Shown in pieces: positions 1 through 36,330 of a DNA stretch of 36,330 nt. The notes under the pieces were generated by a model. It did not search any database, was not told the DNA's origin, and was given only the letters and a program-made list of their open reading frames with translations. Both the position numbers and the translations under genes were made by a program. The stretch is from a virus, in the IMG/VR virus record IMGVR_UViG_3300050821_010807, positions 1-36,330 of that record. The stretch is one strand, 5' to 3'. Positions within the stretch are counted from its first letter, which is position 1; every line of letters starts with the position of its first letter.

Positions 1-105
1 GGCGACGGCTACGGCTCCGGCTACGGCGACGGCTACGGCTCCGGCTACGGCGACGGCGACGGCGACGGCTCCGGCGACGGCTCCGGCTACGGCGACGGCT
101 ACGGC
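1..105 (+). repeat. GC-rich codon repeat, (GGC NAC/TCC)n
   Basis: The stretch is built from six-base units of GGC followed by GAC, TAC or TCC. A higher-order unit (GGCGACGGCTAC then GGCTCCGGCTAC) is visible at the left. It codes the Gly-rich tail above and coincides with the window edge, a typical place for a short-read assembly to break. Confidence 0.85.
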
Positions 106-108
106 TGA
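1..108 (+). CDS. 3' end of a glycine-rich repeat protein (partial)
   Basis: Frame 1 is open from the first base to a TGA at 106-108. It reads as glycine alternating with Asp, Tyr or Ser (GDGYGSGY-type dipeptides). The start codon lies outside the window. This is the same frame in which the last gene of the window (35695 onward) runs off the right edge, so the two are probably one gene if the molecule is circular. Glycine-dipeptide tails of this sort occur at the C-termini of uncharacterised phage proteins. Frames 2 and 3 are also open across the repeat, and frame 2 continues into the next ORF, so the frame is favoured by the stop placement and by the Shine-Dalgarno of the next gene rather than proven. 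No function is assigned. Confidence 0.5.
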   Translation, partial: GDGYGSGYGDGYGSGYGDGDGDGSGDGSGYGDGYG

Positions 109-124
109 TCTGAGAGGACCACAA

Positions 125-1396
125 ATGAGCAAGCCGCTGTCATCTGGGCTACTAAAGGTCAATGCTCGAGTGGCTTTGCTGCTCGCTGACCTATCATCCG
201 AAGACGCGGCACTCGTGATCCTTCAGCAGGTAGAGACGATGGGCTTGCACGAGACAAAGGCGTGGCGCCTGTTCCTGGATAGGAACCGGAAAGCGACCGG
301 AAAGCGACCGGAACCAGACCCTAATGTTATGACGGAAAGCGACCGGAAATATTCTGCCCAGATTCCTGCCCGTGTCGTTCAGGTTTCCGGTGGCTTTCCG
401 GTTGGAGGGGTAAGGGGAGGTTCTCTATCTTCTGATTCTATCTATCATTCTGAGCAGATCCGAGAAGTGACTTCACCGGTATCTACTGCCGAAGATTCGA
501 ATCATGAGTGGGGACTTGCGGGCGAGACGGCGCCCGGTTCGCGAGGCGCGGGGCGTGCGCCGAGCGACGAAGTGGGCATCGATGTCGATGCTAAGAGCGG
601 CGAGGCACTGCGTGCTGTACCCGCCATCCGTCGCTCTCGGCTGGAGGTGTCCAGTGGCGATCGAATGGGAGAAGGATACGTCGGGCATCTCGCTTCGGGA
701 GATCGAGTCGAAGCAGCCCTACAAGCACGAGCCGCACAATCTGAAGCCGCTGAAGCGCTTTCCTTGGCTCGTATGCCAGAAGTGCGGCCTAGTGACGCTT
801 CGGAATCCGATTACGGAATGGTGCCTGCGGATGGGATGCAACGCGGCGGATCATCCGGGCTACAAGGCGGCGCTTGCCAAGTCGAGTCGGTGAAGCGATT
901 CAACCCCGCTGCGCTCGTCGAGCACTTTGTCGCTGGCGTGAACGACGCTGGCGGCATGTGGGTATGTCCTAGCGGCAAGCCGTTCACGGACCTCGCCGCG
1001 GCGCTGCAACCGTGGGCCGCAAAGGTGTCGTTCGGAACGCCAGGCCCGCTCGAGAGGTGCTCTCTGCTTGGCCGCCGATGGTTCGCCTACTGCGGGGGTG
1101 CCCCGCGCGACGCTTGGAAGGCCGCTGCGTGGCTCGGCGAGGGGGCACCGGAGGAGCCGCGGCGCCCCCCGGCCCCGCGCGAGGTTCAGGAGAGCGCGGC
1201 GAAGGCGAGGCGCTCCGAAGAGGCCAAGGCCCGCGAGCGCGACGCGGAGCGCAGGAAACGCGAGGAGCAGGCGGTGCCGGCTCCCCCCGAAGTGCGCGCG
1301 AAGCTCTCTGCGCTCTTTGAGCAGCCAGGGAGCCAGACGCGCGTGAAGTCCGCGCAGGAACAGGCTGAAGAACTGGAGAGGATGGTGGGCGAATGA
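125..1396 (+). CDS. Long ORF spanning the iteron array; possible replication-initiation locus
   Basis: The ATG follows a good Shine-Dalgarno (GAGAGG, about 7 bases upstream). The ORF gives 423 residues that I do not recognise. Residues 1-60 look like a small helical domain. Residues 55-95 are encoded by the iteron array at 286-401. The C-terminal third is rich in Lys, Arg, Glu and Ala and probably coiled coil. The middle (about residues 177-255) is suspect because a better gene (654-893) occupies another frame there. A GTG at 890 overlaps that gene's stop as GTGA, so the true arrangement may be a first gene from 125, the nested gene 654-893, and a separate gene 890-1396. Codon use before about 480 is less GC-biased than in the structural genes. 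An initiator whose own gene carries the origin, as lambda O does, would fit the array, but no initiator domain was recognised. Confidence 0.45.
   Translation: MSKPLSSGLLKVNARVALLLADLSSEDAALVILQQVETMGLHETKAWRLFLDRNRKATGKRPEPDPNVMTESDRKYSAQIPARVVQVSGGFPVGGVRGGSLSSDSIYHSEQIREVTSPVSTAEDSNHEWGLAGETAPGSRGAGRAPSDEVGIDVDAKSGEALRAVPAIRRSRLEVSSGDRMGEGYVGHLASGDRVEAALQARAAQSEAAEALSLARMPEVRPSDASESDYGMVPADGMQRGGSSGLQGGACQVESVKRFNPAALVEHFVAGVNDAGGMWVCPSGKPFTDLAAALQPWAAKVSFGTPGPLERCSLLGRRWFAYCGGAPRDAWKAAAWLGEGAPEEPRRPPAPREVQESAAKARRSEEAKARERDAERRKREEQAVPAPPEVRAKLSALFEQPGSQTRVKSAQEQAEELERMVGE
286..401 (+). repeat. Iteron-like array of CCGGAAAGCGA boxes on an 11-bp period
   Basis: Direct copies of CCGGAAAGCGA lie at 286-296 and 297-307. 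A truncated copy (CCGGAA) begins at 308. ACGGAAAGCGA is at 332-342 and CCGGAAA at 343-349. Inverted copies TTTCCGG lie at 384-390 and 395-401, again 11 bp apart; the second matches the direct unit over 9 bases (GCTTTCCGG). The constant 11-bp spacing puts the boxes close to one helical turn apart, as expected of iterons that load a replication initiator or a regulator. Confidence 0.7.
286..470. other. Candidate phage replication origin (iterons plus AT-rich tract)
   Basis: The iteron-like boxes at 286-401 are followed by a pyrimidine-rich, AT-rich stretch. Roughly 70% of bases 421-450 are A or T, in a genome that is otherwise clearly GC-rich. Boxes beside an easily melted tract inside a coding region is the architecture of the lambda origin within gene O. 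A DnaA domain IV-like protein is encoded 1.5 kb downstream. The alternative is an operator cluster for a regulator. No DnaA consensus box (TTATNCACA) was noticed, so a phage-specific binder is more likely than host DnaA. Confidence 0.45.
654..893 (+). CDS. Small Cys4 zinc-ribbon-like phage protein, nested in another ORF
   Basis: The GTG start is preceded by a perfect GGAGG six bases upstream (643-647). The 79-residue product carries CQKCG and, 17 residues further on, CLRMGC, a plausible zinc-binding Cys4 arrangement. A His-Pro-Gly-Tyr segment lies near the end. The part from KHEPHNLKPLKRFP onward resembles small conserved phage proteins of unknown function, going by my recollection of the family. 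The stop overlaps the next GTG by four bases (GTGA). It lies in frame 3, inside the frame-2 ORF 125-1396, and the two cannot easily both be real over this stretch. The Shine-Dalgarno and the Cys pattern favour this one. A start at 504 exists, but the extra N-terminus is Arg-rich and lacks a good ribosome site. Confidence 0.6.
   Translation: MAIEWEKDTSGISLREIESKQPYKHEPHNLKPLKRFPWLVCQKCGLVTLRNPITEWCLRMGCNAADHPGYKAALAKSSR
890..1396 (+). other. Alternative reading: separate CDS from GTG 890
   Basis: This is the same frame and stop as the ORF starting at 125, but GTG 890 overlaps the stop of 654-893 as GTGA, the coupling style used throughout this genome. It would give a 168-residue protein. The globular N-terminal part contains CPSGKPF, two further Cys and several Trp residues. 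A Lys/Arg/Glu-rich helical tail follows. The product is not recognised. If the nested gene is real, this is the more likely start. Confidence 0.45.
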
Positions 1397-1608
1397 AGTG
1401 CCACAATTCACCCGATGGCGTTCACCGTTTCGGTCGCGAGACCGACCGGTGTTTTCAGTGTCACGCGCCGCTCCCCTCGCTCCGCGAAAGCCAGCGCCAA
1501 GCCGCGCGTGAGCCCATCAGAGCCAAGGAGGGCGCGGGAGCCTACGGCAGGACCGCGGAGGTGGCCGCGGTGGACGTGGCGCGCCGGCGCGCGGGAGACG
1601 ACTCATGA
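1393..1608 (+). CDS. Small Cys/His-rich protein
   Basis: The ATG overlaps the previous stop as ATGA. The protein has 71 residues. The first 30 contain KCH, then CFQCH, which could bind a metal ion. The rest is Ala/Arg/Glu-rich and probably helical. The function is unknown. It sits in a run of tiny coupled genes between the iteron region and the terminase. Its stop overlaps the next start in the same ATGA manner. Confidence 0.6.
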   Translation: MKCHNSPDGVHRFGRETDRCFQCHAPLPSLRESQRQAAREPIRAKEGAGAYGRTAEVAAVDVARRRAGDDS

Positions 1609-1715
1609 TTCGCGGACTCGCGCGCATCGAGGAAGAGGTCCGCGTCATGCGGGAGAAGTGGCTCTACGGCATCGTCTGGCGCCTGCGCGCGACGACGGGG
1701 GAGTTCCGGCGATGA
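1605..1715 (+). CDS. 36-residue helical peptide
   Basis: The ATG overlaps the preceding stop (ATGA), and the TGA at 1713-1715 overlaps the next ATG in the same way. This start-stop chaining on both sides is the main evidence that the ORF is translated. The sequence MIRGLARIEEEVR followed by a Trp-containing amphipathic stretch is predicted helical. No family is recognised. A longer ORF in another frame (from 1415) covers this interval but is Arg/Ser-rich and looks like a shadow. Confidence 0.5.
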   Translation: MIRGLARIEEEVRVMREKWLYGIVWRLRATTGEFRR

Positions 1716-1912
1716 CGGCGATCAATCAATCCTACCAAGTTGAAATCAGGGCATCGACCGGGCACCGGATCGTCATTCAGGTTCGGGCCTTCGATCCGAG
1801 TGAGGCTTGCGACACCGCGGAGAACAAGGCACGCGGGCGATGGGCGGCATTTCAAATCCTTGCCGGATCGATGAAGTCCCGGGTCATCTCTGTCGAAGGA
1901 GATGCCGCATGA
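1712..1912 (+). CDS. Hypothetical protein, 66 residues
   Basis: The start at 1712 is chosen because it overlaps the stop of the 36-residue gene as ATGA; the same frame is open back to 1415. The protein begins MTAINQSYQVEIRAS. It alternates polar and hydrophobic residues, as expected of a small alpha/beta fold: two strands, a helix over residues 28-50, and a final strand. Its TGA overlaps the ATG of the DnaA-like gene. The function is unknown. Position suggests an early or middle gene co-expressed with the DnaA-like protein. Confidence 0.65.
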   Translation: MTAINQSYQVEIRASTGHRIVIQVRAFDPSEACDTAENKARGRWAAFQILAGSMKSRVISVEGDAA

Positions 1913-2187
1913 TACGTCCGGACATCGCAGGGAGGATCGCGAAGATCGGCGCGACGCGGCTTCTCGATCGCGTCGCGTCGGAACATGGCGTTACGCCGTC
2001 GAGTATCCTCGGACCGCGGCAAACGCGAAGTGTTGTAAGGGCACGAAATCGCTTCTTGTTCCTGCTCTGGTCCACCTTCGGTTACAGCCATACCGAGTTG
2101 GGCGACATGTTGGACCGCGACCATTCGACCGTAACGCACGCTCTCAACAAGGAGGAGCGTTTGGCTCGCGAAAGGCTGGGGCTATGA
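1909..2187 (+). CDS. DnaA domain IV-like DNA-binding protein
   Basis: This 92-residue protein resembles only the C-terminal DNA-binding domain of the replication initiator DnaA (Bac_DnaA_C). Residues 41-56 carry SVVRARN followed by a hydrophobic helix. Residues 58-69 form the next helix. RDHSTVTHA at 70-78 matches the DnaA signature that reads the DnaA box through a helix-turn-helix. The AAA+ ATPase and domains I-III are absent, so it cannot melt DNA like DnaA. It could recruit host replication proteins to the phage origin, compete with host DnaA, or act as a regulator. The start is set by ATGA overlap; an in-frame ATG at 1807 would extend it through the preceding gene and is less likely. The next gene also starts by ATGA overlap. 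Confidence 0.75.
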   Translation: MIRPDIAGRIAKIGATRLLDRVASEHGVTPSSILGPRQTRSVVRARNRFLFLLWSTFGYSHTELGDMLDRDHSTVTHALNKEERLARERLGL

Positions 2188-2600
2188 GAGTCATCCTCAC
2201 GCTGCCGCTGAAGCTGAAGCCCGAGGGGAACCGCCGGGAAGCCTGGTATCAGGTCGCGAAGCGGCGGAAGGCCGAGGAGCAGGCCGTAGCGCTCTCGCTG
2301 CGCGCCTACGCCCCGGCGCTCGTGGACCAGGGCTTCCCGCTCGTCTGCACCCTCACACGCGTCTCCGGCGGCACGCTCGATAGCGACAACCTACAGGGGG
2401 CCTTCAAGGGGGTCCGGGACGCGGTCGCGCGCGAGCTCGGCATCGACGACGGGGGCCCAGAGGTGGACTGGCAGTACCGCCAAGAGAGGGGGCCTCGACT
2501 CCGGCACCAGATTCGAATCGAGATCGGGCCTCCCGAAGAGCCGTGCCGACATAAAGGGCCCGGTGTGAACGCAGGCGTCAAGTCTGAGGGGAGTCCCTGA
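2184..2600 (+). CDS. RusA-like Holliday-junction resolvase family protein (putative)
   Basis: The 138-residue product starts at an ATG overlapping the previous stop. TLDSDNL at 64-70 is followed by a helix with Asp79 and then GIDD at 86-89. This is the DxDN...D...DD spacing of RusA-type endonucleases, which use carboxylates to hold Mg2+ and cut branched DNA. A WQYRQERG strand and an RIEI strand complete the expected alpha/beta core. Phages use such enzymes to resolve recombination or packaging intermediates, which fits the exonuclease/annealing pair on the opposite strand. Overall similarity to true RusA is only partial, so a catalytically diverged relative is possible. The stop overlaps the next start as TGATG. 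Confidence 0.55.
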   Translation: MRVILTLPLKLKPEGNRREAWYQVAKRRKAEEQAVALSLRAYAPALVDQGFPLVCTLTRVSGGTLDSDNLQGAFKGVRDAVARELGIDDGGPEVDWQYRQERGPRLRHQIRIEIGPPEEPCRHKGPGVNAGVKSEGSP

Positions 2601-3082
2601 TGGCGCGCGCATGCACCGTTTGCATACATCGCGAGCGCGAGGCCATCGATGCGGCTCTCATCCGCGGCGAGAAGAACCGTCGTGTAGCGGCGCACTATAA
2701 TCTCGTGGAGTCTTCGGTACGTAGGCACCTACCGCATATCCAAAGGGACCTTCAAGCGGCGCAGGCCGTCGTCGAATCGACGCACCGGCGGCTGCGGACT
2801 TTGGACACCGTGGTGGACGAGTGCGAGCGGGACCTGGAGGCCGTTCTCGCGGCTCATCGCGAGACCGTGGCGGACCGGGACTCGGGTGAGCTCGTCATCA
2901 AGGCGGTGGCGCAGCGAGCCAAGCTGGCCGCCCTCCAGTTCGGGACGAAGCGGACGACCACGCTCGTGGACCCGCGCCAGGAATGGGAGGCGCTTAGCCC
3001 GGCGGAGCGTCGGGAGCGGCTCGTGGAGATGAAGCACCGGCTGCTCGAGCTCGAGCAGGAGACGGTGGGAGGGCAGCACTGA
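2600..3082 (+). CDS. terS: Candidate terminase small subunit
   Basis: The 160-residue protein begins with CTVCIHRER, a short Cys/His element. Residues 13-45 then form a helix-turn-helix-like segment (RRVAAHYNLVESSVRRHLP), and the rest is long charged helices. An N-terminal DNA-recognition helix-turn-helix plus a helical oligomerisation region is typical of small terminases, which select phage DNA and pass it to the large subunit. It is the closest upstream gene of suitable size before the large terminase, with three tiny genes between. The assignment rests on domain architecture and position. A transcriptional regulator is the alternative. The start overlaps the previous stop by one base. Confidence 0.5.
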   Translation: MARACTVCIHREREAIDAALIRGEKNRRVAAHYNLVESSVRRHLPHIQRDLQAAQAVVESTHRRLRTLDTVVDECERDLEAVLAAHRETVADRDSGELVIKAVAQRAKLAALQFGTKRTTTLVDPRQEWEALSPAERRERLVEMKHRLLELEQETVGGQH

Positions 3083-3348
3083 TGCTCAAGCTTTGGGATT
3101 TCGAGTGCAACGTCTGCCGCCACGTGTGGGAGGCGCTCGTCGAGCCAGGCGACGACGCTCCGATGTGCCCGCATGCTTGTGGGGGCCGGGGCGTGTGCCA
3201 GCCCTTCACCCAGGGGACCGCGGCGCGCGCGGAGACGAATCCGGCGAAGACACGGGAGATGTTTCAGAAGGCCGCGGAGATGAAGAACAAGGTCCAGGGT
3301 CGGACGCCGTGGCGGAAGACCTCCTACAGCCAGACGGGGAACGAATGA
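3082..3348 (+). CDS. Small zinc-ribbon protein, FmdB-like
   Basis: The 88-residue protein opens with a strand and CNVCRH, then Trp and an acidic turn, then CPHACGGRGVC. This pattern resembles FmdB-type zinc ribbons. The C-terminal half is Lys-rich and ends KTSYSQTGNE, an ending shared exactly with the next gene. The start overlaps the previous stop (TGATG) and the stop overlaps the next ATG (ATGA). The role is unknown; phage zinc ribbons often bind nucleic acid or host proteins. Confidence 0.7.
   Translation: MLKLWDFECNVCRHVWEALVEPGDDAPMCPHACGGRGVCQPFTQGTAARAETNPAKTREMFQKAAEMKNKVQGRTPWRKTSYSQTGNE
3316..3348 (+). repeat. Direct repeat copy A (33 bp, gene tail plus next start)
   Basis: This is the first of two copies that differ at one base. 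It encodes KTSYSQTGNE plus the stop and contains the overlapping start of the next gene (ACGAATGA), with a purine-rich GGGGA that can serve as its Shine-Dalgarno. Confidence 0.9.
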
Positions 3349-3569
3349 CCAAAGTCCGATGCGCATTCTGCGAACTCGCTGACGTGACGGATCCCAACGT
3401 CGCCTTCATGCTCGGTGTGTCTCACGGCGCAACCGATACGGGCTTCGCGTGGGGTCGGCATACTTGCGAGCGTCATGTGAAGACCTTCTTCCAGTCGGTG
3501 GAGAACGCAGACGCTCATCTCGAGGCTCTCCAGCAAAAGACGTCCTACAGCCAGACGGGGAACGAATGA
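3345..3569 (+). CDS. Small Cys/His protein sharing a tail with its neighbour
   Basis: The 74-residue product has CAFCEL near the N-terminus and HTCERH at 46-51, a possible metal site. Its last ten residues, KTSYSQTGNE, are identical to those of the preceding gene and are encoded by an almost identical 33-bp DNA repeat. The ATG at 3345 is set by overlap with the previous stop; the frame is open further upstream. The function is unknown. The shared tail points to a local duplication or a mobile 3' module. Confidence 0.65.
   Translation: MTKVRCAFCELADVTDPNVAFMLGVSHGATDTGFAWGRHTCERHVKTFFQSVENADAHLEALQQKTSYSQTGNE
3537..3569 (+). repeat. Direct repeat copy B (33 bp, gene tail plus next start)
   Basis: This second copy lies 221 bp downstream of copy A. 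One base differs (AAGACG instead of AAGACC), and the difference is silent in the shared tail. It again provides GGGGA and the ATGA junction that starts the next gene. Confidence 0.9.
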
Positions 3570-3763
3570 GGCCTCAAGTTCGCGTCATCGTCGGTTGCAA
3601 GGATTGCGGGAGGGCCTTCGTTGGCGCCGTGCGTGCCGCAGAATGGCCGGACGATCGTGAGTTCGAAGACCAGGCTCGCTTGGCGTTTGCAGCAGCCATG
3701 AGCGGAGCCAAGAAGATTTGCGAGTGTAAAAAGGAGCGGAAGCGAGTGCTTCCTCTGCCGTAA
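3566..3763 (+). CDS. Small Cys-rich protein, 65 residues
   Basis: It starts at an ATG overlapping the previous stop within repeat copy B. GCKDCG at residues 10-15 and ICECKK near residues 51-56 form a possible Cys4 zinc site enclosing an acidic helix. The C-terminus is basic. Its TAA overlaps the terminase ATG by one base, so it is probably translated together with the packaging motor. The function is unknown. Confidence 0.65.
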   Translation: MRPQVRVIVGCKDCGRAFVGAVRAAEWPDDREFEDQARLAFAAAMSGAKKICECKKERKRVLPLP

Positions 3764-5322
3764 TGCCCCTCACCCCGGAAGAGCGCGCCCGCGCCGATGC
3801 GAGCCTGATGCGGCTCTCGGTCCCCTACCCTGGGGACGCGCGGAGCTTCGTCGATGCGGCGACGCGCGAGGTGCCGTGGCAGCGCACTTTCGTGCTCGAC
3901 CAGAGCCCGCGCAAGGCGCTCTTCGGCGAGCGGCGCGGAGCCAAGACGACCACCTTCGGCATCGCTTGCGTCGCGCGTCGCCTCTCGCTGCCAAACAGCA
4001 AAGGGGTTTACGTTGGGCTCACGCAGGAGAGCGCAACGCGTGTGTTTTGCGACGAGGTGCTGGACCGGCTCCGTCGCCGCTACCAGCTGCCTTTCGAGAT
4101 CGTGGGCGACAACGAGGCGCGCTTCGAGAACGGGTCGATCATCTACGTGATCGGCCTCGATGCGACGAAGAAGCAGAAAGAACGCGTGCGCGGCATCAAG
4201 GCGAGCGACGTCACGATCGACGAGATGCAGAGCTTCACGCAGGACATCGGGAAGATCATTCTCGAGATCCTCGGGCCGGCCGCGGCGGACACGATGGCGC
4301 CCATTCTCATTGGCGGCACGGCGGGCGACGCCTTCGAAAGCAACTTCTGGTATCAGCTCACACGCGACAACACGCCGTCGACGCCCGCGGGAACGCCGAG
4401 CAAGGCCCATCCTGAGTGGAAGGTGTGGCGCTGCAAGTGGAGCGAGAACACCGCGACGGACGAGATCACCGGCCGGCGCATCTGCGACAACGTGCGCGAC
4501 TACCACGCCGAGCAGATTCGGAAGCACCCAGGGATTGAGCGGACCGACTCATGGCTCCGGGAGTGGGAGGCGAAGTGGGTCATCCTCATTACGTCGCTCA
4601 TCTACCGGTTCGGGAAGTGCAACCTCGTCGGCCACCTGGAATGCATGGAGATCGACACCGGGGCGGCGATTCCGAAGCCCGGTGAAGCCTTCCTCGCGAG
4701 CGCCGTGTTCATACTCGGGCTCGACCTCGGCTACAACGACCCGACTGCGTTCGTGGTCTGCGCGTACAACACCGCTTTCAGCAACAAGCTCTACGTCATC
4801 GAATCATTCCAGCAATCCGGGATGCTCGTCGCGCACGTGCACTCGAAGATCGTCGAGTACGAAGGGCGCTACGAGTTCACGTACAAGGTCGGGGACTCGA
4901 GCTCGCTGCAGATCTTCGAAGACCTGCGCCAGACGTACGGCCACAACTTCGAGAAGGCCGACAAGCTCGGGAAGCGCTCGCACCAGCTCATGGTGAACAG
5001 CGACCTCCAGACGCGCGTGGTAGTCGTGCTGCCAGGAAACGATGAGCTCGTGGGCCAGCTCGAGACGTGTCGATGGGAGGCCGAGGCGCTGAAGAAGAAC
5101 CAATACGTGGAGGACCCGAAGGACCCGAACCACCTCTCGGACGCCTTCCTCTACGCGCACCACTTCTCGCGGTCGCTCTGGTACGAGGCGCCCAAGCCGC
5201 GGCGCAACATGACGAACGAAGACCACGTGGCGAAGCTCACGAAGAGCCTCATCGAAAAGCAGCACCAAGAGTTCAGCGGCGAGGACGGAGGGTATTCGGG
5301 TGATATTTACAGTGAGGGATAG
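3763..5322 (+). CDS. terL: Terminase large subunit (packaging ATPase and nuclease)
   Basis: The 519-residue protein has the two-domain layout of large terminases. The N-terminal ATPase carries a Walker A-like GERRGAKT (55-62) and a Walker B VTIDE (150-154). The C-terminal RNase H-like nuclease has an acidic residue in GLDLGY (Asp321), another in VGDSS (Asp378), and a third in HLSDAFLYAHH (Asp460). It pumps DNA into the prohead at the portal vertex and cuts the concatemer. It matches the gp17-like terminase group in length and motif order. The start overlaps the upstream gene's stop (TAATG). The 3' end overlaps the HNH gene by 23 bases. Confidence 0.95.
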   Translation: MPLTPEERARADASLMRLSVPYPGDARSFVDAATREVPWQRTFVLDQSPRKALFGERRGAKTTTFGIACVARRLSLPNSKGVYVGLTQESATRVFCDEVLDRLRRRYQLPFEIVGDNEARFENGSIIYVIGLDATKKQKERVRGIKASDVTIDEMQSFTQDIGKIILEILGPAAADTMAPILIGGTAGDAFESNFWYQLTRDNTPSTPAGTPSKAHPEWKVWRCKWSENTATDEITGRRICDNVRDYHAEQIRKHPGIERTDSWLREWEAKWVILITSLIYRFGKCNLVGHLECMEIDTGAAIPKPGEAFLASAVFILGLDLGYNDPTAFVVCAYNTAFSNKLYVIESFQQSGMLVAHVHSKIVEYEGRYEFTYKVGDSSSLQIFEDLRQTYGHNFEKADKLGKRSHQLMVNSDLQTRVVVVLPGNDELVGQLETCRWEAEALKKNQYVEDPKDPNHLSDAFLYAHHFSRSLWYEAPKPRRNMTNEDHVAKLTKSLIEKQHQEFSGEDGGYSGDIYSEG

Positions 5323-5749
5323 AGAGAGGCTCCGCGCGCGTCTCGTTCCCGAGCCGAACACCGGATGCTGGCTCTGGTCTGGAGCAGCCAACCGGAGCGG
5401 ATATGGGACGATGTTTTTTCGAGGCAGGCCCGAATTGGTTCATCGCCTCGCATGGGCATTTGAGAAGGGCGCGCCTGGTGAATTGTGCGTCTGTCACAAG
5501 TGCGACACGCCTGCGTGCGCAAACGTAGAGCATCTGTTTCTGGGAACCAGAGTCGATAATAATTCCGATATGACGCGGAAGGGACGACGTGCGCCAATGC
5601 CTGGCGCAAAGCTATCGGCAGGCGATGTATCTCGAGTCCGAGCGATGCTGGCAGAGGGTGTGATGGGAAGTTACGTGGCGAAGCTATTCGGCGTAACGCC
5701 GGGCACCATATCTATGATCAAGAGAGGGCATCGCCATGGCGAAGAGTGA
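5300..5749 (+). CDS. HNH endonuclease with C-terminal helix-turn-helix
   Basis: The GTG start lies 7 bases after GGAGGG and inside the end of the terminase gene. In the 149-residue product, residues 22-92 match the HNH_3 family of phage and homing endonucleases: CWLW, VHRLAW (His48), CVCHKCDTPAC, NVEHLFLGT (Asn75, His78) and DNNSDM. The Cys residues probably hold a structural zinc ion. Residues 105-142 form a helix-turn-helix with VAKLFGVTPGTISMI, the usual site-recognition module of such free-standing nucleases. HNH genes next to terminases either move as homing elements or assist packaging. Codon use is less GC-biased than in the terminase, suggesting later arrival. The 3' end overlaps the next gene by 14 bases. 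Confidence 0.9.
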   Translation: MIFTVRDRERLRARLVPEPNTGCWLWSGAANRSGYGTMFFRGRPELVHRLAWAFEKGAPGELCVCHKCDTPACANVEHLFLGTRVDNNSDMTRKGRRAPMPGAKLSAGDVSRVRAMLAEGVMGSYVAKLFGVTPGTISMIKRGHRHGEE

Positions 5750-6200
5750 AGCGAAGAAGCTCGACGTGCCGCGCTGGAGTGTGCGCCTCGCCGTGCCGGA
5801 CGACATGGCGTTCGTGCTCGACTCGTGGCTCAGGACGTCGCATCGGACCTATCCGAACATGCACGCGACGGAGTTCTTTCAGAACGAGCGCGCGCGCGTC
5901 CAGCGCCTCGTTGAGAGCAGCCTGCTCGCGGTTGCGCATCTCGAAGGGGACCTGAACGAGCTCCTCGGCCACCTCGTCTATGGGCAATGGCGGAAGACGC
6001 TGCTCGTCCACTACGCCTTCGTGAAGCCGGATGCGCGCCGGCACGGGGTATTCACCTCGCTCGTGGCGTTCGCCAACTTCGCGAAGGCGCCCGTCGTCCT
6101 GACCGCGCCCGCGCAGGACGAGAAGGTCATGTCCGGGCTGATGGCGCACTACCTCTACGATCAGCGCGTGCTACCGCTGATGCAGCGAGGCGACCGATGA
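5736..6200 (+). CDS. GNAT-fold acetyltransferase-like protein
   Basis: The 154-residue protein begins with VRLAVPDDMAFVLDSW, the usual beta1-alpha1 opening of GNAT enzymes. Strands LLAVAHLEGD and ELLGHLVYG follow. VKPDARRHGVFTSL at about 99-112 corresponds to the acetyl-CoA pyrophosphate-binding motif A, although the canonical Q/RxxGxG/A is degenerate. The family is recurrent near phage terminases, but its substrate is unknown. It could modify a virion or host protein, or be a non-catalytic fold. A GAGAGGG lies about 8 bases upstream of the ATG. Confidence 0.5.
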   Translation: MAKSEAKKLDVPRWSVRLAVPDDMAFVLDSWLRTSHRTYPNMHATEFFQNERARVQRLVESSLLAVAHLEGDLNELLGHLVYGQWRKTLLVHYAFVKPDARRHGVFTSLVAFANFAKAPVVLTAPAQDEKVMSGLMAHYLYDQRVLPLMQRGDR

Positions 6201-6448
6201 AGTTCGTGACGAATCACTGGGGTTGGAGCCTGCGCGGCATTCTTCGTTGGATCTGTTATGGCTGGGCGCGTCCGATTGATGTTTGGGGTGTAGAGGTTTC
6301 AGGGTCCTCCCCGCGCCGGTTCACGCGCCGCGTGAAGGTGGGCCCTCTCTGCTTCGCATTCGGCGAGTATAAGGATGGGTGCTCCGGCTGCGAATGGGGC
6401 GCACTGCAGGCCAAGTATGGGGGCGAGTGCCCATGGTGCATGCGATGA
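6197..6448 (+). CDS. Small Cys-rich protein, 83 residues
   Basis: The ATG overlaps the previous stop (ATGA). A Trp-rich N-terminus (MKFVTNHWGWSLRG) is followed by a basic segment, then DGCSGCEWG and, at the very end, ECPWCMR: two CxxC pairs spaced for a zinc ribbon or redox site. It is not recognised. It is embedded in a coupled series from the acetyltransferase-like gene to the portal gene, and its own stop overlaps the next ATG. Confidence 0.65.
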   Translation: MKFVTNHWGWSLRGILRWICYGWARPIDVWGVEVSGSSPRRFTRRVKVGPLCFAFGEYKDGCSGCEWGALQAKYGGECPWCMR

Positions 6449-6795
6449 GCGACACGATGACCGAGGCCGTGAGCGAGCTTTGCGACGTCGCGCGTCTGAT
6501 GCGTCGATACCGCCTCGATTCCGTCGAGATGCCGTCGGGCCTGAAGGTGCTGAAGACTACGCACATGCCTCTCGCGGAGAGTCCGCCCTCGCCCGAGGCC
6601 GTCGAGGATGCCGTCGCGCGCCGTCTCGAGGCGCTGGGCGTCGTAAACGCCACCTCGGAGAGCGGACGCGTCCCGCTTGAGGAGGACGAAGTGATGTTCG
6701 CGGCGAGTCGCGCGCCAGCGATGCCGCTGGAGGACTTCCGCCCGCAGCCTGAGCAACCAGTCGAGGGAGAGGAGTCGATCGATGCAGACGAGTAG
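6445..6795 (+). CDS. Acidic hypothetical protein upstream of portal
   Basis: The ATG is set by ATGA overlap. The 116-residue product has a helical N-terminus (residues 1-30) and a basic/hydrophobic middle. The C-terminal 50 residues are acidic and Pro-rich, probably disordered, ending in Glu/Asp clusters. Its last 14 bases overlap the portal start. Short acidic proteins at this position may assist portal or scaffold assembly; that role is inferred from location only. Confidence 0.65.
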   Translation: MSDTMTEAVSELCDVARLMRRYRLDSVEMPSGLKVLKTTHMPLAESPPSPEAVEDAVARRLEALGVVNATSESGRVPLEEDEVMFAASRAPAMPLEDFRPQPEQPVEGEESIDADE

Positions 6796-8740
6796 CAACA
6801 TCACGGCGCGCCGGCCGAACGCCTCCGACAAGGGCCGCGAACCGCGCGTGCGAAAACTAACGGGGCTCGGGAGGCTCACCAAGGCCGAGAAGAACTGGTG
6901 GAATGAGCCGGCGGACAAGGTCGGCGCCGCGGTGAAGAACCTCGTCGCGCGCATCGACCAGACGAACGCGGGTTACCGCCAGCGGATGATGCGCTACGCG
7001 CGGATGTACGGCTCGTACGAGAACCTCGGGCTCACCAACTCGTTCAACTACAACTACTCCAACACGCAGACGAACAACCTACCGACGTACAACATCGTCC
7101 AGAGCGGCGTGGACACGCTCTCGTCGAAGATCGTGCGCGATAACCCCGCGCCGTACTTCATCACCAGCGGCGCGGACTACTTCGAAAAGCTCCGCGCGGA
7201 GAAGCAAACGGAGTTCACGCAGGGCTCGTTCTACGCGATGGGGCTCTACGACCTCGCGAACAACAAGACGTTTCGCGATGCCGCGGTGTACGGGCTCGGC
7301 GCCATCCAATTCGAATACGAGAATTGGACGGACGACAAGAAGCTCACCTGCAATTGGGTCTTCATTGACGAGCTGAAGTTGGACCCCTTCGACAGCGCGC
7401 GCGGCATCCCCCGAAGCCTGCATCGCACGCGCATGATTCAGAAGGAGTTGCTCCTCGCGCGCTTCAAGGACGAGGAGAAGCAGAAGTGGATTGAGGAGGC
7501 CGCGGCGAATGCGGCGAACCAGTTTCAGAACATCGAGACGGTCATCGATTACGTCGTCTACATCGAGAGCTGGCACCTCGCGAACGGGAAGGACCATCCT
7601 GGACGCCATGTGATCTCGGTTGGGGACCGCGTGCTCCTCGACGAGGAGTATCCGTGGGACGACTACTCGGGCTGCATGGCCTTCTTTCAATACTATCAGA
7701 AGCCCGTCGGGATGATGGGCCGCGGGATTCCGGAGACGATTCAGAGCGGGCAGTACGAGATCAACAAGATCCTGCTCGCCATTCAGCAAGCGCAGGAGCT
7801 CCAGGCGCGCCCGGTCATCATCACCGACAACGACGCGAAGATCAGCAGCGACAGCCTGCTCAACAACCGCATCGCGCGGCTCATCAAGATCAAGAGCGGG
7901 TCCCGACCGCCGCAATTCCTCACGCCGGTGGGGATGAACGCGGAGGTGTACCAGCACCTCGCAAATTGGATGAACTGGTGCCGAGAGGAGATCGGCATCA
8001 CGCAGATGTCTCAAAGCGGCGCGACGCGCCAGGGCATCGACAGCGCCGTGGCAATGCGTGAGCAGGTGGACATCGAGTCCACGCGCTACGTCCAGGTCGC
8101 GAAGAATTGGGAGAAGTTCTTCGTCGATTGCGCGCACATCGTGATGAAGCTCGGGAAGCGCGCCTACGACGAGGACAAGACGTTCTCCGTTCGCTACTAT
8201 GACAAGAAGTACAAGGTTCTACGAGAGATTCCGTGGACGAAGATCGCGCCCACCGAAGACGGCTACGTCATTCAGTGCGACACGGTCTCGGCATTCCCGA
8301 AGAGCGCGGCGGGTCGCATTCAGACCGTTACGGACTTCATCTCCAACAACTTCATCTCGCGCGAGCGCGGGCTCGAGCTCCTCGGCGTAGACCCCGACAT
8401 TCAGAGTGAGGTGGAGCTCGCGACGAGCACGCTCCGTCTGCTCGAGAAGCACCTTTCCGAGGCCGTAGAGGATGGGAAGTACAGCCACCCCACGCCGTTC
8501 ATGAACCTGAAGGCCGCGCAGCTCGTGGCCGAACAGACCGTCTGCATGCTGGAGGCGCAAGGCTGCCCCGACGATCGTCTCCAGCTCGTTCGGCAGTACG
8601 TGACGGAGATCGTCACCATGCTCGGGGGCACGGACCCGACGATCGCCGCGCTCCAAGCCGTCTTCGCGCCGCCCGTCGCGGCACCCATTGCACCACAAGC
8701 CGGGCTGGCCCCGGCGAACGTCGCGGCGCAGGCCGCGTAA
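6782..8740 (+). CDS. Portal protein
   Basis: The 652-residue protein matches podovirus-type portals, which form the dodecameric ring at the packaging vertex. Residues 103-130 (YNIVQSGVDTLSSKI, then NPAPYFITSG) are the conserved opening helix and strand of this family. They are followed by the usual 'fyamglYdlannktFRDaavyGlGaiqfe' region at about 150-178 and an LKLDPFD-type turn after it. Glu-rich helices and a Pro/Ala-rich C-terminal tail complete it. Size and position after the terminase and before the scaffold agree. The ATG follows a GGGAGAGGAG purine run. Confidence 0.9.
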   Translation: MQTSSNITARRPNASDKGREPRVRKLTGLGRLTKAEKNWWNEPADKVGAAVKNLVARIDQTNAGYRQRMMRYARMYGSYENLGLTNSFNYNYSNTQTNNLPTYNIVQSGVDTLSSKIVRDNPAPYFITSGADYFEKLRAEKQTEFTQGSFYAMGLYDLANNKTFRDAAVYGLGAIQFEYENWTDDKKLTCNWVFIDELKLDPFDSARGIPRSLHRTRMIQKELLLARFKDEEKQKWIEEAAANAANQFQNIETVIDYVVYIESWHLANGKDHPGRHVISVGDRVLLDEEYPWDDYSGCMAFFQYYQKPVGMMGRGIPETIQSGQYEINKILLAIQQAQELQARPVIITDNDAKISSDSLLNNRIARLIKIKSGSRPPQFLTPVGMNAEVYQHLANWMNWCREEIGITQMSQSGATRQGIDSAVAMREQVDIESTRYVQVAKNWEKFFVDCAHIVMKLGKRAYDEDKTFSVRYYDKKYKVLREIPWTKIAPTEDGYVIQCDTVSAFPKSAAGRIQTVTDFISNNFISRERGLELLGVDPDIQSEVELATSTLRLLEKHLSEAVEDGKYSHPTPFMNLKAAQLVAEQTVCMLEAQGCPDDRLQLVRQYVTEIVTMLGGTDPTIAALQAVFAPPVAAPIAPQAGLAPANVAAQAA

Positions 8741-8752
8741 GGGGAATCGACC

Positions 8753-9964
8753 ATGTCCAACGGCCCGAGCAATCCGCAGATCAACCTCACCCGCATCGCC
8801 TCCAAGTCGCTCGCCGGGGGGCACGCGCCGCTCCCCGGCTCGGGCGAGTCCGCGAAGAAGGAGGCCGACAAGTACAAGCCCGTCACCGAACATACGGTGG
8901 TGAAGCGGGTCATCCCCGTCACCGACTTCAAGCCGGCGGACGGTGCGGACGATGAGCCAGAGGGGGAGCCGACCGGCGACGCGGCGCCCCCTGCTGAGAC
9001 CGCGGCGGCGGAGAAAGACCGCCACGCGAAGTGGCGCGAAGCGCAGGAGGCAAAGCGCGCGGCGCGCGCACAGGCGAACGTGGATGCCGCGGCGAAGCGC
9101 CAGGTGCTCGCGAAGGAGCTCCTCGCCAAGAACGACCTAGCCGGCGCGGCGAAGGCGCTCGGCATGCCCGCCTCCGAGCTCGTAACACTCGTCAACCAGG
9201 CGGCCCTGGGGCTGAAGCCCGAAGAGGAGGCACCGAAGAAGCTCACCCCCGAGGAGCAACGCGTTGCGGACGAGACGGCCTTCCGGGAGGAGATGAAGGC
9301 CTTCCGCGCCGAGCAGGAGGCGTTCCGGAATCAGCAGGCGATGACGGGCTTCGTCGAGAAGAACATTCGCCCGGTGCTCGCGGACAAGGAGGCCTACGAG
9401 ATGATTCACGCGGCGGGCGTGGAGGACATCGAGACCTACGCCTACCGCTACATGAATCAGCACTACTTCGACACGTCGGAGAAAGACGCTTCGGGCAAGA
9501 TCACCAAGCCCGGAGAGGTACTCAACGCGAAGGACGTGCTAGACGCCATCGAGGAGAACCTTTTGAAGCAGCACACCGCGACGCTGGAGCGCGCGCGCGG
9601 GCTGAAGAAGGTCTCCAAGTATTTCGCTCCGGTCGGGGATGCCGCGGCGTCGGAGGAGACGCCAGCGACCCGCGACGAAATCGACAAGGCCGGCTCCACG
9701 TCGCTCACCTCCGCGCGGCGCCGCCAGGTCGCGCAGGCGATCGCCGAGCTCGAGGCCGAGGGCGCAGCCGAGGAAACGGAGACGCCCGCCGAGCCTCCGC
9801 CCGCCAATCCGGCGGCTCCGAAGATCGTCCGCCCCCCCTCCAACGGAGCGAATATCCGGGCCTCGAAGCTTGTCGGTGTACGGCTCACCGCCGCGGAGAA
9901 GCTCGCACGCGTTCGGGCCGAGGAGGAGGAGGCCGCACGCGCCTCGCTTGCCAGGCGCCGCTGA
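8753..9964 (+). CDS. Capsid scaffolding protein (putative)
   Basis: The 403-residue protein is highly charged, low in aromatics and predicted mostly helical. It contains coiled-coil stretches at about 80-130 and 155-205 and a Pro/Ala/Glu-rich linker at about 335-365. A basic C-terminal helix (LTAAEKLARVRAEEEEAARASLARRR region) follows. A basic tail that binds the capsid protein is typical of phage scaffolds. Location between portal and major capsid protein supports the role. No protease motif was found, so scaffold removal probably does not rely on self-cleavage. A 120-bp leader containing two hairpins separates it from the capsid gene. Confidence 0.8.
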   Translation: MSNGPSNPQINLTRIASKSLAGGHAPLPGSGESAKKEADKYKPVTEHTVVKRVIPVTDFKPADGADDEPEGEPTGDAAPPAETAAAEKDRHAKWREAQEAKRAARAQANVDAAAKRQVLAKELLAKNDLAGAAKALGMPASELVTLVNQAALGLKPEEEAPKKLTPEEQRVADETAFREEMKAFRAEQEAFRNQQAMTGFVEKNIRPVLADKEAYEMIHAAGVEDIETYAYRYMNQHYFDTSEKDASGKITKPGEVLNAKDVLDAIEENLLKQHTATLERARGLKKVSKYFAPVGDAAASEETPATRDEIDKAGSTSLTSARRRQVAQAIAELEAEGAAEETETPAEPPPANPAAPKIVRPPSNGANIRASKLVGVRLTAAEKLARVRAEEEEAARASLARRR

Positions 9965-9994
9965 AGCTGGCACTGTAGGAAGCGAAACATCGAT

Positions 9995-10035
9995 TGCCCT
10001 CCCGGCTTGTAGAGGGCACCCCGGCACATCCCGGG
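9995..10035 (+). promoter_or_regulatory. Two tandem hairpins in the capsid gene leader
   Basis: TGCCCTC (9995-10001) pairs with GAGGGCA (10012-10018) around a 10-base loop. CCCGG (10020-10024) pairs with CCGGG (10031-10035) around a 6-base loop. They lie in the largest gap of the structural operon (9965-10084). Neither is followed by a T-run, so they look less like terminators than like mRNA-processing or stability elements that raise capsid expression. A weak attenuator is possible. No clear sigma-70 promoter was seen. Confidence 0.5.
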
Positions 10036-10084
10036 CGAGCTGCTTGGCTCCGATCGATCCACCCCAATTCGGGCGAGGATCGTC

Positions 10085-11533
10085 ATGCCTTCAGCGTTTG
10101 CCGGCAACAACAACAGCAGCCTCTCGGGGCTCCTAAAGCGAGTTTACAAGGATGGGCTCACGAAGGAGACCTACACGAATCGCCCGTACTGGGCGCTGAT
10201 GAACAAGAAGCAGGACCAGACGAGCTTCGTCGGGTCCACGTTCCAGTACGCGACGGAGATGAACGACATTCAGGCGCGCAACGTGCTCTTCAGCGGCGCG
10301 CAGGCGATGGCCCTCGGGCTCACCGCGAACACCGCGAACGCGCTCACGGGGACGGTCGCCGGGGCTCCTGGCGCGGGGAACGTTGGTGTCACGCAGTGGA
10401 CCCTCTCGAGGGTCATGAACTACGCGTACGCCACCATCTCGACGGAGCTCGAGCTCTCCGCACGCGACAAGAAAGGCGCGTTCGAAGAGGCGATCGTGAT
10501 GATCAACGACTCTGCGCTCAACGTCCTCGGCAACGACCAGGAGATTTCGCTATTCGGCGGGTCGGTGACGTCGACGGGCATCAGCACCGCGGCGACGGGC
10601 TTCATTTCGGCCATCGGCGCGACTACGAACGTGGCGTCCGGCACGGGCATCCTCACGCTTCAGAACCAATTCGACGTCGCGAAGTTCAGCGCGGGCCAGG
10701 AGCTCGACCTCTACTACAACAACAGCGGCACGATCACGAAGCGCAACAACACGTCCGCCGGGACGGGGCTCTTCGTCGGCACGGTGAACTTCCCGAACGG
10801 CACGATCTCGATCGTCAACTCGTCCGGGACCGCCATCGCGATCAACTCGATCTTCACCGACGCTGCAGTGGGCGACTTCATCTGCGTCACCAACGACTTC
10901 AACCTGGGCGCCGCGACGGGCCTGAGTGGAACGGCGAAGATCAACGGCTTCGAGTCGTACGTGCCGTTCGGCGGACCGGTCGCGGACTCGCCGTCCAATC
11001 TCTTCAACGGCGTCAACCGCAACGTCGGCAACGTCGCGCGCAACGCGGGCACGTGGGTCGATGCGACGGGCGCGCTCGGGCCGAACGGCATCCTCAACAT
11101 CGAGGACACCATCCTCGCGATGATGACCAACCAGATGATGGTGTCGGACAAGTCGATCGACACCTTCGCGCTGAACCACAACCAGAACGTCAAGCTCCTC
11201 AAGTCCAACATCTCGCGGACGCTGCTCCCCGGCGGCGCGCTGCAGACGGATGTCCCGGAGCTCTCCTTCAAGGCCGTCGAGGTCGAGACCGGCTTCGGGA
11301 GCGCGATCGTCATGCCGAGCCGCTTCTGCGGAACGAACAGGATCTACGGGCTCCACCTGGACTCGTGGATCTTCGTCCACCTCGGAAGCGAGCCGGTGAA
11401 CGCGTACGCGCTCGACGGCAACACGGCGCTTCGTGAGGCGGCTCTCGATGCGAAGAGCATGCGCTACTTCAGCCTCGGGAACGTGGTCTGCACCAACCCC
11501 GGCGCGCAGAGCGTCGCGAACATCGCACCGTGA
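10085..11533 (+). CDS. Major capsid protein (HK97-type fold, putative)
   Basis: The 482-residue protein follows the scaffold gene and a structured leader, with GAGGA about 6 bases before the ATG. The N-terminal arm (SSLSGLLKRVYKDGL) leads into a region with the character of podovirus capsid proteins (YWALMNKKQDQTSFVGSTFQY). The central part at about 170-290 is Gly/Thr/Asn-rich beta structure, probably an insertion or surface domain. C-terminal segments (DTFALNHNQNVKLL; FCGTNRIYGLHLDSW) match the usual 'nek ... dly.ld...w.l...' end of this capsid class. About 415 copies would build a T=7 shell. Confidence 0.9.
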   Translation: MPSAFAGNNNSSLSGLLKRVYKDGLTKETYTNRPYWALMNKKQDQTSFVGSTFQYATEMNDIQARNVLFSGAQAMALGLTANTANALTGTVAGAPGAGNVGVTQWTLSRVMNYAYATISTELELSARDKKGAFEEAIVMINDSALNVLGNDQEISLFGGSVTSTGISTAATGFISAIGATTNVASGTGILTLQNQFDVAKFSAGQELDLYYNNSGTITKRNNTSAGTGLFVGTVNFPNGTISIVNSSGTAIAINSIFTDAAVGDFICVTNDFNLGAATGLSGTAKINGFESYVPFGGPVADSPSNLFNGVNRNVGNVARNAGTWVDATGALGPNGILNIEDTILAMMTNQMMVSDKSIDTFALNHNQNVKLLKSNISRTLLPGGALQTDVPELSFKAVEVETGFGSAIVMPSRFCGTNRIYGLHLDSWIFVHLGSEPVNAYALDGNTALREAALDAKSMRYFSLGNVVCTNPGAQSVANIAP

Positions 11534-11545
11534 AGGGGGCCTGAG

Positions 11546-12199
11546 ATGCCGTTCAACTTCAGCGGACAGAGCCACTCCACGGTGGCGAAGCTCGGCGTGG
11601 TCGCGGACGGGGACACCTTCGTCGGTGCACCCACCGTGCTCAAGTCGGGCGCCACCGCGACGCTCACGCAGGCTGCGACTACCACCACGCTCACCGGGGG
11701 CGCGGGCTTCGTCTCCGGTGACACGGGTAAGTTCATCTACATCTCGGGCGCGGCGACCTCGGCAAACAACGGCTGGCAGGGTCCGATCACGTTCGTTTCT
11801 GCGACGAGCGTGACCTGGACCAATGCCAGTGGCGCGACAGACGCGAACAACGGCCACATCTCGTGGTCGGAATCGACGCTCGCCGTCTCCACGCTCATGA
11901 CGGGGCAGAGTGCGCACTCAGCGTTCACGGGCCCTCCCGTGCGGTCCGGCGTCGGCCTCTGGTCGATCACCACCAAGGACAACGTCGTCGCCACGCTCGA
12001 CCTGGATATCAACACGGTGCTCGCGTCTGGGTCCTTCTGGGCGCAGCAACTGCCCGATCAGACGATCGCGCTCACCGGGCAGAAGAAGTACTCGTGGATG
12101 TTCCACTCCGCGACCGCACCCGGCGTCGCGGCAGACCTGCCCTACCCGGGCAGCTGCCGCCTCTATCTCGTCTACACCGATATGAAGGTCGGCGTCTGA
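11546..12199 (+). CDS. Minor head or capsid decoration protein (putative)
   Basis: The 217-residue product is rich in Thr, Ser, Gly and Ala and is predicted as beta-sandwich. Strands such as TTTLTGGAGF, GKFIYISGAA and TFVSATSVTW appear in the first half and DNVVATLDLDIN in the second. It lies directly after the major capsid gene, the usual place for head decoration or auxiliary head proteins. No catalytic motif was seen. The start is the ATG 9 bases after GGGGGCC. The stop overlaps the next start (TGATG). Confidence 0.6.
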   Translation: MPFNFSGQSHSTVAKLGVVADGDTFVGAPTVLKSGATATLTQAATTTTLTGGAGFVSGDTGKFIYISGAATSANNGWQGPITFVSATSVTWTNASGATDANNGHISWSESTLAVSTLMTGQSAHSAFTGPPVRSGVGLWSITTKDNVVATLDLDINTVLASGSFWAQQLPDQTIALTGQKKYSWMFHSATAPGVAADLPYPGSCRLYLVYTDMKVGV

Positions 12200-12444
12200 T
12201 GGCCCTCCCGGGGAAGGTGGGCGCGCTGCTCGCGGCGGACATGGGCAAGAAAGGGCTCACGTCCGCGGCTGCGCCGCCCGAGGACGACGCGGAGCCACCC
12301 GCGTCCAGTGAGGGGGACGACGGCGGGATCGACGCCATCATCGCGGACATCGACGCGAAGGTTCCGGGGCTGGGGAAGCTCGTCCACGAGCTCGTGGACC
12401 GACTCCGCGCGGAGGACGAAGAGCAGGACAGCGAAGACTACTAG
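12199..12444 (+). CDS. Small acidic head-region protein, 81 residues
   Basis: The ATG shares one base with the previous stop. The N-terminus is MALPGKVGALLAADMGKKG, followed by an acidic Pro/Glu/Asp linker. A helix (residues 48-70) and a very acidic tail ending in Asp/Glu/Tyr complete it. It is predicted partly disordered. The function is unknown; possibly a head-assembly chaperone, on position only. Confidence 0.6.
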   Translation: MALPGKVGALLAADMGKKGLTSAAAPPEDDAEPPASSEGDDGGIDAIIADIDAKVPGLGKLVHELVDRLRAEDEEQDSEDY

Positions 12445-12453
12445 GGGTGACGC

Positions 12454-13164
12454 ATGCCTCCGACGTTTCTGGATCTGCGAAATTACGCGCGCGAGCGGAC
12501 GAGCACGGAAAACAACCTTGCCGTCACCGAGGACACGTTGGGGCGCTTCCTCAACATGTCGCTTGGCGCGTTCTACTCGCTGATCACGACGACGTACGAG
12601 GACTACAACCTAGCCCGGTATCTGGCGACCATCTCCACGGGCAACCAGATACCGGTTCCTCCCGACTTCATGAAGCTGCGCGCCGTGGACTTCGGCGCGC
12701 CCGGGCAGTGGACGACGGTCTTCGTCTACAACCTCCAGGAGCGCAATCGGAACAACAACCCAATCGCTAACATGGTCGTCCCCTTCGGCAACCTCGCCGC
12801 GCGCCGCGTGCGCGTCATGGGGAACAAGATCTTCGTCGAGCCGGAGCAGCTCGCGAGTGGGCAGTACCAAGTCTGGTACACGCCGAAATTCCTCTGGCTC
12901 ACGTCGGACACGCAGACCGTCGGCCCCGAAATGGACATCGACGGGATGGTGGAATACGCGATGGCCGCGACGGGCATCAAGATTTACAACAAGCTGAATC
13001 TCAACACGGCCGGATTCGTCGAGGAGATGAACTACTACTCGGCGATAGCGATCGACTCGCTTTCGTCCCGGATGAACAACGGCCCGGAGTGCGTGGCGAA
13101 TGTCACGAACATCAGCGACTGGAGCTACCCAATGGCGGGCTCCGGAACGGATGGTGGCTGGTGA
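12454..13164 (+). CDS. Head-tail adaptor protein (putative)
   Basis: The 236-residue protein begins with helices (FLDLRNYARER, LGRFLNMSLGAFYSLI). A beta-rich centre and PVPPDFMKLRAVDF, typical of podovirus head-completion or adaptor proteins, follow. The later helix GMVEYAMAATGIKIYNKL also fits adaptors that ring the portal. It sits after the capsid genes and before the tail genes. P22 gp4-like or T7 gp11-like adaptors are the functional comparison; sequence identity to either cannot be shown here. The stop overlaps the next GTG (GTGA). Confidence 0.65.
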   Translation: MPPTFLDLRNYARERTSTENNLAVTEDTLGRFLNMSLGAFYSLITTTYEDYNLARYLATISTGNQIPVPPDFMKLRAVDFGAPGQWTTVFVYNLQERNRNNNPIANMVVPFGNLAARRVRVMGNKIFVEPEQLASGQYQVWYTPKFLWLTSDTQTVGPEMDIDGMVEYAMAATGIKIYNKLNLNTAGFVEEMNYYSAIAIDSLSSRMNNGPECVANVTNISDWSYPMAGSGTDGGW

Positions 13165-13508
13165 GCTTGCCCCAGTTCACTGCGACTTCGAAGCTCGCAG
13201 AGAACGCCTCCACGGAGGTCCCTGCGGTCGTGCGCGCGTTCAACGCGCTCGTCGCGAACCTGCAGCAGATCTTCACGAGCCTGCTTGCGCGCGTCCAGCT
13301 GGACAGCGTGCTCCTCGACGGCGTCGAGCTCGTGACGGGGCCCAACACCGTCCCGCACACGCTCGGCCGCACGCTCACCGGGTGGTCGATCACGCGGCTG
13401 AACGCCGCGGCGTCCGTCTACGACACGCAGGCCTCCAACCCCGACCCGCATACGTACCTCGTCCTGGTCGCGAGCGCGCCGTGCACCGTCTCGCTGGAGG
13501 TCTTCTAG
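13161..13508 (+). CDS. Tail-region structural protein, 115 residues
   Basis: The GTG start overlaps the previous stop (GTGA). Residues 1-45 form a helix with a Leu/Gln heptad-like pattern. The C-terminal half is beta-rich: a GPNTVPHTLGR turn, then TGWSITRLNAA, and a last strand pair (TYLVLVAS, TVSLEVF). This helix plus small beta-domain layout is common in short phage tail and fibre-attachment proteins. The next gene begins immediately after the TAG, so the two are probably co-translated. Confidence 0.6.
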   Translation: MSLPQFTATSKLAENASTEVPAVVRAFNALVANLQQIFTSLLARVQLDSVLLDGVELVTGPNTVPHTLGRTLTGWSITRLNAAASVYDTQASNPDPHTYLVLVASAPCTVSLEVF

Positions 13509-15113
13509 ATGCCCGGGCAAATCGCGCTCACCGTTCCGAACCTCACGACGCCGGGGCCTGCATACGCGACGCAGATCAGCAACGACCTCACGACCATCGC
13601 CGCGCACAACCACGATGGCGTCAACAACGGCGCGTCGATCGACATTTCCGGGCAGGTCTGCAATGCAGACCTCTCGCTTCAGCACCACAACCTCTCCAAC
13701 GTTCGCAGCGTCGAATTTGACAACGAGCCGGCGAAGCTCACCGGGTCACAGGACGTCAACTGCCTCTACGTCAACCAGGGCAACCTCGGTTTCAACACGA
13801 GCGATGGTACGTTCGTTCCGATCACGCAGGGAGACTCCCTCGCGCCTTCCGCGCTGAGCGCGTTCCTCAGCTGGACGATGCGCAACAACGGCGTTCCGTT
13901 GACGGCGAACGCGAGCATCCTCATCGGGGACACCTACAACTTCATCGCGCTGAACAGCGCTGGCGGCGCGTTCACCGTCACGCTCCCCATCGCGGCGCAG
14001 ATCACCCCCTCGGCCGTAACGAAGGGGCGCCTGTACGTATTTCGGGACGTGAACAACGCGTGCAGCACGCACCCCGTCACGATTCAGGTGACGCCCGCCT
14101 CGGGCAACACGTTTGGTGACGACGGCTCGACGAGCTTCGTTCTCAACACGAATGGGGCTTACGTCGCGTTCTACACGGACGGCGTCAATCTATGGTTCCC
14201 GTGGGCTCAGAACGCCTACCAGGGCGAGCAGGTCGGCCTGAACGGGACGGTCATTCAGGCGAAGAATGGCTCGGGCCTCAACGTCGATGCGAGCTCGCTC
14301 ATCACGAATGCGGGCCAGTACGGGCAGAACGGCGGCCTCTTTGCGCTCCTAGGAAGTTCCAACCTGATTCAAGGCGGCGCCACCACGATCGATGGTGGCG
14401 CGACGCTCACATGGTCCGGCGGAGCGATCGAGACCTACGCATCCGGCACAACGACCACGTTTCAGTCCGGCGCGACGCTGATTCTGAATGGCGGCCTACA
14501 GGGGACCACCAACGCGGGCACTCTCACGATCGGATCCGGGGGCGCCCTCACCGTGAGCGGCACGGCGAGCTTTCCAGGCACCACGAACCTGAACGGTTCG
14601 TCCAACATCTCCGGAGTCGGCAACCTCGTCACCGGCACGCTGGGCCTCGTCGCAGGTACCATCTCCGGCGACCCGTCGTCGAAGATAACGAACCAGGGCA
14701 CGACTTACATCTACGGCGAGCGTCACAACGCAACAACGGGTCTTGCTGCCGGTACGTACAACGTCGATTCGGGAAGCGCCCCGGATAACTTTGTCGCGCT
14801 CATGTTGGCTTCCTCGGGGAATTGGAACATCAACATGCCGGCCTCCCCAACGCAGGGCCGCAGGATCACGATCGGAGACATCAGCGGCATCGCGCAGGGC
14901 GGAGCCGGCACCTGGATCGTCACCATCATCGCGAACACCGGCGATCTGATGGGCCTAAGCGGCACGGCGGGCGGCACCGCGACGACGTTCACCGTCTCAC
15001 CTGCGATCTTCGGCGCAGCGATGTCCGCGTTCTGGGCGGTCACGTTCCAATTCGTCGGCTTCGTATGGGTGCCCATCATGCGGTCGTTCACTACGACCGT
15101 CACTACGGAATGA
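13509..15113 (+). CDS. Tail fibre/appendage protein with beta-solenoid region
   Basis: The 534-residue protein starts directly after the preceding stop. The N-terminal part contains the AAHNHDGVNNGASI-type motif frequent in phage tail appendage proteins. Residues about 120-235 form a beta domain. Residues about 255-380 are a Gly/Thr/Ser-rich array with short irregular repeats (TTIDGGATLTW, SGATLILNGG, TLTIGSGGAL), consistent with a right-handed beta-helix or solenoid. The C-terminus is a further beta domain ending in VWVPIMRSF. It probably forms a trimeric fibre or collar appendage. Confidence 0.7.
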   Translation: MPGQIALTVPNLTTPGPAYATQISNDLTTIAAHNHDGVNNGASIDISGQVCNADLSLQHHNLSNVRSVEFDNEPAKLTGSQDVNCLYVNQGNLGFNTSDGTFVPITQGDSLAPSALSAFLSWTMRNNGVPLTANASILIGDTYNFIALNSAGGAFTVTLPIAAQITPSAVTKGRLYVFRDVNNACSTHPVTIQVTPASGNTFGDDGSTSFVLNTNGAYVAFYTDGVNLWFPWAQNAYQGEQVGLNGTVIQAKNGSGLNVDASSLITNAGQYGQNGGLFALLGSSNLIQGGATTIDGGATLTWSGGAIETYASGTTTTFQSGATLILNGGLQGTTNAGTLTIGSGGALTVSGTASFPGTTNLNGSSNISGVGNLVTGTLGLVAGTISGDPSSKITNQGTTYIYGERHNATTGLAAGTYNVDSGSAPDNFVALMLASSGNWNINMPASPTQGRRITIGDISGIAQGGAGTWIVTIIANTGDLMGLSGTAGGTATTFTVSPAIFGAAMSAFWAVTFQFVGFVWVPIMRSFTTTVTTE

Positions 15114-15114
15114 C

Positions 15115-18100
15115 ATGCCGTTCCCGCAGACCACCATCGTGCCGATCCAATTCAGCGGCGGGCTGAACAGCAAGATTGCGTCCTTCAAGCTGGACCAGCC
15201 TTTCCTGGACGCGTGCGAGAACGGCCGGTACACGCTCGACGGGCAGATCGACAAGCGACCCGGCTTCGGACTGCTCTCCACCGACGTTCAAGGTGGGGGA
15301 AACATCTCGTCGGGCTCAGCGCTCACGACGTTTGGCGGCGAGCTCCTCCTCCTCGACGGGTCGAAGATCTACTCGTACCAATCGAGCAATCAGACGTGGA
15401 TCAACAAGGGCACAATCTTCTCGACGGTGAACTCGCAAGTCCGCGTGCTCAATACGAAGGGCGCGACGCAAAGCAATCCCGACGTGACGACGGCGAATGG
15501 GCTCTCGCTCTACGTCTGGGAGGACAACCGCACCTTCCCCACGAAGGCCAACGGCGTTCGGTACAGCATCTACAACAATACGACGGGAGTGCTGGTCCTA
15601 TCGGATCAGCAGCTCTACGTCGATGGCTCGCGACCGAAGGTCATCAGCGACGGCACGACGTTCTTCGTCTTCTACGCCGCGAGCGCGAACGACCTTGCGG
15701 GAGCGACAATCCCGGTTGCCGCGCCGAGCACGGTCACCAGCAACGTCACGAGCATCGCGACCGATGCGAAGGCGTCCGGCTCGGGCCAGAGTATTCCCTA
15801 CGACGTTTGCCTCCTCGCCGGCGTCCCGCTCGTCGTATACGCGTCGCAGACCGGGATTCGCATCAGCAACAACGGGCAGGCCATCAGCGCAGACGTCCTC
15901 GTCCAGACGATCGCCGCGTGCACCGACTCCTTCGGGAACCTTTGGATCGCGTGGTCGTCCAACACCGACACGCATATCTGGGCCGGCTCGTTCGTCATAG
16001 GCTTCGGATGGCAACCGCTCTTCCCTAGCCACGTCCTGAACTCGCTTCAACCGCAGGTCTCGGTGACGCTCGGCATGTGCGCGGACATCGAGGCTGGCAA
16101 CGTCAACCTCACCTCCGAGCAGACCATCAGCGGAGCCGCGAACGTCAACAACCATTTCTGCAACAACTTCACGATCGCCCCGTCCGGCGTCGTCACGTTC
16201 GTTGGGCAGATGCGCGGCGTCGGCCTCGCGAGCAAGCCGTTCCGGTACGGCAACAACATCTTCATTACCTCGATTGCGCAGAGCAACCTGCAGAGCACGT
16301 ATTTCACGCGGTGCCTCACGCAGGGACTCTCCTACGTTCCGGGGACGACCAATATCCAAGCGGCAAACAACACATCGCTCGCGACCAACTTCGCGCTCGT
16401 CTCGTCGCATTCGCCGCAGAACGGAGGGACGTACCGAACCAACTCGCTGCTCTCCCAAGCGGACCCGGTGAGCTCCGGCGTCTTCCTCTTCGCCGGGCAG
16501 CGGAAGGGCCCATTCTCGACCTGGCAGAACGCCACCGCAGTGAATCTCGGATGCGCGGGCTACCTCACCGAATTTGGCGGTGCGAACGCCTTCAACAACG
16601 TCCAGAGCAACAACAACCTCCACATCGTCGGAGGCATCAAGAAGATTTACGACGGCGTCTCATGCGTCGAAGATAACTTCCTCCTCTTCCCCGAGGATGC
16701 CTTCGGCAACGGATGCTCGGTCGTATTGAGCACCGGCGGCGGCTCGCTCTCGTGGAGCTCGATGAATCCGTCGCAGTACCAGTGGTGCGTCATCTACGAG
16801 TGGACGGACAACTTCGGCCAGGTGCAGCGGTCCGCCGTGAGCATCGCGGTGAACGCGACCACCTCGGCTGCGGGGCAGAAGGCGACGCTCACGGGGCCGA
16901 CGCTCCGAGTGACCGAGAAGGTGCAGGCGCGCTCGAGCATCGTGATCTCCGTCTACCGTACGCAAGCGAACATGCCCATCTTCTACAAGGTCACGAACGA
17001 CGCGAATCCGATCATCAATGACCCGACGACGGACTTCTGGACGTTCGTGGATATGCTCAGCGACGCGGCCATCGCGGCGAACGAGAACCTCTATACGGGC
17101 TCGCAGCTCGCGAACAGCGCGCCGCCCCCCTGCTCGCTCATCTCGCTCTATCAACAGCGGCTGATGATCAACAGCACGGAAGACCCGGACGTCCTCTGGT
17201 ACTCGCAAAACAAGTTTGAGCAGGACCAGTATTCGACCATCGCGCTCGACTTCAACCCGTCGTTCGTCGAGGGCGTGGACTCGAGGTACGGCAACGCCAT
17301 CACCGCCATCGGCCTCCTCGACAACAACCTCGCCATCTTCAAGGAGCGGAGCATCTTCCTCCTCCAGGGCGACGGACCGAATCCGCTCAACACGGCCGGG
17401 CAGTTCAACGACGCCGCGCTCCTCGTGAGCGATACGGGCTGCACGAACCAGAACTCGCTCGTCTTCGTTACGCAGACCCCGAACAGCCCCGGCGGGCTCC
17501 TCTTCCAAAGCCCGAAGGGTATCTACCTCCTCGGCCGCGACCAGTCGCTCACATACATCGGCGCGCCGGTCGAGCAGTACAACGGGCTTACGATCACCTC
17601 CGCGAACCTCCTCGCGCAGACGAACGAGATTGTGTTCACGACGGAGGAGGGAACGTGTCTCGTCTACAACTATTTCTTCAACGCGTGGACGACGTGGACG
17701 TCCCTTCCGGCGGTCGATGCGTGCGTCTGGCAGGGCCAGCTCTGTCTCCTCACCAACTCCGGCGCCGTCATGATGCAAGACGCGACGGGGACCGTCTTCG
17801 CGGACTCGCATCCGAACGGCGTCACCTACCCCGTTGCGCTCAAGATCCGCACGCCATTCCTGAAGCTGTCCGGGATGCAGGGCTACCAGTCAATCTTCGG
17901 TTGCTACCTCCTCGGCACGCTCCAAGAGCCCCACGTGCTCCAGGTCTCGGTCGCCTACGACTTCAACCCGAGCGCCCAGGGGAACGTTCTCATCAACTCG
18001 ACGATCGCCGGCGCCGGTCGATGGGGCGGGCTGCCGATCTGGGGCAGCAACGGCTCGTGGGGCAACGGCTCGCTCTTCAGCAATTACCAGTTTCAGATCA

Positions 18101-18258
18101 ACGTCAACAACCCGCGGTGCCAGGCGATCCAGTTCACGTTTGAGGACGTGCAGCCTTCGCCGTCGAAGGGATTCTCCCTCAACGGCCTCGCGCTGGAGGT
18201 GCTTGCGCTCGCCGGACCCATGCGGCTGCCGAAGGCGGCAAAGGTGGCCCTCTCATGA
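15115..18258 (+). CDS. Tail nozzle/hub protein, propeller type (putative)
   Basis: At 1047 residues this is the longest gene. The opening (FSGGLNSKIASFKL, ACENGRYTLDGQIDKRPGF) matches the conserved start of large podovirus tail hub or nozzle proteins. A protein of this class binds the adaptor ring, closes the head and forms the short tail tube. The rest is beta-strand rich with recurring Gly-Asn-Asn and aromatic turns, including SRYGNAITAIGLLDNNLAIFKERSIFLL-like propeller blades around residues 720-760. P22 gp10 and T7 gp12 are the functional analogues. The gene before it and the ejection genes after it support the placement. Confidence 0.75.
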   Translation: MPFPQTTIVPIQFSGGLNSKIASFKLDQPFLDACENGRYTLDGQIDKRPGFGLLSTDVQGGGNISSGSALTTFGGELLLLDGSKIYSYQSSNQTWINKGTIFSTVNSQVRVLNTKGATQSNPDVTTANGLSLYVWEDNRTFPTKANGVRYSIYNNTTGVLVLSDQQLYVDGSRPKVISDGTTFFVFYAASANDLAGATIPVAAPSTVTSNVTSIATDAKASGSGQSIPYDVCLLAGVPLVVYASQTGIRISNNGQAISADVLVQTIAACTDSFGNLWIAWSSNTDTHIWAGSFVIGFGWQPLFPSHVLNSLQPQVSVTLGMCADIEAGNVNLTSEQTISGAANVNNHFCNNFTIAPSGVVTFVGQMRGVGLASKPFRYGNNIFITSIAQSNLQSTYFTRCLTQGLSYVPGTTNIQAANNTSLATNFALVSSHSPQNGGTYRTNSLLSQADPVSSGVFLFAGQRKGPFSTWQNATAVNLGCAGYLTEFGGANAFNNVQSNNNLHIVGGIKKIYDGVSCVEDNFLLFPEDAFGNGCSVVLSTGGGSLSWSSMNPSQYQWCVIYEWTDNFGQVQRSAVSIAVNATTSAAGQKATLTGPTLRVTEKVQARSSIVISVYRTQANMPIFYKVTNDANPIINDPTTDFWTFVDMLSDAAIAANENLYTGSQLANSAPPPCSLISLYQQRLMINSTEDPDVLWYSQNKFEQDQYSTIALDFNPSFVEGVDSRYGNAITAIGLLDNNLAIFKERSIFLLQGDGPNPLNTAGQFNDAALLVSDTGCTNQNSLVFVTQTPNSPGGLLFQSPKGIYLLGRDQSLTYIGAPVEQYNGLTITSANLLAQTNEIVFTTEEGTCLVYNYFFNAWTTWTSLPAVDACVWQGQLCLLTNSGAVMMQDATGTVFADSHPNGVTYPVALKIRTPFLKLSGMQGYQSIFGCYLLGTLQEPHVLQVSVAYDFNPSAQGNVLINSTIAGAGRWGGLPIWGSNGSWGNGSLFSNYQFQINVNNPRCQAIQFTFEDVQPSPSKGFSLNGLALEVLALAGPMRLPKAAKVALS

Positions 18259-19061
18259 GCAATTACCCAAGCTTCCTGGGCGCGACCGCGAGCCCGCTCT
18301 CCACGAGTGGCGGCCCGAACATCCTCGGCGGCGGCCTCTACACGCCTCAGCAAATCAACGTGAACCAGGGTGCGTTCAACAACCCCCTCGCCGGTACCGC
18401 GGTTCCGGCGGGGAACGCGGAGATCCAGAACTACCTCGGAGCGACGACGGCGCCGGTCTCGGCCGCGAGCTCGGCAGCGTACGGAAGCGGACTCGCTGGG
18501 GAGCAGGCGCTCGCTGGACAGTATCAGCAACTCGCCGCCGGGCAGGGTCCCTCGCTCGCGACAGTGTCGGCGCAGCAACAGGGCGCCGCGAATCTCGCCT
18601 CCGCCGAAAGCCTGCTGGGGAGCGCACGCGGTGCGGGTAACCCCGCGGCGGCGCAGCTCGCCGCGCGCAACGCGCAGGCGCAGGGATCGCAACAGGTCGC
18701 GCAAAACGTCGTTGCCGGCCGCACGCAAGAGGAGCTCGGCGCGCTTGGAGCGATGGGTGGCCTCTATGGCAATATTGCGGGCCAGGGTCTGCAGGAGCAA
18801 TCGCAGCTGAATCAGATCGCGCAGGGCAACCAGGCGAACGCGCTCGCCGCGCACTCCAACTACCTCGGGGCGCTCGCGGGCATCGCCGGGCAGCAACAGC
18901 AGGGGCAGATCGGCGGGCAGCAGCTCTCCGCGAACACCGCGCTGCAGCAACAGCAGCTCGCGCAGCAGGCCTACGAGAACTCCGCGGCGAACAACAACAA
19001 GATCTTCGGCCAAGTCCTTGGCGCTGCGACGAACGCGGCGGGGAGCCTCTTCGGGATATGA
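18255..19061 (+). CDS. Gln/Ala-rich internal virion (ejection) protein
   Basis: The 268-residue product starts with ATGA overlap. After a Pro/Gly-rich N-terminus, residues 70-268 are almost wholly Ala, Gln, Gly, Asn and Leu, predicted as long helices (e.g. LAARNAQAQGSQQVAQNVV). It contains runs of QQQ and LQQQQLAQQ and a small hydrophobic C-terminus. Helical, low-charge, Gln/Ala-rich proteins encoded after the tail hub are typical of podovirus ejection proteins. These leave the head with the DNA to form a channel across the envelope. It lacks Cys and Trp. Confidence 0.7.
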   Translation: MSNYPSFLGATASPLSTSGGPNILGGGLYTPQQINVNQGAFNNPLAGTAVPAGNAEIQNYLGATTAPVSAASSAAYGSGLAGEQALAGQYQQLAAGQGPSLATVSAQQQGAANLASAESLLGSARGAGNPAAAQLAARNAQAQGSQQVAQNVVAGRTQEELGALGAMGGLYGNIAGQGLQEQSQLNQIAQGNQANALAAHSNYLGALAGIAGQQQQGQIGGQQLSANTALQQQQLAQQAYENSAANNNKIFGQVLGAATNAAGSLFGI

Positions 19062-19240
19062 ACCAGCGGGAAAAGGCTCAGTTCCAAAGGCTCCGAAGAG
19101 AGGTCGCCTGCCAACGCAGGTGGCTGCTCGCCTTTGCGAAGGCAATGCACAAGCACGTGCGCACCGACTTGGCCCCCGACGCGGCCCTTCCGGAAATGAC
19201 ATCTCTCGTCGAGAGAATTTCCAAAGGATCGGACATATGA
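19058..19240 (+). CDS. Small basic protein, 60 residues
   Basis: ATGA overlap at both ends supports translation. The sequence is basic and helical (MNQREKAQFQRLRREVACQRRW region) with a second helix near residues 45-58. The function is unknown. Its position among ejection genes suggests a minor virion or assembly factor. Confidence 0.55.
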   Translation: MNQREKAQFQRLRREVACQRRWLLAFAKAMHKHVRTDLAPDAALPEMTSLVERISKGSDI

Positions 19241-19515
19241 GCCATCGCAAGCTTCTCGAGCAGCGCATCAACGATGCGATTGAGGCCGGGCACTACCGCG
19301 CCAAGGGAACGCCGCGCGCAAAGTCCTCACCCAGTGAGGATGTTCCGGTGCCCGCTCCTCGCGCGGAGCCCGAGAAGCGTCCGGAACCTTCGAAGGCGGA
19401 GAAACGAGGCGTGCCGGATCCGCAATCCTTCGTCCATGGGCTCGCTGCGCGCCGCCGCGATTCCGTGGGCGGAGCGGTCCACGAGGCACTCGACCAGAAG
19501 TTCAAGAAGCGATGA
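19237..19515 (+). CDS. Small basic Pro-rich protein, 92 residues
   Basis: The ATG is chosen by overlap with the previous stop; the frame is open upstream to 19018. An N-terminal helix (SHRKLLEQRINDAIEAG) is followed by a Lys/Pro/Glu-rich disordered linker at 23-62 and a C-terminal helix ending KFKKR. It is not recognised. It is coupled to the next large ejection gene by ATGA. Confidence 0.6.
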   Translation: MSHRKLLEQRINDAIEAGHYRAKGTPRAKSSPSEDVPVPAPRAEPEKRPEPSKAEKRGVPDPQSFVHGLAARRRDSVGGAVHEALDQKFKKR

Positions 19516-21245
19516 ACGTCCCCTCCCCTCCTCAGCCGATTCCGCCCGGGCCGCCCCCGGTCGTGCCGCCCGAGCTCCAGATCGCGCAGGCCGGCGCGGA
19601 CCTCGACGCGGCGACCGCGCCCGCCTACGCGGGAGGAACGCCGGAAGGGGCGGTCTCGTCCACCCCGCGCCAAGCCGCCGCGGACCTCCTCAACAGCGCG
19701 GAGCGCGGCAAGGGGCTTGAACGCGAAGAGGGGAAGATCCAGGCTGGCGAACAAGCGCAGATCGCCGCGAAGCAGTCGCAGGCCGCGGCCGAGAAGGTTC
19801 AGCAGGCCAACGACTTCCAAAACCTCCTCGCGCAGAGCGCGCAGAAGTACGAGGCGGAGCACGCGCAGACGCAAGCCGCGTACGACAAGTACAAGGCCGC
19901 GGCGGGCACGCTGAAGGACCCCGAAGCCCAGTTCTACGAGGACAAGGGGCAGGGCTACCGCGTACAGACCGCGCTCGCCGCGTTCGCGGCGGGCATCGGC
20001 GCGGGCTTCAACGGCCAGGCCGGCAACCCGGTGCTCGACCTCCTCCAGAAGAAGATCCAAGCCAACTATGAGAGCCACAAGCAGAACATCGACGACCTCT
20101 ACAACGCGGGCGTTCAGGCGGGGAAGATCGAGGACACCTCCGAAAACCACTCGAAGTTCCTCCAGGATGCGAAGCTCCGCTCCTACGAGCTGCAGAGCGC
20201 GCATGTGAAGGACGAGCTCGCGTCGATCGCCGCGCGCGCGCAGTCGCCGCTCGCGAAGATCGCCGCGCAGAAGACGATCGAGCAGATCGACCAGGGCCAG
20301 GTCGGCGTCCGCCAGAAGCTCGCGCAGCAGGAGGCGGCGGCGGCGGCCGCGAAGCTCGCGGCCGATCGGGCGCGCGCGAACGAGGCGCGCTCGGCCTACC
20401 AGAAGGCCCTCGAGAAGCACGCGGACCTCGCGCCCGAGGAAGCACGCATCGAGGCCGCGAAAGACCTCCACGCGCTCGGCTTCAACGCCTCCGAGACGGC
20501 GCCGATCTTCGAAGCGGTGGGCGTCCAGACAAATCCCGAGACGGGCGAACCGGTGTTCCCAAAGAGCGGCGCGACCGGGGGGCCCGAGGAGCCGACCTAC
20601 GATGCGGACGGGAAGCTTCAGGTGCCGACGCGCGACGCGCAGACCGGAAAGCAGCTGAAGCCCGAGGAGCGCCAGAAGATCGCCGAGGAAGCGCGCAAGC
20701 GCACCGTGGTTGTGGATGGCGCACCGAGGCTCGCCGTGAGTGATGAGGCGGCGAAGCAATTTGCGGTCGTACAGAGCGAACTCCCGAACGCCGAGAAGGC
20801 GTACAAAAAGCTCACGGATGCTTTCAACAGTGGCGACAAGGGTGCGTATGACGCCGCGCGAAAATACCTCATTGAAACGATGCCAAAGCTCTACGGGTTC
20901 ACCCGTGGCCCTTCCGCCGCGCAAGCCGGAGAGACGGCGGGCGCCGGCGGTGGGGAAGCGGGCGGCACCCTCTCGGATCAGATCCCGGAGTTTCATCCCA
21001 CGCTCCTTGGCACCTACTTCAAGGGCGCGGCTGCCTTCAACAACACGCACCCTCTCGGCGCCAATACCCCCGTCGCGGTCGCGCAGGCGAAGCTCAAGGC
21101 TCTCGGCGAGAGTCTTGGTGGCATCAAGGAGCAGGCGTTCAAGAGCGCGTTTCCGCAGACAGGTGAGGAGCGCACGAAAGAAGCGATCGCAAAGACCCCC
21201 GTGGCGGACCTCGCCGCATCCTTCGGTGGAAAGCCCGTCCGATGA
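19512..21245 (+). CDS. Large coiled-coil ejection protein
   Basis: The 577-residue protein has a Pro-rich N-terminus (residues 5-21). A long Ala/Gln/Glu/Lys coiled coil (about 60-135) follows, then a small hydrophobic Gly/Ala element (AAFAAGIGAGFNGQAG, about 160-175). A second long coiled coil runs to about residue 350. The C-terminal third is less regular. A helical rod with a small membrane-active stretch is typical of internal virion proteins. It is placed between two other ejection-type genes and coupled to both by 4-base overlaps. No lytic transglycosylase motif was identified. Confidence 0.65.
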   Translation: MNVPSPPQPIPPGPPPVVPPELQIAQAGADLDAATAPAYAGGTPEGAVSSTPRQAAADLLNSAERGKGLEREEGKIQAGEQAQIAAKQSQAAAEKVQQANDFQNLLAQSAQKYEAEHAQTQAAYDKYKAAAGTLKDPEAQFYEDKGQGYRVQTALAAFAAGIGAGFNGQAGNPVLDLLQKKIQANYESHKQNIDDLYNAGVQAGKIEDTSENHSKFLQDAKLRSYELQSAHVKDELASIAARAQSPLAKIAAQKTIEQIDQGQVGVRQKLAQQEAAAAAAKLAADRARANEARSAYQKALEKHADLAPEEARIEAAKDLHALGFNASETAPIFEAVGVQTNPETGEPVFPKSGATGGPEEPTYDADGKLQVPTRDAQTGKQLKPEERQKIAEEARKRTVVVDGAPRLAVSDEAAKQFAVVQSELPNAEKAYKKLTDAFNSGDKGAYDAARKYLIETMPKLYGFTRGPSAAQAGETAGAGGGEAGGTLSDQIPEFHPTLLGTYFKGAAAFNNTHPLGANTPVAVAQAKLKALGESLGGIKEQAFKSAFPQTGEERTKEAIAKTPVADLAASFGGKPVR

Positions 21246-23902
21246 CCCTCCTCATCGGCGCAGACGGGGGGAAGTACGACATCCCCGACGAGAACGCGGA
21301 GAAAGCTCTCGCGTCGGGACAATTCACGCTTCCGCCGACGACCTCCGAAGCGGCGCCCGCACCGGTCCAATCCGCCTCCCCCCTAGCGGATACCGGCGCG
21401 AGCGTCGCTTCGGGGGCCGCCGGGGAGACCGGTGCGCCCGCCCCCGCGCCGGCCGCGGAGGCGAAGCCGGACATCTTCGACGTTCCCCTCATTGGCGAGG
21501 ACGGGAAGCTCTACTCGATTCCCGACGAGAACATCCCCGCCGCGCTGCAGACGGGGAAGTTCCGCGTCTCGACTCTCGAGGAGCGGCAGGCCGCGCAGGG
21601 CGAGGCCGCGCGCGCTGCGGAAGTGGAACGCGCTGGCGGTACGGGGCTGAAGCCGTACGTCGGGGGAACCGTCGACGCGCTCCTTACCGGCGCGGGCATC
21701 CACAACCCGGCATTTCAGATCGTAGAGGCTCTCTCCGATAAGGGCTTCCAAGAGACCATTGGCAAGACGAAGGAGCAGATCTCCGAGGAGCATCCTGTCG
21801 CCTACGGCACGGGAGCGGTGGGGGGCGAGGTGGGCTCGGCTCTGCTCACCGGCGCCGCCGCGGGAGCACTCACCAAGGCTACGAAGCTCACCGGGCTCGC
21901 AAAGGCCGCTGCCGAGGGCGCCGTCTTCTCGGCGGAGCCGGTCGCGAAGGCGATCATCAACAAGGACCCAGCCGGGAGCGCGGAGGCGCTCGCGCTGGGC
22001 ATCGGCCTCAATGTCGCGCTCCACGGCGCGTTCGGCGCGATCGAAGCGCTCCCCGGCGCGGCCGCGGAGGGGGTCGATAAGGTCCAGGGCGCGCTGCGCG
22101 CGAAGTTTGCGCCGGAGCTTACGCAAGAGGAGGCCGAGAACCTCATCGGAAAGCGGGTGCTCGGGCTCACCCCCGCTAAGATCGCCGCCGCGCGCGAGGA
22201 GATCGCCCCCGCGCTGAAGGCCGCAGGCGTTACCGCCGAGGACGTCGCGGAGGGACGCGCGCTCGCGAAGGTGCAGAAGCTGGAGGAGAGCGGGCCGGCG
22301 ATCGGCCGGGCGATCAAGGCGCTCGACACGTTCGAAGGAAAGGCGCCGATCATCGAGGAGCACCTCTCGAATGCGCAGGCCGAGCTCCGGAAGCTCCTTC
22401 CCCCCGAGGTGCTCGAGAGCGAGGCGGCGAATGCATCGCTCAAGGCGGGCAAGCTTGCGCTAAAGGAGGCGGCCACGTCCTCCGAGCGGCTCGCGGCGCG
22501 CGGGGTGGTCTCCGAGGCGGAAGGGCGGCTCGCGGCGGTGGGGAAGCTCTCGCCGCTCGCGGAGCAAGCGAGCAAGGCGCTACAGCCGATCTTGGAGCAG
22601 ATCTACGCAGCGGCCGCGAAGGGGACCTTCGAAGAGACCCAATCGCTGAAGAAGTTCATCGGCGGGCAGACCAATTTCGCAGCGGACAACGGCTTCGCAA
22701 ACCAGCTCCGGAAGCGCGCATATGGCATCGTCGCTGAGAACGTCGCGCGCGCGGAGGACGCCGCGGCGCAATCCCTCGGGAGCGCGGAGGTAGTTCAGGG
22801 GTTGCGCGAGCAGCGTGGCGCGTACGCCCTCCACAAGCTCTTCGGGGACGCAGCGGACAGGCTCGCCGCGCGCCAGGCGCCCGAGGAGCTCACCCACCTC
22901 CTCGGGGGTCCGAGCACAGGAAGCGGGCATATGCTCCCCCACTTCGTGCTGCACGCGTTCGGCCTGCCCTCGGGCGTGAACGCCGCGCTCGCCGTCACCG
23001 GCATCCCCCAATTGGTGAAGTCCTACGTCCAGAAGCAATCGCTCCGAGGCGCCGCGGCAAAGCTTTTGAACGAGTCCACCGCTCCGACCACAAGCACGCT
23101 AGTTCACGCGTTGGAGCGGCAGAAGCTCGAGCTTTCCGATTCCGTGAAGGGTTTCTTTGCCTCGCTAGGAACGCGCGAGGCAGAGAAGGTGCTCGACACG
23201 TCGGGCGGTCTCCGTGGCTTCGTCCCCGACGCAAATGGACGCTCGCACGCGCAACAGATTGCGTCGCTGCAGCGACTCGTCACCCAAGCGCAGACCGATC
23301 CCACTGCTACGGCCGCGCGCTTGGATAAGGTCGTCGCACCGCTTCGGGCCGAGGGCCTTCACGAGGTCTCGCAGGCGTACACCGATCACCAGCTCCGGCT
23401 ATTGAAGGTGCTACAGGCCATCCTGCCGAACGACCCCAACTCGATCGCCAAAGCGCACCCGTTCGCGGCGAAGGTGAAGGAGGAGGAGATCGCCCCGGCG
23501 ACGAAGGCGCGTCTGCAGCGCGCGCTCACGATCGCCGCGGACCCGCGCGCGCTCCTTCACCTCGTTCGGAACAATCAGATCTCCGCCGGAGACGTGGCGA
23601 TCGCCGCTGCGGTGAATCCGAGCACGCTGCAGAAGCTCCGGGACGAGGTGATCGCGGAGGGAATGAAGGCGAAGCCGGACCTCTCCTATCAGCAACGCCT
23701 CTCGATGGGCATCCTCCTCGGGCAGCACATCGACGAGAGCACGGCGCAGGTCCCTCAGCTCCAAGCGGCCTACGCGGCGGCCGGCGCGCCGGCGAGCGCA
23801 CCCGCACCGCGGGGGAAGTCTCATCTTTCGGCGAAGGCACGGGACAACCTCGTGTCCGCGCCACTCACGCTTTCTCAGCATTCCGCTGGGCATTCACGAT
23901 GA
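21242..23902 (+). CDS. Very large ejection protein with duplicated IPDEN motif
   Basis: The 886-residue protein begins with LIGADGGKYDIPDEN (4-18), and a second copy, LIGEDGKLYSIPDEN, is at 83-97. Each is followed by an A-L-x-x-G-x-F helix. Such short 'DG.. .IP.en...A...G.f' modules recur in podovirus internal proteins. An Ala/Pro linker separates the copies. Gly/Ala-rich hydrophobic segments at about 185-220 and 245-275 could insert in a membrane. The rest is helical. No catalytic site was seen, so a structural channel role is more likely than peptidoglycan cleavage. It is the last gene of the ejection block; a 35-bp gap follows. Confidence 0.65.
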   Translation: MTLLIGADGGKYDIPDENAEKALASGQFTLPPTTSEAAPAPVQSASPLADTGASVASGAAGETGAPAPAPAAEAKPDIFDVPLIGEDGKLYSIPDENIPAALQTGKFRVSTLEERQAAQGEAARAAEVERAGGTGLKPYVGGTVDALLTGAGIHNPAFQIVEALSDKGFQETIGKTKEQISEEHPVAYGTGAVGGEVGSALLTGAAAGALTKATKLTGLAKAAAEGAVFSAEPVAKAIINKDPAGSAEALALGIGLNVALHGAFGAIEALPGAAAEGVDKVQGALRAKFAPELTQEEAENLIGKRVLGLTPAKIAAAREEIAPALKAAGVTAEDVAEGRALAKVQKLEESGPAIGRAIKALDTFEGKAPIIEEHLSNAQAELRKLLPPEVLESEAANASLKAGKLALKEAATSSERLAARGVVSEAEGRLAAVGKLSPLAEQASKALQPILEQIYAAAAKGTFEETQSLKKFIGGQTNFAADNGFANQLRKRAYGIVAENVARAEDAAAQSLGSAEVVQGLREQRGAYALHKLFGDAADRLAARQAPEELTHLLGGPSTGSGHMLPHFVLHAFGLPSGVNAALAVTGIPQLVKSYVQKQSLRGAAAKLLNESTAPTTSTLVHALERQKLELSDSVKGFFASLGTREAEKVLDTSGGLRGFVPDANGRSHAQQIASLQRLVTQAQTDPTATAARLDKVVAPLRAEGLHEVSQAYTDHQLRLLKVLQAILPNDPNSIAKAHPFAAKVKEEEIAPATKARLQRALTIAADPRALLHLVRNNQISAGDVAIAAAVNPSTLQKLRDEVIAEGMKAKPDLSYQQRLSMGILLGQHIDESTAQVPQLQAAYAAAGAPASAPAPRGKSHLSAKARDNLVSAPLTLSQHSAGHSR

Positions 23903-23937
23903 CGTGTCACCTCGGTTGATGGTGTTGGAGGTGTGGA

Positions 23938-24351
23938 ATGGCGAATACGAGCGAGTTTCTCTTTCAGCCGGCGGGCTTCCAAGCAAAGACCGGCGGCGCG
24001 GTCCCGACGAGCCCGAACAACAGCTTCGTCACCGCGTGGGCCGATAAGCGGTCCGCCATCGCGGTAGGTCTCTCGGTTCTCTTCTACGGCGGTACGCCGA
24101 CCGGCACCCTCACCGTCGAGGTGTCCAACGCGCCCGAGCAGGCGGGCTCGTTCGGCTACCCTCAGAACCAGGGGGATGATGCGCAGACGCTTGCGGGCTC
24201 GTCGCAGACCGTCACGGCGTCCGCCGGGCCCTTCCAATGGCAGCTCTCGAACCTGCCTGCGCGCTGGGTCCGCGTTCGCTACACGAGCTCGCAAACGACG
24301 GCGGGCCTCACGGCGAACGTCTACATGAACGCCCCTCACCAGAGTGCCTGA
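23938..24351 (+). CDS. Beta-sandwich tail appendage protein, 137 residues
   Basis: A strong GGAGGTG lies about 6 bases before the ATG, so this gene probably starts a new translation unit. The product is all-beta: LTVEVSNAPE, FQWQLSNLPARWVRVRYTSS, and a last strand TANVYMN. This is a common small phage structural fold used in tail attachment or fibre anchoring. It precedes the fibre gene and ends in TGA a few bases before the next ATG. Confidence 0.6.
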   Translation: MANTSEFLFQPAGFQAKTGGAVPTSPNNSFVTAWADKRSAIAVGLSVLFYGGTPTGTLTVEVSNAPEQAGSFGYPQNQGDDAQTLAGSSQTVTASAGPFQWQLSNLPARWVRVRYTSSQTTAGLTANVYMNAPHQSA

Positions 24352-24352
24352 G

Positions 24353-26074
24353 ATGACCGTTCCGACGAACGTTCTGATTCAGTACACGATGGTCGGGCAG
24401 CTGCTCACGAACAGCGGCCCGAACGCGTATCAAAACGTATATTGGGACGTCTACAACGCGCCCGATCTAACGGGGCAATACTCCGGCTACTTTGGGCAGC
24501 TGCAGAACATCTCCGTTTCCTCGACGGCGAACATCTCCTCCCCGACGAGCGGTGTTGTCATTCCCACGAGCTCCGCGGGTGGAGACCTCTCGGGCAACTA
24601 CCCCAACCCGACCGTGTCCGGAATCCAGAACCAGCCGGTCGCCGACACGCCTCCGACAAGCGGGCAATCACTCGTCTTCAACGGAACGCAGTACGTCCCG
24701 CAATCGATGGCTGGGGGCGGCTTCGTCGCGGGCGGCGACCTCTCAGGCTCGTCCACGAATCAAACCGTGATCGCGGTCCACGGAACCACCATCCCCGCGG
24801 GTGGCTCGCTACTCACCGGGAACGTTCCACAGGTGACTGGCCCAGGTGCGCTCTCCTACGCGGCGGTCAATCTCGCCGGCGGCACGCAGCACGTGAGCGG
24901 CCTCCTTCCTACGGCGAACCAGGCGAACCAAACGCTCACCGGAGATGTCACCGGCAACACCGGCGCCGCCGTCGTCGCCGCGGTGAACGGCGTCGCGGTC
25001 GCGGGGACTCCGAGCTCCGGCAACATCATGACGGCCACGGGTCCCGCGAATGCACACTGGGCGCCCCCCGCGGGTGGGAGCGGATTGACGACGGGCCTCG
25101 CGAGCGCGCGACCGTCCGCGACGGGTAGCCAGAACCGATACCAGTGCACGGACATCCCGGTTCAGTACACGGACACTGGCGTCGGCACCTGGACCGGTGT
25201 TCTTTCGAACTTCCTCAATCCACCCGCGGCCGCGGCCTCCTATACGGCCGTAGGAAACATCGCGCTTTATCAGCAAGCGGATGCGATTCGGGCGGTGAAC
25301 ACCGTCGCAGCGGGCACTGGCGTCGGCCTCAAAGCCGGGAGCCTCCCGCAAAACGGGCAATGGCAGGTCACGCTGCACATCGTTCCGCTATTCCAGCCAA
25401 ACGCGACGTTCCCCGAATTTGCGCTTGTCGTCGCGAACGGCACTACGAGCGGCACGAGCGTTAGCTACAACATTGGCTTCTATTCGACTTCGGGCGTCGG
25501 AATCCACGCGACGCGCGATGTCATCGGGACCACGACACGACAAGCGCTGTACATCGAGCCGAGCAACACGACGCTCAACAGCGGCACCACGGGAGGAACG
25601 CATTTCCGGTTCCTGAACGACGGCGCCACGATGCATATGCAGTACAGCAACGACGGATATTCATGGGTCACGCTCTACGGCGTGGACTCGCCCGCCGGAC
25701 TTACGAACTACGGTTTCTGGCTCGGGTGCGAGAACAACAGCACCACCGCCGCGTGGTCGCAAGCGCTCATCCTGCAACAGACCTTGCAGTCGAGCCTCAC
25801 GGCCCCACCGCAAGCCGTCACCGGCGCGACGGGGAACGCCGTGCCCGTCACGGTCACGGTCGCGAGCACCGCGGGGTACTTCGTTGGCGACGTCTGCAGC
25901 GTCAAGGGAATGGTCGGAAACACCGCCGCTAACACTGGTAGCAATGCGACCGGAATGACAGCGACTCTAGGGCTCGTGATAACGGCGATGACGGGCACCA
26001 CGATCACGTTTGGGGAAGTCAACGGCAACGGAACGTGGACGAGCGGCGGAGAGATCGTCCTCGTCTCACGCTGA
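24353..26074 (+). CDS. Tail fibre with GGDLSG repeats
   Basis: The ATG at 24353 is preferred; a GTG at 24344 in the same frame would overlap the previous gene. The protein has 573 residues. Three diverged copies of a phage-fibre repeat are visible: GGDLSGNYPNPTVSGI (76-91), GGDLSGSSTNQTVIAV (127-142) and TGDVTGNTGAAVVAAV (196-211). In this family the repeats form a thin trimeric shaft. Residues about 280-460 look like a globular beta domain, probably lectin-like, and the end is another beta domain. It is the likely distal receptor-contact fibre. No shaft-trimerising chaperone was identified. Confidence 0.75.
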   Translation: MTVPTNVLIQYTMVGQLLTNSGPNAYQNVYWDVYNAPDLTGQYSGYFGQLQNISVSSTANISSPTSGVVIPTSSAGGDLSGNYPNPTVSGIQNQPVADTPPTSGQSLVFNGTQYVPQSMAGGGFVAGGDLSGSSTNQTVIAVHGTTIPAGGSLLTGNVPQVTGPGALSYAAVNLAGGTQHVSGLLPTANQANQTLTGDVTGNTGAAVVAAVNGVAVAGTPSSGNIMTATGPANAHWAPPAGGSGLTTGLASARPSATGSQNRYQCTDIPVQYTDTGVGTWTGVLSNFLNPPAAAASYTAVGNIALYQQADAIRAVNTVAAGTGVGLKAGSLPQNGQWQVTLHIVPLFQPNATFPEFALVVANGTTSGTSVSYNIGFYSTSGVGIHATRDVIGTTTRQALYIEPSNTTLNSGTTGGTHFRFLNDGATMHMQYSNDGYSWVTLYGVDSPAGLTNYGFWLGCENNSTTAAWSQALILQQTLQSSLTAPPQAVTGATGNAVPVTVTVASTAGYFVGDVCSVKGMVGNTAANTGSNATGMTATLGLVITAMTGTTITFGEVNGNGTWTSGGEIVLVSR

Positions 26075-26084
26075 AAGCAAGGCC

Positions 26085-28016
26085 ATGAATAACACAAGAT
26101 ACATCACGTTCGCTGCTGCCGCGATTGCGATCGCCGCCATGGTCTTCGGCACCACGCAGATGAATACGCAGACCGTGGGCGCGGTGCTAGGCGGTCCCAC
26201 TACGCTCTGCCCTCTCGGGTGGTACGCGCCGGACCCGAACACGTCGCAATGCTCTACGGCGTTTGGCTACGAGCCATCCGTCGCTGGCGTCACAACGAAC
26301 GTCTTCGCAATCCAGGGTCTCACGCCTGGTGACAGTGACTTCGTCACGACGCTAATCAACGTGCAAGCGCCGGGGGCAACGGATGAGAACGGGCGAGCCT
26401 GGTTCCGGTACAAGTGGGGCTTCACATATCGTCTGGACGGAAGTGCGTTCGCGGACCCGACGGGAGCAACTACGCCGACTCTGGTCGATTCGCAGATCGG
26501 CTCTGGTCTATCCGGAACGACGGTGAACCTCATTCAGAACGGCAGCACCCTCACCATCACAACGAACTGCGCGACGGCCGGATCTTGCGCGACGAACGGC
26601 AGCGTGGATTGGTTCCGGAACGCCTCTTCGCCGTGGGTCCTCTCCGTCTCCCCGACGATGGCCTACGCGAGCCCGACGTCGCCCACGCTGTTGACGATCA
26701 CCACAACTCCCGGCGCGACCAACAACCTCACCGGCCTTGGATGTGTTGTGCCCGGTGCCTACGCGGGTGGGTCGCCCTACGTGGGCTGCACCCATAGCAG
26801 CTATGCGCTTCAGAACTGCGTGCAACAGTCGCAGACCACCGCGACGTGCTTCCTGCCAGCGGGCAGCTATACCGCCGGTGTGGATTCGGTCTGCCTCCAA
26901 AGTGGCTCGAATCCGTTCTGCCTCGTATCGGGCTTCACCCTCGACGCAGCCGCACCCGCCGACTCCGGCGCGGCAGATTCCGCATCGGGCGACGCTGGCT
27001 CTATCCTGCGACTCGCCACGAGCGCCGACCTCACCGATGGTGGATATGGGTACCCGTCTTTCGTCTGGGCACCGGGCGGCCAGTCGATACTGTTTGTCAC
27101 GTCACAAACGGTCGCATCATGCTCCTCGGCCACAATCTGCGGTAACGCGGCAACAGTTGGCGCCATCACCGCTGGTGCAGTCGGAGGAACAAGCCTGGTT
27201 GAGCTTACGACACCGGCATGCGGCGCGGGGACATGCACCAGCGCCACGAACGGAGGGTCGGCGTCGTGCCCCGTGGTACTCACCTGCAATACAGGTACAC
27301 TGTCCTCCGGTGGCATCAAGGCGGGCGATGTCTGGTACCAGACCAATCCGGACGCTGGCGGCATTGCGTGGTCCTCGATGGCTATGCTCACAACGACCAA
27401 CCCGGACGCGAGCGCCCAGACCGTTGTGGCAAGCGCGTTGGATTGGGTCACCAATACATATACCGCCACGCCGCTGAATGCTCCGACTGCGCCAGACTAC
27501 CACGCAACCGGTGGTGGTACTGGTTCCGATCAACCCTACGTGCACATGACCACGACGATCGGGAACCAAGGTCTGTTCAACAATACGGTGCCGTCCGTGG
27601 CCTCGGGTCTCGTGAGCATGATGGGGGCGTTCAAGCTGAACGCGGCCGGGTTCGCGCTATTCTCATCGACGAGCGGAGCCATGGAGGCTTACCAGACGTC
27701 GGGCACGGTGGTCGATCAGTATCAGTCGGGAGGACCCGCGAACTCCCAGACGGTCGCAAACGGAACCACCTACAATTTTCAGGACATCTTCAACGGGGCA
27801 TCCTCATCGCAGACGTTCAATGGGACTCTCGTTTCCGGCGGCAACCCCGGTGCGCAGGCGACCAACCAACGGATTCTCTGGGGTCAACAGCAGGGATCCA
27901 GCGTGCACGGGATGAACGCGGACATGTTCGACCTCATCTACTACCCGTTCGTCCTCAACTCGACCGCGGCTGGGTACTGGCGCTCGTATCACGCGGCGAG
28001 GGGTATCGGCCTATGA
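26085..28016 (+). CDS. Exported protein with C-terminal lectin-like (LamG/ConA) domain
   Basis: The start at ATG 26085 is preferred over 26010, because it follows AAGCAAGG and gives an N-terminal hydrophobic signal (ITFAAAAIAIAAMVFG). The protein has 643 residues. Residues about 225-290 contain seven Cys, suggesting disulphides formed outside the cytoplasm. An Asp/Ala/Gly/Ser linker (about 295-310), typical of secreted proteins of Myxococcota, comes next. The last 160 residues resemble concanavalin A-like/LamG lectins and end in the usual YHAARGIGL-type helix. Tail proteins rarely carry a Sec signal, so it may be a secreted or surface factor rather than a virion part. The stop overlaps the next ATG. 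Confidence 0.65.
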   Translation: MNNTRYITFAAAAIAIAAMVFGTTQMNTQTVGAVLGGPTTLCPLGWYAPDPNTSQCSTAFGYEPSVAGVTTNVFAIQGLTPGDSDFVTTLINVQAPGATDENGRAWFRYKWGFTYRLDGSAFADPTGATTPTLVDSQIGSGLSGTTVNLIQNGSTLTITTNCATAGSCATNGSVDWFRNASSPWVLSVSPTMAYASPTSPTLLTITTTPGATNNLTGLGCVVPGAYAGGSPYVGCTHSSYALQNCVQQSQTTATCFLPAGSYTAGVDSVCLQSGSNPFCLVSGFTLDAAAPADSGAADSASGDAGSILRLATSADLTDGGYGYPSFVWAPGGQSILFVTSQTVASCSSATICGNAATVGAITAGAVGGTSLVELTTPACGAGTCTSATNGGSASCPVVLTCNTGTLSSGGIKAGDVWYQTNPDAGGIAWSSMAMLTTTNPDASAQTVVASALDWVTNTYTATPLNAPTAPDYHATGGGTGSDQPYVHMTTTIGNQGLFNNTVPSVASGLVSMMGAFKLNAAGFALFSSTSGAMEAYQTSGTVVDQYQSGGPANSQTVANGTTYNFQDIFNGASSSQTFNGTLVSGGNPGAQATNQRILWGQQQGSSVHGMNADMFDLIYYPFVLNSTAAGYWRSYHAARGIGL

Positions 28017-29521
28017 ACGCCCGCACTCATAGGGTTATTCTTTCGCTCATCGTTATTGCATCGGCAATGTCGGCGGCCATCTCCTGGCGCAACCCGGAAG
28101 CACGAGCCTCAGCGGTAACTGGCTTAGGGCTCGGCGCGACCTCGGGCGCGCCGTCATTGCCTGCGCAGGTAATGATTGTGATGATTGGGGGGCAATCGTT
28201 GTCCAACGGTGGCGGGGATCTGTACGACGCGGCTGCGCAGGCGACGTATGCGAACGGCTTCGAACTATGCAATGATGCGGGGACGTATACCCTGCCGGCG
28301 TCCGGCAATGCTTGGGGTCTCTGTCCGATCGAAGCCTATGGTCGCTCCTTCGTGGACGCAGCCGTAGGGGCAATCATCGCTATGCCCTACCCTAACAACT
28401 ACCTCGGCCCATCATTCGATCGGCAATTCCAGATCGACTTTGCCGGCTTGCTACAGGGCGGCGGGTACCCGGCGCCCACCCTGGTTACGTCGAGCACAGG
28501 TGTGGGCGGTGGCCTATTCACACAGGTTGGGTATGGCGGGTCATACAACTCATTCGATGCCGGGTTCTTCGAGATGCGGGAGATCGCGGCGCTCGCGTCC
28601 AACTCGGGTCGCACGTCTGCGGTGGCGGCGTTCGTATTTGTCCACGGCGAGGCCGATTGCGCTGCGCCAGTGGCCACGTATCAAGCCAATCTGGCGACGG
28701 AATGCAGTGCTGTCCAGACGTATTATCGGCAGACGACGGGGCAAACGAGGGCGATTCCATGCATCATCGCCGAGCAGGATGCTAGATGCCAAAGCGCCGC
28801 TCCGGTCTATGCGTGGAGCGAGCAGGCGCAGCTGATGGCATCCCAAGCGGGGGCCGGCGTCATGGGGTCCCCGCAGATTGCCGGCGCTACCTATATGATG
28901 CCCCGCGATCAGGTGAGCGGGGATTATGCGCATATGACTTTGCCGGGGTACAAGCAGCTGGGGGCCCTCATCGCCAAGGTGGCCTATCATGATGAGCGAT
29001 ACCTGGACGGCGCCGAGTCGCCGCGATGGGAGGCGACGCAACCACTGAAAGTGACGTCTACAGACGCGACGTGTGGGGCGCTGGACCCTGGCACATTCAC
29101 CGTGTCTGGTAACGACATTACGGTGCAGATCCATACACCCAATCCACCACTACAGACGGATTGCGGGACATTCGGGGCGCCGCACCAAACAGGAACATAT
29201 TCAACATGGGGCGCATGCGTTGGGTGGGGCGGCTGGGTAGGTGGCCTAGCTGGTACCCCCGTCCACTGCAGTAGCATTAGTTACGGCGCGTGTATTGGCC
29301 ACACGTGCCCGATGACGATACACTTCGGCGGGCCTATCGATACCATCGAGTACGCGCATACCCCGGACACGCCTCTAGGGGGCGCCACCTGCCAGGGTGG
29401 TGGCCGATGTGGATGCGTCCGGGATCAAGGAGAATTTACAGACCCGAGCACTGGGGCCCCCATTTACTCCTACCTAACTCAATTCTTCCAGTGCGCTGGA
29501 CCGGACGGAGGCCCGTTCTAA
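28013..29521 (+). CDS. Exported SGNH-type carbohydrate esterase
   Basis: The 502-residue protein has an N-terminal signal (hydrophobic 8-24, ARASA cleavage-type site near 30-34). The catalytic blocks of sialate-O-acetylesterase-like SGNH hydrolases are visible: MIGGQSLSNG with nucleophile Ser62, VHGEAD (210-215), and DYAHMTLPGY with Asp304 and His307 as the other triad members. It probably removes acetyl groups from host surface polysaccharide. The C-terminal 150 residues are Cys- and Gly-rich and may bind carbohydrate. Base composition here is less GC-rich than in the capsid genes, suggesting recent acquisition. It is coupled to the lectin-like gene before it. The family call is strong; the substrate is unknown. 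Confidence 0.8.
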   Translation: MNARTHRVILSLIVIASAMSAAISWRNPEARASAVTGLGLGATSGAPSLPAQVMIVMIGGQSLSNGGGDLYDAAAQATYANGFELCNDAGTYTLPASGNAWGLCPIEAYGRSFVDAAVGAIIAMPYPNNYLGPSFDRQFQIDFAGLLQGGGYPAPTLVTSSTGVGGGLFTQVGYGGSYNSFDAGFFEMREIAALASNSGRTSAVAAFVFVHGEADCAAPVATYQANLATECSAVQTYYRQTTGQTRAIPCIIAEQDARCQSAAPVYAWSEQAQLMASQAGAGVMGSPQIAGATYMMPRDQVSGDYAHMTLPGYKQLGALIAKVAYHDERYLDGAESPRWEATQPLKVTSTDATCGALDPGTFTVSGNDITVQIHTPNPPLQTDCGTFGAPHQTGTYSTWGACVGWGGWVGGLAGTPVHCSSISYGACIGHTCPMTIHFGGPIDTIEYAHTPDTPLGGATCQGGGRCGCVRDQGEFTDPSTGAPIYSYLTQFFQCAGPDGGPF

Positions 29522-29707
29522 ATGACCCCGGACCAACTCGAAGCCATCCACGCCAAGCTCGACGAGCTAATCCGCGAGCTGCGCAACAACCGGCAGGCCG
29601 AGCAACGCCACGGCCTCGCCATCGGCGAGCTTCAGCAATGGCGAGACGCGCATGAGGCGATGCACCAGGACGAGCGCGCGGATACTCTGCGAGACGGGCA
29701 TCAATGA
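29522..29707 (+). CDS. Small coiled-coil protein, 61 residues
   Basis: It begins immediately after the esterase stop. The protein is charged and helical throughout (DQLEAIHAKLDELIRELRNNR, then HGLAIGELQQWRDAHEAM) and lacks a membrane segment. It heads the lysis cassette. Its stop overlaps the next ATG. It may pair with the following membrane-anchored coiled-coil protein. Confidence 0.6.
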   Translation: MTPDQLEAIHAKLDELIRELRNNRQAEQRHGLAIGELQQWRDAHEAMHQDERADTLRDGHQ

Positions 29708-30006
29708 GTAGCGATGTGATAGCGCTGGCGGGCCTATGCGTCACGATGCTCGGCATCCTGGTAGGATTCGTCTGGAACGCCGCGGTCACGGCGACGGGTC
29801 TCAAGATGCGCGTGTCCTCGCTTGAGCGCGACCATGAGGGGACCGCCAAGGACTTGCGAGACCAGATCCGCGGCCTGCAGGTCGTCATTGAGACGCTCCG
29901 CTCGTCCGTGTGGGAGCTCACCACGCGGCTCAAGGTCAACGCGGCGGAGATGCGAGCGAGTCAGCACGACATCAGCGACACCGATCCACCCCCGAGGAAC
30001 CGATGA
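29704..30006 (+). CDS. Membrane-anchored coiled-coil protein (i-spanin- or holin-like)
   Basis: The 100-residue product has one N-terminal membrane segment (about residues 5-27, VIALAGLCVTMLGILVGFVW). A coiled coil (about 38-85) and a polar Pro-rich end follow. One inner-membrane anchor plus a periplasmic coiled coil is the plan of i-spanins, which pair with an outer-membrane lipoprotein such as the one at 30218-30409. A small holin or an anchor for the preceding coiled-coil protein are alternatives. It has ATGA overlap with its neighbours on both sides. Confidence 0.6.
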   Translation: MSSDVIALAGLCVTMLGILVGFVWNAAVTATGLKMRVSSLERDHEGTAKDLRDQIRGLQVVIETLRSSVWELTTRLKVNAAEMRASQHDISDTDPPPRNR

Positions 30007-30221
30007 TGCAAATGGACCCCAAGCTACGAGCCACGTTCGAAGTGGCCGCGTCGGCTTTCGCGATGGGCTTCCTCACGTACCTGGAGCCCATGCTCAACGG
30101 TGGGAACCTCCCGCCGCAGGCGCAGTGGGGGCACGTGCTGCTGATGGCATGCGTCGCCGGCGCCATCATGACCTACCACCGGCTCGTCCCGAGCCCCCTC
30201 GACGCGCCGGTGAAGTCGTGA
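30003..30221 (+). CDS. Candidate holin, two membrane segments
   Basis: The 72-residue protein has hydrophobic stretches at about 11-30 (TFEVAASAFAMGFLTYL) and 43-60 (VLLMACVAGAIMTY). They are separated by a short Asn/Gly/Pro turn, followed by a basic/polar tail. Small size, two membrane helices and position in front of an endolysin that lacks a signal peptide fit a class II holin. The start overlaps the previous stop (ATGA); a second ATG follows directly. Confidence 0.65.
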   Translation: MMQMDPKLRATFEVAASAFAMGFLTYLEPMLNGGNLPPQAQWGHVLLMACVAGAIMTYHRLVPSPLDAPVKS

Positions 30222-30409
30222 GGCGGTTCCGTTCGTCCTTTGCGCTCTTCGCTCTGGCCCTCGCCGCGTGCGCTCCGGTGATTGCCTCTCCCTACGAAGC
30301 GCAGCAACGTGCGTGCGTCGAAGACGCTGCCACGCGCGCGGAAGCCGACGCGTGCCGCTGCCGCGTCCGTGCGCAGTACGGCAACCCATGTGACGGAGGT
30401 GCGCCGTGA
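30218..30409 (+). CDS. Lipoprotein, candidate o-spanin (Rz1-like)
   Basis: The GTG start overlaps the previous stop. The 63-residue product has two Arg pairs, a hydrophobic stretch and a canonical lipobox LAAC with Cys18, so it should be exported and lipidated. The mature part is about 45 residues with Cys pairs (DACRCRV, NPC). Tiny lipoproteins inside lysis cassettes of phages of Gram-negative bacteria are usually o-spanins, which fuse the outer membrane to the inner membrane at lysis. The Pro content is lower than in lambda Rz1, so this is probable rather than certain. Confidence 0.65.
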   Translation: MRRFRSSFALFALALAACAPVIASPYEAQQRACVEDAATRAEADACRCRVRAQYGNPCDGGAP

Positions 30410-30714
30410 CCGCGCCCGCCACAACCGCGGCCGGGCTCGTCCAAGACGCCGAGACGCTCGCCGTCGAGCTCCTCGCCTTCCTCGCCTCCCGGGTGGGGAT
30501 CGCGACGCTGGCGGAGATCGTGGACGTCCTCACCGGCAATAGCGAAAGGGAGCTCGTCGAGCCCCTCTCGGAGTTTGCCGGGCAGCTCGCGCAGGACGCG
30601 TTGGATCTCATTGGACCGACGCGCACGAAGGCAGCGCTCCAGTCGCTCTACGCCTCGGCGGATGCGCGCGTGGACGCTCTCGAGGATGCGAAGTTCCCGA
30701 AGGGGGCGCCGTGA
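30406..30714 (+). CDS. Lysis-region hypothetical protein, 102 residues
   Basis: The GTG start overlaps the previous stop, and its own stop overlaps the endolysin GTG. It is helical and moderately hydrophobic (LAVELLAFLASRVGIATLAEIVDVL at about 17-42), without a clear membrane-spanning pattern, and acidic overall. It is not recognised. Co-translation with lipoprotein and endolysin suggests a role in lysis or its timing. Confidence 0.6.
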   Translation: MTAPATTAAGLVQDAETLAVELLAFLASRVGIATLAEIVDVLTGNSERELVEPLSEFAGQLAQDALDLIGPTRTKAALQSLYASADARVDALEDAKFPKGAP

Positions 30715-31337
30715 GGGTCCTTCCCGTGCCGCTGGGGTCCCGCGGGGCGGACATGGCGGCGGCTCTCACGTGCGCGAATGCCGCGGACCTGAAGGCGGCG
30801 GGCCTGGACTACGTCGTGCGCTACGTCGGGGGCATCACTGGCGCCGAGCTCTCGCTCCTCCTCGATGCGGGGCTCGGCGTCCAGCTCGTCACCTACTCCC
30901 GCGCGCCGGGGTGGATTCCCTCCGCCGTTGTGGGGGCCGCGGACGGCTCCAAGGACGTTGATCGGCTGCGCGAGCTCGGCGTGCCCGCCGGGATGCTCGT
31001 GTGGATTGACCTGGAGGGAGTGAACGGGAGCGCCGCGGACGTCGCGGGCTGGGTCGAGTCGCGCGCGGCCGTTCTCGTCGCGGCTGGGTACGTCGCGGGG
31101 CTCTATGTCGGCGCTGGGGAGACTCTCAGCGCGGCGCAGCTCTATGCGATTCCGAACGTGACGCGGTACTGGCGCGCGTTCAACGCGGGCATCCCGGAGC
31201 CGCGATGCGGCTGGTGCCACTTTCAGACGTTCCCGCCGAACCAGATGCTTCACGGGGTGCAGATCGACCGCGACTTCGTCCAGGCGGACTACGAAGGGCG
31301 CGTGCCGCTGATGCTCGCGGCGGACGCCGACAGTTAG
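30711..31337 (+). CDS. Endolysin, DUF1906 glycoside-hydrolase-like
   Basis: The GTG start overlaps the previous stop. The 208-residue protein matches DUF1906 (Rv2525c-like, TIM-barrel glycoside-hydrolase-like). The matching parts are RGAD near residue 11, then GLDYVVRYVGG (31-41), GVQLVTYSR (56-64), LVWIDLEG (96-103, with candidate catalytic Asp100 and Glu102), GYVAGLYVG, and a final VQIDRDF strand. The domain is used as a peptidoglycan hydrolase in phages. No signal peptide or cell-wall-binding domain is present, so release depends on a holin. It is the last rightward gene; its stop overlaps the stop of the opposing gene by three bases within 31334-31337. Confidence 0.85.
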   Translation: MRVLPVPLGSRGADMAAALTCANAADLKAAGLDYVVRYVGGITGAELSLLLDAGLGVQLVTYSRAPGWIPSAVVGAADGSKDVDRLRELGVPAGMLVWIDLEGVNGSAADVAGWVESRAAVLVAAGYVAGLYVGAGETLSAAQLYAIPNVTRYWRAFNAGIPEPRCGWCHFQTFPPNQMLHGVQIDRDFVQADYEGRVPLMLAADADS

Positions 31338-31759
31338 GGTGCGTCCTTCCGCGTCGGGGACAGGTGTTCGGATACCCAGGCACGTACCCTCGTCCACCTT
31401 TCCGCAGGGGTCTCTTTCTTAGAGCCGAAGTCATCGTCGTTGACGAATGCAATCTCGCGCGCCATCGCCTGCGCAATGCCGAATGTCTTCCCGATGGCCT
31501 CGGCGTCGTACTCGTCGAGATCGGAGACGTCGATACCGCGCGCAACCGCGACGGATCCGATCGCGCAGACGTGCGATTCATCGCGGACAATCTCATCGGC
31601 GACAAGTTCCTTCACCGGCATCGCATCCAGCGCAATGGCCATCTCGCGAAGGAAAGCCTGCCCCCGTTTCCCGCCGATCGCCCGGTCCACATTGGCTCGG
31701 TAGAGTCCGAGACAGTTGGTCTCGTCGTCGTAGTCGTCCGTATATCCAGATCGGCCCAT
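31334..31759 (-). CDS. Conserved phage protein of unknown function
   Basis: The 141-residue protein starts GRSGYTDDYDD. It contains KRGQAFLREMAIALDAMP (about 31-48), the segment HVCAIGSVAVARGID (63-77), and FGIAQAMAREIAFVNDD (92-108). This family recurs in many phages of Proteobacteria, by recollection, without an assigned function. The pattern of helices with an acidic N-terminus gives no catalytic site. It is the last gene of the leftward operon and ends tail to tail with the endolysin. Confidence 0.75.
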   Translation of the reverse strand: MGRSGYTDDYDDETNCLGLYRANVDRAIGGKRGQAFLREMAIALDAMPVKELVADEIVRDESHVCAIGSVAVARGIDVSDLDEYDAEAIGKTFGIAQAMAREIAFVNDDDFGSKKETPAERWTRVRAWVSEHLSPTRKDAP

Positions 31760-31762
31760 TGC

Positions 31763-32041
31763 TCACTCCTTCCCGCTCTCGTCTTGCCGTTGCGTGGACA
31801 CGGGCGACACCAATTTGCGGCCGTCCGAACCGACCCGCTTCCACACCGCCGGCTGTCGCGCGAAGTAGGCGATGCGAAGCAAGGGACCGAGTCGTTGCTC
31901 TAAGTAGGCCGCGACGTCTTCACTAGAGGAGTCGATCTCGGCAATAAACGATGCGCACGATCGACAGAGATCCGCGATCTCTTCGGTCGCGAGTGCTCCG
32001 CCTGTACGGTCGAATGGGCGAGTGCCGTCATCTTCGCTCAT
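31763..32041 (-). CDS. Hypothetical protein, 92 residues
   Basis: ATG 32041 is chosen because GAGAGG lies six bases upstream on this strand; an upstream ATG (32125) would add a basic stretch without a ribosome site. The product has a helix with CRSCASFIAEID and then a heptad-like helix (VAAYLEQRLGPLLRIAYFA). The family is not recognised. It is three bases before the next gene of the operon. Confidence 0.6.
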   Translation of the reverse strand: MSEDDGTRPFDRTGGALATEEIADLCRSCASFIAEIDSSSEDVAAYLEQRLGPLLRIAYFARQPAVWKRVGSDGRKLVSPVSTQRQDESGKE

Positions 32042-32081
32042 TGTGAACCTCTCTTGGTCGTAGTCGGCGACACGGGTAGGC

Positions 32082-32261
32082 TCAGTCCGACCCCGCATCA
32101 GCGATCTTCGGCGCGCATCCGCCATCTTGGTACGTGATCGGACCTACACCTTCGCAGGTAAGGGCCGGAGCGCCATCCGGCAACAAGGACCACTCCGCCG
32201 GGGCCGAGCAGGCGATGCTGCAGAGGGCGAAAATAACGAGCACGATCGAAATCTTCAGCAT
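32082..32261 (-). CDS. Small lipoprotein-like exported peptide
   Basis: The second of two in-frame ATGs (32261) has AAGGAG at ideal spacing; the first (32267) abuts it. The 59-residue product has a Lys, a strongly hydrophobic core (ISIVLVIFALCSI) and a probable lipobox SIAC (Cys18), less canonical at position -3. The mature part is 42 residues with two Cys. Small phage lipoproteins expressed from early operons often block superinfection or serve as minor lysis factors. The role is inferred. Confidence 0.6.
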   Translation of the reverse strand: MLKISIVLVIFALCSIACSAPAEWSLLPDGAPALTCEGVGPITYQDGGCAPKIADAGSD

Positions 32262-32316
32262 CTTCATCTCCTTCGAGGAAGGTAACGCGGACCAGGGCGA
32301 CGCGAATCGGGCCGAC

Positions 32317-32418
32317 TCAGTAGTTCTTCAGCCTCGACGCGAACAGCAGCGCGATTCCGAGGCTCACCGGCGTTCCGATGAACCAGCCGATGAAACAGCC
32401 GAAACAGAAGGCGGTCAT
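32317..32418 (-). CDS. 33-residue membrane peptide
   Basis: It starts at an ATG overlapping the upstream gene's stop (ATGA). The sequence MTAFCFGCFIGWFIGTPVSLGIALLF region is one long hydrophobic stretch followed by a basic end (SRLKNY), predicting a single transmembrane helix with its C-terminus inside. Two Cys lie near the N-terminus. The coupled start and the coherent membrane profile support expression. Function unknown. Confidence 0.55.
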   Translation of the reverse strand: MTAFCFGCFIGWFIGTPVSLGIALLFASRLKNY

Positions 32419-32609
32419 GCCTTGCTTCCTCGCGCGTCCAGAATTGCCCTAATCGCCGCACCGATCTCAGGCGGCCACGATGTTCCTTGATGGGTCACGG
32501 CGAGGACCAACGCGTCGGCGCGCGCCTGTTCGGCCGCGAGCTCCGCCCGCAGAGACCGTACGATGTCGCTTCGTTCGATGATCGCGTCCAGCGTCTGGTA
32601 CTCAGCCAT
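32415..32609 (-). CDS. Small helical protein, 64 residues
   Basis: The start shares one base with the previous stop (TGATG). Residues 1-40 form a charged helix (LDAIIERSDIVRSLRAELAAEQARADAL), a probable coiled coil. The rest has a GTSWPPEIGAAIRAIL segment. Not recognised. Part of the coupled early operon. Confidence 0.6.
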   Translation of the reverse strand: MAEYQTLDAIIERSDIVRSLRAELAAEQARADALVLAVTHQGTSWPPEIGAAIRAILDARGSKA

Positions 32610-32800
32610 CAGCGCACCTCCTCAACGAGAACCGCGATCGTCGAGCCGCATGCGCAATTGCGCATCTCGGCCTCTTCGCCGTTCGGTCCCGCGTCGGGTA
32701 GCACCCCGCAGAGCGGCAGTTCGGCCCAGGCCTTGGCGGTGAAGGCCGCGCCACACGCGCAGACCTTCACCACCGGCGGGAGGGAGACGGCAGCGCTCAC
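32609..32800 (-). CDS. Zinc-ribbon-like protein, 63 residues
   Basis: The GTG at 32800 overlaps the stop of the upstream gene as GTGA. The protein has VCACGAAF near residue 13, a single Cys in the middle and NCACGSTI near residue 50, a likely Cys4 site. A frame extension to 32839 is possible but would overlap the upstream gene more. The function is unknown. It is adjacent to the recombination genes. Confidence 0.65.
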   Translation of the reverse strand: MSAAVSLPPVVKVCACGAAFTAKAWAELPLCGVLPDAGPNGEEAEMRNCACGSTIAVLVEEVR

Positions 32801-33834
32801 GACTTCGCCTTGCGCGGGTCCACCGGCGCGGTGGCCCAATCGGGCAACGCCTCCGTCGGAGGGGCCTCGAGAGGTGCGGGCTCTGGCGCAGCCGCCGGCG
32901 CGGACGCCAGAGCCGCTGCGGGTGCTGGTGTCTCCGGGACGGCCGCGGCCTTCGCTTGCGGCGTCTGCGGGGATGTTCGGTTCTCCGCCGTGGCGCCCGC
33001 GCGGAGCTCGTCCTCGAGCTTCTTCGCGGCCGGAACGCCCTCTCCGGCGAGGGGGGGGAACGCCTCGTCGATCGTTGTGTCGCCGTTGTGGATGGCGGTT
33101 CCGAGGCCGATGAGCGCCTCGACCTCCTCGATGCCGAGGTCTTCAAGCGAAGACTTGCCGACGCGCGGGAAGATGCGCTCCTTCGGGACGCCGATCTTCA
33201 TGAGTCGATCGACGAGTGAGGCGCGCTTCGCCGCGAAGGTCTTCGCATCCCCCACCGCCACGTTCTTCGCGGCGAGGTAGATGCGATCGATGTACGCGCG
33301 CGGCACGACGCGGAAGATGGCGTTCCGGATGGCGATCGACGCCGCGGCGTTGCCGGTCATCGTGATCATGTCGTCGCTGTAGCGGCGCCCCTTGGAGGTG
33401 GTGATGCGCCGGCGCACCTCCGTCGTGACGCGGATGTTCTTCTCGAGGTCCCACGCGACCCCCTGCGCGATGACCTCGCGCTCCTCCGCGTCGAGGATGC
33501 GTGCGGCAACGTGGAGGTTTCCGTACGCGCTGGCGGCGATCTCCGCGAGTCGCACGCTCGGGCCCGAGATGACGATCTCCTTCCCGTTCTGCTTCCGCGG
33601 GAGGGCATAGAGGCACGACTCCGCCACCCCCTGGCTCACCGTCGCGAGCGTCTCCGCCTCCTTCAGGAACTTCCCGATCGAACGCGGGTACTTGTGCGCA
33701 GCATCAAGCTGCGCCTCCGTCTCGGAGCGGGCGAAGACCGCGACGGAGCTGTTGTCCACCCGGCTGAGCGCGCCCTCGTCGTTCATGAGGGTCTCGAGGG
33801 GGTCCTTCGGGGTCTCAATCGGCTGCATCGTCAT
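32797..33834 (-). CDS. Conserved recombination-associated protein; candidate annealing protein
   Basis: The 345-residue protein is paired with the exonuclease gene directly upstream. Residues 86-200 are the most regular part: IVISGPSVRLAEIAASAYGNL (88-108), GVAWDLEKNI, EVRRRIT with a basic patch, DDMITMTGNAAASIAIRNAIF (154-174), RVVPRAYIDRIY. Residues about 200-260 are helical. From about 280 the sequence is Ala/Pro/Glu linker. I recall this family as recurrent beside phage exonucleases, where RecT, Redbeta or Erf would normally sit, so a single-strand annealing role is proposed. It does not show an obvious RecT or Erf signature. The ATG is 3 bases after the exonuclease stop. Confidence 0.65.
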   Translation of the reverse strand: MTMQPIETPKDPLETLMNDEGALSRVDNSSVAVFARSETEAQLDAAHKYPRSIGKFLKEAETLATVSQGVAESCLYALPRKQNGKEIVISGPSVRLAEIAASAYGNLHVAARILDAEEREVIAQGVAWDLEKNIRVTTEVRRRITTSKGRRYSDDMITMTGNAAASIAIRNAIFRVVPRAYIDRIYLAAKNVAVGDAKTFAAKRASLVDRLMKIGVPKERIFPRVGKSSLEDLGIEEVEALIGLGTAIHNGDTTIDEAFPPLAGEGVPAAKKLEDELRAGATAENRTSPQTPQAKAAAVPETPAPAAALASAPAAAPEPAPLEAPPTEALPDWATAPVDPRKAKS

Positions 33835-33837
33835 GGC

Positions 33838-34692
33838 TCATTCGCTCCAGTCGGGAAGGGTGATCGTTTGGATGGTATCCGAGTGTCCGGGCCATTGGTC
33901 GGTGGCGAGGGCCTCGGCGAGGCGCTGCATGTCCTCGCGAATGGTGGTGTGCCCCTTCGCAACGGTGGTGAGGTCTAGCGTGTAGACCGCGACGTCGTAG
34001 GGGCGCGCCTTCTCGATCGCGATAAACACGAAGTGTTGGAGCGGCTGTCCCAGCGTTTCGCAGGCGTCGCGGTACATCGCTTCCTGGCGGTGGTAGCCGA
34101 ACCGCGCGACGGAGCGCGCGAACTGCGCAAGCCGAACGTCCTCCGTCGTCTTCAGGTCCACCGCGATGTGTCGGGCGGCCAGGTAGTAGTCGAGCCGGCC
34201 CTTGCACTCGAGCCCCGTCGCGCGATCGCGCCACCGGAGCGTCACTTCCTGCGCGCCACCGAAGATGAGCCGTGCCGCCATCGGATGCGCCCGGAGCTTC
34301 TCCACCATCCCCTGAATCGCCGTGTTCTCCGCCGCGGAGATGGGCTTCCGCCCCTCGTGGGCCTTCCGCCAGTCGTCGCGTGCTTTCTTGTTCTCCGTCT
34401 TGCGGCAGTCGCCGAAGTCGGGCTCGCACGCATAGGACGCTTCGAAGCGCGCGGGCTCGAATACGGCGCAGTGGAAGGCCTGGCCAAATTCGAGCGCCGG
34501 AGTGGGCTCCCGTGAGCCCCCAGCGACCTCGTCGCGGTAGTGGAGCAGCGAATGGCGGACGCGGTCGAGCATCGACTTGCTCGCGAGCCCGAGGACACGT
34601 GAGTGGTAGACGCTCTCCGGCACATCGGGGTGGATGCCGTGCGGGATTTCGAGAATCGACGGCGGGTTTTCGATGGTGATTGCGGCGCTCAA
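33838..34692 (-). CDS. PD-(D/E)XK exonuclease, RecE/YqaJ-like
   Basis: The TTG at 34692 overlaps the previous stop (TTGA) and follows a strong GGAGGAAGAG. An extension to 34830 would cover most of the neighbouring gene. The 284-residue protein carries the RecB-type nuclease motifs: LEFGQAFH (67-74), Glu149 (AQEV), GRLDYY with Asp168, VDLKT with Asp179 and Lys181, and QEAMY (203-207). These define a 5'-3' exonuclease that makes single-stranded tails for recombination, as RecE and lambda Exo do. It works with the annealing candidate immediately downstream. The start of the mature core (LGLASKSMLDRV) is also family-typical. Confidence 0.9.
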   Translation of the reverse strand: MSAAITIENPPSILEIPHGIHPDVPESVYHSRVLGLASKSMLDRVRHSLLHYRDEVAGGSREPTPALEFGQAFHCAVFEPARFEASYACEPDFGDCRKTENKKARDDWRKAHEGRKPISAAENTAIQGMVEKLRAHPMAARLIFGGAQEVTLRWRDRATGLECKGRLDYYLAARHIAVDLKTTEDVRLAQFARSVARFGYHRQEAMYRDACETLGQPLQHFVFIAIEKARPYDVAVYTLDLTTVAKGHTTIREDMQRLAEALATDQWPGHSDTIQTITLPDWSE

Positions 34693-34967
34693 GACTCTTC
34701 CTCCTCGCGGGTCATTCCGATGTACGTCTCGGCGGCGAGGAGCACGTTCTCCAGCGCGCGCGCGTGCTCGCGGTACTGCGCGAGGCTTCCAATCTCGGCG
34801 TGGACGCCCGTCCGCCGCGCCACACGGCACGCGCGAGCGAGCGCAGCGAGGCGCATCATCTTCACGGACTCGGCCGTGAGCGCGAGCTGCATGCCCTCGT
34901 CGAGCGTGAACGTGTCCACCACGGCCATGTCCCGGCCGCGGCTACGCGGCGTCGCGGGGCCATTCAT
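34689..34967 (-). CDS. Small helical protein, 92 residues
   Basis: ATG 34967 overlaps the previous stop (ATGA). The N-terminus is basic (RSRGRDM), followed by helices with DTFTLDEGMQLALTAESV and a Leu/Ala-rich helix (HARALENVLLAAETYIGM). Not recognised. The stop overlaps the TTG start of the exonuclease, so it is probably co-translated with it. Confidence 0.65.
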   Translation of the reverse strand: MNGPATPRSRGRDMAVVDTFTLDEGMQLALTAESVKMMRLAALARACRVARRTGVHAEIGSLAQYREHARALENVLLAAETYIGMTREEEES

Positions 34968-35203
34968 GCGGCCTCCAGTGGGAGCTTCAGGCTACGCGGT
35001 ACGCCCCATCGGCCGCGGTAGAGCGAGAGCATCTCAGCGTCGAAGGACCGCTCCGCTTCGGAGTTGGGAGCGGGAACGGTCGGGCGTTCAGACCCCGGTG
35101 ATATCTCAGGCGCGTCCACGTTGGGCAACACAACCGTGAGGTGCCGTGACTCATCATGCCCTTCCGGACCGCAGAGTACGCACAATTCGTAGACCATTTT
35201 CAT
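34964..35203 (-). CDS. First gene of the leftward operon, CxxC protein
   Basis: ATG 35203 has AGAAGGGCGG about 5 bases upstream. The frame is open to 35389 but that extension crosses the divergent control region. The 79-residue protein begins MKMVYELCVLCGPEGHDESRH, a Cys/His cluster that may bind zinc, followed by an acidic Pro-rich linker. A C-terminal helix and RGRWGVPRSLKLPLEA complete it. It leads an operon that carries the recombination genes, so it is probably expressed early. Function unknown. Confidence 0.6.
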   Translation of the reverse strand: MKMVYELCVLCGPEGHDESRHLTVVLPNVDAPEISPGSERPTVPAPNSEAERSFDAEMLSLYRGRWGVPRSLKLPLEAA

Positions 35204-35321
35204 CACCGCCCTTCTGAGATTCACTATGCATCCGATACCCGGAGTCGTCCAGCACAATCTTGCACCGCAACGTAGATTCTTTTGACTTGCACCATTCCAA
35301 ACATCGCGTATTGTGCCTCGC
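35204..35321. promoter_or_regulatory. Divergent control region between two operons
   Basis: This 118-bp gap separates the first leftward gene from the rightward ribbon-helix-helix gene. It is less GC-rich than the coding DNA. A direct repeat CTTGCACC occurs at 35259-35266 and 35286-35293 (27 bp apart). It could be an operator for the adjacent regulator. TTGACT at 35282-35287 is a good -35 box for the rightward gene; the best downstream -10 candidate is TATTGT (35309-35314), with a rather long spacer of 21. No convincing leftward promoter could be fixed by eye. Confidence 0.5.
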
Positions 35322-35516
35322 ATGCCGGGAAAGAGAAGGGCGAACAGTGGCATTCTGTATGTGTCCAGCGTACCGAAGGCGATGCTCAAGGAACTGGACG
35401 CGCATGCTCGTAAGATGGGACCTCGATTCCGTCGCGGCGACGCGGTGTACGAGCTCCTGCGGGTGGCATTGGACGAACTGAAGCAAGTGGAGACGATGTT
35501 GGAAGGAAGGGGATGA
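35322..35516 (+). CDS. Ribbon-helix-helix DNA-binding protein (putative regulator)
   Basis: The ATG at 35322 is preferred; an in-frame GTG lies at 35313. Neither has a Shine-Dalgarno, and the -35-like TTGACT is only 35-40 bases upstream, so the mRNA may be leaderless. The 64-residue protein has basic residues, then SGILYVSSVPKAMLKELDAHARKM (strand plus first helix) and DAVYELLRVALDEL (second helix), the Arc/CopG arrangement. It presumably binds the divergent control region and sets the balance of leftward and rightward transcription. The stop overlaps the next start (ATGA). Confidence 0.65.
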   Translation: MPGKRRANSGILYVSSVPKAMLKELDAHARKMGPRFRRGDAVYELLRVALDELKQVETMLEGRG

Positions 35517-35698
35517 CCATGGGAACACCGGGGATGCAGCGAATGAGGACTGAGCGGGGCGTGCCGTCCTTGACGGAGCCGTCGGGCGCACGGCCGAAGT
35601 GGCTCGACAACCCGACCGAGGCGAAGCGTTCCGGCGTGTTGCCGCTGAAGCCTCCGACCGCTTCGGGACGCCCGTACGACGCGGGGACAAAGCGATGA
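35513..35698 (+). CDS. Small basic hypothetical protein, 61 residues
   Basis: The ATG overlaps the stop of the regulator and is preceded by GGAAGGAAGGGG, a strong ribosome site shared with the ATG two codons later. The sequence is Pro/Arg/Gly-rich and probably disordered. Not recognised. Its stop overlaps the next ATG (ATGA), which supports translation of all three genes as one unit. Confidence 0.55.
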   Translation: MTMGTPGMQRMRTERGVPSLTEPSGARPKWLDNPTEAKRSGVLPLKPPTASGRPYDAGTKR

Positions 35699-36330
35699 AC
35701 GTCCTCACGAAGACCGCGATCGCGGAGCGACTCGAGCTCCTGAAGTCGATGACGCTCGGTCACGGCTCTCACCCGAAGCCGCCGACGCTAGAAGTGCCCC
35801 CTCCGTCCTGCGCTCTCGAGGCCGCGGCCTGGGTGGCCGGCGAGGAGTGGAGCGACCATCCGGAATGCGTCTCGACCACCATCGCGGCGATGTGCCGAAG
35901 CTTCAACGACCGGTGCGGATTCGGGCCCGAGGCGGACGCCCGGCGGACCCGCGTGCTCGTTCCGCTCATTCCCCTGATGCTCAACACGAGCGGATCAAAT
36001 GCACTTGAGCGTCGCCGCGTTTTCGCGACGCTTGACTGGGCGACGCGCTCTGCGCTCCCGCGCATCCTCGCGCGCACGCGGACCTTGCAGGAATGGGGGC
36101 CCGGGATGGCGGCTCTCGCGGAGATCGTGGATGAGGACTCGTTCGTAGCCGCGCGCAATAAGCGTCGCAAGATGGCGAATGCCGCATGGGACGCGCGCGA
36201 CAAGGCGTGGCAGGCCTTCTATAAGCGCTGGCGAGGGATGGCGGTGTCGGAGGCGGTGGCGGAGGCGGCGGTGTCGGAGGCGGTGGCGGAGGCGGCGGTG
36301 TCGGAGGCGGTGGCGGAGGCGGCGGTGTCG
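35695..36330 (+). CDS. Phage protein with Ala-rich nonapeptide repeats (3' partial)
   Basis: The ATG is set by ATGA overlap. The ORF is open to the window end, giving at least 212 residues. Residues about 35-150 are globular and helical, including DWATRSALPRILARTRTLQEW and the AEIVDEDS segment that resembles a family of uncharacterised phage proteins with long Ala-rich tails. A Lys/Arg/Trp-rich helix follows. From 36241 the nonapeptide AVSEAVAEA repeats until the sequence ends. The frame continues in register with the Gly-rich tail at 1-108 if the molecule is circular. Function unknown. Confidence 0.7.
   Translation, partial: MNVLTKTAIAERLELLKSMTLGHGSHPKPPTLEVPPPSCALEAAAWVAGEEWSDHPECVSTTIAAMCRSFNDRCGFGPEADARRTRVLVPLIPLMLNTSGSNALERRRVFATLDWATRSALPRILARTRTLQEWGPGMAALAEIVDEDSFVAARNKRRKMANAAWDARDKAWQAFYKRWRGMAVSEAVAEAAVSEAVAEAAVSEAVAEAAVS
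36241..36330 (+). repeat. 27-bp tandem repeat, 3.3 copies, at window edge
   Basis: Exact 27-bp units start at 36241, 36268 and 36295, with a 9-base remainder to the end. Each encodes AVSEAVAEA. The repeat is truncated by the window edge, so the true copy number is unknown. Confidence 0.95.

What the first reader, a model, noticed from the sequence alone, without database searches (positions are those of the whole stretch)
286..470. Iteron array with 11-bp period next to an AT-rich tract: candidate phage origin inside a gene
Direct CCGGAAAGCGA boxes (286, 297, truncated 308, 332, 343) and inverted TTTCCGG boxes (384, 395) all step by 11 bp within each cluster, and an AT-rich tract follows at about 421-460. 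The layout parallels the lambda origin inside gene O. No replicative enzyme is otherwise recognisable in the window, which makes an origin here important. The boxes do not resemble DnaA boxes, so the initiator would be phage-specific.
Basis: partly seen in the sequence, partly recalled or inferred. Interest (0 to 1): 0.75.

Follow-up and report, generated by a model that had tools for sequence, protein, structure and literature searches.

The report
Likely phage replication origin inside a gene
A 36-kb uncultivated phage contig carries an array of short repeated DNA boxes beside its most easily melted stretch, inside an open gene. This looks like the in-gene replication start site of phage lambda, and two distantly related phages have the same layout with different box sequences.

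Summary
Seven boxes with core ACCGGAA (five direct, two inverted) step by 11 bp within each cluster at 285-402. The next stretch (420-470) has the lowest GC of all 36,330 bases. Both lie inside a frame that stays open from 125 to 1396. The boxes fall in all three codon phases, so selection acts on DNA and not on a repeated peptide.

Relatives support the reading. L014 shares RusA, exonuclease, recombinase and lysin at 38-49% identity. It carries an unrelated 11-bp-type array (GCGACACC, 12 copies) around its own GC minimum, inside an ORF just before RusA. L126 carries a third array in a PHROG "replication initiation protein" next to RusA. In 124 loci I found 37 such arrays, against about 1 expected; 21 lie beside extreme low-GC DNA. 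Most ORF-borne cases checked are replication initiators.

Best reading: a lambda-like iteron origin with a phage-specific initiator, probably the protein of the ORF that holds it. Caveats: the window ORF matches no initiator family, GC skew does not peak here, and nothing is shown biochemically. New member of a known kind; interest moderate.

The parts
125..1396 (+). ORF that encloses the array (423 aa if read through; AGAGGA just upstream of ATG 125). N-terminal about 52 aa, then the box/AT-rich linker, then the rest. Candidate initiator gene.
   Evidence: Open frame. Own-codon score good at 125-280, weak at 284-470, recovering at 473-600. Over 281-520 the other two + frames hold 3 and 4 stops and this one none; 60 of 2000 shuffles stay open. 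No family hit.
285..295 (+). box 1, ACCGGAAAGCG (codon phase 1)
296..306 (+). box 2, ACCGGAAAGCG (codon phase 0)
307..317 (+). box 3, ACCGGAACCAG (core only, codon phase 2)
331..341 (+). box 4, GACGGAAAGCG (one core mismatch, codon phase 2)
342..352 (+). box 5, ACCGGAAATAT (core only, codon phase 1)
381..391 (-). box 6, inverted, ACCGGAAACCT
392..402 (-). box 7, inverted, ACCGGAAAGCC
404..420 (+). purine/G-rich spacer GGAGGGGTAAGGGGAGG between boxes and melting tract
   Evidence: Similarity to the spacer in L014 is not significant.
420..470 (+). AT-rich tract, candidate DNA unwinding element
   Evidence: lowest GC of the whole window at 30, 40 and 50 bp; bottom 0.01% of 40-bp windows
654..893 (+). 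Context: phrog_7020 Cys-rich small protein, in another frame inside the long ORF
   Evidence: E 2.6e-16; distant homologues in 117 phage records
2178..2600 (+). Context: RusA-like resolvase, downstream neighbour shared with L014 and L126
   Evidence: phrog_34 E 0.027; 38% to L014, 45% to L126

Best explanation
Positions 285-470 are a phage replication origin of the iteron type embedded in a gene. A phage-specific initiator, most likely the product of the enclosing ORF (125-1396) or a neighbouring early gene, binds the seven ACCGGAA boxes. The boxes sit one helical turn apart within each cluster, so they would assemble on one face of the DNA. The nucleoprotein complex then strains and melts the adjacent AT-rich tract (420-470), where the host helicase is loaded. 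Shown here: the boxes, their phase, the tract, the open frame and the recurrence of the layout in relatives. Inferred: initiator binding, unwinding, helicase loading and the identity of the initiator.
For: Densest word cluster outside the contig ends, directly beside the window's GC minimum. Boxes in all three codon phases while the frame stays open. L014, chosen only for protein homology, has 12 GCGACACC boxes in both orientations around the 40/50-bp GC minimum of the 20.7 kb examined, inside an ORF just before RusA. L126, found through exonuclease and sharing RusA, has AGCGTTA/GTAACGC boxes inside an ORF next to RusA that matches 'replication initiation protein' (E 4e-23). Scan of 124 loci (2.11 Mb): 37 arrays against 1 in each of three Markov-2 nulls; 21 beside bottom-1% GC against 0. 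Array-bearing ORFs in L024 (weak), L026, L050, L080, L091, L097, L103 (weak), L106, L113, L115, L126 match replication-initiation, replisome-organiser or primosomal families, and L083 matches primosomal ones below its best unknown-function hit. Layout equals ori-lambda: four 18-bp iterons plus a 38-bp AT-rich tract within gene O (PMC3349717; PMC7466680).
Against: No initiator, helicase or helicase-loader family was recognised in the window ORF and only about 52 residues precede the boxes. The L014 ORF also has no family. Cumulative GC skew has its minimum near 28.1 kb. The contig is linear and probably incomplete, so an initiator or origin could lie in missing sequence. The ORF overlaps the phrog_7020 gene in another frame, so its true extent is uncertain. 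No close relative covers 1-943.
Confidence: 0.72

Rival explanations
1. Operator or regulatory array: an early phage DNA-binding protein binds the boxes to repress or activate transcription of the RusA-terminase operon, with no role in replication.
For: Short boxes one helical turn apart in both orientations would also suit a cooperative regulator; the array lies near the start of a rightward gene series.
Against: The array is inside an ORF and not in a promoter gap. It sits beside the single lowest-GC stretch, an association that recurs in relatives, often in replication-initiator ORFs.
Confidence: 0.12
2. Partition (centromere-like) site: 11-bp boxes bound by a ParR-like protein of a plasmid-like prophage.
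For: An 11-bp period recalls the plasmid R1 parC iterons (from memory).
Against: No ParM- or ParA-like protein was met among the proteins scanned, though not every ORF was scanned. parC does not normally sit beside an AT-rich tract inside an ORF (from memory). L014, the relative with this layout, carries an integrase.
Confidence: 0.05
3. Packaging-initiation (pac/cos-type) site recognised by the small terminase.
For: Candidate small and large terminase genes lie at 2600 and 3763; such sites can contain repeated binding boxes.
Against: The array is more than 2 kb from the terminase genes. In L014 the array's contig position is about 14.5 kb and the large terminase is at 29.1 kb. The AT-rich partner and initiator ORFs in relatives are not explained.
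Confidence: 0.05
4. RNA hairpin: the 20-nt inverted repeat 284-303/384-403 forms a regulatory stem in the mRNA.
For: 95% complementary arms.
Against: Folding is only mildly better than shuffles (z -1.83, 10 of 200). Boxes in L014 are mostly direct with scattered inverted copies and form no comparable single stem by inspection.
Confidence: 0.03
5. Neutral slippage repeat in a disordered protein linker, without function.
For: Two exact neighbouring 11-bp copies could arise by slippage; the linker codes poorly and is predicted disordered in a low-confidence model.
Against: Inverted and separated copies, placement beside the global GC minimum, and 37 arrays against about 1 in random sequence across relatives.
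Confidence: 0.03

Closest known systems
ori-lambda inside gene O (phage lambda and Stx phages)
   Same: Iteron array followed by an AT-rich tract in the middle of an ORF in a lambda-like early region; boxes phage-specific (PMC3349717, PMC7466680).
   Different: Boxes are about 11 bp with a 7-bp core and no internal dyad, in both orientations, against four separate 18-bp iterons. The ORF has no O-like domain hit and only about 52 aa before the array. No P-like loader recognised.
Array-bearing replication-initiation ORFs of other phages (PHROG 2149, 1408, 16167, 270, 391, 2447 and others), here L026, L080, L091, L097, L106, L113, L115, L126
   Same: Short-spaced boxes inside the ORF; in several beside low GC; in L126 also next to RusA.
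   Different: Those proteins carry a recognised initiator domain before the array; the window and L014 ORFs do not.
Iteron plasmid origins (Rep-binding direct repeats plus AT-rich region)
   Same: Repeats spaced by helical turns next to an AT-rich unwinding region (general knowledge; reviewed in PMC4980987, listed, not read).
   Different: Plasmid iterons are usually longer and lie outside the rep gene (from memory).

Membership tests
lambda-type in-gene origin | Array of repeated initiator-type boxes inside an ORF | tested here: met
   Seven boxes at 285-402 in ORF 125-1396
lambda-type in-gene origin | AT-rich tract directly beside the array | tested here: met
   420-470 is the GC minimum of the window
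lambda-type in-gene origin | Enclosing gene encodes an O-like or other known initiator | tested here: not met
   No hit in PHROGs, Pfam, NCBIfam or PDB sequences; remote homology cannot be excluded
lambda-type in-gene origin | Iterons of about 18 bp with short spacers | tested here: not met
   11-bp unit, 7-bp core
lambda-type in-gene origin | Helicase-loader gene downstream | tested here: inconclusive
   None recognised among scanned proteins, but the record is a linear, probably incomplete contig
lambda-type in-gene origin | Initiator binds the boxes and opens the AT-rich tract | not testable with these tools
   Needs EMSA or footprinting and P1/KMnO4 assays
DnaA-dependent origin | Consensus DnaA boxes | tested here: not met
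   No TTWTNCACA in the window
Replication origin by strand composition | Cumulative GC-skew extremum at the site | tested here: not met
   Minimum at 28,095, maximum at about 9.66 kb; skew also follows gene direction, so weak either way
ParR-type centromere | Adjacent parM/parA and parR genes | tested here: inconclusive
   None among proteins scanned; not all ORFs scanned

The most novel reading that the evidence does not exclude
The window and L014 ORFs represent a so far unrecognised class of minimal phage initiators: a short N-terminal segment, a linker whose DNA is the origin, and no known initiator fold, working without a phage-encoded helicase loader.
Probability: 0.25. Interest if true: 0.55.

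Novelty: new member of a known kind. Interest (0 to 1): 0.38.

Why it matters
It gives an uncultivated phage lineage a concrete, testable replication origin although no replication gene could be named in it. It also shows that 'array plus lowest-GC stretch inside an ORF' can flag initiator genes that profile searches miss: in the loci examined, most ORF-borne arrays beside extreme low-GC DNA lie in recognised replication initiators.

Tried and rejected
(1) Exact 17-mer in viral contigs: three hits, one unrelated gene, chance. (2) tblastn of TerL, portal, capsid and the ORF against phage records: no match. (3) Conserved G-tract 'GGGGTAAGGGGAGG' plus pyrimidine tract shared with L014, L024, L091: attractive by eye, but the motif is no commoner than letter-swapped controls and the window-L014 match is no better than background; dropped. 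(4) RNA hairpin: z -1.83. (5) AlphaFold2 on single sequences: pLDDT 46 and 59, too low to search by fold. (6) PDB sequence search: nothing meaningful. (7) GC skew: does not point to the site. (8) First genome-contig scan with a single sequence: no relatives. My first list of arrays was picked by eye, so I repeated it with fixed rules and a null; the null is a Markov-2 model and does not mimic coding-sequence repeats, so part of the 37-to-1 excess may be ordinary coding repetition.

Full report
What is there. The window is a linear IMG/VR record of 36,330 bases. At 285-402 there are seven copies of an 11-bp unit with core ACCGGAA. Five are direct (285, 296, 307, 331, 342) and two inverted (385-391, 396-402), stepping by exactly 11 bp within each cluster. 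Six copies of one 7-mer in 118 bp is the densest cluster outside the contig's low-complexity ends; random sequences of the same composition gave at most 3 to 5. The adjoining stretch 420-470 is the lowest-GC DNA of the whole window at three window sizes.

The frame. ATG 125 is preceded by AGAGGA and its frame runs without stop to 1396. Scored with codon usage from the phage's own large genes, 125-280 looks coding, 284-470 looks poor, and 473-600 recovers. Over 281-520 the other two frames on this strand hold three and four stops and this one none; about 3% of shuffles do as well, so the evidence that the frame is kept open is moderate. The boxes fall in codon phases 0, 1 and 2 and so encode different residues, which means the repetition is a property of the DNA. 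An unresolved point: a Cys-rich small gene (phrog_7020) occupies 654-893 in another frame, so the true end of the first protein is uncertain.

Relatives. Only one near-identical contig exists in the collection (L008, 100%) and it starts at window 944. I therefore aligned the recombinase-like protein (phrog_3657, 32797-33834 minus) with phage homologues and scanned for distant relatives. L014 shares recombinase (49%), exonuclease (42%), lysin (43%) and RusA (38%). In both phages the exonuclease is on the opposite strand from RusA. In L014 an ORF just upstream of RusA carries 12 GCGACACC boxes in both orientations, in several codon phases, around a tract that is the 40- and 50-bp GC minimum of the 20.7 kb examined. 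The box sequence differs from the window's; the layout is the same. L126 (exonuclease 45%, RusA 45%) carries a third box type inside an ORF beside RusA that matches 'replication initiation protein' at E 4e-23. The L014 ORF itself matches no family.

Wider test. With fixed rules (at least four copies of a 7-mer within 220 bp, at least two spacings of 9-13 bp, at least two not divisible by three), 124 loci (2.11 Mb, window included) hold 37 arrays; each of three Markov-2 randomisations holds one. Twenty-one lie beside a bottom-1% GC stretch, none in the randomisations. Of the ORF-borne arrays beside low GC, excluding the window and L014, L026, L080, L091 and (weakly) L103 match replication-initiation families, and L083 matches primosomal families below its best, unknown-function hit; L027, L072 and L075 match nothing, and L114 was not searched. 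Array-bearing ORFs outside that filter (L050, L097, L106, L113, L115, L126, and weakly L024) are also replication proteins. In L105 and L107 the array lies at the end of, or just after, a primase/helicase gene. Arrays with this geometry therefore mark replication origins or replication genes in this sample, though some arrays remain unexplained.

Mechanism. The anatomy matches ori-lambda, where four 18-bp iterons and a 38-bp AT-rich tract lie within gene O and the O complex leads to opening of the AT-rich tract (PMC3349717; PMC7466680). I infer that a phage initiator binds the seven boxes, aligned on one helical face within each cluster, and that 420-470 opens for helicase loading. The initiator is most simply the enclosing ORF, as in lambda and L126. 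That is inference: the ORF has no family match and a low-confidence model shows only three short N-terminal helices.

Against. GC skew does not mark the site, though skew in such a genome also follows gene direction. The contig ends in unrelated low-complexity repeats and is probably incomplete, so the real initiator may be missing. No binding, unwinding or read-depth data exist.

Verdict. An ordinary kind of object (an in-gene iteron origin) in an uncharted phage, with a short-unit array and an unrecognised host ORF. It works like ori-lambda; it is not filed as a member of the lambda O family because the O-like protein and the 18-bp iteron features were tested and not met.

Noticed in passing
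window 1-108 and 36240-36330: Both contig ends stop inside unrelated low-complexity coding repeats (GDGYGSGYG-type and VSEAVAEAA-type), as if assembly broke there. The genome may be longer or circular, with early genes missing between the ends.
   Followed up: partly
window 654-893 inside 125-1396: A conserved Cys-rich small protein (phrog_7020, also in Vibrio and enterobacterial phages) lies in a different frame entirely inside the long ORF: a nested overlap, or a sign that the long ORF's 3' part is not translated as annotated.
   Followed up: partly
window 3316-3348 and 3537-3569: A 33-bp direct repeat (97%) 221 bp apart; the first copy is the 3' end of ORF 3082-3348, a small Cys-rich zinc-ribbon-like protein, so the gene tail may have been duplicated.
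   Followed up: no
window 5300-5749: HNH endonuclease gene overlapping the end of the large terminase gene (phrog_1872, PF13392).
   Followed up: no
window 32797-34830 (minus strand): Recombination pair: phrog_3657 protein beside an exonuclease VIII-type nuclease (PF12684), opposite in direction to the structural genes. phrog_3657 is listed as unknown function but often sits beside such exonucleases in the relatives.
   Followed up: partly
L102 12754-12905, L104 12736-12887, L105 12724-12864, L107 13812-14057: Mixed-orientation arrays around very AT-rich stretches (12-20% GC) in or near prophage-like regions of gut bacteria; in L105 and L107 next to primase/helicase genes. Candidate origins of another type.
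   Followed up: partly
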